47,160 nt of DNA from Brevinematales bacterium. Its GTDB lineage: Bacteria; Spirochaetota; Brevinematia; Brevinematales; GWF1-51-8. The notes under the pieces are model-generated. The model was given only the letters and a program-made list of their open reading frames with translations. It did not search any database and was not told the origin of the DNA. The translations under genes were made by a program, and so were the position numbers. The stretch spans positions 1-47,160 of the forward strand of contig JABLXV010000021.1 in NCBI GenBank assembly GCA_013177895.1. The letters run 5' to 3'. The stretch's first letter is position 1. Every line of letters begins with the position of its first letter. Below, one piece after another: positions 1 through 47,160 of this stretch.

Positions 1-46
1 CAACTTTCGCCTTGAATTCCGCTGAATGCTTGGTTCGCTGTGACAT
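1..46 (-). CDS. IS3-family transposase OrfA, N-terminal 15 codons only
   Basis: Reading leftwards from ATG at 46-44 gives MSQRTKHSAEFKAKV, the typical opening of IS3-family OrfA proteins, whose N-terminal helix-turn-helix binds the element ends. A strong ribosome binding site (AGAAGGAGA) lies seven bases upstream of the ATG. The rest of the gene, and the OrfB integrase normally made with it by frameshifting, are outside the window. The call rests on a short but characteristic stretch plus the adjoining terminal repeat. Confidence 0.72.
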   Translation of the reverse strand, partial: MSQRTKHSAEFKAKV

Positions 47-122
47 TGTTTTTCTCCTTCTGTATTTTACAATATCCACAGCAAAATTTCACCTTAACTG
101 CCTGTCCAGTTTTTGGGGCGCA
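1..122 (-). mobile_element. End of an IS3-family insertion sequence (partial)
   Basis: The minus strand carries the first codons of an IS3-type OrfA at 46-1. Upstream of it, at 122-101, is a terminal-repeat-like end beginning TGCGCCCCAAAAACTGG, which resembles the ends of IS3/IS150-group elements. The element runs off the left edge, so only one end is visible. Its outer edge is placed at about 122 because the sequence beyond reads as another gene. The other end and the target duplication lie outside the window. Confidence 0.72.
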
Positions 123-706
123 TTATAGATATTTGGGGAGAGGTTGTATATACAAGTGGTGGCGTAACGTGGACGAATTATTATTGTCAATTATGGCACG
201 TCGGTGGAGTTTATTCGTATACTTTGCATCAGCAAAATAACTACTTGAACTCCTACACTTATGATGCTTTACAACGATTAGCGAAATATTATATACAGAA
301 ATACAAAAATTCTTATCTTGAATGGTATATTTTACGATTGAACGATATGTCTCTACCATACGGGGGAATGTTCGGGATAGCCATTACCGGAACCAATGAC
401 GTGGAGATTCAAAGAAAGGACACGAACGGAAACCTTTATACTATTCTTTACAGGAAAGATGTGGATTTAAGGGTATATTGTCCGCCTCATAGTACGCATC
501 GGCATGGGGTAAACTTCGATTTAGGTATATACTCCGATGATGGTGTAGGAGGAGTAGTGGAAAGTAAACCCATCTCGTATACAATATTATTAGATGCAGC
601 AAATTATTATAATTTTGATATTCATGATGAAGCAAACCATTATCACTTGAAGTATTTACCTACAAGAATGTATGATATTGTATATTATCCTGATTTTACA
701 TGGTAG
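123..706 (+). pseudogene. LAS-type zinc metallopeptidase domain, 5' end removed by the IS
   Basis: This open frame continues from the insertion-sequence end with no convincing start: the only early candidate, TTG at 113, lies inside the IS end and has no ribosome binding site. The readable protein has HRHGVNFD, matching the HxxGxxxD zinc motif of LAS (lysostaphin, D-Ala-D-Ala peptidase, hedgehog-like) enzymes, and near the C-terminus HYH, matching their HxH motif. The segment before it (DMSLPYGG, then PPHSTHR) also fits a family of exported proteins with this domain. Such domains cleave peptidoglycan peptides or similar substrates. I infer a larger exported protein whose N-terminal part lies beyond the IS. 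The frame is AT-rich like the first half of the next gene. Confidence 0.6.
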
Positions 707-724
707 AATAAAGAGGAGAACAAA

Positions 725-1609
725 ATGAAAAGAATAAGAATTATCTATTTTTTAAGCATGATGGGTGTTTCGACATTGCTCTTTAGTATTACCCCATATA
801 ACGAGAAGGCAAATGATTTTAATGCTTTGGTCGAAACAAGTGTGTATCATACGAACGAATGTGTTGTATTTAAATATATAATTCGTTATGATAATAACAA
901 CAAGCGTGATTTTACATTGGCGAGAATATTATTTCCTAAAGCCGTTCAACAGAATATGTTTGTTAAGTTCTATGGAATTACTGATAAGAATATCGATTGG
1001 ACAGGTAATTTTGTTGAAGGTGAAGATAAAAATGGAGTCAGTTTTTATGCTAGAGGTGAGAATGGGAAACCGGGAAAGCCGGGAAAATATGTAATGATCA
1101 ATAAATATATGAGGCTTTATGAAGAAGAATCCAGTTTAAATCCGGGTGAAACATTGACTTTGTATTTGGTCATTAAAAAAGGCGGAATTGTACCCGGAAT
1201 GGCGGAACTCGAGGGATATTGCGGCCAAGCAAGGTGGATTTTCGCGGATGCGGGGGATGAACCAAAGAATTTCGACGACGGGTATTATCCGAAGGTATTC
1301 AAAGTGATCGGCCCGGTGGCGGAACCGCAGAATCCGTCGAGCTTTATCAGCGCTCTCATCGAGTGGACAGTCTACTCCTATAATAAAGGGTGGATATCGA
1401 GTTATGACGTGTATCAGGGGTTGATGGACAAGCTTTCCGCCGTGATGGGGCAAATCCTGCAGGGGAAAGAGAAATATCATACTGCTGTCAACATCCTCGG
1501 CGCGTTCCAAAATCTGCTCGACGCGCAAAGGGGGAAGGCGATAACCGAGCAATGCTACCAGATGCTCTACGTTGATGCTGAAATCCTGATAAAACGATTG
1601 AAAAGTTAA
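725..1609 (+). CDS. Exported protein with C-terminal FIMAH-like domain
   Basis: A 294-residue protein with an N-terminal signal peptide (basic start, then hydrophobic residues about 5-22). Residues about 30-185 are beta-rich and resemble an Ig-like or DUF11-type domain but match no family I can name. Residues about 205-294 fit the helical FIMAH domain found at the C-terminus of exported and surface enzymes: an aromatic-rich helix, GWISSYDVYQGLMDKL, then two more helices. A good ribosome binding site (AGAGGAG) precedes the ATG and the gene starts 18 bases after the broken peptidase gene, so they were probably co-transcribed. Base use changes within the gene: AT-rich up to about 1190, then GC-rich, suggesting a chimera. 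Function unknown. Confidence 0.72.
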   Translation: MKRIRIIYFLSMMGVSTLLFSITPYNEKANDFNALVETSVYHTNECVVFKYIIRYDNNNKRDFTLARILFPKAVQQNMFVKFYGITDKNIDWTGNFVEGEDKNGVSFYARGENGKPGKPGKYVMINKYMRLYEEESSLNPGETLTLYLVIKKGGIVPGMAELEGYCGQARWIFADAGDEPKNFDDGYYPKVFKVIGPVAEPQNPSSFISALIEWTVYSYNKGWISSYDVYQGLMDKLSAVMGQILQGKEKYHTAVNILGAFQNLLDAQRGKAITEQCYQMLYVDAEILIKRLKS

Positions 1610-1646
1610 ATAGCCCTTATTACAGAAAAAAACTTTTGTGCGTATG

Positions 1647-1688
1647 CCGGAGGATAGATGTGTTCTTTAGAATGTGTTTATCCTCCGG
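1647..1688. terminator. Bidirectional terminator between convergent genes
   Basis: CCGGAGGATA at 1647-1656 pairs with TATCCTCCGG at 1679-1688, a perfect 10-bp stem with a 22-base loop. TTTTATT follows on the plus strand and an A-rich tract precedes it (T-rich on the minus strand). It sits between two genes ending at 1609 and 1729. Confidence 0.7.
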
Positions 1689-1728
1689 TTTTATTAGGCG
1701 AAGTGTAATATTTTATCAATAGATATTT

Positions 1729-2847
1729 CTATAATTCTTTCTCGAATATGCGGTAGGTCTTGAGGGGTTTCAGCCCCATCTTTTCGATGGCGTTGCGGAT
1801 ATTGAAGTTATCCTCGAGGATATAATTCGCCTCCAGCTTGATTCGCCTCGGTCTGAGCGCGTTATAGAGGCTGGTGTAGAGAAGCACGTCGAGCCCCATC
1901 CCGTGGTATTCCGGCATCACGGCAAGCCCGAACAGGCGGTAGAACCGTACCCGTTTGATGCCGAACAGGACGTCGAGGAAACCGAACGGGAACAGGCGTC
2001 CGTTGATGCGGCGGAGGACTGTATTCAGGTCGGGGAAGCCGAACGCGTACCCAACGGGAACCTCGTTATCCTCGACAAACCACATCGCGTCGGGGTCGGC
2101 GATCGGGCCGATCTTTTTTACCATATCGATAAATACGCTCCGTTCGACAGGGACATAACCCCAGTTATCCGCGAGAGCGGTATTGGTGATCCTCCAAATA
2201 TGTTCGCCGTCTTCTATCATGCGATTCTTATTGAAACGCCGGACGGACAGGTTGGGCCTATGCTTCAGGATTCTTTCGGAAAACCCGACAAACCGTTCCG
2301 GAATAACATAGCCCTCCTCCGAATCCCCGCTGTACGCCAGTAAATCCTTGACTTTGTGATACCCGGGGAGGCTCCCGACCAGTTCGGGATAGTATGGAGG
2401 ATTATAGGGCGACATGAACACGGCGGGGGTATCGAACCCGGATGCGAGAAATCCCCAGTTTTCGGCGATAGGATGGATAGGCCCGCGGATTGCGGTCATC
2501 CCTTTTGCGGCCAGCCATTTTTCGGTATAGTCCATAACAGCCCTGACAGTTTCGGGCGAGTTTACGCATTCGAACGCGCCGAAAAATCCTGTCTTAGACT
2601 TGTAGTATCGATTGAAAAGATGGTCGATATAGATCAGGTTACGCCCGACGACACGTCCGTCCTCGAGAGCGAGAATCAGACGGAAATCGGTATGTTCGAG
2701 CATGGGATTATATCGAGGGGTATAGGCTTTAATTTCATCCGACCAGATGGGAGGAGCCCAGTAGGGATTGCCGGCATAAATCTTTTCCGGCAGAAACACG
2801 AATTCCTTCATCAGTATCTTATCGCTGACTTCGACAATTTGAGTCAT
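1729..2847 (-). CDS. GNAT-like acyltransferase family protein
   Basis: A cytosolic protein of 372 residues related to the large, mostly uncharacterised N-acetyltransferase-like proteins of GNAT fold. Visible hallmarks are an N-terminal segment with NPYWAPP, a central GPIHPIAENWG stretch, and a C-terminal GNAT-like core in which FGLAVMPEYHGMGLDVLLY corresponds to the beta4-acetyl-CoA loop (the usual Q/RxxGxG/A is relaxed to YHGMG). The frame is open further upstream, but ATG at 2847 is preceded by GGGGGAG at good spacing, so I place the start there. The substrate cannot be read from the sequence. It stands alone, convergent with the preceding gene and divergent from the phosphatase. Confidence 0.7.
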   Translation of the reverse strand: MTQIVEVSDKILMKEFVFLPEKIYAGNPYWAPPIWSDEIKAYTPRYNPMLEHTDFRLILALEDGRVVGRNLIYIDHLFNRYYKSKTGFFGAFECVNSPETVRAVMDYTEKWLAAKGMTAIRGPIHPIAENWGFLASGFDTPAVFMSPYNPPYYPELVGSLPGYHKVKDLLAYSGDSEEGYVIPERFVGFSERILKHRPNLSVRRFNKNRMIEDGEHIWRITNTALADNWGYVPVERSVFIDMVKKIGPIADPDAMWFVEDNEVPVGYAFGFPDLNTVLRRINGRLFPFGFLDVLFGIKRVRFYRLFGLAVMPEYHGMGLDVLLYTSLYNALRPRRIKLEANYILEDNFNIRNAIEKMGLKPLKTYRIFEKEL

Positions 2848-2935
2848 ATCTCCCCCGTCGGTTGGCATACGAATTATTATAACATACGATGGATAAATGT
2901 CAAAATGAGAGTAGGTTTTGAAATGCGAATAAGGC

Positions 2936-2964
2936 TTGACAGAATGGGGAATGAATAGAATAAT
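2936..2964 (+). promoter_or_regulatory. Sigma-70-type promoter of the SpoIIE-type phosphatase gene
   Basis: TTGACA at 2936-2941, 17-base spacer, AATAAT at 2959-2964. The predicted start near 2971 leaves a leader of about 19 bases carrying the ribosome binding site of the GTG start at 2990. Confidence 0.65.
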
Positions 2965-2989
2965 AATAGCGCCGATTTGGAGGGTAGAA

Positions 2990-4375
2990 GTGTCCAAGTT
3001 TGTTAAATTTATCAAGCGGCTGGTATTCGCGAACGATACGGAAAAATTCCCCAAGACCTACCGTGAGGAACTAGGCCGGCAGGCGTATTTCCTATCGTTC
3101 ATTGCAAGCATCATTCTCCTTTTCGTGTGGCTGCCGTATATTCCCCTCGATCAGGCGATCCACCCCGAGCTGCCGTACATTATCTACTTCCGCATCGGTC
3201 TGACAGTAGTCGCGGCCGTCGTCTTTATTCTACGGTTCCTCCCGTACTTTAAGAAAAACGGTATATGGCTCGCGTTTATCATAGAATTCTACCTTCTGGT
3301 GTCCACCGCGATACTGACCGGCATGACCAAAGGCGATTCGTCCTATATGGGCGGGTATCTTTTCATTATCATGGTGACCCTGATCGCGCCGTTACAGCTC
3401 TACCAGAACTATCTGATTATGACCGCATCGGTGGTTACTTTCTTTGTTATCGCGTTCACCTACGGCGCGGACTTCTCCGATCTGCATGCCCAGTATTCCC
3501 TGCGCGACATGGGCTCGACCGTACTGATAGCATCCGTATTTTATTTCCTGATCGACAGGTATCGTTACGGGGCCTTCCTACGCTCGAAGGAGCTTCAGGA
3601 GGAACGGAATAAACTCGCTCTGCGGAACAGGATTATCGAAACGGAACTTTCGATGGCGCGCACGATTCAACAGCACCTGATCCCCACCGCCAACCCGCAG
3701 GAATGGATATCCGCGATCTATAAACCGATGGATCTGGTCGGCGGAGATTTCTACGATTTTATCTTCTTCAAGGATGTCAAAAAGATCGGGATATTTTTAA
3801 GCGACGTATCCGGCCACGGGATTCCCGCGGCGTTTATCACATCGATGATCAAGAGTTTTATCCTTCAGGCGGGACGGTTCCGCGAGGATCCCGCCGCGCT
3901 CCTTCATTATCTCAACGACCTTCTCGCGACACAGACGAATAATAATTTCGTTACCGCGTTCTACGGGATAGTCGATCTCAAGAACCTGACCTATGAATTC
4001 GCTAACGCCGGGCATAATATGCCCTACGTGCTGAAGGGAGACTGTCTCTATCAGCTTCTGCCTGAAAAAGGGGGAAGCCCGCTCGCGGTATTCAAGAGCG
4101 AGGAGATGCGCCGGTTCGGGCGGCAGTACAGGAACAGTACGGTTCAGCTTGAGAAGGGAACGAAGATTGTCCTATGTACCGACGGGTTTCTCGACACGGT
4201 GAATATCGCGAAGCCCGAAAAGGATTTCGAATCCGAGAGGTTATATGATTTGATGCTTGCCAATTCCGGGAAAGCCTCCCGCGAATTCGTGGTAAACCTC
4301 TACCAAGCACTTCTGGAATACCGGGGCGGCGACCATTTTGAGGACGACGTATGCCTGATCTGCCTGGATATTTGA
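2990..4375 (+). CDS. Membrane-bound SpoIIE/RsbU-type serine phosphatase
   Basis: A 461-residue PP2C-type phosphatase. Residues about 25-195 hold roughly six membrane helices forming a sensor-like region, then a helical linker. The C-terminal catalytic domain has the family signatures in order: GGDFYDF, SDVSGHG, NAGHNMPYVL, CTDGFLD and FEDDV, supplying the acidic metal ligands. Such enzymes usually dephosphorylate anti-sigma-factor antagonists or related STAS proteins; no partner is encoded nearby, so the target is unknown. The chosen start is GTG at 2990, preceded by GGAGGG at ideal spacing; an earlier TTG at 2936 coincides with the -35 box. No terminator is seen between this gene and the convergent FAD gene. 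Confidence 0.88.
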   Translation: MSKFVKFIKRLVFANDTEKFPKTYREELGRQAYFLSFIASIILLFVWLPYIPLDQAIHPELPYIIYFRIGLTVVAAVVFILRFLPYFKKNGIWLAFIIEFYLLVSTAILTGMTKGDSSYMGGYLFIIMVTLIAPLQLYQNYLIMTASVVTFFVIAFTYGADFSDLHAQYSLRDMGSTVLIASVFYFLIDRYRYGAFLRSKELQEERNKLALRNRIIETELSMARTIQQHLIPTANPQEWISAIYKPMDLVGGDFYDFIFFKDVKKIGIFLSDVSGHGIPAAFITSMIKSFILQAGRFREDPAALLHYLNDLLATQTNNNFVTAFYGIVDLKNLTYEFANAGHNMPYVLKGDCLYQLLPEKGGSPLAVFKSEEMRRFGRQYRNSTVQLEKGTKIVLCTDGFLDTVNIAKPEKDFESERLYDLMLANSGKASREFVVNLYQALLEYRGGDHFEDDVCLICLDI

Positions 4376-4409
4376 TAAAACTATCTATTGAATATTTTTG
4401 AGTCTTCCA

Positions 4410-5933
4410 CTATTTTACAAAACCCTTATCAGCGTCGATACCGCGTTCCTTCAGCAGGCGTTTCGCGAGGAAGTATCCCCCCGCCATCACGCCGGCGACT
4501 CCGAATCCCGGGAATGTCCATTGCCCGACCATATACAGCCCGTCCACCGGCGTAGTCTGCGGCAGGAATTTCCCGTATGCCGCGCGCGAGTATTCCCACC
4601 CCATGAACGAACCTTCAAAACTGTAGGTATATCTCCACGAGGTGACCGGAGTGGAGGGCTCGCAGAAAAGCAGGGACTTTTCGAAATCGGCGCCGAGCTT
4701 TGCGGCCGCGCGTTCCAGCAGGATACGGCTCGCTTCTTCCTTGACCTTTTTATATGCTTCCCCGCGCTCGCCGTTGGGGCCGCTCTCCCAGTTATTGTGG
4801 TAGGAATAAGGCAGGGGCGCGGTCAGAATAACCGAATGATTCCTCTGACCTGCCGGTTTCTCGGCGACAAACATCCCGAACGGGCAATTTTCCGGCGTGT
4901 TTTCAGACGGTTCGCGGTCGAGCGGGTTGTCGCCCATAAACGCAAAGTAATTCACGCCGCCGAAGTCGTAGGATTCATTCACCCCGATAAAATTAATCAT
5001 CGCGCCGGGAAATACCTTCCTTGCGCGGATATTCGCGCGGAGCGGCTCCAGATCGAACACCCCATCGATCAGCTTGAATAGGAGATGATGCGGCGATGTG
5101 TTGGAGATGATCGTATCGGCGTAGAAATATTCGCCGCTCAGGCATTTGACTCCGTGCGCGAACGGGCGCTTGCCGCTCTCGTCAATCCATACCTTGGCGA
5201 CTTCCTGTTTCAGTATCACCTCGCCGCCGTTCTCGCGGATCGATTCGGCAATCGTTTCGGCTATCCTGCCGATTCCCCCGACAGGGTAATACACTTCGTC
5301 CGTTCGCACGGTTTCCCATCGGTAGGCGAGCCCCATATAGAGCATCGGCCAAAATCCCTTGGAGTAGATCACATTCCGGAGGTCGGTATCCCTGATGAGG
5401 CGTTTCAGGATAGGGATGCCGTCTTTCATGGCATACTTCATCATATGGGGTTTGGACAGCATCATTTTCATCCCGAACCCGATCTTTTCGAATAATCCCA
5501 TCTCGTACGGGGCTTTCGGCGCGCCGCCGGATATGGATTCGCTGATTATCTTTTCGTTGATATCGAACAGTCTGCGGATGTTGGCGGCCTCCTGAGGGAA
5601 CTGCGCGGCCAGATCGTCGATAGGGGAAGTCCCGTGCACTGCGATATCCCTGCCGCCTGTGAAGATACGCATAGTCTCGCGGCGATGGACGGTATCGATT
5701 TTTTTACCCCAGTACTTCATAAACGATTCGATGTAACTTCCTTCCTTCAATTCGTGCAGGCCTTCGATACCGATGTCGAAACGGCAGCCTTTTCGTTCGA
5801 ATGACGACGCGAATCCGCCAGGGGAGCTGTGCTTTTCGAGCACCAGTACTTTCATGCCGTTTTTCGCTAGGAACGCCCCGGCGCTTAATCCGCCGATGCC
5901 CGCTCCGATGATGATCGCGTCATACTTGTCCAT
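4410..5933 (-). CDS. FAD-dependent oxidoreductase, phytoene desaturase/CrtISO-like
   Basis: A 507-residue flavoprotein of the phytoene desaturase, carotenoid isomerase and retinol saturase superfamily. The N-terminus has the Rossmann dinucleotide motif GAGIGGLSAG followed by the acidic end of beta2 (VLEKHSSPGG). The C-terminus has GLYMVGQWTFPGFGVAGVMAGG, the second FAD-contacting region of this family. No other carotenoid genes are in the window, so the substrate is open; these enzymes desaturate, isomerise or saturate polyenes. It is the last gene of the minus-strand operon: the upstream stop codon overlaps its ribosome binding site (TAAGGAG) and its ATG is nine bases further on. Confidence 0.85.
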   Translation of the reverse strand: MDKYDAIIIGAGIGGLSAGAFLAKNGMKVLVLEKHSSPGGFASSFERKGCRFDIGIEGLHELKEGSYIESFMKYWGKKIDTVHRRETMRIFTGGRDIAVHGTSPIDDLAAQFPQEAANIRRLFDINEKIISESISGGAPKAPYEMGLFEKIGFGMKMMLSKPHMMKYAMKDGIPILKRLIRDTDLRNVIYSKGFWPMLYMGLAYRWETVRTDEVYYPVGGIGRIAETIAESIRENGGEVILKQEVAKVWIDESGKRPFAHGVKCLSGEYFYADTIISNTSPHHLLFKLIDGVFDLEPLRANIRARKVFPGAMINFIGVNESYDFGGVNYFAFMGDNPLDREPSENTPENCPFGMFVAEKPAGQRNHSVILTAPLPYSYHNNWESGPNGERGEAYKKVKEEASRILLERAAAKLGADFEKSLLFCEPSTPVTSWRYTYSFEGSFMGWEYSRAAYGKFLPQTTPVDGLYMVGQWTFPGFGVAGVMAGGYFLAKRLLKERGIDADKGFVK

Positions 5934-5942
5934 ACACGCTCC

Positions 5943-6353
5943 TTAACGGTCGCCGTACTTGTGCTTATGCAGTTCCCTTCGCTGTTTTTTATTGATATTG
6001 CCGGTCTGTTCCCGGCGGTTGATCCGTTCCTGCCGTTCGATAATCTCGATATATTCGGCGAGTTCCCCTTCGGGCTTTGCCTTTTCTTCCATCTCGTATA
6101 ACTCCCGGGCGTCGGCTTTACTGATGGAGCGTTGGACGATACCCTTGACGGTGACCTTCCGGTAATCGTTACCGATGAGAATGAGGAGTTCGTCCCCGGG
6201 GCGGACTATCCGGGCGGGTTTCGCGCGTTCGCCGTTTATTTTAACATGCCCGCCCTCGACCGCTTCCGACGCGACGGAGCGCTGCTTAAAGAACCGCGCG
6301 AATTTCAGCCACTTATCGATACGTACTCCGTCCATCGGCTCATTTGTACCCAT
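5943..6353 (-). CDS. S4-domain RNA-binding protein, HslR/Hsp15-like
   Basis: A 136-residue protein with a clear S4 domain: RIDKWLKFARFFKQRS, then GGHVKINGE and ARIVRPGDEL. The order fits the HslR (Hsp15) family, which binds stalled 50S subunits carrying peptidyl-tRNA. The C-terminal third is highly charged, ending in a basic tail (KKQRRELHKHKYGD) that may add RNA contacts. The start at 6353 overlaps the upstream gene by 14 bases and has GAGGACGG in front of it. An in-frame ATG at 6335 is a weaker alternative. Confidence 0.82.
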   Translation of the reverse strand: MGTNEPMDGVRIDKWLKFARFFKQRSVASEAVEGGHVKINGERAKPARIVRPGDELLILIGNDYRKVTVKGIVQRSISKADARELYEMEEKAKPEGELAEYIEIIERQERINRREQTGNINKKQRRELHKHKYGDR

Positions 6354-7137
6354 ACCCGTCCTCGAAATCAGCTTCGTCGATCTCAATCTCGAACTCGTTA
6401 TCGGGTTTGGGCTCGTCCTTGACAGTGTTCTTAGAAAATCCCGCTGTCAGGTGGCATCCGATGACCTGGACATCCACCGGGTATATCCCTTCCTGGTCGG
6501 AGCGCTTGATTTTCAGGAGGAGCACCGCGACACGGGATTCGAACGGACTCAGCAGGTATCCGGGCACGGTGACACGAACCGCTTGGGCGTTCTTTTCCTT
6601 GTAGATAATTTTATCCCCGACGGAGTTATACACATGAAACTCGATTGCGTTAATGTAGGTATAGCCGAGCGCGCTTTTACTCTGCGTCACCAGCACCTGG
6701 TAATCGACATTCGCGTTAGCGGTCTGCACCGGGAAAATGCGGAGATGGGATTCGTACTGGACGATTTTATACTTGGTGAGATTTTTCTCGATGTCATTCT
6801 TGTAAAGTTTCCATATCTCGCCGAGGGATACCGACTGGCCCTTGGAGAAGGTGGTCTCCCAGACGACCTTATCGTCGACAAGGTTCTGGATATAGAAACG
6901 GAACACCGTGTTCTGCATCCCGTCGATATCGGCGGTCAGGTAGGTGAAATAGGCGAAATTCCCGTCCTTCGACCATCCCATCGGATAGACCAGCGGCGCG
7001 AGGTAATACGCGTCCTTTCCCTCTTTCGCGGCGAACGGTATCTCGAGCGCGGACGGGATATAGTACTTCTCGTCCTGCGCGGATAACCGGATCGCCCCCG
7101 CGAGTATAATCGTTAAAATGATTGTCGTGTTTTTCAT
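6340..7137 (-). CDS. Exported protein of unknown function
   Basis: A 265-residue protein with a signal peptide (MKNTTIILTIILAGAIRLSA, likely cleaved after LSA). The mature part is beta-rich, with a WSKDGNFAYFTY stretch resembling one blade of a WD40/TolB-type propeller. It ends in an acidic region (DNEFEIEIDEADFEDG). I do not recognise the family. Its ribosome binding site (AAGGGGAG) overlaps the stop codon of the TraB-like gene, and its own 3' end overlaps the S4 gene, so translation is probably coupled. The combination of signal peptide and coupled neighbours supports a real periplasmic or surface protein. Confidence 0.72.
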   Translation of the reverse strand: MKNTTIILTIILAGAIRLSAQDEKYYIPSALEIPFAAKEGKDAYYLAPLVYPMGWSKDGNFAYFTYLTADIDGMQNTVFRFYIQNLVDDKVVWETTFSKGQSVSLGEIWKLYKNDIEKNLTKYKIVQYESHLRIFPVQTANANVDYQVLVTQSKSALGYTYINAIEFHVYNSVGDKIIYKEKNAQAVRVTVPGYLLSPFESRVAVLLLKIKRSDQEGIYPVDVQVIGCHLTAGFSKNTVKDEPKPDNEFEIEIDEADFEDGYGYK

Positions 7138-7149
7138 ATGATTCTCCCC

Positions 7150-8046
7150 TTAGTATCTTAGAATTTTGATACCCTTTTGTTCGAGAAGGCTGATAATCCC
7201 CTTCTCGCCGACATAATGCGCCGCCCCGACAATAACGAAATAGGTTCCGCCGCCGCGCAGGAATTGCATTATTTTTTCCGTCATAGTTATATTTCGGTCA
7301 TCGATGAGCGATTTATTGAATTCCTTCTCCCAATTATCTTTCGGGTACAAAACAAATTTCTCGAAATCCTCGATATTGCCCGTTTTCCACAGGTTCAATA
7401 ATACAGCAAACTGGTTTTTCATTGTTTCGGGAGGCTGCATCTGGCTCGCGAGAAAATGGATTTGATTGGTGAGATTCATCCTCGAGAAAAGTTTGATCTG
7501 AAACTCGGCGGTTTCCAGTTCGAGTACGGGTTTGGTTTCCCCGATTCGGTTGAGGAAATAGGTCTCTATCCCCGATGCGGCCTGCGCCCCGGAGTTCTGC
7601 ATATTGATGCCGGACAGGGTGAACCCGACGAGCCACGGCTTCATCCGGTCGAGCACCTGCATGGAGAGTTTTTTATCCTGGGTGTATGCGCCCAGCGATT
7701 GGTACAATGCCGGGGGGATGTTATTCGAAAGGCTGTCCTTCCCGAAATACATTCCCTCCTTCATAATGAGGACATTGATAGCGGTCTGGGATTTATACGG
7801 GTCAAGCTCCAAGACGAGGTAATCCGAGTTGCTGAACGCGTTCTCGATAACCGGGTCGAGCGGGTAGATCGATTCGTCCGCCGCGTGCACCGACCCCATC
7901 AGATATACCGTATTGCTGACGCCCACCGCTTTCCAGAAAAAGAGCCGCCCCTTATCGGCGGGTTTGACAACCCCCTGTCCGCACGACGAGGCCAGCAGCG
8001 CGAAAAAGACGATCCATAACGCGGAAACTAAACCCTTACGAAACAT
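7150..8046 (-). CDS. TraB/GumN family lipoprotein
   Basis: A 298-residue protein of the TraB/GumN (Tiki-related) superfamily, putative metal-dependent proteases. Diagnostic segments are GSVHAAD near the N-terminus, YLVLELDP, a central LELETAEFQI, and GGGTYFVIVGAAHYVGEKG near the C-terminus; the two GxxH-type elements and the Glu residues supply the expected active-site groups. The N-terminus is a lipoprotein signal ending in the lipobox LASSC, placing the protein on a membrane. A frame is open from 8088 (GTG), but ATG at 8046 has AGGAG ten bases upstream and gives a classical signal peptide, so I prefer it. Second gene of the minus-strand operon. Confidence 0.85.
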   Translation of the reverse strand: MFRKGLVSALWIVFFALLASSCGQGVVKPADKGRLFFWKAVGVSNTVYLMGSVHAADESIYPLDPVIENAFSNSDYLVLELDPYKSQTAINVLIMKEGMYFGKDSLSNNIPPALYQSLGAYTQDKKLSMQVLDRMKPWLVGFTLSGINMQNSGAQAASGIETYFLNRIGETKPVLELETAEFQIKLFSRMNLTNQIHFLASQMQPPETMKNQFAVLLNLWKTGNIEDFEKFVLYPKDNWEKEFNKSLIDDRNITMTEKIMQFLRGGGTYFVIVGAAHYVGEKGIISLLEQKGIKILRY

Positions 8047-8089
8047 GCCACTCATTCTCCTGTAGAAATTTCGTTCAATGCGTTTCACC

Positions 8090-9517
8090 CTAACGGGCTT
8101 TCCCCTTGGGATTATTGGAAAAATAATTCCAGAAACAGGTGCTTAACAGTTTATTATTCGTCTGGATGCGGATTACCGAGCCGGTGAGCTTTTCCTTGAG
8201 GCGGTAATATCCCGGCTTGCCCTCGGGCTGTTCGAGCTCGTACTCCATCTTATTCTCGAAGGTGCGCCAAAGGAGCTCGGTGACGTCCGGCAGTTTATCG
8301 GTAACCATCGCGCCGACCGCGACTCCGGTTTCGAAGTCGATGAGACGGCTCAAGGGATGCACGTCCTTATAAAAGTTTTTGCGCTGAATGGTGTCGCAGT
8401 AGAAAATCACGGGCTTGCCGAGCGTGAGCGCCATCGCGGCCTCGGCGTCTTTCCCGAAGCTCTCCTTCTCGCCCGCGATATACACGAGCACCTTCGAGCT
8501 CCGCACCATCAGGCACTCGATCAGCCCCTTGTCCTCGTGACCCTCGGCGGCGCTCAGGGTGGGGTCGAAATAGCGGAGGTTCAGGTCCTGCAAGCGCCGG
8601 TCGCCGAAGATAACCTCGCATGCGTCGGCGACATTCCTGAAGTCCTGCCGCGTCCGCATACTGGTGGACATGTATACGTCGAGGTCGTTCACCATCGACA
8701 GGAAGTACTCGGTATTCTTGAGCGCGGAACGGCGCGCCTCGATAAACTTATCGGCGATCCGCCCGTAACGTTTCTCCAGGTCGGACTCGGAGGTGATCGT
8801 CTCCTCGAGGATATCGTCCGCCGAGAAAAGGAGCATCTGCATATTATTTTTATGACGGTTATCCGCGCCGCTTTTGTCGAATAATTCCTTGACGCGGATA
8901 TTTTTGACTCCGCTACGGACGCTCTCGCGGTATCCCTCCAAGAGGAACTCCTTGAGCTCGCTTCGGGACTCAGGCATATCCCCGTAGGTCTTGCACGCCA
9001 TCTCGGATATGAGGTAGCGGTCTTCCTTGGATATTTTGTTCACCCGTAAGCCCTTGCCGCGCCCCTTGATGTCGGCGGTCGGGTAGCTTCGCGTCTCGAA
9101 GAACTCCGTCAGTTCGCGAAGGTTCATCTTGGACAACGTCAGGAACGCCGACACGATATTCCCGAAATAGAGGAGCGCGTCGGTATAAATCCGTTCCAGC
9201 CCCCACCTGAGATGCGGGAGGGATATGATCGCGGCCTGTTTGTCGTAGGATGGGTCGAAATCCCGCAATCCGCGGAGATCGTAGGGATGCCGGGGGACGG
9301 AGAGCCAGTAGTACCGGAAGAACCCGTCGGACACCCCCGACGCGAGCGACAGAAGGAGGAGCTGGTCGAGCTGTACCTTGCTGAGCGGGTGTTCGCCGAT
9401 CCGGCCGAGCCGTTCGAACACGTCGGGATGCCCCTCCGCCGACAGCCATCCGAGGAACCCCTCGACGGGGTGGCATAGTTCCTTGAAAAAGCCGACGATT
9501 TCGTCACGGTTCGCCAC
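8090..9517 (-). CDS. Protein with C-terminal TIR/nucleoside deoxyribosyltransferase-like domain
   Basis: A 475-residue cytosolic protein. Residues about 1-270 are helical and unrecognised. Residues about 278-375 look like a domain of the nucleoside 2-deoxyribosyltransferase/TIR fold: a first strand DLDVYMSTSMRT, a central LRYFDPTLSAA, then ESFGKDAEAAMALTLGKPVI, where Glu359 sits where these enzymes hold their catalytic Glu. Related domains cleave N-glycosidic bonds, either salvaging nucleosides or, in immune proteins, destroying NAD. No salvage genes are nearby. GTG at 9517 has GGAG upstream and is the likely start. The leader is about 95 bases long. The catalytic assignment is from pattern only. 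Confidence 0.55.
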   Translation of the reverse strand: MANRDEIVGFFKELCHPVEGFLGWLSAEGHPDVFERLGRIGEHPLSKVQLDQLLLLSLASGVSDGFFRYYWLSVPRHPYDLRGLRDFDPSYDKQAAIISLPHLRWGLERIYTDALLYFGNIVSAFLTLSKMNLRELTEFFETRSYPTADIKGRGKGLRVNKISKEDRYLISEMACKTYGDMPESRSELKEFLLEGYRESVRSGVKNIRVKELFDKSGADNRHKNNMQMLLFSADDILEETITSESDLEKRYGRIADKFIEARRSALKNTEYFLSMVNDLDVYMSTSMRTRQDFRNVADACEVIFGDRRLQDLNLRYFDPTLSAAEGHEDKGLIECLMVRSSKVLVYIAGEKESFGKDAEAAMALTLGKPVIFYCDTIQRKNFYKDVHPLSRLIDFETGVAVGAMVTDKLPDVTELLWRTFENKMEYELEQPEGKPGYYRLKEKLTGSVIRIQTNNKLLSTCFWNYFSNNPKGKAR

Positions 9518-9619
9518 GCGCGTCTCCTGAATGATTTGTTGATAGGGAGGGTTAATGATAATGAATTGAAAAACCGCCCTATCGCCGCTTCCTTAAAATG
9601 CGATGGGAAGCGACCATAA

Positions 9620-9648
9620 ATCATAACCCATAAACGAAAAAAGGTCAA
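9620..9648 (-). promoter_or_regulatory. Promoter of the TIR-like/TraB/S4/FAD operon
   Basis: On the minus strand TTGACC (9648-9643), 17-base spacer, TATGAT (9625-9620). The predicted start near 9613 gives a leader of about 95 bases before GTG at 9517. Confidence 0.5.
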
Positions 9649-9680
9649 CTGGAAACCGGAATGGGGCAATGACGACGCGG

Positions 9681-9889
9681 ACTGTCACCGCGAGCCGTGA
9701 GGCGAAGCGGTCTGATAGATATAGGATGATGGAACAAATTGCGATGATTATGCCTCGACAGCGCTCGGCATGACGCTTCGTGTAAAGAAAGGGACTGTCA
9801 CCGCGAGCCGGGAAGCGTAACGGTCTGTTTGATATTTGATGATGGAACAAATTGCGATGATTATGCCTCGACAGCGCTCGGCATGACGC
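9681..9889 (+). repeat. Tandem pair of 96-base intergenic repeats
   Basis: Copy 1 (9681-9776) and copy 2 (9794-9889) share both ends exactly, starting ACTGTCACCGCGAGCC and ending CTCGGCATGACGC, and differ only around the CGAAGCGGTCT segment. The period is 113 bases. CAATGAC flanks the pair on both sides (9667 and 9894). The text resembles dispersed palindromic intergenic repeats of environmental bacteria. Confidence 0.85.
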
Positions 9890-9930
9890 CTTGCAATGAC
9901 AATAGGGAAAGGGGGAATTAGAACGATTAT

Positions 9931-9959
9931 TTGACAGAGTGACCGGATAGATATACAAT
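9931..9959 (+). promoter_or_regulatory. Sigma-70-type promoter of the FRG gene
   Basis: TTGACA at 9931-9936, 17-base spacer, TACAAT at 9954-9959. A predicted start near 9966 leaves about 22 bases including GGAGGGAAGGA before ATG 9988. Confidence 0.7.
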
Positions 9960-9987
9960 GGCGTAATAGGGATTCGGAGGGAAGGAA

Positions 9988-10818
9988 ATGGAAAAAAAAG
10001 TAGTAGAAGAATTTATTGTTAATACTTGGGAAGAATTAATGGAAGCTTTACAAAAATTGGATGACGGATATATTTTTAGAGGTCAGAATGGAGGAATTGA
10101 TTTGCAATCAAAACTTGAAAGAATTCTACAACCACACAAGAAAGACCTTTGCATTCCAAATCTTGAAACTGAGATAATTAGAGAATTCAGGAGAAAATAT
10201 AAAGACTATGATTCAGAATATGTTGATAAGGATACTTTGTATGCTATCTCAGTAATTCGTCATTTTGAAGGTCCTACAAGACTTATTGATTTTTCTTACT
10301 CAAAATATATTGCAGTTTTTTATGCTATTTTTGAAGCTCCAATTTCTAACTGTGAAGAAAAATGCTGTAAAAGCAAATCAAAAAAGAATGAAGTGTTTCT
10401 GTGGCTCATGAATGTAAAATGGTGTTTAAATAAAGTATCCAATATCTTTGGAAAAGAATATATTAAAAAAAGAAATACTACTAGAACGGAGAATGTATTT
10501 TTAGAAATGTATATGTCAGATAAACCAAAACAATTTGTTTTTATTGAAAATCCATTCAAAATCAATGAGAGACTCGATGTTCAGCAAGGAATACTACTAT
10601 GTCCTGGGGATACTTCAACCACATTTATGAATAATCTTCAAAATATGCCAGACTGGGAACAAAACAATAAAAAAATAGTAATTGGCTTTAATGAGAATGA
10701 AAGAATAAAAGCATTAAAAAAACTGCATCAAATGAATATTAACAGGAAAACTCTGTTTCCCGGAAAAGATGGGTTTATTAAAGATTTAAACGAAGATGTT
10801 TTAAGAAAAAATCTTTAA
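9988..10818 (+). CDS. FRG-domain protein
   Basis: A 276-residue, strongly AT-rich gene. The name-giving motif F-R-G is at residues 30-32 (YIFRGQNGG), and the second conserved block of the FRG domain is at about 91-116 (RHFEGPTRLIDF, then AVFYAIFEA). FRG domains occur alone or fused to other modules in mobile and defence-associated proteins; their biochemical activity is not established. The gene has its own promoter and a strong ribosome binding site, and its composition differs sharply from its neighbours, which suggests transfer. It faces away from the TIR-like operon across the repeat pair. Confidence 0.8.
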   Translation: MEKKVVEEFIVNTWEELMEALQKLDDGYIFRGQNGGIDLQSKLERILQPHKKDLCIPNLETEIIREFRRKYKDYDSEYVDKDTLYAISVIRHFEGPTRLIDFSYSKYIAVFYAIFEAPISNCEEKCCKSKSKKNEVFLWLMNVKWCLNKVSNIFGKEYIKKRNTTRTENVFLEMYMSDKPKQFVFIENPFKINERLDVQQGILLCPGDTSTTFMNNLQNMPDWEQNNKKIVIGFNENERIKALKKLHQMNINRKTLFPGKDGFIKDLNEDVLRKNL

Positions 10819-10928
10819 TTCTTCGTGCAGTTACAATAGCACATACATTCATAGAGTAGGACTGAATCTAACTTGGTTTTCCTCGACGTTCCCCTTTATA
10901 CAGTGGACAAACGCTCGAGATGACTACT

Positions 10929-11303
10929 TTAAAACTCCTTCAGCTTCGAGAGGACGAAATCCCTGACCGCGGGGTCGATATCCGCGGAACGGGCGTCGAA
11001 CTCCGGGACAATCCGCTCCTTCGGGAAGACGCCGTCCGCGACGAGGATGGGGGAACGGCGCTCGGTGGCGCTGTAACGCCCGGTGTCGATCGCGTTATGG
11101 GAGAATCCCTCGCCGGGCTTCCATGTCAGCGCGCGGTCGGTGCGAAGCCCGCCGGTGTCGCTCTTCCCGTAGCAGAGCTGGAATCCCCACGGCGCGGGGC
11201 TATTTTTATCCGCGTACCACACGAACAGGTCGAATATATCGTCGTTGAACCATCGGCGAAATCCCTCGCCGGGAATCTGGCGGGTATCTTTGATTTCCTT
11301 CAT
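10929..11303 (-). CDS. Uncharacterised protein, tandem paralogue B
   Basis: A 124-residue protein clearly paralogous to the gene just upstream. Both share RQIPGEG-RRWF near the N-terminus, FDL-VWY, GFQLCYGK, RALTW, GFSH, then PILVADG-FPK and a final helix. I know no activity for the family. It appears soluble, with no signal peptide or membrane segment. The ribosome binding site GGAGG lies eight bases upstream of the ATG, and only 23 bases separate the two paralogues, so they form an operon. Compared with its sister it has a short insertion (SDTGGLRT) after the GFQLCYGK motif. Confidence 0.75.
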   Translation of the reverse strand: MKEIKDTRQIPGEGFRRWFNDDIFDLFVWYADKNSPAPWGFQLCYGKSDTGGLRTDRALTWKPGEGFSHNAIDTGRYSATERRSPILVADGVFPKERIVPEFDARSADIDPAVRDFVLSKLKEF

Positions 11304-11326
11304 CGGCGGAACCTCCGCATGGAGCG

Positions 11327-11689
11327 TTAGTAGTCCGTCAGCTTCTTATGGACGAATTTTTTGATATGTTTGTCGATATCGTGGGAGCGTTCGTCGAATT
11401 CGCGCAGGATAGCCGTTTTCGGGAAAAGCCCGTCGGCGACCAGTACGGGAGTACGGTTCGCGGAGGCTGCGGTTTCCCCGGTGTCGACACCGTCATGCGA
11501 GAACCCGCGTCCTTCTTTCCATGTCAGCGCGTGGTCGGTCTCGACTTTCCCGTAGCAAAGCTGGAATCCGACAGGGTCGTGGTCGTGTTCCTTGTCGTAC
11601 CAGACGTACAGGTCGAAATAATCGTCCGTGAACCAGCGGCGGTGGCCTTCGCCGGGAATCTGGCGGACATGTTTCATTTCCTTCATCAT
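11327..11689 (-). CDS. Uncharacterised protein, tandem paralogue A
   Basis: A 120-residue sister of the downstream gene, sharing RQIPGEGHRRWF, FDLYVWYD, GFQLCYGK, HALTW, GFSHDGVDTG, PVLVADGLFPK and a charged C-terminal helix. No signal peptide, membrane segment or recognised catalytic motif is visible. Two adjacent ATG codons (11689 and 11686) follow GGGGTG; either could be used. A full-consensus promoter lies 30-50 bases upstream, partly inside the 3' end of the metallophosphoesterase gene. The pair looks like a recent gene duplication with moderate divergence. Confidence 0.75.
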   Translation of the reverse strand: MMKEMKHVRQIPGEGHRRWFTDDYFDLYVWYDKEHDHDPVGFQLCYGKVETDHALTWKEGRGFSHDGVDTGETAASANRTPVLVADGLFPKTAILREFDERSHDIDKHIKKFVHKKLTDY

Positions 11690-11717
11690 ACTTCACCCCG
11701 GATGTTTGCTTGAAAAG

Positions 11718-11745
11718 ATTATAGCACGGGAATAACAGATGTCAA
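11718..11745 (-). promoter_or_regulatory. Consensus promoter of the paralogue pair
   Basis: On the minus strand TTGACA (11745-11740), 16-base spacer, TATAAT (11723-11718). The -35 box overlaps the stop codon of the upstream metallophosphoesterase gene. The predicted start near 11711 leaves a leader of about 22 bases. Confidence 0.75.
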
Positions 11746-12602
11746 ATTTTAAGTAGAGAGAGGCGTTTCTCTATCCATGCGTCGAACGGTTTATCCCCCT
11801 CGCGCTCGTAGTACCCGAACGGCGACATGAAGAGGGAAAGCGCCCCGGAAGAATCGGGCGAGGGGATATCGATGTTTTTTTTACGGTGATAGTGCCCGCA
11901 GAAGGAATGGGAAATCTTCGGGTTCGAGAGGATATATTCCCCGAAGCGCGCGGAACCGTAGAACGCGGAGAAGTAGTCCCATCCCGGCCTCCCGATATAG
12001 TCGACCGCCTCGCGGAACGGGAGATGATGGAACACCGGGATAATCCGGTCAGCCTTCGCCGCCGATTTTTCGCAGTCGGCGATAAAACGTTCCAGAAGCA
12101 TATCCGTCAGTTCATCGTCGGAAAGAACCCCGCCGCCGCCGTTGAAACGGACGCGGAGTTTATCCATCCACGTGAGAAGGTGATACCGCTTCTTCGCGTA
12201 ATCCTCGTCGGTAAACGGGACCAGATGGGTGCGCAGCGACAGGTCGTACCACCCCATGCTCCCGCAAAATACCGTGCCGCCGTAGGGGTAGGGCTCCATC
12301 CATAACGGGTGCACCCCGTGCTCCTCGCAGAGTTTCGGGAGCAGGTCGAAATATTTCCGGTCGCTCGTCATCCCGTCCTCAGCCCATATATCGTGGTTAC
12401 CGGGGACGTACAGTTTGACGCACGGGATATCGCTGAAAAGCTCGAACGCCCGCCGGATATCGGCTATACCCGATGAAATATCTCCCGCGAGGATAAAGAT
12501 ATCGGGAGTCATTTCCGCCAGACGGGCGAGGATAGCGTTAACAAGGCCGGAGTTTTCAGCGGAGCTGTTGATATGGATATCGGACGTATATGCTACGGTC
12601 AC
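11742..12602 (-). CDS. Calcineurin-like metallophosphoesterase
   Basis: A 286-residue member of the calcineurin-like phosphoesterase superfamily. The dimetal-site motifs appear in order: SDIHIN (D-x-H), LAGDIS (GD), VPGNHDIW (GNHD), then FHHLPF and GHYHRK (GHxH). The fold hydrolyses phosphomono- or phosphodiesters; the substrate is not readable, though the spacing fits cytosolic YmdB/Icc-like proteins better than nucleases. The start is GTG at 12602 with AAGGG about 11 bases upstream, rather weak. A run of eight A bases lies in the GHYHRKKN codons. It is divergent from the flavodoxin/ferredoxin gene. Confidence 0.85.
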   Translation of the reverse strand: MTVAYTSDIHINSSAENSGLVNAILARLAEMTPDIFILAGDISSGIADIRRAFELFSDIPCVKLYVPGNHDIWAEDGMTSDRKYFDLLPKLCEEHGVHPLWMEPYPYGGTVFCGSMGWYDLSLRTHLVPFTDEDYAKKRYHLLTWMDKLRVRFNGGGGVLSDDELTDMLLERFIADCEKSAAKADRIIPVFHHLPFREAVDYIGRPGWDYFSAFYGSARFGEYILSNPKISHSFCGHYHRKKNIDIPSPDSSGALSLFMSPFGYYEREGDKPFDAWIEKRLSLLKI

Positions 12603-12640
12603 TGTTTACCATGCCCTTACATAGAAATACATACTATTAT

Positions 12641-12669
12641 AATATAAATATTAATAATAAAAAATTCAA
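12641..12669 (-). promoter_or_regulatory. Putative promoter of the metallophosphoesterase gene
   Basis: On the minus strand TTGAAT (12669-12664), 17-base spacer, TATATT (12646-12641). The surroundings are very AT-rich, so the exact -10 is uncertain. Confidence 0.45.
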
Positions 12670-12704
12670 GCCCCCGGGGAAAATATTTAAACGATCACTG
12701 TGGT

Positions 12705-12733
12705 TTGACAAACGCATCGGAATATGTAATACT
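12705..12733 (+). promoter_or_regulatory. Promoter of the flavodoxin/ferredoxin fusion gene
   Basis: TTGACA at 12705-12710, 17-base spacer, AATACT at 12728-12733. CCCCGGGG at 12672-12679, between the two divergent promoters, is a possible operator. Confidence 0.55.
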
Positions 12734-12774
12734 GACAGGGTATACAGTACGCGGACTAATTCGTAAGGGGAGGA

Positions 12775-13647
12775 ATGATGAAAATAGGGATATTCGTATT
12801 CTCCGGGACGGGCAATACCCGGATTGGGGCGGATTTTCTCGCGGAGAGTCTCCGAAAGAGCGGGGCTGACGCTGAGGTTGTTAATATAGAAGACTTCACT
12901 AAAAGTGAGGCTATCCCCGACTTATCGAAGTACGACCTGATCGGTATCGGGTATGCCGTGCATGCCTTCGACGCGCCGTGGCCGGCGTACGATTTTATTA
13001 GTTCGCTCCCGGAGTCTCCCGGTAAACAGTGCTTCCTATTCAAGAGCGCGGGGGATTTCTTCTGGAACGGCGGCTCGAGCTCGAAAGCCCGCCGCATCCT
13101 TATGAAAAAGGGCTTCGACGTATTCCACGAGACCTTGTTCGTGATGCCCGCGAATGTCTTTATGCGGTATCCCGACCCGGTCATCAGGAACCTTTACACC
13201 CTAGCGAAAAAGACCGCAGAAAAATCCGCCGGGGAGATTTTATCCGGGGTACGCTCGCTTGCCAAGAATGGGATTATCAACCGTATCTTCACCCGCCTAT
13301 TCAGTAACGGAGAGTCGTTCGGGGTAAAGCTGATGGGGCGGCGGATGCGGGTGTCGGCGGATTGTAATAGGTGCGGGCTATGCTGGCGGGAATGCCCCAC
13401 CGGGAATATCACCGAGGGGGAGACTCGCCCCGTGTTCGGGAAAAAGTGCAGCCTTTGCATGCGCTGTATCCATCGATGCCCGAAGTACGCGATCACCCCG
13501 TGGCTGAAATTTTTCAGGCTGAAAGAACCGTACAATATAAAGAAAATCGTCGCCGATAAAACTATCCCCGATAACGCGCTGAAAAGTATCGATAAAGGTT
13601 TTTTTAAGCGTTACCGCAGATACTTCGAGAAAAAAGGGCTGCTGTAG
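12775..13647 (+). CDS. EFR1-type flavodoxin-ferredoxin fusion protein
   Basis: A 290-residue soluble redox protein. Residues about 3-160 form a flavodoxin-like domain whose FMN phosphate loop is FSGTGNTRIG. Residues about 195-240 hold a bacterial 2[4Fe-4S] ferredoxin domain with cysteines at 197, 200, 203, 207 and 225, 228, 231, 235 (CxxCxxCxxxCP twice). This layout is the EFR1 family, presumed to shuttle electrons in anaerobes. ATG ATG at 12775/12778 follows GGGGAGG; the second ATG has better spacing. It has its own promoter and no partner gene in the same direction. A 417-base repeat-rich spacer follows. Confidence 0.88.
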   Translation: MMKIGIFVFSGTGNTRIGADFLAESLRKSGADAEVVNIEDFTKSEAIPDLSKYDLIGIGYAVHAFDAPWPAYDFISSLPESPGKQCFLFKSAGDFFWNGGSSSKARRILMKKGFDVFHETLFVMPANVFMRYPDPVIRNLYTLAKKTAEKSAGEILSGVRSLAKNGIINRIFTRLFSNGESFGVKLMGRRMRVSADCNRCGLCWRECPTGNITEGETRPVFGKKCSLCMRCIHRCPKYAITPWLKFFRLKEPYNIKKIVADKTIPDNALKSIDKGFFKRYRRYFEKKGLL

Positions 13648-14006
13648 GGCAGTGTAAATCTACCGGATGTCGAATCGATGGGGTGGCAGTTCGACTTCGC
13701 TCACTGCCCGGTTTCTCGCCCCCTCTGCGAGAGGGCAAGCGGATTCCACGGATTAATCGGATTCGCGCGGATGATAACCGGGAAGAAAGTATCCGCGAAT
13801 TAACACGAATATCCTGTGTTAATACTTTCCATTCGTGAGTATTGGTGTGTATTCGTGGATAGTTTTCCCGGCTGTTTTTCCCGGCGTCTCGATACACCCA
13901 ACCTTCGGTTGGGATACTCGACGAGCGTAGCCGCCCGGAGGCCGGGTATTCCCGTGTTCCGCGCGGGATGTATCGAGGCCGGGCAATAACTTTCCCCGCA
14001 TAACCC
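13648..14006. repeat. Repeat-rich spacer before the flagellar operon
   Basis: No gene is visible. The stretch contains several hairpins: GCCCCCTC/GAGAGGGC near 13720-13738, and CCCAACCTTCGGTTGGG near 13899-13915 inside a longer block that begins GTCTCGATACA and ends TGTATCGAGGC as an inverted pair. It also has paired ATTCGTG/CACGAAT text around 13800-13860. These look like dispersed intergenic palindromes, with no start signals for the open frames that cross them. Confidence 0.65.
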
Positions 14007-14033
14007 TCAACCCATTCCCGATTATGCCGATAT
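14007..14033 (+). promoter_or_regulatory. Sigma-28-like promoter of the flagellar operon
   Basis: TCAA at 14007-14010, exactly 15 bases, then GCCGATAT at 14026-14033. This matches the flagellar sigma-28 consensus TAAA-N15-GCCGATAA at 3 of 4 and 7 of 8 positions. The predicted start near 14041 leaves about 24 bases before flgB. Confidence 0.65.
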
Positions 14034-14064
14034 AGAAAATGAGAACTCACAGACGGAGAAAATT

Positions 14065-14487
14065 ATGGTTTTCGGAGTGGACAGCGATTTCGGGAAAAAG
14101 ATGAAGCTGATCGAGATGGCGCTCGACGCGAACACGATCCGCCGCGAGGTGATCGCCGACAATATCGCGAACGTTAACGTCCCGTTCTTCAAACGTTCGG
14201 AGGTATCGTTCGAGTCCCAGTTGACCCGCGCGCTCGAGTCGGAGCAGAAGGACGAGTTCCCGACCCTGATGACCGACCAACGGCATATGTCGTTCAACCA
14301 GTATATCGATTACCAGACCGTGACGCCCAGGATAACGGTCGAGTACGACAGCAATTACCGCAACGATAAGAATAATGTGGATATCGATAAGGAGATGATC
14401 GACTCGACGAAAAACTCGATGCAGTACAATGCCTTGATGGAAATGTATTCGCGTAACCTGAAGATCGTCGATTTCGTGATAAGATAA
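14065..14487 (+). CDS. flgB: Flagellar basal-body rod protein FlgB
   Basis: A 140-residue proximal rod protein. The flagellar rod signature is near the N-terminus (ALDANTIRREVIADNIANVNVP), with the ANxxTPxxK-like segment relaxed to ANVNVPFFKR. The C-terminal helix carries NNVDIDKEM and then MQYNALMEMYSRNL, typical of FlgB. The length is usual for the family. FlgB is exported by the flagellar type III system and joins FlgC, FlgF, FlgG and FliE in the rod. ATG follows ACGGAGAA. It opens the operon, downstream of a sigma-28-like promoter. Confidence 0.95.
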   Translation: MVFGVDSDFGKKMKLIEMALDANTIRREVIADNIANVNVPFFKRSEVSFESQLTRALESEQKDEFPTLMTDQRHMSFNQYIDYQTVTPRITVEYDSNYRNDKNNVDIDKEMIDSTKNSMQYNALMEMYSRNLKIVDFVIR

Positions 14488-14535
14488 GTCATCCTTCGGC
14501 AAGCTCAGGATGACATCCGGCAAGCTCAGGATGAC
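14488..14535 (+). repeat. Palindromic repeat inserted between flgB and flgC
   Basis: Directly after the flgB stop, GTCATCCT (14488-14495) pairs with AGGATGAC (14507-14514). A second half-copy, ATCCGGCAAGCTCAGGATGAC without the first arm's two-base TT, follows at 14515-14535. The unit matches a palindromic intergenic repeat common in environmental genomes. It splits an otherwise compact operon. Confidence 0.8.
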
Positions 14536-14605
14536 GAAGGATAATATGATTTGGTCATGGCGAGCCAGTCGACCCATGCGAAGGTAATGGAAATAGGAGT
14601 AACAA

Positions 14606-15061
14606 ATGGGAACATTCTCGGTACTGAATATAGCGGGGAGCGGACTGACCGCACAGAGACTCCAGATCGACGTCATATCGAACAATATCGCTAACGCGAA
14701 CTCGGTACGCACTACCGACGGCGGGCCTTACCAGAGGCAAGTCGTTATCATGTCGCCGATAGACAATTCACTGACGTTCAAATCGCACCTCCTTCCCGAC
14801 GCGCTGAAAAAAGGGATAGGGCAGGGCGTAAAGGTGACGGAGATCAAAAAGGACGAGAAGCCTCCGAGAATGGTGTACGATCCGACTCATCCCGACGCCG
14901 TACAGTCGGGGAAATGGAAGGGGTATGTGATGTACCCCAACGTCAACATCGTCGAGGAAATGGTCAATATGATATCGGCGAACCGCGCCTACGAAGCGAA
15001 CGTGAATTTGGTGAACTCCGCGCGCCAGATGTTTGAAAAAGCATTGACTCTCGGAAGATAA
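14606..15061 (+). CDS. flgC: Flagellar basal-body rod protein FlgC
   Basis: A 151-residue rod protein. The N-terminal helix and rod motif (SGLTAQRLQIDVISNNIANANS) and the C-terminal export/assembly helix (VNIVEEMVNMISANRAYEAN, then FEKALTLGR) are both intact, and the length is normal. FlgC polymerises in the rod between FlgB and the distal rod. ATG at 14606 has AGGAG six bases upstream. The gap to flgB is 118 bases because of the inserted palindromic repeat. Confidence 0.96.
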   Translation: MGTFSVLNIAGSGLTAQRLQIDVISNNIANANSVRTTDGGPYQRQVVIMSPIDNSLTFKSHLLPDALKKGIGQGVKVTEIKKDEKPPRMVYDPTHPDAVQSGKWKGYVMYPNVNIVEEMVNMISANRAYEANVNLVNSARQMFEKALTLGR

Positions 15062-15088
15062 CAGTGAAAAAATATTTAAAAAAAACCT

Positions 15089-15116
15089 TGCGTAATATTT
15101 TGAATGTGTTAAAATA
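15089..15116 (+). promoter_or_regulatory. Putative internal promoter upstream of fliE
   Basis: TTGCGT at about 15089-15094, 16-base spacer, TAAAAT at about 15110-15115. The spacing is good but the -35 is weak. Confidence 0.4.
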
Positions 15117-15138
15117 GTAGTAGTTTAAATTCTACTAC
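15117..15138. promoter_or_regulatory. Inverted repeat between putative fliE promoter and ribosome binding site
   Basis: GTAGTAG (15117-15123), eight AT bases, CTACTAC (15132-15138): a perfect 7-bp inverted repeat starting just after the -10-like TAAAAT. It could be an operator or a small hairpin in the fliE leader. Confidence 0.5.
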
Positions 15139-15152
15139 GTTCGGAGGGGAAC

Positions 15153-15482
15153 GTGGAAATATATTCCAAACAGCAGGTAATCGGCGACCAGATCGGTCTC
15201 GGAACCAGTCAGAAGATGCATATTAACGGGAAAGACAATCCGGTCAAGAGCGACGACCCGGTAAAACCGTTTGCCGAGGTTCTTTTTAACGCGGTGGATC
15301 AGGTCAATCAACTCCAGATCGAGTCCAATAATCTCGAAGAACAGTGGATTGTCGCGCCGGACGAGGTGGATATTCATCAGGTGATGATCGCCTCCGAAAA
15401 AGCGCGTCTGTCGGTCAGCTTTATGAAGACGATTGTCGAAAAAGCGATGAAGGCATACAACGATATAATGATGATTCGTTAA
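15153..15482 (+). CDS. fliE: Flagellar hook-basal body complex protein FliE
   Basis: A 109-residue FliE, the adapter between the MS ring and the rod. The C-terminal two thirds are typical: PFAEVLFNAVDQVNQLQ, VDIHQVMIASEKARLS and the final helix FMKTIVEKAMKAYNDIMMIR. The start is GTG at 15153 with GGAGGGG five bases upstream. The N-terminus (MEIYSKQQV) is short and polar, as is usual. Confidence 0.95.
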   Translation: MEIYSKQQVIGDQIGLGTSQKMHINGKDNPVKSDDPVKPFAEVLFNAVDQVNQLQIESNNLEEQWIVAPDEVDIHQVMIASEKARLSVSFMKTIVEKAMKAYNDIMMIR

Positions 15483-15525
15483 GTACATACAGTTCAGTTT
15501 TTGGTATATTCTTTGGGAGGGGAGT

Positions 15526-15729
15526 ATGCCGGTAGAAAGGGGCGGTTTTACCGCAACGAAATCCGTATTCCATTTTCACCGTACGATACGGGGGATAGGC
15601 TTGCCTGTTTCCCGTCCGCGTAGTCTGCAATCCGCCGGAATAGAGTATTCCCTCCTGTATAATATTCAAAAGCAACACGAAGAAATAAGGCCGCCCTACT
15701 ATAACAGCGGGGCAGTCATACTTTTCTGA
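15526..15729 (+). CDS. Possible small ORF between fliE and fliF
   Basis: A 67-codon frame starting ATGCCGGTAG, preceded by GGGAGGGGAG, a ribosome binding site nearly identical in form to that of fliF. The product (MPVERGGFTATKSVF...) has no signal peptide, membrane helix or recognised domain, and its codon use is not clearly coding. The 274-base fliE-fliF gap is otherwise unexplained. It could be a small protein, a decayed gene, or a leader with a decoy start. Confidence 0.3.
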   Translation: MPVERGGFTATKSVFHFHRTIRGIGLPVSRPRSLQSAGIEYSLLYNIQKQHEEIRPPYYNSGAVILF

Positions 15730-15756
15730 TGGTAATATGTTTCCGGGGAGGGAAAT

Positions 15757-17463
15757 ATGCCGAATTTCGGTGAGATTATCGCGAGGATCCAGGAATTCTT
15801 AAAAAAACTCAATACGACGCAGAAACTGATCGTCGTCGGCGCGATCGCCGGTGTAATTCTGATCGTTGTTTTTCTCGGAAGTTTTTCCACACAAAAAACC
15901 TACAGTCTGCTTTATAAGTCGCCGCTTTCCCAGGAAGACTACGCCCGGGTAACTAAAAAACTCGGCGAATTAGGCGTCAAGTTCGAGACAAAGGACGACC
16001 AGTATATCCTCGTAAAGGATGACCAGACCGGGAGTTATCTCAGGATGAAGCTCGGACAGGAAGGGATTATCCCGACCGGTATCGTGGGATGGGAGCTCTT
16101 CGACGTGCAAAAGTTCAATGTCACCGACTTCGAGCGGGATATCAATAAACAGCGCGCGCTGATCGGGGAAATCACCAAGCACCTGAAAATGCTCGACGAT
16201 ATCGACGACGCCAGTATCCAGATATCGTTCCCCGAGGAAAAATTCTACTCCCAGTATCAGGCTCCGACTACTGCGTCGGTGATCCTGACGCCCGCCCCTT
16301 ATGTCGATCTGATGGCAGAAAAGAAGAAAATCAAGGGTATCGTCGAATTGGTCGCGAAGGGTATTCCCGGTCTCAAGCCGGAAAATGTGGTAGTGGTCGA
16401 TAACAGGGGTAATGTTCTCTCCGACCTTCTGGTACCCAACGACCTTGACGATAATATGAAAATCGCGCGCGAGCAGCTCAAGATACTCGAACGCGAAAAG
16501 GCGAAACTGATCGCCGCCGTGCGTAATGTGCTCCTTCAGTCCCTCCCTGAAAAACGGTTCGCTGTCAGCGCGAATGTCGAATTCGACTGGACGAAAAAGA
16601 CGATTTCCGGCGACTATGTGGTGCCGATCGTATTACAGGAAGACGACCCGAAAACACCTTATATAGAAGAAACAGTAAAGATCGCCGGGACGGAATTATC
16701 CAAAAAAGATACGAAGGAAGACTTCAAAGGCCCCGCGTATATTCCCGAGGGCGCGCCCGGTGTGGAGAACAGTGTTCCGCCGGGAATGAAGGACAAGATC
16801 GATAAATATACGCATTATACCAAAGATGAGAATATTGTCAATATGACCCATAGTAAGGAGAAAGTGGAGGAGCAGAAAGCCCCCTACGAGATAAAGAAGA
16901 TTACCGTGGGCGTATCTATCGACGGGTTCTGGGAAATACTCCGCAACGATCAGGGTGAGGAAATTATCACCAACGGCGGAAGTATCGCGCGGGTATATCA
17001 TCCGGTCGATAAGGACGAGTTGAAGAAGTACCAGAATATCATCGAGATGGAAGTGGGATTTGAGGCTGCCCGCGGCGATAAGGTCGTGGTGGAAAATATC
17101 CAGTTCGACCACTCGGAGGAATTCGAGAAGGACGACGCGAAAATCCGTCAGAAAATACAGTTGCGTAAAACTTTAATCGCTTCTATAATTGTATTGTTCT
17201 TCCTGTTTATCGGGACTCTGGTTTACCGCGCGGTTGCCCGTGAGATGGAACGCCGCCGCAGACTTCGCGAGGAAGAGCTCGCCCGCCAGCAGCAGGCGAT
17301 GCGTGAAGCGGCTCTACGCGCCGCGGAGGAAGAGGCCGCGACAGTCGAACTTTCGATAGAAGAGAAGGCCCGTATGGAACTTCTGGAGAACGCTATCAAT
17401 TTGTCCAGGGAACGGCCTGATGATGTCGCGCGTCTGATCCGCACATGGCTTGCGGAAGAATAA
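15757..17463 (+). CDS. fliF: Flagellar MS-ring protein FliF
   Basis: A 568-residue FliF. Residues about 25-45 form the first membrane helix, followed by the YscJ/FliF ring-building domain (SLLYKSPLSQEDYARV, then GVKFETKDDQYILV and DFERDINKQRALIGE). The middle periplasmic domain is rich in charge. The second membrane helix is at about 470-490. The cytoplasmic tail ends in ARLIRTWLAEE, the segment that binds the FliG N-terminus. The length is normal. GGGGAGGG lies five bases before the ATG. Confidence 0.97.
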   Translation: MPNFGEIIARIQEFLKKLNTTQKLIVVGAIAGVILIVVFLGSFSTQKTYSLLYKSPLSQEDYARVTKKLGELGVKFETKDDQYILVKDDQTGSYLRMKLGQEGIIPTGIVGWELFDVQKFNVTDFERDINKQRALIGEITKHLKMLDDIDDASIQISFPEEKFYSQYQAPTTASVILTPAPYVDLMAEKKKIKGIVELVAKGIPGLKPENVVVVDNRGNVLSDLLVPNDLDDNMKIAREQLKILEREKAKLIAAVRNVLLQSLPEKRFAVSANVEFDWTKKTISGDYVVPIVLQEDDPKTPYIEETVKIAGTELSKKDTKEDFKGPAYIPEGAPGVENSVPPGMKDKIDKYTHYTKDENIVNMTHSKEKVEEQKAPYEIKKITVGVSIDGFWEILRNDQGEEIITNGGSIARVYHPVDKDELKKYQNIIEMEVGFEAARGDKVVVENIQFDHSEEFEKDDAKIRQKIQLRKTLIASIIVLFFLFIGTLVYRAVAREMERRRRLREEELARQQQAMREAALRAAEEEAATVELSIEEKARMELLENAINLSRERPDDVARLIRTWLAEE

Positions 17464-17478
17464 GAGAGGAGGTTAGGG

Positions 17479-18561
17479 ATGTCTGACGATAAAGATAAAA
17501 AGAGTTCGGGTGGCGCACAGCACTCCGGCGGGCATGGCGGTAAAGCAGGGGCTAAAAAGAAGAAGCCGTTAACAGGGCGGGAAAAAGCCGCGGTATTCCT
17601 TGTTTCCGTCGGCCCGGAAGTTTCCGCCGATATATTCAAGCATCTCAAGGAGGACGAGGTCGAAGAACTCACATTCGAAATCGCCCGTATCGATAAAATC
17701 GATCCCGAGGACAGGGACACGGTGCTGATGGAGTTTCAGGAACTCATGATGGCGCAGGACTTTATAGTTACAGGCGGCGTCGATTATGCCCGCGAAGTCC
17801 TCGAACGCGCGCTGGGTACGCAGAAAGCGGTGGATATCATCAACCGTCTGACATCCTCCCTTCAGACGAAACCGTTCGACTTCATCCGCAGAACAGACCC
17901 CGCGCATCTCATCAACTTCATCCAGAACGAGCATCCGCAGACGATCGCGCTGATCCTGTCGTATCTCGATCCGCAGAAGTCCGCGCAGATTCTCTCGTCT
18001 CTGCCGCACGAAATACAGGCGGATGTCGCGAAACGTATCGCGACCATGGACCGCACCTCGCCGGAAATTCTCCGCGAAGTAGAACGTGTGCTCGAGCGTA
18101 AACTCTCCACTCTCGCGAGCGAAGACTTTACCTCAGCCGGCGGTATCGATGCCGTGGTCGCCATCCTGAACAACGCCGAGCGTTCCGCCGAACGCAATAT
18201 CATCGAAGCTCTCGAAGAAGACGATCCCGATCTCGCGGAAGAAATCAAGAAGAAAATGTTCGTATTCGAAGATATCATTACTCTCGACGACCGTTCCATC
18301 CAGCGCGTACTGCGTCATGTGGATATGGGCGATCTCGCGAAGGCGCTGAAGGCGGTCGATCCCGAAGTGCAGGATAAAATATTCAGGAACATGTCGAAGC
18401 GCGCCGCGCAGATGCTCCGTGAAGATATGGAATACATGGGCCCGATCCGTTTGAAGGATGTGGAAGAAGCCCAGCAGAAAATCGTTAATATTATCCGCAA
18501 ACTCGAAGAACAGGGCGAAATCGTTCTTTCCAGAGGCGCGGAAGACGAGATTATCGTTTAG
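17479..18561 (+). CDS. fliG: Flagellar motor switch protein FliG
   Basis: A 360-residue FliG, the rotor protein that receives torque from the stator. A lysine/glycine-rich N-terminal extension (about residues 1-30) precedes the FliF-binding domain (GREKAAVFLVSVGPEVS). Next come the ARM-M region with EHPQTIALILSYLDPQ and the C-terminal torque helix region (MFVFEDIITLDDRSIQRVLR, then RAAQMLREDMEYMGPIRLKDVEEAQ). All domains are intact. The start follows GGAGG and lies 15 bases after fliF, so the two genes are tightly coupled. Confidence 0.97.
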   Translation: MSDDKDKKSSGGAQHSGGHGGKAGAKKKKPLTGREKAAVFLVSVGPEVSADIFKHLKEDEVEELTFEIARIDKIDPEDRDTVLMEFQELMMAQDFIVTGGVDYAREVLERALGTQKAVDIINRLTSSLQTKPFDFIRRTDPAHLINFIQNEHPQTIALILSYLDPQKSAQILSSLPHEIQADVAKRIATMDRTSPEILREVERVLERKLSTLASEDFTSAGGIDAVVAILNNAERSAERNIIEALEEDDPDLAEEIKKKMFVFEDIITLDDRSIQRVLRHVDMGDLAKALKAVDPEVQDKIFRNMSKRAAQMLREDMEYMGPIRLKDVEEAQQKIVNIIRKLEEQGEIVLSRGAEDEIIV

Positions 18562-18600
18562 CGGAAGTTGGAAAATATTTAAATTTTCACCTTCTTTCCT

Positions 18601-18608
18601 GCCGATAA
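18601..18608 (+). promoter_or_regulatory. Perfect sigma-28-type -10 element before fliH
   Basis: GCCGATAA at 18601-18608 matches the flagellar sigma-28 -10 element exactly. The nearest TAAA (18580-18583) is 17 rather than 15 bases upstream, within a GAAAAT-ATTTAA-ATTTTC palindrome (18571-18588). An internal promoter is possible. Confidence 0.4.
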
Positions 18609-18627
18609 TGATATGAGGTGACGTATA

Positions 18628-20283
18628 ATGCCAGAGCCGGCAAAGAGACATGCTAAAATTCTAAGAAGCGGCGAATATTCGCTGGATCCGCATAAGTTTG
18701 TTATCCAGACTCCAAAAATCTTTAAAAGGACGAAGGAGCAGGAGATAGACGAATCGACCCAGCGTATTGACGAATTGCGCACGGAAATAGCCGATCTCGA
18801 GAAACAGATAAACGAGAAGAATGAGAAAGCCGATCACGACGCTGAAGAAATCCTTTTAAAGGCGGAACAGGAAGCCGAGAGGATTGTCGATAACGCGGAG
18901 AAGAATGCGTTCGAACGCGTGCAGAAATCGCTCGACGATAAAGAAAACGTCATACTCGAGAAGAACAGCGAGTCCGATCAGATCCTTGAGGTAGCGAAAA
19001 CCGACGCGCAGAAGATTGTCGACGGATCGCATACCGAAGCCGAGGGTATCCGCGAGGAAGCCCGGAAACAGGGCTTCGAACGCGGGATGGAGGAGGGATT
19101 TCAGGAAGCGAAGCTCGACGTCCAGCATATGGTCGAACGCCTGCATTCCATTGTCGCCGCGACCCTCGAAGAACGTGAAAATATCCTCATTCACAGCGAA
19201 CGGCAGGTTCTCAATCTGGTTATCACGATGGTCGAAAAAGTGGTCAAGCGTCTGACCGCCGAAGAGAAGGAAGTGGTCATCAATAATGTCAAAGAGGCGC
19301 TTCAACTTATACGCGGCTCGATGCGTGTTTATATCCATGTCAATCCCGAGGATTACCACTATACTATCCGCCATAAGGAAGAGTTTATCTCGATGATCGA
19401 GGGGAAACCCGAAGTGAAATTCTTCGAGAATCCCAAAGTCGACCGCGGGGGAGTTTATATCGAAACCGATACCGGAGAGGTAGACGCGACAATCGCATCG
19501 CAGCTGAACGATATTATCGATAAGATTAAATTCTATATGCCGATACAAGTCACATCCGATATAACCAAAAAAAAAATAACACAGTCCCCTCAACCTCAGA
19601 CGTTTGAGGACGAACTGAACAAGATGGAAGCGGTCGACAGCAAAGCGGCGGAAAGCGCCGCGGCTATCCCTAATTTCAGGAGGGATTCGCAGGGCAATCC
19701 CTCGTCGATAACCCAATTCGGCAGTGTGCCGAAGGAGCCGCCAGCGGCCGCCCCGGTTGCGCAGCCCGCGCCTCCAGCGCCGCAACCAACTGTCCAGTCG
19801 GCGCCGATACAGACACCTCCGCCTGCACAGCAACCGAAGCCTATAGAGCAGACACCGGTACAGTCGCCTCAGCCTGTGCAGCAAGCGCCCGCGCCGCAGC
19901 CGAAGCCGACGCCTCAACCCGCGCCGGTGAAAAAATCGCCCGAGCAGATCGAGGAAGAGCGGAAACGCCGGATCGCGGCGGATGCGTTAAAGCCGGTAGA
20001 TAATGCGCAGTTGAACACGGGGGACGTTCCCGATTTTGTCGGGAGCCCGCCTGAAGTGAAAATGCCGTTACCGAAGCAGGAACCGCCTCAGCCGAAAGCC
20101 GAACCTAAAACCGGGGACGCACCTGTGAAAGAAGCGCAGGTAGTCGAGGCTCCGTTATCCGACGACTTTTTAAACTCCATCGATGATATAGAAATTCCCG
20201 ATATCGATATATCGAATCTTCAAGACGACGACGGCGGAGAGAACGATCTAAGCGAGACTAAAGCTCAAGTCGAGAGCGGTTAG
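18628..20283 (+). CDS. fliH: Flagellar export ATPase regulator FliH with long C-terminal tail
   Basis: A 551-residue protein; FliH homologues are usually about 230-320. Residues 1-35 resemble the spirochaete-type N-terminus. Residues about 35-165 form a charged coiled coil. Residues about 166-305 are the conserved FliH/YscL C-terminal domain (ERQVLNLVITMVEKVV, then VNPEDYHYTIRHKEEF and DRGGVYIETDTGEVDATI). After residue 316 comes a 235-residue proline/glutamine-rich, probably disordered tail ending in an acidic stretch (LSDDFLNSIDDIEIPD). FliH partners FliI and docks export cargo at the switch. The junction between domain and tail is an A10 tract (19567-19576); see findings. ATG follows GAGGTGA. 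Confidence 0.93.
   Translation: MPEPAKRHAKILRSGEYSLDPHKFVIQTPKIFKRTKEQEIDESTQRIDELRTEIADLEKQINEKNEKADHDAEEILLKAEQEAERIVDNAEKNAFERVQKSLDDKENVILEKNSESDQILEVAKTDAQKIVDGSHTEAEGIREEARKQGFERGMEEGFQEAKLDVQHMVERLHSIVAATLEERENILIHSERQVLNLVITMVEKVVKRLTAEEKEVVINNVKEALQLIRGSMRVYIHVNPEDYHYTIRHKEEFISMIEGKPEVKFFENPKVDRGGVYIETDTGEVDATIASQLNDIIDKIKFYMPIQVTSDITKKKITQSPQPQTFEDELNKMEAVDSKAAESAAAIPNFRRDSQGNPSSITQFGSVPKEPPAAAPVAQPAPPAPQPTVQSAPIQTPPPAQQPKPIEQTPVQSPQPVQQAPAPQPKPTPQPAPVKKSPEQIEEERKRRIAADALKPVDNAQLNTGDVPDFVGSPPEVKMPLPKQEPPQPKAEPKTGDAPVKEAQVVEAPLSDDFLNSIDDIEIPDIDISNLQDDDGGENDLSETKAQVESG
19567..19576 (+). promoter_or_regulatory. A10 tract, candidate transcriptional slippage site in fliH
   Basis: Ten consecutive A bases encode Lys314-316 and the first base of the next codon. 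Losing one A creates TAA immediately after Lys316; gaining one A leads to TGA about 11 codons on. Either gives a FliH of normal length. Slippage on A9-A11 is known in other bacterial genes; here it is inferred. Confidence 0.5.
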
Positions 20284-20302
20284 GGCTCGCCGGGAGGGGA
20301 AA

Positions 20303-21646
20303 ATGATCGAATTATTTGAAAAATACCAGAATGCCGCCGACCGTGTAGTACCTATTAAAACAATCGGTCACGTATCCAACCTCGTAGGTATATCCATAGA
20401 ATCCATCGGCCCGTTTTCATCGGTAGGCGACCTGTGCGTCATCGATAACGAGAACGGCGACCCTGTACGCGCCGAAGTGGTGGGCTTCAAGAATAAGAGC
20501 ACGCTTGTGATGCCGCTCGGGGAAGTCCGTGGTATCGCGCCGGGGGTGAAGATCACCAATCTCGGGCGAAAGATGGAGGTAGCGGTCGGGCCGGAACTCC
20601 TCGGCCGGATGATCGGCGGGGACGGACTCCCTATCGACGGGCTAGGCCATATCAAAACAAAAGAGAAACGTCCCGTGGACGGCCCCGCGCCGTCGGCATA
20701 TACCCGTAAACGTATCGCTGAACCGATCGCGACCGGTATCCGCGCCGTCGACGGACTGATGACGGTGGGCAAAGGCCAGCGGATGGGGATATTCTCCGGC
20801 AGCGGCGTCGGGAAATCGACCCTGCTGGGGATGATCGCCCGGAACACCAGCGCCGATATCAATGTGATCGCGCTGATCGGCGAACGCGGGCGAGAAGTCC
20901 GCGACTTTATCGAACGCGACCTCGGCGAAGAGGGGCTTAAACGCTCGGTGGTGGTGGTGGTGACATCGAACGAACCCCCGCTCCTACGTATCCGCGGCGC
21001 GTATGTGGCGACCGCTATCGCGGAGTACTTCCGCGATCAGGGCAAGGACGTGATGTTCCTGATGGACTCGGTCACCCGTTTCGCGATGGCCCAGCGCGAG
21101 GTCGGCCTCGCGGTCGGCGAACCCCCCGCGACGAAGGGATATCCCCCCAGCGTATTCTCCAACCTCCCGCGCCTCCTCGAACGCACCGGTACGTCGGACA
21201 AAGGCTCGATCACCGCGTTCTACTCCGTGCTGGTCGAGGGTGACGATATGAACGAACCGATCTCAGACGCGGTACGCGGTATCCTCGACGGGCATCTCAT
21301 GCTCGCGCGCAATCTCGCGCATAAGAACCATTACCCCGCGATCGACGTGCTCGGCAGTATCAGCCGTCTGATGACCGAAATTGTCAACGACGAGCATAAA
21401 AGTCTCGCCAATAAAATGAAGGAAGCGATGGCGAACTACCGTGAGGCGGAAGACCTCATCAATATCGGGGCATACGTGCAGGGGAGCAACGCGAAGATCG
21501 ATTTCGCGATATCGAAGATCGAGAAGATCGAGAGCTACCTCCGGCAGGGCGTGTTCGAAAAGTCGGATTACCAGTTGTCGTTCGACGCGCTGAAGGCGAT
21601 CTTCGAGGAGAAGAAGCCCCGTTACGCCGGGATGGGGATGAGGTAG
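20303..21646 (+). CDS. fliI: Flagellum-specific export ATPase FliI
   Basis: A 447-residue FliI, the hexameric ATPase of the flagellar type III exporter, related to F1 beta. The Walker A motif GSGVGKST is at residues 166-173, the Walker B region is VMFLMDSVTRFAMAQREV, and the family block GYPPSVFSNLPRLLERTG is present. Length and domains are normal. GGGAGGGG precedes the ATG, and the gene starts 20 bases after fliH. Its last codons (RYAGMGMR-stop) are echoed 629 bases downstream beyond a toxin-antitoxin pair; see findings. fliJ, usually next, is absent here. Confidence 0.97.
   Translation: MIELFEKYQNAADRVVPIKTIGHVSNLVGISIESIGPFSSVGDLCVIDNENGDPVRAEVVGFKNKSTLVMPLGEVRGIAPGVKITNLGRKMEVAVGPELLGRMIGGDGLPIDGLGHIKTKEKRPVDGPAPSAYTRKRIAEPIATGIRAVDGLMTVGKGQRMGIFSGSGVGKSTLLGMIARNTSADINVIALIGERGREVRDFIERDLGEEGLKRSVVVVVTSNEPPLLRIRGAYVATAIAEYFRDQGKDVMFLMDSVTRFAMAQREVGLAVGEPPATKGYPPSVFSNLPRLLERTGTSDKGSITAFYSVLVEGDDMNEPISDAVRGILDGHLMLARNLAHKNHYPAIDVLGSISRLMTEIVNDEHKSLANKMKEAMANYREAEDLINIGAYVQGSNAKIDFAISKIEKIESYLRQGVFEKSDYQLSFDALKAIFEEKKPRYAGMGMR
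21620..21646 (+). repeat. fliI 3' end, left copy of a 27-base direct repeat
   Basis: The last 27 bases of fliI (CGTTACGCCGGG through the TAG stop) match 22276-22302 at 22 of 27 positions. The two copies bracket the toxin-antitoxin pair like the arms of an integrated cassette. Confidence 0.75.
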
Positions 21647-21686
21647 GGAAAGTATTCAGATTTTACCTATCATCAGTAATATAAAT

Positions 21687-21715
21687 TTGAAAGAATTCTT
21701 TTCATGGGTTAAACT
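21687..21715 (+). promoter_or_regulatory. Promoter of the toxin-antitoxin pair
   Basis: TTGAAA at 21687-21692, 17-base spacer, TAAACT at 21710-21715. The predicted start near 21722 leaves about 22 bases before the antitoxin ATG, so the pair need not depend on fliI transcription. Confidence 0.55.
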
Positions 21716-21743
21716 GTTTATGAAGGTTAAAATGAGGAATAAT

Positions 21744-21938
21744 ATGAAAGTTGAAACTATGATAAAAAAAGAAATCGAGGACCTGCCGGAAGAAATACAA
21801 ACGGAAATATTGGATTATGTCATGTACCTGAAGCAAAAAAAAGTATCTGAAAAGCAGGAAACCGCCTTACTGTCCGAAAACATACTGAAACGCGATTGGC
21901 TTCTTCCGGAGGAAGACGAAGCATGGAAAGATTTATAA
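21744..21938 (+). CDS. Antitoxin, DUF2281/VapB-like
   Basis: A 64-residue antitoxin partner. Its core (IEDLPEEIQTEILDYVMYLKQKK) is the short helical DUF2281-type signature seen in antitoxins, followed by a polar linker and a C-terminal acidic/aromatic peptide (RDWLLPEEDEAWKDL) likely to wrap the toxin. An open frame extends upstream to 21687, but ATG 21744 has GAGGA at the right distance. The last 16 bases overlap the toxin gene, the usual arrangement for translational coupling. Confidence 0.75.
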   Translation: MKVETMIKKEIEDLPEEIQTEILDYVMYLKQKKVSEKQETALLSENILKRDWLLPEEDEAWKDL

Positions 21939-22261
21939 GCGGCGATGTGGTGATAGTCCCGTTTCCTTTTTCGGATTTATCGTTCGTAAAACGTCGCCCC
22001 GCCCTGGTATTAAAATCTTTGAACGGCGACGATTATATTCTATGTCAAATTACCAGTAAAACCTCTGACGACCGCTATTCTATTAATTGTAAGGAATCCG
22101 ATTTCAAGGCAGGTGGATTGAAGAAACCGAGTAATATCAGAATAAACCATTTATTTACTGCTGAAAAGTCTCTCATTCTCTATAAAGCAGGCAGTCTTAA
22201 AAAGGAATTTATAAATAATATTATCAATAGCGTGATTCGACTTTTTCAGGAAGAAATATAA
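21923..22261 (+). CDS. PemK/MazF-family toxin
   Basis: A 112-residue PemK/MazF-like protein: SGDVVIVPFPFSDLSFVKRRPALVL is the diagnostic N-terminal barrel segment, followed by YILCQITSK and a C-terminal helix. Members are sequence-specific RNases that cleave mRNA, held in check by the antitoxin. The start at 21923 overlaps the antitoxin gene by 16 bases; the frame also stays open upstream (to 21896) without a ribosome binding site. Composition is more AT-rich than fliI. The gene lies inside the 27-base repeat pair derived from the fliI end. Confidence 0.85.
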   Translation: MERFISGDVVIVPFPFSDLSFVKRRPALVLKSLNGDDYILCQITSKTSDDRYSINCKESDFKAGGLKKPSNIRINHLFTAEKSLILYKAGSLKKEFINNIINSVIRLFQEEI

Positions 22262-22275
22262 AAGATAATGGGATG

Positions 22276-22302
22276 CGCTTCACCGGGCTGGGAATGAGGT
22301 AG
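22276..22302 (+). repeat. Diverged second copy of the fliI 3' end
   Basis: Reads RFTGLGMR-stop, against RYAGMGMR-stop in fliI. Of five base differences, two are synonymous and three give Y to F, A to T and M to L, the pattern of a once-coding homologue. It directly follows the toxin gene. Confidence 0.75.
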
Positions 22303-22327
22303 ATTTGTATAAAGTGAAGGATACAAA

Positions 22328-23518
22328 ATGAATTATTTGCAAAATCTTTTAATCCCAGATTTTTCACTTTTTCGCTATCCATCATATGAAATAATGATAA
22401 AATATATGATTGATAAGTATTCAAATCTTATAAAAAACACCGAAGAAGGCAATATAATTTTAAAAACACTGGAAAAGGAAGAGAGAGTAAAAATTCTGAT
22501 TGGGAAAAAAAATAATGGTGCGTGCATAAATGAATTTAATGTTAATTCTTTAGCAATGTGGTATTTATGGTGTAAAGATAATTATGGCCAACAAAAATCC
22601 AAAAAATTTCTTGAAGACTACCTTGAATCAGATGAAATAGATGTGTATCTAATATTGTGGGTTATTGGAATATTAATAAATAAACCAATTAGTTTGAAAG
22701 ATGAATATTTAATTTTATCAGTAAAAGATATAATAAAATTATTATTATATGATAAAGTATATCAAATAGAAAATGAACAGATTGAAAGCCTAAATAGTAT
22801 TGTGAACTGTGGTATAGTGAAAAAATTTAAAATAAAAAAAATATTATCGGATATTGAATTACCGGGGGTAATAAATACAAATATTCCTATACGTCAACAT
22901 GAAATTGTAACCATACTTAATTCAATTCGCGGTGTTTCATGTATACCTTATATTTCTATCCCTTATATTAAGTTAACAACCTTTCCGGGCATTTTTAGTG
23001 GAACAATTTGCAATCAAAGTTTTCATGATGTTATTGGACGTAGTAATACTTTAATAAACAGCGATCAAATATCAAGTATTAATGAGATGATAGATGCTTT
23101 TGATAAACTGAATCCAAATGAAAAAACACGATTTCAGAATATACTTAACAGATTAGCAAGATCAAAAAGACAAGAAAAAATAGATGATAAAATTCTTGAT
23201 TTAGGAATTGCTTTAGAAATGATGCTACTTAATGATAATGAACAGAATACACAATTAGCTTTATCTTTTAGACTAAGAGGGGCGTGGTTGTTGTCAAAAT
23301 TAGACATAGCTAGAAAAGAAAGCTATAACATATTAAAAAAAATATATGAATACAGATGCCAGGTTGCACATAATGGAATTTTATGCAAAGGGAAGATTGA
23401 AGAAATTAAAAAGGTGAAAGAAAATTTCCCACACTATCAAGCGATTGCAGAATTAATTTGCCGGTATTTAATAAAAAATAATATAACAAATTGGAATGAC
23501 GTGATTTTGGATGTATAA
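22328..23518 (+). CDS. AT-rich protein with C-terminal ApeA-like HEPN domain
   Basis: A 396-residue protein from very AT-rich DNA. The C-terminal 120 residues resemble ApeA-type HEPN domains: DLGIALEMMLLND, LSFRLRGAWLL, then YEYRCQVAHNG, which contains the HEPN RNase motif R-x4-H (Arg343, His348). The first 250 residues are not recognised. HEPN proteins of this sort are RNases in single-gene antiviral defence. AAGGA precedes the ATG. The gene follows the toxin-antitoxin cassette in the same direction and occupies the place where fliJ would be expected. Function is inferred from the C-terminus only. Confidence 0.68.
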   Translation: MNYLQNLLIPDFSLFRYPSYEIMIKYMIDKYSNLIKNTEEGNIILKTLEKEERVKILIGKKNNGACINEFNVNSLAMWYLWCKDNYGQQKSKKFLEDYLESDEIDVYLILWVIGILINKPISLKDEYLILSVKDIIKLLLYDKVYQIENEQIESLNSIVNCGIVKKFKIKKILSDIELPGVINTNIPIRQHEIVTILNSIRGVSCIPYISIPYIKLTTFPGIFSGTICNQSFHDVIGRSNTLINSDQISSINEMIDAFDKLNPNEKTRFQNILNRLARSKRQEKIDDKILDLGIALEMMLLNDNEQNTQLALSFRLRGAWLLSKLDIARKESYNILKKIYEYRCQVAHNGILCKGKIEEIKKVKENFPHYQAIAELICRYLIKNNITNWNDVILDV

Positions 23519-23569
23519 AATACATAGGTTTCACTATCCTTCTCTTCACTTAAACTATCTCTATCCCGC

Positions 23570-24697
23570 TTATTGCAATTTCCACACGGTGATCGTATTA
23601 GTCGGGCCGAAGGATTGGGCTACAGCGACATACAATGTCCCGTCCGGGGCGCATGCCATCTTATAATTCTCTATGGCTGAAGAAGAAGCAAGTTGTGTTC
23701 GAACTGTCGCGATACTCCCGTCGGGGGCAAGACGCATGACAGAAACATTAGTGACTCCCGACACAACGGCGGCCGCGAATGTATAAAAATAGTACGGCGA
23801 GGATTTTGTGGCCGCGCAGGATTGGTTATGGTTCGGGACAAACCCGTTTTCCAGAAATACTCTCGATAAGAATAATGTTATCTGCGGATTGGTAACCGGG
23901 CGAACATCAAAATAAAATTTCATGGTACCCGAGGGATTATTATAGATAGTGTAGATATTATTCGCGCCGTCGATTGCAAAAGAGCTATCGAACATATTAT
24001 TTTCGCCGGTATATGCAGCGAGGATATTTGTTCCGGAAAGCTTAATAAACCTGCTTCCCCCGGGACTGTTCACCATCAGGAACATCGAATCATCGGACGC
24101 GGATTGCAGGCTGATCATACTTAATGCATTCGAGAACGGAATGTTTACCGCGCCGGCGTTGGTATCCGCAATACATGCGTTGTAGGGATACCCTCCGGTA
24201 ATATAATACGCGCCGTATAATTTTCCCGACGGGGTGACCGCAAAATCTAAATTATCCGGGTAACCGAACACCATTGTACCCGCTGTTTGAGCCTGTATAC
24301 TGCTGAACTTGTAGTAAACCGCCGGACTACCGCTGATATATGCGGCGACATACGGAATTACCCCGTTAAACTTGAGAACGGGATAATACAACATATTCGG
24401 GACTTTGTTTGTGCTTACCAATTCCCAGATCGGCGAAGTATTGAGGAAGTGGTAAAGTTCTATGGTATTGTCGGGTCTCTGGAAAACGATGGATGGGACA
24501 CCGTTAGCATCGACATTGATGGAAAACTGGATAGACCCGCCCCCATATATGTTGCTGAACGACTGGCCGACCTGCTCTATATTGTATGTCGCACCCAATT
24601 GAAGGAGACTATTCTGCGCGGCGGGGGCGAAGAAGTGAAAGAGCTGGCATGCCCCCAATAGGAAAATCGATAATGATAAAAACAGTAACTTTTTCAT
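23570..24697 (-). CDS. Lipoprotein, probably a beta-propeller
   Basis: A 375-residue lipoprotein: the signal peptide ends with the lipobox LLGAC. The mature part has repeated beta-rich segments (VPSIVFQRPDNTIELYHF, GVIPYVAAYISGSPAVYYKF, GKLYGAYYITGGYPYNACIA, DGTLYVAVAQSFG) typical of propeller-like sensors or surface proteins. I do not recognise a named family. It is transcribed alone from a clear promoter and is convergent with the HEPN gene, 51 bases away without a visible terminator. Confidence 0.75.
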   Translation of the reverse strand: MKKLLFLSLSIFLLGACQLFHFFAPAAQNSLLQLGATYNIEQVGQSFSNIYGGGSIQFSINVDANGVPSIVFQRPDNTIELYHFLNTSPIWELVSTNKVPNMLYYPVLKFNGVIPYVAAYISGSPAVYYKFSSIQAQTAGTMVFGYPDNLDFAVTPSGKLYGAYYITGGYPYNACIADTNAGAVNIPFSNALSMISLQSASDDSMFLMVNSPGGSRFIKLSGTNILAAYTGENNMFDSSFAIDGANNIYTIYNNPSGTMKFYFDVRPVTNPQITLFLSRVFLENGFVPNHNQSCAATKSSPYYFYTFAAAVVSGVTNVSVMRLAPDGSIATVRTQLASSSAIENYKMACAPDGTLYVAVAQSFGPTNTITVWKLQ

Positions 24698-24730
24698 GCT
24701 ATCCCCTTAAACCCCGAATACGTCTTAATC

Positions 24731-24759
24731 ATATTAACAATAGGTACGGATAATATCAA
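24731..24759 (-). promoter_or_regulatory. Promoter of the lipoprotein gene at 23.6-24.7 kb
   Basis: On the minus strand TTGATA (24759-24754), 17-base spacer, TAATAT (24736-24731). The predicted start near 24724 leaves about 27 bases with AAGGGGA before the ATG. Confidence 0.6.
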
Positions 24760-24816
24760 GAAATAGTAATATAGGTTTATATTGCGGATTGCAGGATCGA
24801 AGGAGGATGGCCGATA

Positions 24817-25698
24817 TTATAAATCCTTTACCATGAAATATCCCGTATGTCCGGGCGGCACGTCGTTCAGCTCTGAGTGCACGCGGTATCCCATCCGCCG
24901 GTAAAATCCCGGCGCCTGAAAATCGTGCGTGTTTACAAACGCGTGAATACAGCCGCGTTCGACCGCCTCGGCCTCCGCCATACCGATAATCTTACCGCCG
25001 ATACCCCGCCCGCGGTATTTCTCGTTGAGCCAGAAAAATTTGATACCCATCCAGCCGTAGGACGTCCATCCCGTCATCCCGCCGATAATCGTTTCCCCCT
25101 CGCGGCATACGACCGTGAGCTTGGTCTCGCTGTCCTCGCCGGCATCCGCCGCAAGGAATCCGGTCAACCCGTCCTCGATCAGTTTTTCCGTTACGGGGTC
25201 CGGGTCTTCCTGCAGCTCGAATTCTACGCCGGTAACATCGCGTAACGGGGGTAAATTTTCCTGAGTGAGGGCTTTTTCCATATAGAAACTAATACCGCCG
25301 ATCGGGAAATCCTCCAGCTCGAACTTGATCGAGTAACCCTGTTCCATATAGAACATGAGCGCGGAGGGGATATCGGTCTCGAAACGGGAGTACAGGCATT
25401 CGCGTTCGATCGCCTTCGCCTCGGCAAGCCGGAGCGCCGCGCCGCCGATCCCCAGTCTGCGGTAATCGTCGTGCAGCCAGAATCGCCGGATATACATATT
25501 ATGCCAGTATGTTCCGCCGAGGATTCCGCCGATAATCTCGCCGTCTTTCCGGCATACGACGTTCAGCACACGGTGGTTCTCGTCCTCGACAGAAAGGGAA
25601 TTATAGTCTTTCAGGCCGCGCTCGATAGTATCGCAGACTTCTTTCGACGGATTATCGGTAAGCTCGAAGCTGATGTCCTTTAGAAAATCCCCGCTCAT
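24817..25698 (-). CDS. Tandem-GNAT acetyltransferase
   Basis: A 293-residue protein made of two GNAT domains. Half 1 (about 1-140) has the acetyl-CoA motif DDYRRLGIGGAAL; half 2 (about 150-293) has NEKYRGRGIGGKII. Both halves share the order VVCR-GE-IIGG, a strand ending FWL, the RxxGIGG loop, an Ala-Glu-rich helix and a final MGYR/QGYS turn. They are therefore an internal duplication with both cofactor loops intact. The substrate is unknown. Its ATG overlaps the stop of the upstream GNAT gene (ATGA), indicating coupled translation. Confidence 0.85.
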   Translation of the reverse strand: MSGDFLKDISFELTDNPSKEVCDTIERGLKDYNSLSVEDENHRVLNVVCRKDGEIIGGILGGTYWHNMYIRRFWLHDDYRRLGIGGAALRLAEAKAIERECLYSRFETDIPSALMFYMEQGYSIKFELEDFPIGGISFYMEKALTQENLPPLRDVTGVEFELQEDPDPVTEKLIEDGLTGFLAADAGEDSETKLTVVCREGETIIGGMTGWTSYGWMGIKFFWLNEKYRGRGIGGKIIGMAEAEAVERGCIHAFVNTHDFQAPGFYRRMGYRVHSELNDVPPGHTGYFMVKDL

Positions 25699-26156
25699 CG
25701 GCCGATTTCCTTACCGAACAAAATATACTCCAGATCGAAGCCGATCTTCTTATAAAACCCCGAGGCTTTGATATTGCTCTTTTCCGTACCGACCTCTATT
25801 TCATCCATTCCACGTTTCCTCGCTTCCATAACCATGTTTTCGACCAACATCCTGCCGATGCCCTCGCCCCGGTACTCTTTTTTCACGACCAGTTCGTTGA
25901 TAAGCGCGGTGCCGCCCTTATGGAGCAGGGTCTTGTAGAATACCGCGGAACATAGTCCCGCATAAGCTCCGTTCCGCTCGGCTATAATAGTATAATAGAT
26001 TTCCGGGATTTCGAACATTTTACGCAGGGTGTTTTCTATATTAATTCTGGAACCGCCGGTGAGATTATGCATGATCTCCCCCAGTTCGGATAAGAGCTTG
26101 GAAATCGCGGGGATATCGCCAACGACAGCAGGCCGGATTTTTACTTCCATCGTCAT
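25695..26156 (-). CDS. GNAT family N-acetyltransferase
   Basis: A 153-residue single-domain GNAT. The N-terminus is IRPAVVGDIPAISKLLSELG, the cofactor loop is KKEYRGEGIGRMLVE, and the C-terminus has SGFYKKIGFD, the conserved beta5-alpha4 turn. Members acetylate amines of small molecules or proteins. ATGA overlaps at both ends link it to the methyltransferase upstream and the tandem GNAT downstream, so the three form one translationally coupled operon. Confidence 0.88.
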   Translation of the reverse strand: MTMEVKIRPAVVGDIPAISKLLSELGEIMHNLTGGSRINIENTLRKMFEIPEIYYTIIAERNGAYAGLCSAVFYKTLLHKGGTALINELVVKKEYRGEGIGRMLVENMVMEARKRGMDEIEVGTEKSNIKASGFYKKIGFDLEYILFGKEIGR

Positions 26157-26959
26157 ACCCTCACTGCGATGAGAAAGATGCGGTTAAAAACGAGACGGGT
26201 ATTTCCGTCTGCTCCCGCCTGTTCGACTAACGATTGCCGGACAATTCGCCGGAACTCCTCCGCGTAGAAATCCTCGTAACCGCCCTCGTAGTAGTCGCGG
26301 TTGAGGTATCCCGCTATCGCGCCCGACGCAAAGATATCATACGCTTGTTCCGGCGTGTGGGACGACTCGATTGACTGGATTTCGGCGAACTCCACCCGAA
26401 AGCCCTGCCCGGTAAAGATATTCGCGTACTCTTGAGCGGTGTCGCGGTAGTACCATGGGTTCGCCCATCTTGTGAAAATTTCCCCGATCGCGGGATTGTT
26501 TTTGACACGGCGTACCGCGTCGATAAACTGCGGACAGTATGCGTGCATCGCGGGAGCCTGTATCCCGGCGCGACCGCCCGGTTTGAGCGCTCGGCGCATA
26601 TTCTCCGCCCCTTTCGACGGGTCGCGGAACCATTGGAACGTCGAATTGCAGAAAATAACGTCGAACTCGTTTTCGAAGTCCATATCCTGCGCGTCCATCC
26701 TGATAAAGCGGATGCCGTCCGCGCCGTATTTTTCAACGCATTCGCGGATCATCCCCTCCGACGGGTCGATACCCGTAATGGGGGCTGAGGTAAGCGCGCG
26801 GATTTTTTTAGTGAGGTTGCCTGTGCCGCACCCGATATCGAGGACGGATTCCCCGTCACTAATCTTCAGAAGCGAGAACAGGATATCCGCCGCCGAACTC
26901 TGGACGACCGACGTCCCGCGGTAACGTTTCGCTATCTCGGTAAAATTCTCGTTGGACAT
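26153..26959 (-). CDS. SAM-dependent methyltransferase, BioC/trans-aconitate-like
   Basis: A 268-residue class I methyltransferase. SAM-binding motif I is VLDIGCGTGNLT; FDVIFCNSTFQWFRDP and RALKPGG mark motifs II and III. The layout matches BioC and trans-aconitate methyltransferases, which act on carboxyl groups of small acids or acyl-ACP, but no biotin genes are nearby. The frame is open a little upstream (TTG 26971), but ATG 26959 has GGGGA at good spacing. It heads the three-gene GNAT operon. Confidence 0.8.
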   Translation of the reverse strand: MSNENFTEIAKRYRGTSVVQSSAADILFSLLKISDGESVLDIGCGTGNLTKKIRALTSAPITGIDPSEGMIRECVEKYGADGIRFIRMDAQDMDFENEFDVIFCNSTFQWFRDPSKGAENMRRALKPGGRAGIQAPAMHAYCPQFIDAVRRVKNNPAIGEIFTRWANPWYYRDTAQEYANIFTGQGFRVEFAEIQSIESSHTPEQAYDIFASGAIAGYLNRDYYEGGYEDFYAEEFRRIVRQSLVEQAGADGNTRLVFNRIFLIAVRV

Positions 26960-27016
26960 ATTTATCCCCAAATTAATTATTTTCCAGTGCCCTAGACTAT
27001 TTCCCGTCGTGTCTAA

Positions 27017-27817
27017 TCACTTTATGCCCGACCCTTTAAAGAAGGTATAGCAGAACACGCCGTCCGCTTCCGCGGAACGGTACAGGTCGGCGATCCCCTT
27101 ATCAAATAAAACTGCGTCGATCAGTCCCGCGCGGATGGCGTTCTCACGCACCCCTTCGATCATCGCGGTAAACGTATTCTTCGTAAAGCCCTCGACCATC
27201 TCGGGGCGGCTCGAATCGGCGTATACCATCCTCGGGGATACAAGGCAATCATGGAAACCCGCGCGGGTGAGCAGGGGATAGAGCTCCCTGCCGATCAGCG
27301 CGTTCCCGCCGGAAGCGGCCTGCAGGGCGATCTGTGCGCCGATAGCCGCATCCGCCGCATCGCTGCGGGGATAGAAGTACGCGGAACCATGGTCTCCCTC
27401 GATCAGGGTGATACTCCCGCCGGGCTTCAGAACCCGTTTCAACGACTGCAACGCGGCGTCCGGGCCGGGGAGGTGCTCCAATACGAAACAGACTAAAATA
27501 TGATCGAACATCGCGTCGGGGAAATCGAGGTTGAGGATATCCGCCCTTCGGAACTCGGCGTTATCGACACCGGCCGCGGCGGCATTCGCCTTAGCCTGCG
27601 CGAGGGAGGTTTCGGAAATATCTACCGATATGAAACGGGTGCGCGGGTTCTTCGGCGCGACTATGACAGTCTGCGCTCCGGTACCGCATCCCGCCTCAAG
27701 TACGAGCGAATGATCGGGGAATACCGTATCGTGATGGATGAGTTCCGAAAGGGTCTGCGCCTGATCGGAAAGCCTTTCCGCTTCTCTGCCGGAATATCCG
27801 TGGACGTAATCGGGCAT
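27017..27817 (-). CDS. SAM-dependent methyltransferase, UbiE-like
   Basis: A 266-residue class I methyltransferase with motif I VLEAGCGTGAQTV, the post-I acidic strand SVDIS, motif II FDHILVCFVLEHLP and motif III LKRVLKPGGSITLIEGDHG. The C-terminal half is helical and probably shapes the substrate site. Substrate unknown. It starts three bases after the ArsR-like domain gene and is surely co-expressed with it, suggesting that the small domain protein binds or adjusts the same ligand or enzyme. Confidence 0.85.
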   Translation of the reverse strand: MPDYVHGYSGREAERLSDQAQTLSELIHHDTVFPDHSLVLEAGCGTGAQTVIVAPKNPRTRFISVDISETSLAQAKANAAAAGVDNAEFRRADILNLDFPDAMFDHILVCFVLEHLPGPDAALQSLKRVLKPGGSITLIEGDHGSAYFYPRSDAADAAIGAQIALQAASGGNALIGRELYPLLTRAGFHDCLVSPRMVYADSSRPEMVEGFTKNTFTAMIEGVRENAIRAGLIDAVLFDKGIADLYRSAEADGVFCYTFFKGSGIK

Positions 27818-27820
27818 AGA

Positions 27821-28204
27821 CTACATACCCGCGGGGAGATAAATCCCCAGCTTTGAAAATCCCTCGCGCCCGGCGGGGGTGATCGTCATATCCTTATTTG
27901 CATCCGGCTGGGTCAGCCAGCCGATAGAGATGAATCCGTTCAGGAGCAATCCCCCGAGATGAGAACCGATATGGGGGTACATTTTACCGCCGTCGCGTTC
28001 CATGCACGCGTTGACGATCTTACGCGGGGATGTTTTCAGCGGGGTGAGGTCGATGCCGATCCTGACCAGTTCCTCCTCGCCGTGGGAGGTGAGCTCCGGC
28101 TTATCTCCGCCGATCAGAAAACCGTTACGGAATAGTGCGTTATATAAAGCCTCGCCGAGTACGCCTGAAAGATGGTCGTAACACATCCGCGCTACAGGAC
28201 GCAT
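27821..28204 (-). CDS. ArsR-family C-terminal domain without the DNA-binding half
   Basis: A 127-residue protein matching the C-terminal ligand-side half of a group of ArsR-like regulators: RPVARMCYDHLSGVLGEAL, then LTSHGEEELVRIGID, RKIVNACMERDGGKMYPHIGSHLGGLLLNGF and ITPAGREGFSKLGI. The winged helix that normally precedes this domain is absent, and the start is firm: AGGAGG lies seven bases upstream of ATG 28204 in a long leader from a consensus promoter. It may be a ligand-binding or modified-enzyme module, or a decayed regulator that has kept its own start. It is followed at once by a methyltransferase. Confidence 0.72.
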   Translation of the reverse strand: MRPVARMCYDHLSGVLGEALYNALFRNGFLIGGDKPELTSHGEEELVRIGIDLTPLKTSPRKIVNACMERDGGKMYPHIGSHLGGLLLNGFISIGWLTQPDANKDMTITPAGREGFSKLGIYLPAGM

Positions 28205-28316
28205 AATAGTACCTCCTAAAAGTAAAATATGAAGCGGCAATTATTAAGTGATCCGGTAATCCGCCGTTGGACGAGATACTACGGTGACCGGGAAGGAAGG
28301 CGGAATGATAAAACCG
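28205..28316 (-). ncRNA. Structured 5' leader of the ArsR-like/methyltransferase operon
   Basis: The predicted transcript starts near 28316, 112 bases before the ATG. On the minus strand ATCCGGT pairs with ACCGGAT, and inside it TCCGCC pairs with GGCGGA, forming two nested helices closing about 60 bases (within 28248-28320). The ribosome binding site lies about 35 bases after the 3' arm. It matches no riboswitch class I know. Confidence 0.4.
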
Positions 28317-28322
28317 GATATG

Positions 28323-28351
28323 ATTATAGTACGTTGCGCGGGGTTTGTCAA
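28323..28351 (-). promoter_or_regulatory. Full-consensus promoter of the ArsR-like/methyltransferase operon
   Basis: On the minus strand TTGACA (28351-28346), 17-base spacer, TATAAT (28328-28323). Both hexamers are exact. Confidence 0.8.
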
Positions 28352-28873
28352 GGTACTGCGCCCACTGCGTGGGGGCTAATCCCGATATGGAGGTAAGCGG
28401 CATGATCGACAGTCAGCTCGTGGTGATGGCGAAGATGAGTGCCGCTTTTATCACGGACAATATTTACATGGTGATAAAAAGGCTGGTATCGGGGTTAGAG
28501 TACGAAGTACACGCAGTACCTCGTGATGATGGGTGTGATCCTGCCGGAACACGGGTGATATTTTTCTATCGAGTATCCGTTTCATATCGGGATCAGTCTG
28601 CGCGGCGGCTCGTGATGATGGGTGTGATCCTGCCGGAACACGGGTGATATTTTTCTATCGAGTATCCGTTTCATATCGGGATTAGTCTGCGCAGCAGATC
28701 GTGATGAAGGAAGGGGGAGAATTGCCGCAGAGGCACGAAGGGCACTGAGATGGAGGAAGGATGAATTGTCAAACCGATTTTCATTCGCGTTCATCCGTAT
28801 TATCTGTGTATTCTGCGGCTACAGGAAATAATTGCATGAGCGAAAACTAAATTCGACTTATTCAGCAATGCTT
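28352..28873. other. Intergenic stretch with an 89-base tandem duplication
   Basis: About 520 bases between divergent genes. A frame from ATG 28402 has GGAGG eight bases upstream and gives MIDSQLVVMAKMSAAF and so on, but it soon runs into the duplicated block. I consider it a doubtful or decayed small gene. The right part (28715-28830) has low-complexity spacer text and nothing I can name. Confidence 0.5.
28521..28707 (+). repeat. Tandem direct repeat, 89-base unit
   Basis: Copy 1 is 28521-28609 and copy 2 is 28610-28698, both starting TCGTGATGATGGGTGTGATC and nearly identical (last differences in the GCGGCGGC/GCAGCAGA end). A third copy begins (TCGTGATGA) at 28699 and stops. Confidence 0.9.
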
Positions 28874-28902
28874 TTGACACGAATCCGGTTTTACACTATA
28901 AT
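28874..28902 (+). promoter_or_regulatory. Full-consensus promoter of lnt
   Basis: TTGACA at 28874-28879, 17-base spacer, TATAAT at 28897-28902, both exact. Only seven bases separate the -10 from the ATG at 28910, so the transcript should begin at or next to the start codon. Confidence 0.85.
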
Positions 28903-28909
28903 TACCTCT

Positions 28910-30538
28910 ATGGAGAAAATAACCTTACGCGGCGGAGCCTCGAATAAGACCAAAATAAACATCTTTTTGGCAATCCTTCTTTCCATCCTGCCGTCGTTCT
29001 GTTTTGCGCTTGCATTTCCGCCATTTCATTTTCCCTATCTGATATGGCTGGGTTTCGCGCCGATTTTTTTCGTGCTGAAGAATGAATCTTATTTTAAAAG
29101 CGCTCTATTTGTCCTGCTGTCGGGGCTTCTCTATTATGTGCTCACGATCAACTGGGTGAGGCAGTTCCACCAATTGTATGCGCTTCCGTTTGCCGCTCTG
29201 GGTTCGGTTCTCGGTTCGTATTTCCCCGCGCTCATGCTATCCAAACCCGTGATTGAGAAAAAACCCATTGCCGCGTTTTTTATTATCCCCTCCATTTGGG
29301 TCATATTCGAATACCTGAAAACGCAGGGATTTTTAGGATTCGCGTTCGGGATAGTAGGGTACTCGCTCTATGATTTTAAGGCATTCATCCAGATAGCCGA
29401 AGTTACAGGGGTTTTTGGTATATCCTTCATCGTTATCGCGTTCAATTATCTGGTGTTTTATCTGGTCGACCGACTTGTTCTGGAGAAGGAAAAATTCTTG
29501 AGCCCGCAGATAATAATCCCATCGTCTCTAGTCATCGCGGTTATCGTAGGAGTATTAGTATTTGGAATCATCCGCCTGAACGAGAAGAGCGTACCCAGTG
29601 ATTTTGAGATAGGACTTGTCCAGACAAATATTCCATCCGAGTTAAACTGGGACGTCGATCAAAATCTTATCTGGGGTGAGTGTGAAAACCTGCTGGGATT
29701 GGTTAGAGAGTTCCACCCCGCTCTTATAGTATTCCCGGAAAATACGGTGAAATCCGATATCACAAAAAACTCTCAGATTATCGGGAGTGAAATCACAAAT
29801 ATTCTAGCAAGGCTTTCCAATTATGCTGTTTTAATGAATGCTTCTCTTCTTATCGGAGGGAGTGAGGTTGATGTCGCTTCGGGTAGTATTGTCGAGTATA
29901 ACTCCGCTTGCCTGTTTTCGCCCGACGGGAAATTTACCGACAGCTACCAGAAGAACCGGCTCGTACCGTTCGGGGAAAGTTTTCCCTACGGCGATATTTT
30001 TCCCTACATTCCTGGAATCCTCAGAGAGACCGGAACCCATATGTTTACCCCCGGTAATGATCCGGGCAAGACACTGGCTTTTACCTATAACGGGAAACCT
30101 CATCGTTTCGGTGCGCTCATTTGCTTCGAGGGGACTTTCGGTTATCTGACTCGAATCGCCGTGAAAAACGGAGCGGAGTTTATGGTGAATATCACCTGCG
30201 ACAGTTGGGCAAACTCGGAAGCCGCGATGGAGCAGCATGCGCTTTTCGGGATATTCCGCGCGATAGAAAACCGGGTCCCGTTCTTACGGGCGGGTAACGG
30301 CGGGCTGACATGCCTGATCGATCCGTGGGGACGAATACTGAACTCCCTGAACCTGATGGAATCCTCGGCGGCCGTAACAAAAATTCCTTTCGTTCAGGAT
30401 AAATATCAAACTATCTATATTCTATTTGGGGATTGGCCGGTCGTTTTTTCTGGGTTGTTTCTCGGAGGGTGGATAATCTATCTTATTACGATATATATAA
30501 TAAAAAAGGGGCGGGAAAAACCCGCCCCGAAAGAATAA
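28910..30538 (+). CDS. lnt: Apolipoprotein N-acyltransferase Lnt
   Basis: A 542-residue inner-membrane enzyme that adds the third acyl chain to lipoproteins. The N-terminal 220 residues form about seven membrane helices; the C-terminal nitrilase-like domain holds the catalytic triad in its expected motifs: Glu in IVFPENTV, Lys in YQKNRLVPFGE and Cys in ALICFEGTFG. A last membrane helix is followed by a basic tail. I place the start at ATG 28910, just after the promoter; a TTG frame from 28832 would overlap the promoter and adds nothing typical. There is no ribosome binding site. It fits a cell with several triacylated lipoproteins, as the window shows. Confidence 0.93.
   Translation: MEKITLRGGASNKTKINIFLAILLSILPSFCFALAFPPFHFPYLIWLGFAPIFFVLKNESYFKSALFVLLSGLLYYVLTINWVRQFHQLYALPFAALGSVLGSYFPALMLSKPVIEKKPIAAFFIIPSIWVIFEYLKTQGFLGFAFGIVGYSLYDFKAFIQIAEVTGVFGISFIVIAFNYLVFYLVDRLVLEKEKFLSPQIIIPSSLVIAVIVGVLVFGIIRLNEKSVPSDFEIGLVQTNIPSELNWDVDQNLIWGECENLLGLVREFHPALIVFPENTVKSDITKNSQIIGSEITNILARLSNYAVLMNASLLIGGSEVDVASGSIVEYNSACLFSPDGKFTDSYQKNRLVPFGESFPYGDIFPYIPGILRETGTHMFTPGNDPGKTLAFTYNGKPHRFGALICFEGTFGYLTRIAVKNGAEFMVNITCDSWANSEAAMEQHALFGIFRAIENRVPFLRAGNGGLTCLIDPWGRILNSLNLMESSAAVTKIPFVQDKYQTIYILFGDWPVVFSGLFLGGWIIYLITIYIIKKGREKPAPKE
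30508..30528 (-). terminator. Terminator of the minus-strand lipoprotein gene inside the 3' end of lnt
   Basis: GGGGCGGG (30508-30515), AAAAA, CCCGCCCC (30521-30528): a perfect 8-bp GC stem. Read on the minus strand it is followed by TTTTTTA. It lies within the last codons of lnt (GREKPAPKE). Confidence 0.8.
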
Positions 30539-30539
30539 A

Positions 30540-31205
30540 CTAATTTATTGTCCAGACATTCGTAATCAGGTAGAAATTAAACCCGCTCTTCATATCAGTT
30601 TTTATTTCCTGGTAAAGGTAAGTGGTATTTGAACTGTTTCCGTTAAACTTATACATTTGCTGGCCGCCGGACATCGATGAAAAAACCGTACTAATCTGTG
30701 CTCTTTCGGTGGATAATTGTTTCCATGCACAAGTATTGATCTCAGAATTAGTATTGTCCGCATCGCCACCGCCGCCCGCATCAATCAGATTTAAATTACT
30801 GTCAAGATTCTTATCATACCATGCTACAAAATAAAAGGCCTTGGAATCATCCCATGTACTTATCGTGATGGCGTAATCTTTCAGTGTTCCGGAACCTGTG
30901 ATAGAGCCGAAATAGGTCGGCTTAAAATTATTTGTAGAATTGTCACTGTTGTGCCATAAATAGATACGGTTCGAATATGTAACTCCTCCAAATGAAGTCT
31001 TGGAAAGATCACTTGCAGGAGAACCGTCATTATTGGTCGGAATCGCGATCATACCAATCTTGATACTTGTCCAATAGGACACGTCCGGTACTGAAATTGT
31101 CCCCGTAAGGGTAAGCGGACCCGCGGGAGTGACAGCAGGGGCACATGAAATCATCAAAGCGGCCGTTGCTCCAATAATAAAAATCCACACCGTAAATCTT
31201 TTCAT
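30540..31205 (-). CDS. Lipoprotein of unknown function
   Basis: A 221-residue lipoprotein with signal peptide and lipobox MISC. The mature protein starts with a Pro/Thr-rich linker, then beta-rich segments (LTGTISVPDVSYW, AFYFVAWYDKNLDSNLNL) reminiscent of calcium-binding or Ig-like surface domains. The acidic DKNLDSNLNLIDAGGGGD stretch could bind metal, but I recognise no family. It is convergent with lnt (one base apart) and has a strong promoter and terminator of its own, so it is an independent unit. AGGAGG lies six bases upstream of the ATG. Confidence 0.75.
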   Translation of the reverse strand: MKRFTVWIFIIGATAALMISCAPAVTPAGPLTLTGTISVPDVSYWTSIKIGMIAIPTNNDGSPASDLSKTSFGGVTYSNRIYLWHNSDNSTNNFKPTYFGSITGSGTLKDYAITISTWDDSKAFYFVAWYDKNLDSNLNLIDAGGGGDADNTNSEINTCAWKQLSTERAQISTVFSSMSGGQQMYKFNGNSSNTTYLYQEIKTDMKSGFNFYLITNVWTIN

Positions 31206-31252
31206 ATATTCCTCCTAACATTTGTCGTGATTCGTTAGATGCTATAATTGCT

Positions 31253-31281
31253 ATCATAACATGAAAGTTAGGGATTTTCAA
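31253..31281 (-). promoter_or_regulatory. Promoter of the lipoprotein gene at 30.5-31.2 kb
   Basis: On the minus strand TTGAAA (31281-31276), 17-base spacer, TATGAT (31258-31253). The predicted start near 31246 leaves about 40 bases with AGGAGG before the ATG. Confidence 0.65.
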
Positions 31282-31403
31282 GCCTATAAAGGTTTATTAT
31301 AAAAAATATTTTATTACCATTTTTAAATTGATATTCCATCATGGGCGGGCTATTGATAATCGGATAGTCTTTACTGACGCCCATCGGACAAGCCTCCTAT
31401 CAG
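31282..31403. other. Gene-free spacer with one long hairpin
   Basis: TGGGCG (31342-31347) pairs with CGCCCA (31378-31383), with CTAT/ATAG inside. No start signal or open frame of interest is seen. It separates divergent promoters. Confidence 0.5.
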
Positions 31404-31432
31404 TTGACACTCCCCCTGTTTCATGCTATCCT
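31404..31432 (+). promoter_or_regulatory. Promoter of the 31.6-33.8 kb operon
   Basis: TTGACA at 31404-31409, 17-base spacer, TATCCT at 31427-31432. The predicted start near 31439 gives a leader of about 168 bases. Confidence 0.55.
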
Positions 31433-31438
31433 TATCGG

Positions 31439-31606
31439 GTATTTTTCCATGAAAGCGGCAAATGAAAAGTGACAGGAAAACATGAAATACTAAAAAGAAG
31501 GTTATACTTTCTGCTTTCAACTTGTCACTTGCAACCCCCACGGACGGGGGAAGCGCCGAGCGCAGGCATGGATGCCGAAGCCGGTGTCACTGATTAGGAG
31601 GGGAAT
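31439..31606 (+). ncRNA. Long 5' leader with crossing helices and serial hairpins
   Basis: GAAAGC (31451-31456) can pair with GCTTTC (31513-31518), and AAGTGACA (31467-31474) with TGTCACTT (31523-31530). The two helices interleave, so they form a pseudoknot or are alternatives. Three small hairpins follow: CCCCC/GGGGG at 31535-31550, GCGC/GCGC at 31553-31563 and GGCA/TGCC at 31565-31576. The ribosome binding site AGGAGGGG comes next. Confidence 0.4.
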
Positions 31607-32143
31607 ATGAAAAAGTTCGGGGTACTGTTATTGTTATTTTTCGCATTGGCTATCCCGCCGGCGATATCCGCTCAGACGATGCCCGGTTTCGAGGGAGACC
31701 TGAAAAATCTCACCGTCAATCTAGTCAAGACCCAGGACTTACGCGACGAGGTTTACACCGAGTGCCTGAAGGTAATGCTTGAGAAGGTGTTTTCCGGTAC
31801 GTCCGAGATGAAGGAACGTTTCCTCGTGTACATTGTGATACAGGGTATCCTCGAGGAGAGCCGCGCCTACGACGCGCTGATCGATGTGATGACGATGTAT
31901 ATGCTGATTACCGACGCGAATAAAAAGGGCATGGCGAAGACCGTGATGCTGAACCGTATCAAGAGCACCATATCAAAGATACGGCAGTATATCCTGACGG
32001 TGACGAAGGACAAGACGAAGCCCGACGGATATTCGATCGACGATATCAAGTCGAAGGCGGCGAAGTATATGCAGACCACCCTCGACCTGCTGGGGGATTT
32101 TTACGATAAGCACCTCCCCGAATCGGTGATGGATAAAAAGTAG
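31607..32143 (+). CDS. Exported helical protein of unknown function
   Basis: A 178-residue protein with a clean signal peptide (MKKFGVLLLLFFALAIPPAISA, cleaved before QTMPG). The mature part is almost entirely helical and charged (LKNLTVNLVKTQDLRDEVYTE, then KSTISKIRQYILTVTKDK). It has no cysteines beyond one near residue 52 and no motif I recognise. AGGAGGGG precedes the ATG. It heads a plus-strand operon of four closely spaced genes and follows a long, structured leader. A periplasmic location is inferred. Confidence 0.75.
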   Translation: MKKFGVLLLLFFALAIPPAISAQTMPGFEGDLKNLTVNLVKTQDLRDEVYTECLKVMLEKVFSGTSEMKERFLVYIVIQGILEESRAYDALIDVMTMYMLITDANKKGMAKTVMLNRIKSTISKIRQYILTVTKDKTKPDGYSIDDIKSKAAKYMQTTLDLLGDFYDKHLPESVMDKK

Positions 32144-32148
32144 GCTCT

Positions 32149-32541
32149 GTGCGGATATTCGCTCTGTTCGCATTGTTTTTCACCGGCGTTCTGACAATCA
32201 TCGTGCTTTTCGTCGATCCGCATACGACCGCGCTTCTCCCGGGATGCGTGTTTCGTACCCTCACCGGGTGGGCGTGCCCGTTATGCGGCGGGATGCGCGC
32301 GGTGCATAGCCTCGTACACGGCGGCCTCGCGCGGGCGGTATCGGAGAACCTGCTGATACTGCTGACAGTTCCCCTATCGGCGGGAGTTCTAGCAGCAGAT
32401 TACCGCCTGCGGAAGCGGAGTAATGCCGAGATTTTGCGAAAGGCGGCGCGGATATTTTTCATCGCGTTTGCCGGGTTAGCCGTACTTTTTACGGCGCTCA
32501 GAAATATTCCTTGCGAGCCGTTTAATAGATTTCTACCCTAA
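32149..32541 (+). CDS. DUF2752 family membrane protein
   Basis: A 130-residue membrane protein. The family signature CPLCGGMRAVHSLVHGGLARAVSEN (the usual form is CPxCGxTRA...GdxxxAxxxN) lies after the first membrane helix. Two more helices follow, at about 65-80 and 100-115. The function of DUF2752 proteins is not known. The start is GTG at 32149, five bases after the upstream stop, with only a weak ribosome binding site, so translation is probably coupled. Confidence 0.82.
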   Translation: MRIFALFALFFTGVLTIIVLFVDPHTTALLPGCVFRTLTGWACPLCGGMRAVHSLVHGGLARAVSENLLILLTVPLSAGVLAADYRLRKRSNAEILRKAARIFFIAFAGLAVLFTALRNIPCEPFNRFLP

Positions 32542-32551
32542 TGGAGGATAT

Positions 32552-33160
32552 ATGCATTGGGAACAACTGCGTTCGCGCGGCAGGTTTTTAGTCAAACGTA
32601 AATTTTTCGGGATGGGGACGTCGATGATTTTTGATGAGGACGGTCGCGAGCTTCTGGTGTATGCCAAGGCGCGCTTCTTCCAATGGCACGGCTTCAAGCT
32701 CTTCGGCGATAAGCAGATGAGTCAGGAGCTGGCGTTCGCGAAACGCGACTTTCAGGGCGACGGAGTGAAACAGCGTATCGGGAAGGCGTTCAATAACGAG
32801 TACCTTGTGACAGACACGTCCGCCGGAGGCCAGCAGATTTGCCGATTCAAGCGCAAGGCTTTCGCGTCCATGTTCCGCGATATGTGGGACATAATGACCG
32901 TCGACGGCGCGGTCGTGGGTTCGATTAACGAGCACGGCGGGTTTCGCGCGGTAATGGCGCGTTTCTTCCCGGCGTTCTTCCCCCAGACTTATTCGTTCGT
33001 CTATCAGGATAGGGAGATCGCGGAGCTGAAGGGCAAGTTCGCCTTCTTCGCGCCGAAGTACGTATTGACAGTGACCGATCAGGCCGCCGATATCCGTATG
33101 ATTCTCACCGGCGCGGCGCTGGTAGGCGGTGTCGAAGGAAAACAGGGGTCGAGCTCATAA
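32552..33160 (+). CDS. LURP-one/scramblase-like (tubby-fold) protein
   Basis: A 202-residue protein with the pattern of the LURP-one-related/phospholipid-scramblase-like beta barrel: FLVKRKFFGMGTSMIFDEDGRELLVY at the N-terminus, QICRFKRKAFASMFRDMWDI in the middle and REIAELKGKFAFFAPKYVLTV towards the C-terminus. Such barrels bind membranes or act as structural adapters; bacterial members are uncharacterised. GGAGG lies five bases before the ATG. It follows the DUF2752 gene by ten bases and its stop overlaps the start of trpF (TAATG). Confidence 0.72.
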   Translation: MHWEQLRSRGRFLVKRKFFGMGTSMIFDEDGRELLVYAKARFFQWHGFKLFGDKQMSQELAFAKRDFQGDGVKQRIGKAFNNEYLVTDTSAGGQQICRFKRKAFASMFRDMWDIMTVDGAVVGSINEHGGFRAVMARFFPAFFPQTYSFVYQDREIAELKGKFAFFAPKYVLTVTDQAADIRMILTGAALVGGVEGKQGSSS

Positions 33161-33810
33161 TGAATGATTGTCATATCACAAGGGTAAAAATCTGCGGTAT
33201 CCGCGCATTGGATACCGCGTTGAAGGCTATCGAGTGCGGGGCGTCCGCGGTGGGGTTCGTGTTCTACGGCAGAAGTCCGCGGAACATCCTGCCGGGCGAC
33301 GCCCGCGCGATTATCAGCAAACTCCCGCCGTTCGTGTCGAAGGTAGGGGTGTTCGTCGAGCAGGGAATCCAGCAGATCATCGAAACAGTCAAGGAGTCCG
33401 GGGTGGATATCGTCCAGCTCGCGGGCGGGCAGGGTATGGATTTCCTCGAAATCCTGCGGAGCCGTCTCGATAAGCCGATTATCTACGCGTTCCAGGTGCA
33501 GGAGTTGTCGCATAATTCGCTGAATTCGCTTCGTTTCGCGCCCGCCGAGGCGGTGCTGATCGATAAGCTGGTTCCCGGCGAATGGGGCGGGACTGGCGAA
33601 CGGGTTCCGGTGCTGGACGACCTGACGGACGGCGACCGTGACTTTATCCGCGGGAAGGTGATTATCGCGGGCGGGGTGAATTCCTCCAACGCACGGAGCA
33701 TCATCGACACGATCGAGCCGTTCGGTCTGGATTTATCGAGCGGGGTGGAGAGCGAGAAAGGTGTGAAGGATCCCAAGCTAATCGAAGAGTTTTTCCGGTC
33801 GATCAGGTAA
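33160..33810 (+). CDS. trpF: Phosphoribosylanthranilate isomerase TrpF
   Basis: A 216-residue (beta/alpha)8 protein with the family's blocks: VKICGIRALDTA with the catalytic Cys12, ASAVGFVFYGRSPRNI, KVGVFVEQ, AVLIDKLVPGEWGGTGE with the candidate catalytic Asp, IIAGGVNSSNA and LDLSSGVESEKGVKD. It isomerises phosphoribosylanthranilate in tryptophan synthesis. One oddity: the usual VQLHG is VQLAG. No other trp gene is present and the gene sits in an operon of unrelated exported and membrane proteins, so either the pathway is scattered or this copy has another role. The start overlaps the previous stop by one base. Confidence 0.9.
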   Translation: MNDCHITRVKICGIRALDTALKAIECGASAVGFVFYGRSPRNILPGDARAIISKLPPFVSKVGVFVEQGIQQIIETVKESGVDIVQLAGGQGMDFLEILRSRLDKPIIYAFQVQELSHNSLNSLRFAPAEAVLIDKLVPGEWGGTGERVPVLDDLTDGDRDFIRGKVIIAGGVNSSNARSIIDTIEPFGLDLSSGVESEKGVKDPKLIEEFFRSIR

Positions 33811-33814
33811 GAGT

Positions 33815-34537
33815 TTAAAGGATTTTTAATGACATTGATCTTATGTCATTTTCAATAAATAATGATATGGTTAGATATTTTTTTACTGTTTTAAAATTTG
33901 AACCGGATAAATGAAGCTCGATTCTATAATTTCCAAAAGGAATGTGGTTAAATAAATTTTTCTCAGAAATTGCTTCGATAATTGTAGCAAAAACGAACTC
34001 ATTTTTACTATGTTTATATTGTGAATCATCAATTCTGTTATTCTTAAATTCTGAAATCATAAGAGGAATATATCCCAAGTTTAATAATCTAAATGAATTA
34101 GATGGGATTGAATCTATTGAGACGGAATTATAATGAGTCCATGCGAGATTAATTGGAATAAAAGTTTTTACTTTCATATGTAACTTTTGGTTTTCAATTG
34201 AAGCAATATACACTTCTGGATGCAATGCACTGGCTTTACCTTGATTCCAAATTCTAAGCCTAAAATAATATACAGTAAATACATCTTTATCACCATTTAT
34301 GTATTCTTTAATTAATGGGATTTTCTGTTTATCTGGGGCTTTTTCAGTATATTCAATTTCTAATTTTGGTCTTTCTATTAAGCGCTTTATTGGTTCGAGA
34401 AAAATTGCAACTATAACTGCACCCACTGTTCCTACAGCAATAAAAACATTTATAATAATACTTATAAAACTTGGATCATCATGTATAGTAATAATGATTG
34501 GAGTTCGGGAATACCAAGTGGAAATAAATGATAGCAT
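33815..34537 (-). CDS. AT-rich membrane-anchored protein of unknown function
   Basis: A 240-residue protein from strongly AT-rich DNA. Residues about 24-46 form a membrane helix (SIIINVFIAVGTVGAVIVAIF) followed by a basic juxtamembrane stretch (EPIKRLIERPKLEIEY). The remaining 190 residues are beta-rich and probably cytosolic. I recognise no family, although this plan (one N-terminal helix, then a beta domain with a WNQGKASA motif) occurs in many accessory-region proteins. It lies 19 bases after the nucleotidyltransferase gene and is probably co-transcribed with it. Confidence 0.65.
   Translation of the reverse strand: MLSFISTWYSRTPIIITIHDDPSFISIIINVFIAVGTVGAVIVAIFLEPIKRLIERPKLEIEYTEKAPDKQKIPLIKEYINGDKDVFTVYYFRLRIWNQGKASALHPEVYIASIENQKLHMKVKTFIPINLAWTHYNSVSIDSIPSNSFRLLNLGYIPLMISEFKNNRIDDSQYKHSKNEFVFATIIEAISEKNLFNHIPFGNYRIELHLSGSNFKTVKKYLTISLFIENDIRSMSLKIL
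33828..33850 (+). terminator. Possible terminator after trpF
   Basis: AATGACAT (33828-33835) pairs with ATGTCATT (33843-33850), a perfect 8-bp stem with a 7-base loop, followed by TTC. It lies within the last codons of the convergent AT-rich gene. The stem is AT-rich, so strength is doubtful. Confidence 0.4.
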
Positions 34538-34556
34538 ATTTATTCCTGATGCTGTG

Positions 34557-34904
34557 TCATATTATTCTTTTTCCTTCCATGACAACAGTATTGTCAATAA
34601 AATTGATGACCTTCTTATAATAATTGAAATCAGTTAAATTACGGGATAGTATATCGAATGTCCGACGGGGAAATTTCTCTTTCAGTCTTTTTTTTATCTC
34701 GATACGAAATTTTATTAAATCTTCCCGGTTCATCGACGCTTTCAGAACAAAAAAGAAATCGTAATCGCTATCCTTGTTTTCGGTTCCGTTCGCCCGGCTT
34801 CCGAACAGGTAAACGCTATGAACTTGATATCCGGCTTTTGACAAGATTTCACGAAGAGAGTTAATAACACGGTCTTTTTTTAAGGTATCCAATCTGTTTT
34901 CCAT
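34557..34904 (-). CDS. Small nucleotidyltransferase (MNT-type)
   Basis: A 115-residue minimal nucleotidyltransferase. The catalytic block is VYLFGSRANGTENKDSDYDFF, the GSxxxG...DxD motif of the pol-beta superfamily, preceded by a helix typical of MNT proteins. Such proteins usually pair with a HEPN RNase as antitoxins that AMPylate it; the adjacent gene here is not recognisably HEPN, so this looks like an orphan. No ribosome binding site is seen: TACAAT lies only five bases before the ATG, hinting at a leaderless transcript. The DNA is AT-rich. Confidence 0.85.
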   Translation of the reverse strand: MENRLDTLKKDRVINSLREILSKAGYQVHSVYLFGSRANGTENKDSDYDFFFVLKASMNREDLIKFRIEIKKRLKEKFPRRTFDILSRNLTDFNYYKKVINFIDNTVVMEGKRII

Positions 34905-34946
34905 ACATTATTGTATCATACTTTTTTATTCTGGGAAAGCTATCCG

Positions 34947-35777
34947 CTAAAATTCCACCGTCAGCCCGTCATACGCGAGCATCACGTCCGGCGGAAGTAT
35001 CGCCTGAGTCTGTTCCTGCCCGAAATGGTGGGTGACATGTACGAGGTATGCATACCCCGGCGATACGTCCGATATGAATTTCAGCGCCTGTTCGAGATTG
35101 AAGTGCGTGGGGTGGGGTAACGGGCGGAGCGCGTTGACGACTAATGTCTTGACCGGACGCGACAGGATGACCTCCATACTCCGCTCGGGTATCGCGCTTG
35201 CGTCGGTGATATACACGAGGTCGCCGATACGGTAACCGAGTATCGATATCTCCCCGTGCATGACCGTAAACGGCATGATACTCACACTCCTGACCGTAAA
35301 CTCCCGGTACGGCTCGACCTCGCGCAGTCCGATCTTCGGCTTTCCGCCGCCCTCCTGCGACACCCGGAACATGTACCCGCAACGCTCCCTGATCTCGGCA
35401 AGTGTATCCCGCGTCCCGTATACGTCGATAGGCCCGCCCATCGTGAAGTTCACCTGCCGGATATCGTCGAGCCCCCCGATATGGTCGTAATGCGGGTGGG
35501 TGACTAATACGCCGTCGATGCGGAGGATATTATGGCGGAGGGACTGCTCCCGGAAATCGGGGCCGATGTCGAACAGGATGCGTTCGCCCGTCACGGTCTC
35601 CAGATACGCCGATGTCCGCAGACGGTTATCGCGCGGGTCGGCGGAGGTGCATACCTCGCATTTGCAGCCGAGCACGGGGACTCCGTTGGATGTGCCGGTA
35701 CCCAGGAATATCAGACGGTTTTTTACAGGCGAAGGAGAATTTATATCGGATATTTCAGACGCGTTTGAGGGATTCAT
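34947..35777 (-). CDS. MBL-fold metallohydrolase, PhnP-like
   Basis: A 276-residue metallo-beta-lactamase-fold enzyme. Visible are the N-terminal GTGTSNGVPVLGCKCEVC (a PhnP-like feature whose cysteines may bind a structural zinc), the metal motif THPHYDHIGGLDD, the ligand region PFTVMHG, the acidic ligand in YITDASA and the C-terminal VHVTHHFGQ. PhnP-type enzymes open cyclic phosphodiesters of ribose; related ones act on nucleotides or RNA ends. The gene starts six bases after the rtcB stop, so the two are made together and RNA-end processing is an attractive, unproven role. Confidence 0.85.
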   Translation of the reverse strand: MNPSNASEISDINSPSPVKNRLIFLGTGTSNGVPVLGCKCEVCTSADPRDNRLRTSAYLETVTGERILFDIGPDFREQSLRHNILRIDGVLVTHPHYDHIGGLDDIRQVNFTMGGPIDVYGTRDTLAEIRERCGYMFRVSQEGGGKPKIGLREVEPYREFTVRSVSIMPFTVMHGEISILGYRIGDLVYITDASAIPERSMEVILSRPVKTLVVNALRPLPHPTHFNLEQALKFISDVSPGYAYLVHVTHHFGQEQTQAILPPDVMLAYDGLTVEF

Positions 35778-35783
35778 CGATAA

Positions 35784-37214
35784 TTATCCCCGGATGACCC
35801 CGATCGGTTTGAGACGTGCGACCCGGATTGATATGCCGGGCTTGCTGAGCGACTTGATCGTATTCTCGATATCGTTAAATGCTTCCGGCGCTTCCTCGAT
35901 CATCGATTCTCTGCTTTTCGATTTGAGGTAGACCCCGTTATTCTTGAGTTGTTCTGTGATCGTGTCGGCGTTATAGAGCTGGCGGGCGTTCTCACGTGAA
36001 ACGATTCTCCCGGTATTGTGGATGGACGACCCGAAGGTCTTGCCGAGCGATTCTTCCGTGCCTGCCATAATATACGACGCGGTGCCCAACGGCCCCGCGA
36101 CCAGAATAGGATGCCCGATTACGCGGTACGGCTTGACCGCGTCGGACGGACGGCTGGGGAATACCCTCGCGCATCCGCTGCGGTGCACGAGCACGCTCCG
36201 TTTGGATGTACCGATCTTATGAACTTCTTCTTTTATAGTGTTGTGCGAGAAATCGTACATGATGTTTGTATCGACGTCGCGGATAACGTCATTGAAGACG
36301 CGGTCGATCTGCGTACCGATGACCTGCCGGTTGGCGAACGCGAAATTCGACACCGCGTGCATCGCCGCGAGATATTCCTTCCCCTCGGGGGAGTTCGACG
36401 GCAGACTGGCGAGCTCAGGCGACTGTGACGACATCCCGTACTTACCCTGCGCATTCTGGAACATCTGGAAATATTTCTTTGCAACCTCCATCCCGAGATT
36501 CCGCGAACCGGTCTGGAATGTGACTACGACCTGGTTCTTGAAGAGGCCGTATACCCTCGCGCGTTCTATGTCGAAGACCTCGTCGACAATCTGAAGTTCG
36601 AGATAATGGTTCTCCGCGCCTAGTGTGCCGAGGTGGTTTTTTTCGTTCTTCAGCATCTCGTCGCTGATCAGGTTCGGGTCGGCGTAGGGGGAAGCCCCTC
36701 CGTCCTCGATATATTCATGGTCGTCTGCCTTACCCATCCCCATATGCTCGACCACCCAGTTTGCCCCGCTTGTGAGAAGGTCGCGGAAGTCTTTGATAGT
36801 CAGGGTGGCCTTTCCGCGGGTCGAGTCGCCCACGGGAATAGCCTTGAAGAACGCACGAATCAGGGTCTCGGTCTTTTTTTCTATATCCTGGTAGATCAGA
36901 TTGGTTGTGACAATACGCGTTCCGCAGTTGATATCGTAACCGGCCGCGCCCGGGCAAATAACCCCGTCGGACTTATCGAATAACGCCATTGCGCCGAAGG
37001 GGAATCCTATGCCGGGTGAAACATTGGGAAAAGCGATCAGACGGTCGAGAATCCCGGGTAGAGACGCGGCATTTACAATTTGATTGTATACCGCTTCGTC
37101 TATTTTCGTGATCAGATCCTCACCGGCAAATAAAGAAGCATCCACGATCATCCCTTTCTTCTTATGGATACTCCATTCATGATCGCTTACCCGGTGTAGT
37201 TTTGAAACATCCAT
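35784..37214 (-). CDS. rtcB: RtcB-family RNA ligase, divergent form
   Basis: A 476-residue RtcB-like protein. Canonical RtcB joins 2',3'-cyclic phosphate or 3'-phosphate ends to 5'-hydroxyl RNA using GTP and Mn2+. Kept here: GYDINCG with the Asp94 and Cys97 metal ligands, GAENHYLE with its Asn-His, and YDFSHN with its His. The guanylated His is in GSSIHNTGR, where most relatives have HGAGR. The usual HxGSRGxG is FQTGSRNLG, replacing a Mn2+-binding His with Gln (codon at 36515-36513). Length is in the normal range. GGAGG lies six bases before the ATG. No archease gene is adjacent. Confidence 0.9.
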   Translation of the reverse strand: MDVSKLHRVSDHEWSIHKKKGMIVDASLFAGEDLITKIDEAVYNQIVNAASLPGILDRLIAFPNVSPGIGFPFGAMALFDKSDGVICPGAAGYDINCGTRIVTTNLIYQDIEKKTETLIRAFFKAIPVGDSTRGKATLTIKDFRDLLTSGANWVVEHMGMGKADDHEYIEDGGASPYADPNLISDEMLKNEKNHLGTLGAENHYLELQIVDEVFDIERARVYGLFKNQVVVTFQTGSRNLGMEVAKKYFQMFQNAQGKYGMSSQSPELASLPSNSPEGKEYLAAMHAVSNFAFANRQVIGTQIDRVFNDVIRDVDTNIMYDFSHNTIKEEVHKIGTSKRSVLVHRSGCARVFPSRPSDAVKPYRVIGHPILVAGPLGTASYIMAGTEESLGKTFGSSIHNTGRIVSRENARQLYNADTITEQLKNNGVYLKSKSRESMIEEAPEAFNDIENTIKSLSKPGISIRVARLKPIGVIRG

Positions 37215-37322
37215 CCATTCCTCCGCCGGATCGGAAAATTAAACTCATTACATATATTTTAACGTATATTCTGAAAAAGTAAATAGCTATTTTCATATTT
37301 TACAAAATAATAGTCTCTAGGC

Positions 37323-37349
37323 TTGAAAGTTTTGAAAAAGTAATATAAT
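37323..37349 (+). promoter_or_regulatory. Putative promoter of murF
   Basis: TTGAAA at 37323-37328 and TATAAT at 37344-37349, with a short 15-base spacer. The surroundings are AT-rich and offer alternatives with 17-base spacing. CGGAG precedes the ATG at 37382. Confidence 0.45.
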
Positions 37350-37381
37350 CTATGTTAATAAGAGAATATTCGGAGTAAACT

Positions 37382-38740
37382 ATGTTTTCGGTGGGCTTTG
37401 TTCAGGAAACGCTCGAGGCAAAACCAATCAGAATTGGCGGGTGTGAAAAAAATGAGTTTTCAGGGTTTTCAATCAACTCACGTACTATCGAACCCGACCA
37501 ATGTTTTGTCGGTATCAAGGGCGAGAACTTCGACGGGCATGATTTTATCGGCGACGCTGTAACGAAGGGCGCGGAGATTTTTATCGTCAATCATGCCAAA
37601 ATCGACGAAGTGTCCAAGGCGGTCAGTAAAGGCGTGATTATTCCCGTGAACGATACGATCGAGACGCTGGCAAAACTCGCCCGGGCGCATCGCAGGAGGA
37701 TTTTCGCGAATACGGTCGCTATTACCGGGAGTTCGGGAAAAACGACCACCCGCGAACTCGCGGTCGCTGTCCTCTCCAAACGCTTTCATGTTCACACCGC
37801 GAAAAAGAACCTCAATAATAATATCGGGCTTCCCCTTTCCGTGCTCGAGGCGAGGCCGGATACGCACCTTCTGGTGCTCGAGATGGGGATGAACCACAAG
37901 GGCGAGATTTCCTATTTGTCAAAAATCGCCGAGCCCCTCCTCGGGGTGATTACCAATATAGGGTATGCCCATATCGGGAATATGGGGAGTCTCGACGCTA
38001 TCGCCGATGCGAAGAGCGAGATATTCGACGGGATTGTCGACAGGGGGTATGTGCTCCTGAACGCCGACGATCCTTACTACGGGTATCTCAAGGCGCGCGC
38101 GGACGTGCCGGTACTCGATTTTACCTCGATGGATATTAAGATTATCGAAGATAAAGGGATTGACGGGTTTGTGCTCGAGTACGGCGGGGAGACTTTCGAA
38201 TTCAACCTTCCCGGACAGCATAATCTGTCCAATCTTGCGGCGGCGTTTAAGATCGGCGAATTTTTCAGCATACCGGTCAACATGCGCGTCGACGCGGTTC
38301 GCGGTTTCCGCGCGGTTACAGGGCGCAGCCAGATCGTGAATTCCCCGCGCGGGATTATTATTAACGACTGCTATAACGCGAACCCCTCTTCGATGATCGC
38401 GGGACTCCGGTTACTGGGGGCGAGCTCACGCGGCGGGCGGCGGATCGCGGTGCTTTCCGATATGCTCGAGCTCGGTCGAAAGTCCGGGTACTATCATAAG
38501 ATGGTGGGCGATTTTATTGTGAAGAACAAGTCCGCCGACCTGATATTCGGTTACGGCGAACATACCCGTGAGCTCATCCAGACTGTCGAAAAGGCCGGTA
38601 TATCCGCGAAATGGTTCGAGAATAAGGATAAACTTACCGATGCGGCGCGCTCTGAGATGAAGAGCGGGGATGTCACTCTCGTGAAGGCGTCCCACGGGAT
38701 GGGGCTCGACTCGGTCGTGCTCGCGCTGATGGGGGAATAG
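37382..38740 (+). CDS. murF: UDP-N-acetylmuramoyl-tripeptide--D-Ala-D-Ala ligase MurF
   Basis: A 452-residue Mur ligase that adds D-Ala-D-Ala to the UDP-MurNAc-tripeptide in the cytosol. The N-terminal domain has FSINSRTIEPDQCFVGIKGENFDGHDF. The central ATPase has the P-loop ITGSSGKTTT at residues 114-123, then KNLNNNIGLPLS and LEMGMNHKGEI. The C-terminal domain has INDCYNANPSSM and VLSDMLELG. All are characteristic of MurF. It has its own promoter, divergent from rtcB, and ends one base before the thioesterase gene. Confidence 0.96.
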   Translation: MFSVGFVQETLEAKPIRIGGCEKNEFSGFSINSRTIEPDQCFVGIKGENFDGHDFIGDAVTKGAEIFIVNHAKIDEVSKAVSKGVIIPVNDTIETLAKLARAHRRRIFANTVAITGSSGKTTTRELAVAVLSKRFHVHTAKKNLNNNIGLPLSVLEARPDTHLLVLEMGMNHKGEISYLSKIAEPLLGVITNIGYAHIGNMGSLDAIADAKSEIFDGIVDRGYVLLNADDPYYGYLKARADVPVLDFTSMDIKIIEDKGIDGFVLEYGGETFEFNLPGQHNLSNLAAAFKIGEFFSIPVNMRVDAVRGFRAVTGRSQIVNSPRGIIINDCYNANPSSMIAGLRLLGASSRGGRRIAVLSDMLELGRKSGYYHKMVGDFIVKNKSADLIFGYGEHTRELIQTVEKAGISAKWFENKDKLTDAARSEMKSGDVTLVKASHGMGLDSVVLALMGE

Positions 38741-38741
38741 T

Positions 38742-39164
38742 ATGGAACAGGGGATGAAGGATAAACTTTTCCGTTATTTTAATAAAAAGGATATTTTCTG
38801 CAGCCGGAACGGTATCGAATTGGTCGATATCGGCGAAGGCTACGCCAAGGTAAAAATGACCGTAACCGATGCGCACTACAATAGTATCAATACCGTGCAC
38901 GGCGGGGCGCTTTTCGCGTTGGCCGACCTCGCGTTCGCCGCGGCGTCGAACTCCCACGGGACGGTCGCGGTCGGGATTCATACCGATATGTCGTTTGTTA
39001 AGGCCGCGTCGTCCGGCGTGCTTTTTGCCGAGGCGCGCGAGCTTTCTATTAATCCGAAAATCGCCACATATTCGGTGACTATTACCGACGAATCCGGCGA
39101 AAATGTCGCGTTATTTAACGGGATGGTTTACCGGAAGCGCGATAGTTTACAGTTAGAGGATTGA
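38742..39164 (+). CDS. PaaI-type hotdog thioesterase
   Basis: A 140-residue hotdog-fold protein of the PaaI/4HBT group. The signature NTVHGGALFALADLAFAAASN forms the central helix with the substrate-binding HGG, and the catalytic Asp is in the LADLAF segment. It hydrolyses acyl-CoA thioesters, often aromatic or hydroxylated; the actual substrate is unknown. It starts one base after murF and overlaps the following frame, so it probably shares the murF transcript. Confidence 0.88.
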   Translation: MEQGMKDKLFRYFNKKDIFCSRNGIELVDIGEGYAKVKMTVTDAHYNSINTVHGGALFALADLAFAAASNSHGTVAVGIHTDMSFVKAASSGVLFAEARELSINPKIATYSVTITDESGENVALFNGMVYRKRDSLQLED

Positions 39165-39184
39165 TCGTTCTACAGGAGGTGCGT

Positions 39185-40615
39185 ATGAAAAGATTATTTA
39201 CCGTATTAGCGGTTATAGGAATGTTCGCGTATTCCGGGTACGGGGTAGAATGGGCGGCGCAGGGGAAAAGCTCTTATGCAGTCGGTAACGCTGTTGCGGT
39301 TGGGAAAGACGGAACGGTTTTTATGACCGGCTCGTTCGGCGGGTATATTATGAACGGGAATAAAAAGATCATGGTAAAAAGCAGCAAACCGGTATATACG
39401 GATATGTTTATCGCGGCGTATGACCCTGACGGCAAACTCCTGTGGATGCGTACGGCGGGCGGCCCGGACAGCGATAACGGGTACAATCTCGCCGTGACGG
39501 ACGACGCTGTATATGTCAATGCCTACTTTACCGGGAGCATGGAATTCGATGACGGGACGAAGGTCAAGGGCAAGGGTAAAATTTCGATGGCGGTGGCTAA
39601 ATACGATTATGAAGGAAACCTGCTTTGGGTGCAGACCGCGTCCGATGATGAAAATATGTGGGCGCGCGATATAACTGTAGACCAGAGCGGTAACGCATAC
39701 ATGGTCGGGTTTTTCACTAAGGGCGCGACGTTCGGAAAGGTGAAACTGAAACCTATTATGGAAAAAAATATCTTTATCGTGAAATACTCCTCCGGCGGGA
39801 AACAGGAATGGGTTAAACAGGCGGCGGGCGGTGATAGTTTTATTACCGGAATATTCGAGAATGGTATCGAGTTCGGCGCCGACGGAAATATATATATTGC
39901 CGGGCATATGATCGGCCCCATTAAGTTTGAGAAATTCGAGTATAAGACGAGTATTACAAAGTATTCTAAAAGCGAGTGGCTTTATAATTATGAAGCGTTT
40001 ATCGCTAAATATACCCCTGACGGCGAATTCGTGTGGATGAAACCGGTCGGTGTCGACCTCGAACCACAGGGTTTCGCAATGGACGGCGACGGTAATTTTT
40101 ATATGACCGGCTTCTTTACTGGAATACTCTCCGGTCCAGACATAGGGAAAGCGATGGTTGGAAATATCGCGATAAAATCGGTGCTCAATAAAGGCGGGGG
40201 GACGGCGGAAGATATATTTATCGCGAAATGGGACAAGGACTGCCATGCGGTCTGGGCTAAGGCGGAAGGCGGTCCGGGTTACGAACGCGGGCACGATATT
40301 GCTGTCGGGCCTGACGGGACGGTCGCGGTAACCGGCGCGGTTGACATGGGCGCGGTTTTTGAGAAAAAGAAGCTCAAGGTTAACGCGGTAAAAACCTTTG
40401 AATGGGACATTTTTATCGCGCGATTCAGTCCGGACGGTAAATTAATCGATGTCGAGACTATGGGCGGCCCGGCTATGGATATGGGTAACGGCGTTACCGC
40501 GGGCGGGGACGGCGAAGTATATGTGACAGGAAGTTTTAATAAGGACGCGGTATTCGGGAAGCAGAAGTTTTCTACTATTCAATACAGCGATAGTTTTCTT
40601 ATAAAAGTGAAATAA
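39185..40615 (+). CDS. Exported seven-bladed beta-propeller (SBBP-like repeats)
   Basis: A 476-residue exported protein: signal peptide MKRLFTVLAVIGMFAYSGYG, then about seven repeats of about 60 residues. Each repeat has a G-x-A-V-x-x-x-G-x-V-Y-x-T-G-x-F core (NAVAVGKDGTVFMTGSF, DITVDQSGNAYMVGFF, DIAVGPDGTVAVTGAV, GVTAGGDGEVYVTGSF). This is the SBBP repeat, which folds into propeller blades found on bacterial surfaces. Only the start at 39185 has AGGAGGT and a signal peptide; the open frame from 39161 does not. Probably a surface or periplasmic binding protein. Confidence 0.82.
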   Translation: MKRLFTVLAVIGMFAYSGYGVEWAAQGKSSYAVGNAVAVGKDGTVFMTGSFGGYIMNGNKKIMVKSSKPVYTDMFIAAYDPDGKLLWMRTAGGPDSDNGYNLAVTDDAVYVNAYFTGSMEFDDGTKVKGKGKISMAVAKYDYEGNLLWVQTASDDENMWARDITVDQSGNAYMVGFFTKGATFGKVKLKPIMEKNIFIVKYSSGGKQEWVKQAAGGDSFITGIFENGIEFGADGNIYIAGHMIGPIKFEKFEYKTSITKYSKSEWLYNYEAFIAKYTPDGEFVWMKPVGVDLEPQGFAMDGDGNFYMTGFFTGILSGPDIGKAMVGNIAIKSVLNKGGGTAEDIFIAKWDKDCHAVWAKAEGGPGYERGHDIAVGPDGTVAVTGAVDMGAVFEKKKLKVNAVKTFEWDIFIARFSPDGKLIDVETMGGPAMDMGNGVTAGGDGEVYVTGSFNKDAVFGKQKFSTIQYSDSFLIKVK

Positions 40616-40704
40616 AAATACCGATATATAATTGAAATTTCCTATACATCGGTGATATATTACCATAGGGCTTACTGAGTAAGGGGAATCGGCAGGGGGT
40701 TGAT

Positions 40705-41244
40705 ATGCTGTTGAAAATTTCCTTGTTCTCTCTATTCGTTCTTTTAACCGCATCGGTATCCGGTATCGCTGAACCGGTTGCGAATACCAATGCTAGTCCT
40801 ATAGTATCTTATTCTCCCCCGCTGATCATACGCGACCTTTATGTCCGTTTTAGTTTTCTCGGCGGAAGTCTCGAAAGTCTGGGGGTCGACTATTTTTTCG
40901 ACAGGAGTTTCTGGGCGGGACTTAATGTCGGCCTTACCTTCGTTCCCGGGATTACCCCGGGGCGGACGCTGGTGGTGGTCACCGATACCCTGGAAGCGGG
41001 ATATTTCTTTATCGGTAATATGGATCAGGATTTCAGGCTGGGTGTGGTAGCGTCGTTCTCCGCATACTTCTGTACGACAGGGGACGTATGGCGCGAAATA
41101 TCGGACAAACCGGGAGTCGGATTCTATCCCGGCGTATGGCTAAGCGTGGAAATATTCAATATTTTCCTGCGCGCGGGGGTGGTCTACGATTTCAACGCCG
41201 ATCAGCCGATGATGTTTATGCCCAGCTTCGGGCTGGTTTTTTAA
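40705..41244 (+). CDS. Small exported, probably outer-membrane, protein
   Basis: A 179-residue protein with a signal peptide (cleavage probably after SGIA). The mature part alternates hydrophobic and polar residues in beta strands rich in aromatic and glycine residues (VRFSFLGGSLESLGVDYFFDR, FWAGLNVGLTFVPG, FRLGVVASFSAYF, GVGFYPGVWLSVEIFNIFLRAGVVYDF) and ends in a C-terminal aromatic residue, as in outer-membrane beta barrels. About eight strands could be present. I know no family. It is followed after 13 bases by a lipoprotein gene, presumably in the same operon. Confidence 0.7.
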   Translation: MLLKISLFSLFVLLTASVSGIAEPVANTNASPIVSYSPPLIIRDLYVRFSFLGGSLESLGVDYFFDRSFWAGLNVGLTFVPGITPGRTLVVVTDTLEAGYFFIGNMDQDFRLGVVASFSAYFCTTGDVWREISDKPGVGFYPGVWLSVEIFNIFLRAGVVYDFNADQPMMFMPSFGLVF

Positions 41245-41257
41245 TCAAGGAGGCACT

Positions 41258-42718
41258 ATGAAAAAAGCAATATTATTCATTTTAGGGGCGTTGCTTCTTT
41301 CCTCGTGCGCGTTCCTGCTTCCCCCCGCAATCAGCGAGGACTATCTTTACTGGCGGGATATCGGGTCTCAGCAATATCAGTATAGTCTGTTTTCCAACTA
41401 TAGTATAATCGCCGATATAAAAGGCGAATCTCTGATACAGTTCGGTGTGGCTGAGGATAATGAATATTTTTATTTCTATTACCAGTTCGGCACCTACAAA
41501 GGCGGAACCTATCTGACGACGATCGGTAAACTGGTTCACCCCGACGGAGGGATCACGGGTAAATATATGACCTCCATGGAGTATCCGTCGAGAGATTACG
41601 GGACCGCGTCCAATACGGCCGAGATGATTTTTCCGCTGAATTATTACAACGGCATGAATCTGATACAGAATATGAACGATCAGACCCTCTATCTGTATGT
41701 GCAGGATTATTGGAATACTTTATATTTGGTCGATAACGGGATGATCGATCAGTCGATCGGTTATGTGGTATGTGACGATAAAAATATGGAAATTATGGTG
41801 AAGAAATCCGCTCTCGGTCTGACCAATCTTGCTCTCAAGGATCTCGTGTTTGTCGTAGGGCGATGGGGCACGGGAAATTCGGACGGGTGGGGCGTCGATA
41901 ATGGAAATTTCTGTCCGAATAATAACATGCAGGATACCATCCGTTATTATGTAAAAACCGATAAATCGGTAGTCTATCGAGGCGGCCCCACGCAGGGCAG
42001 CACGTTCTGGTTCAATAATACCGGCGGCGATTCAATACTTTATACCTCATTTACGAGTCTTCTGCAATCGACTGTGGGGATGGGTATCTTCGATATGGAT
42101 AATAATTCGACGACGGGGATACTGGCGGTCAAGATTTATACTAACGGTATCGGGGCGAACAGCGGTATGTTCTATTATCTGACCAACTATTCCTCTCAGA
42201 TACCCCAGGAATACCAGACGGGGTATTTCTTGAAAAACTATGGCTTTGTTACTAACATATCCCAGCTTGCGGACGGAAAACTTCTTGCCCTGCCGGGAAA
42301 AAGGATGCAGGTAATAATCGCTTATAACGATGCATCGACCGGGATGACTGTATCGAACAGTTTTTATATCGAAAAGTCCGTATCGTTAGCGTTAGATATT
42401 TCCGGCATCATGAGCGGCGGTTATTATTACACCGGACGGGTCGCGTTCCCGAACACGTATAATAATTACAATAACGGCGCGTGGCAGTTCGAATTGCAGA
42501 ACGGGTATTTTTACGGCACCATCCAGATAGGGGAATCCCAGATACCGAACGGGGTAGGCGGCGGGGGACGTTTGACGTACGCGTACAGCAGTTCGTCTAT
42601 GGACGGTTTTGCGGCGGACGCCATGTTCCCCGATTGCACCGCGTTCGATATCAACACGCAGGGAATAAAGGTTACCTACGATGGAATTAACGGGTATATA
42701 GAAATTTTTAATAAATAG
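41258..42718 (+). CDS. Large lipoprotein of unknown function
   Basis: A 486-residue lipoprotein with lipobox LLSSC. The mature part is beta-rich, with many aromatic residues and repeated short strands (EYFYFYYQFGTYKGG, TLYLYVQDYWNTLYLV, FWFNNTGGDSILYTSF). It resembles a substrate-binding or cell-surface beta-sandwich protein but matches nothing I can name. AAGGAGG lies four bases before the ATG. It is the third exported product in a row, with the propeller and the barrel-like protein, suggesting a small surface assembly. Confidence 0.72.
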   Translation: MKKAILFILGALLLSSCAFLLPPAISEDYLYWRDIGSQQYQYSLFSNYSIIADIKGESLIQFGVAEDNEYFYFYYQFGTYKGGTYLTTIGKLVHPDGGITGKYMTSMEYPSRDYGTASNTAEMIFPLNYYNGMNLIQNMNDQTLYLYVQDYWNTLYLVDNGMIDQSIGYVVCDDKNMEIMVKKSALGLTNLALKDLVFVVGRWGTGNSDGWGVDNGNFCPNNNMQDTIRYYVKTDKSVVYRGGPTQGSTFWFNNTGGDSILYTSFTSLLQSTVGMGIFDMDNNSTTGILAVKIYTNGIGANSGMFYYLTNYSSQIPQEYQTGYFLKNYGFVTNISQLADGKLLALPGKRMQVIIAYNDASTGMTVSNSFYIEKSVSLALDISGIMSGGYYYTGRVAFPNTYNNYNNGAWQFELQNGYFYGTIQIGESQIPNGVGGGGRLTYAYSSSSMDGFAADAMFPDCTAFDINTQGIKVTYDGINGYIEIFNK

Positions 42719-42794
42719 ATCACTCGGAAACGGGTAGGGCTACAAATCAGGCGATGATAATGTTTTTTCATGCCGTTGTGCACAACAGCCGAAC

Positions 42795-42812
42795 GATTCC
42801 GTTCGGAATTCG
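42795..42812. terminator. Possible weak terminator after the large lipoprotein gene
   Basis: CCGAACG/CGTTCGG-type hairpin (about 42789-42807) downstream of the gene. No T-run follows, only mixed bases and then A9, so it may work mainly as a bidirectional boundary. Confidence 0.3.
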
Positions 42813-42832
42813 ATCGAAAAAAAAACGTTTTA

Positions 42833-42861
42833 TTGCATTTCGAAAACAAAACCTTTATACT
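42833..42861 (+). promoter_or_regulatory. Promoter of the GGDEF/EAL gene
   Basis: TTGCAT at 42833-42838, 17-base spacer, TATACT at 42856-42861. The predicted start near 42868 leaves a leader of about 115 bases. Confidence 0.55.
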
Positions 42862-42867
42862 TTATGC

Positions 42868-42983
42868 ATATTTTTAAGCCGGAAAAAACGTGATACGGGT
42901 ATATAGTTATTAAATCCAGACCACTTTTGCGTGGCTTTACGCATAGTAGAAACTGCCCGTATAGTTAATTCGAGGGGATGCGG
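42868..42983 (+). ncRNA. Structured 5' leader of the GGDEF/EAL gene
   Basis: ATACGGG (42893-42899) pairs with CCCGTAT (42956-42962) and closes about 56 bases. Inside, CCAC/GTGG (42921-42934) and TGCGT/ACGCA (42928-42943) share bases and exclude each other. The ribosome binding site GAGGGG follows at 42972-42977. It does not match the c-di-GMP riboswitch classes as I know them. Confidence 0.4.
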
Positions 42984-44867
42984 TTGAGAAAGCGAAATCT
43001 GATCATCTTCGCGTTAGTGGTGTATCTTGCGGGGATCATCCTCTATCTCCTGTTCGGTTATTTTATCGAACGCTACCAAGTAAAAGAGCGTAACCAGTCG
43101 GACATGGAACGCTGGGCGAAAAGTCTGTCGATTATCGCGGGGGAAAGTTATTTTACCTCGGATGACGCTTTTTCCCTGAATGCCAATCCCCGTATACTCT
43201 CAAATATCAATACTATGGTTCCGTTGTTCAATGCCCGATGGATTATCTTTCTTGTCGGAACGAACAATATTTATTACTATTCATTTTTCACTTCGGCAAC
43301 GAATGGCACAGCCGGTATGCGTCTAATATTCAATCCTCCCGAGGGGTGGTATGATTCCATCACGAATCAGGGGTACTACTCGATTATTACCAACGATGCG
43401 AAAAAAAAGAACGGCGAATATTTCTACCATCTCCTGAATATTGGCGGCCGTTCGGTGATTGCGGGAATATTTTACGGCGATAATCACGAATTGTTCTCCC
43501 AGGGTATCTCACTCTGGCTGAACGCATTACTGACCGGGATATATTTCCTCCTTCTCAGTCTCCCGTTTATGCTGATCTATATTCGGAGCACGCATAAGGA
43601 GCACGAACAGCTCGTTCAGATGATGAACACCGACCAGTTGACCTTTTTACCCTCGAGGTCAAGGCTGCTGATGGATCTGAAAAAGATGCAGAACCCAACC
43701 GTCATCCTTGTCAACGTCGATTCGTTCAAGCAGATCAATAGTCTCTACGGGAATAAGGCGGGCGATTTTATTCTGATCGGCGTGGCAAACCGTTTTAAGT
43801 ACCTCCTCCCGAAGGGGGATTACCGGATATACCGCCTGCATTCCGACGAGTTCGCGGTGGTCTCCGATAAGTTCTTCAGCCAATTTGAGTTGACGACCTT
43901 TATCGAATTCCTGATAACCGGTATCGCGGATAAAATCTTCTCCTACAACCGCAACGAGATCAGTATCAGTGTCACGGCGGGAGTGGCGAAGGCGTCGATG
44001 CTGCTCGAACCCGACAAGGATGAGATATGGCAGTCGCTGGTAACCCATGCGGGGATGGCGTTGAACGTTGCGCGCAGGAATAACCTCAACTTCCTGATCT
44101 ACGACGAAAGCTCCGAATACTTCAGCAAACCCTCCGATAACGTCAACTGGCTGAATATTATCCGTTCCGCGATCAAGGACGAACGGATCGTGCCGTTCTG
44201 TCAACCGATCTACAATAATCATACGAACAAAATAGAAAAATACGAGTGCCTGGTGCGCCTGATAGACGAATCGAACGGGATTATCTCGCCCGCGAACTTT
44301 CTCGAAGTCGCGAAGAAGACGCGCCTCCTGCACCAGATATCGCATACGATGATCGAGAAGTCGTTCTCGTTCTTCGAGAATCTGCCCTATCAGTTCTCGG
44401 TCAATCTCTCCTTCTCCGATGTGAAAAACAACCAGCTCATCGAGTTCGTCGAGGGGTTACTTATCGCTAAACCGGAGACGGCGAAACGGCTGGTATTCGA
44501 GATATTGGAATCCGAGGGGATAGGGGACTTCGAGCGGATACAGGGGTTTGTAAAGAAGATGAAACGGTATGGGGTGAAGATCGCGATAGACGATTTCGGC
44601 AGCGGGTACTCGAACTACGAGAATATCCTCAAGCTGGGGGTCGATTACCTGAAGATCGACGCATCGCTCGTGAAGGAGCTTCCCGTCAGCAAACATTGTT
44701 CGGTGCTGGTGCATAGTATTATTACGTTCGCCCGCCAGCTCGGCATCGAGACGATCGCGGAATTCGTTTACAGCGAGGAAGTGTTCAAGCAGGTCGTCGA
44801 TTTGGGCATCGGATACTCGCAGGGATACTTTATCGGCAAGCCCGCGCCTATCGAAGAGGTAACGTAG
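42984..44867 (+). CDS. Membrane GGDEF/EAL protein, probable c-di-GMP phosphodiesterase
   Basis: About 627 residues. Counting from the upstream in-frame ATG at 42978, residues 8-30 and 177-203 are membrane helices bounding a periplasmic sensor of about 145 residues. A GGDEF domain follows whose active-site loop is HSDEF (288-292), so cyclase activity is unlikely. The EAL domain keeps every catalytic group: E423 in ECL, N476, E508, D538 and D539 in DDFG, K559, E595 and Q615, so it should hydrolyse c-di-GMP. TTG at 42984 has GAGGGG six bases upstream, while ATG 42978 touches it, so I prefer TTG. The gene ends three bases before convergent nifU. Confidence 0.9.
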   Translation: MRKRNLIIFALVVYLAGIILYLLFGYFIERYQVKERNQSDMERWAKSLSIIAGESYFTSDDAFSLNANPRILSNINTMVPLFNARWIIFLVGTNNIYYYSFFTSATNGTAGMRLIFNPPEGWYDSITNQGYYSIITNDAKKKNGEYFYHLLNIGGRSVIAGIFYGDNHELFSQGISLWLNALLTGIYFLLLSLPFMLIYIRSTHKEHEQLVQMMNTDQLTFLPSRSRLLMDLKKMQNPTVILVNVDSFKQINSLYGNKAGDFILIGVANRFKYLLPKGDYRIYRLHSDEFAVVSDKFFSQFELTTFIEFLITGIADKIFSYNRNEISISVTAGVAKASMLLEPDKDEIWQSLVTHAGMALNVARRNNLNFLIYDESSEYFSKPSDNVNWLNIIRSAIKDERIVPFCQPIYNNHTNKIEKYECLVRLIDESNGIISPANFLEVAKKTRLLHQISHTMIEKSFSFFENLPYQFSVNLSFSDVKNNQLIEFVEGLLIAKPETAKRLVFEILESEGIGDFERIQGFVKKMKRYGVKIAIDDFGSGYSNYENILKLGVDYLKIDASLVKELPVSKHCSVLVHSIITFARQLGIETIAEFVYSEEVFKQVVDLGIGYSQGYFIGKPAPIEEVT

Positions 44868-44870
44868 CTT

Positions 44871-45836
44871 TTAGACCGGTTCGACTAATATGCTCGCGTC
44901 CACCTTCTCGTTCAGGAATTGCTGGATAGCCATCAACGTACCGGCGGTAGCGCCCGGGCATCCCTGGCATGCGCCGAGGTAATGGATATATACGATGGTG
45001 TTGCCTTCTTCTTCCTTGATATCGACCACTTCCATACTGCCGCCGTCCTGCGCGAGAATCGGTTTGATTTCGGCGTCCAGCACGGTTTCGACTTTCTTCA
45101 GTCTCTGAACTATCGTCATCGACTTGAAATCTTTAGTTTCGGATACTTCAGCCATTTTTTCCTTCTCCATTTCCTTTCGGACATCTTTCAGGATATCCTC
45201 GAGGTAGTATTTTCTTTTTTCGTGGCCGCCGGGGCGGATACATGATTTGCAGAATGCGCCCGCTTTCGTAAAATTCGTGATCTCCTCGACCGTCTTGAGG
45301 TCGTTGATGCGGATAACGTCGCGGATCGTGCGGAGGCTGACCCGCGCGCATTCGCACACGATCTCCTCTTCCTCGAACATCGACATATCCACGCCCTTAT
45401 AAAGCGAGGCGGCTTTTTTTATCACATCGTATGCCATGACGCTGCAATGCATTTTCTGCGGGGGTATCGCCGGGGAGTTGGGGTCGTCGCGTAACGCATG
45501 CTCCACGTCGATATTCGTGATGGTGATAGCCTCGTCGACCGTCTTACCGATGCACATCTCGGCTATCATGTCGCTCGATGCGATGGCGGTGCCGCACCCG
45601 AACGATTTAAAGCGCGCGTCGAGAATAGTATTGGTCTTGGGGTCGACCGCCCAGAACAGGCGTACTGCGTCCCCGCAGGCCTCCGCGCCCCAGTCCGCAA
45701 CGATCAGCTTCGCGCCCATCGCTTTGGCCTGTTCTTCGGTGATTTCCCCGCGGAACTTCGGCTCGTCCATTCTGGTGGATACCTTATCGGAGTATTGCTC
45801 CCATAACGCTCCGCCTATCAAATCATTCTTTGCCAT
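44871..45836 (-). CDS. nifU: Iron-sulfur cluster scaffold NifU
   Basis: A 321-residue, three-domain NifU. The N-terminal IscU-like scaffold has its three cluster cysteines in EACGDAV, SFGCGTA and MHCSVMA. The central BFD-like [2Fe-2S] domain has CECARVS and CKSCIRPGG. The C-terminal Nfu domain has GACQGCPGA. It builds Fe-S clusters with sulfur from NifS. No nitrogenase genes are visible; in anaerobes this NIF-type pair is often the general system. ATG at 45836 follows AAGGGG and lies ten bases after the nifS stop; an open frame beyond it overlaps nifS and is not used. Confidence 0.93.
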   Translation of the reverse strand: MAKNDLIGGALWEQYSDKVSTRMDEPKFRGEITEEQAKAMGAKLIVADWGAEACGDAVRLFWAVDPKTNTILDARFKSFGCGTAIASSDMIAEMCIGKTVDEAITITNIDVEHALRDDPNSPAIPPQKMHCSVMAYDVIKKAASLYKGVDMSMFEEEEIVCECARVSLRTIRDVIRINDLKTVEEITNFTKAGAFCKSCIRPGGHEKRKYYLEDILKDVRKEMEKEKMAEVSETKDFKSMTIVQRLKKVETVLDAEIKPILAQDGGSMEVVDIKEEEGNTIVYIHYLGACQGCPGATAGTLMAIQQFLNEKVDASILVEPV

Positions 45837-45846
45837 TTCTTTCCCC

Positions 45847-47160
<1,314 letters not shown>

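Follow-up and report, generated by a model that had tools for sequence, protein, structure and literature searches.

The window, a stretch of 47,160 nucleotides, is contig C21 of the source genome (G000), a 3.6-Mb MAG that is 95% complete and has Brevinematales and Spirochaetes MAGs as its closest named relatives. It carries a flagellar operon in which fliF and fliG lie ahead of a fliH gene and fliI behind it (FliF, FliG and FliI by Pfam).

18628 to 20283, forward strand: fliH, an open reading frame of 551 residues matched by Pfam PF02108, with fliG (17479-18561) on its 5' side and fliI (20303-21646) on its 3' side
18733 to 19083, forward strand: long N-terminal coiled-coil helix, residues 36-152, in the AlphaFold2 model (pLDDT mostly 62-92)
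19129 to 19512, forward strand: FliH core domain, residues 168-295 (Pfam PF02108, E=3.8e-24)

The Pfam match to FliH scores 85.5 bits against a cutoff of 24.1, and similarity to FliH across the order extends to about residue 310. A comparison of the FliH sequence with the PDB gave no match, and the AlphaFold2 model, built from 4 sequences only and poor overall (pLDDT 53), was read for coil and disorder only. At 551 residues this FliH is long, as FliH frames in the phylum mostly measure 300-345 residues, and the first-pass annotation was right to call its length unusual. Directly 3' of fliI, the flagellar neighbourhood also holds an open reading frame for a MazF/PemK-like toxin (window positions 21896-22261; PF02452, E=5e-9).

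The additional length lies in a C-terminal tail:

19567 to 20280, forward strand: Pro/Gln-rich tail of about 235 residues (residues 314-551), genus-specific and predicted to be mostly disordered
19930 to 20052, forward strand: conserved tail island, residues 435-475, KKSPEQIEEERKRRIAADALKPVDNAQL, seen in the alignment and in dN, with a predicted helix at residues 438-452
20161 to 20214, forward strand: conserved acidic C-terminal motif DDFLNSIDDIEIPDIDIS, residues 512-529, seen in the alignment

Tail identity is 76% in the sister genome DeMMO6_14 (core 88% identical) and 53% in GWF1_51_8, a more distant genus member (core 81% identical). The corresponding dN/dS values are 0.14 and 0.16-0.21, the latter a rough estimate because dS is saturated. 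The tail is under purifying selection, has conserved islands and genuinely belongs to the protein. A reading of it as frameshifted junk was rejected, since homologous tails occur in three genomes at dN/dS of about 0.14-0.21. In the AlphaFold2 model, with its poor overall quality, the tail is coil throughout except for the island helix and a turn at residues 512-515. A Pfam search of the tail returned nothing at E<=5, and among 21 genomes the DDFLNSIDDIEIPDIDIS motif had no convincing match outside the fliH genes of the genus. The tail is a selected, probably disordered extension, which would probably serve for binding or tethering partners in the vicinity of the FliI/FliH export complex.

The tail begins at a run of ten adenines:

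19567 to 19576, forward strand: A10 tract, encoding Lys-Lys-Lys-Ile (codons 314-317) in frame; candidate RNA polymerase slippage site
19577 to 19579, forward strand: TAA met after the loss of one A, giving a 316-residue product
19605 to 19607, forward strand: TGA met after the gain of one A, giving a 326-residue product that ends ...KKKNNTVPSTSDV

Much of what the first-pass annotation had read from this tract holds: the A10 is in frame at the position given, within the 551-residue reading frame; losing one A brings a stop straight after Lys316; gaining one brings a stop about 11 codons on, ten residues beyond Lys316; and either slip yields a FliH of core length. Its placement of the tract at the exact end of the FliH domain has to be loosened, as the tract is near that end, 4-18 residues beyond the core. 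The slip products terminate in ...TKKKNNTVPSTSDV when one A is gained and in ...SDITKKK when one is lost. By chance alone, both slipped frames reach a stop in 12 codons or fewer at 24% of fliH codon positions, so the geometry by which both slips lead to an ordinary size is weak evidence. An assembly error as the source of the A10 was rejected, because an independent MAG has the identical in-frame tract.

With E. coli RNA polymerase, slippage is undetectable on runs of fewer than 8 A (PMC6260861). Insertions outnumber deletions in runs and increase exponentially as the run lengthens (PMC5574713). The A11 of tssM1 slips at about 20% (PMC4256274), and A10 tracts in dnaX are thought to slip (PMC3711429). 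The fliH A10 exceeds the length at which runs become capable of slippage (about 8 or more A; threshold from PMC6260861), and its slipped frames give products of defined length. We infer that the A10 would act as a slippery sequence at the hinge between core and tail, and that probably a minor fraction of transcripts is out of register. These would mostly carry one additional A (326 residues) and sometimes one fewer (316 residues). The slipped FliH would have the usual length and keep its core whole, and the A10 may be tolerated at this site because truncation there spares the core. The tract is not required for the tail, and regulation of the slippage is no more than a possibility. We therefore favour, with moderate confidence, a reading in which the 551-residue tailed FliH is the main product and the A10 leaks a minor amount of normal-length FliH. 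If the polymerase behaves like those studied, the commonest truncated form would be the 326-residue product of a gained A, and not the product of a lost A that the first-pass annotation stressed.

How unusual such a run is can be judged from base rates, which were taken from 445 kb of the genome (380 gene-length ORFs) and from genome-wide pattern searches. In the 445-kb sample, genes contain one sense run of at least nine A, that of fliH, against about 12 expected from synonymous shuffles; for runs of at least ten A the figures are one, again fliH, and about 3.3. AAA makes up about half of the Lys codons in this sample, and one of 53 KKK triplets is spelled A9. Runs of at least nine A in genes of the source genome are evidently selected against, given one observed where some 12 were expected. 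In two comparator genes with conserved lysines, AAG or other codons interrupt the A9 tract in all relatives whose site could be read (one site in GWF1_51_8 was not readable with the motif used).

The entire 3.6-Mb genome has four runs of at least ten A, located in fliH, in a membrane protein on contig C40, in an IS3-like transposase on C65 and, as an intergenic A13, on C30. The transposase run is an in-frame A10 (YKKKRR; G000:C65:17486-17495, L056) between the helix-turn-helix and downstream parts, which is where recoding is usually located in IS3 elements. Another A10 (G001:C1:17372-17381, L042) was seen in an open frame of more than 900 residues, in the linker that joins a Mu-like portal domain to a Mu F domain.

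The relatives give a divided picture. DeMMO6_14 has an A10 at the same codons, with slip products again of 316 and 326 residues, at a synonymous divergence between the two fliH genes (dS about 1.1) that includes the surroundings of the tract. GWF1_51_8 has a homologous tail in which the three lysines are replaced by RRR (CGA-AGG-CGC), with no A-tract. The tail is thus independent of any switch, and the charge is kept where the tract is not; judging by these alignments, the feature that persists at the site is a basic triplet (KKK or RRR). The first-pass annotation had tied the tail to the switch and proposed a comparison of tract and stops in relatives; DeMMO6_14, with the A10 and both stops kept, agrees with it, and GWF1_51_8, the other of the two informative relatives, shows the very tail without a tract that the annotation had named as refuting its idea. 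The other genus members with fliH have products of 526 and 567 residues, and fliH is absent from the 73% complete assembly of the fourth member, G002. Brevinematales outside the genus are without the A10 and the long tail and carry unrelated extensions of 20-120 residues; in family f4 of the order FliH measures 392-429 residues. A FliH homologue from a different family of the phylum sits within a 764-residue open frame (G053:C37), so FliH may have acquired long extensions or fusions on more than one occasion.

In a set of 40 orthologue pairs, 256 of 368 Lys AAA codons are unchanged (70%), a rate that puts the chance for three such codons at 0.34, and 16 of 62 sense A6-A7 runs survive whole (26%, both directions counted). 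Retention of the A10 in one relative is within chance (about 0.1-0.35) and not significant. Once the genome-wide avoidance is counted, it slightly favours constraint, and the preservation of the A10 with both slip stops over a dS of about 1.1, despite that avoidance, hints at positive retention.

These hints bear on programmed transcriptional slippage, in which the A10 would have been kept in the lineage of the source genome and DeMMO6_14 to provide a fixed ratio of tailed to tail-less FliH. It would account for identical products in two genomes whose codons around the tract have diverged synonymously, and for an A10 where runs of at least nine A are strongly avoided and both A9 comparators are broken. 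Export systems offer precedents, and the two forms would be made as tau and gamma are from Thermus dnaX and truncated forms from Shigella spa33 and mxiA. However, GWF1_51_8 is tailed without the tract, the A10 is kept in only two genomes, and both its retention and the slip-stop geometry are at levels that chance can supply. We consider programmed slippage possible but unlikely. The related proposal, that slippage in this lineage yields a functional mix of tailed and ordinary FliH and so sets the number of FliH/FliI complexes with a tethering tail, is likewise doubtful, and marginally more so; if true, this two-form FliH would be the first of its kind. The two-form switch of the first-pass annotation is supported in part, by the slippery length of the tract, the core-length products and the retention in DeMMO6_14, and is weakened by the tractless tail of GWF1_51_8 and by retention at chance level.

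It is quite improbable that slippage has no consequence at all, the three lysines being required where the core ends and spelled AAA by chance while the polymerase slips negligibly. The change from KKK to RRR in GWF1_51_8, which conserves charge and not the tract, fits this explanation, as does the share of AAA among Lys codons; yet runs of similar length slip in every bacterium cited, and the genome avoids runs of at least nine A as though they were costly. Homopolymers can also vary during replication, but phase variation, with genomic tract length differing between cells, is very unlikely, since the in-frame A10 is present in both independent MAGs, neither assembly has another length, and ten adenines are short for such a mechanism. 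A programmed -1 ribosomal frameshift to the 326-residue form is hardly credible, for although A-AAA-AAA is a known slippery heptamer, the RNA 3' of the tract does not exceed shuffled sequences in structure (z +0.49 in the source genome, -0.88 in DeMMO6_14), and no Shine-Dalgarno-like stimulator was visible on inspection of the sequence just 5' of the tract.

The A10 of fliH can be set beside that of the C40 membrane protein (G000:C40:26920-27906, tract G000:C40:27657-27666; L152/L054, L054:1501-1510; orthologues L153-L160). This protein has about 308-329 residues, with the A10 between a soluble part and two C-terminal hydrophobic segments. Its orthologues (n=9) were recovered by protein searches blind to the tract, and seven of the nine, spread over two families, have the A10: all four genus members and all three f2 genomes. 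The two in f3 have an A9 and a broken tract, respectively. The f2 orthologues keep the A10 although their proteins are about 30% identical and the codon phase differs (IKKKL, xxA-AAA-AAA-AAA, versus FKKKI, AAA-AAA-AAA-ATx). No other internal in-gene A10 is common to all three f2 genomes, and the G002 assembly yielded no second exact A10. In the genomes with this A10, slips either way stop within 0-7 codons, and the resulting form would lack the hydrophobic segments. A gene with an MCP signalling domain lies directly 3' and abuts the A10 gene in the genus; in the source genome it encodes a 616-residue membrane protein (L161:7910-9757, G000:C40), which is kept in DeMMO6_14 and GWF1_51_8 and was not found beside the f2 and f3 orthologues. 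On this pattern, the C40 A10 appears a strong candidate for a conserved transcriptional slippage site and a better one than fliH, which is without such depth of conservation. A tract that outlasts about 70% amino-acid divergence exemplifies what stronger evidence of slippage looks like.

Among known systems, Thermus thermophilus dnaX (PMC5009743, PMC3711429) resembles fliH in having poly-A inside one long ORF with near stops in both other frames, and in slipped transcripts that give a shorter protein without the C-terminal region (tau/gamma). In dnaX, slippage has been proven at a ratio close to 1:1 and other taxa have the tract as well, whereas for fliH slippage is predicted from the sequence and the tract is missing in one of two comparable relatives. 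In Citrobacter rodentium tssM1 and Yersinia tssM3 (PMC4256274), poly-A likewise gives two lengths of a secretion-system protein, by truncation at 15-25% in tssM3; both were demonstrated experimentally, and the tssM1 tract differs in having 11 A and in that slippage restores the frame. Shigella flexneri mxiA, spa33, spa13 and mxiE are also secretion or export genes with homopolymer slippage, as cited within PMC4256274 and PMC5009743; according to the same citations, mxiA and spa33 give truncated products, and the genes are different ones, belonging to a virulence type III system. The literature searched, in the parts that touch on the subject, holds passing mentions only, and no case of slippage in the FliH family was found there. 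With spirochaete FliH proteins (PF02108), the present one shares the core domain, the long coiled coil and the fliG-fliH-fliI order, and differs in its tail with conserved islands, which is confined to this genus.

Even without slippage, the FliH tail conserved within this spirochaete genus is a new accessory region. If functional slippage is real, one flagellar export gene would provide two forms of FliH without a dedicated regulator, and the slippage seen in Shigella type III secretion would extend to flagella.
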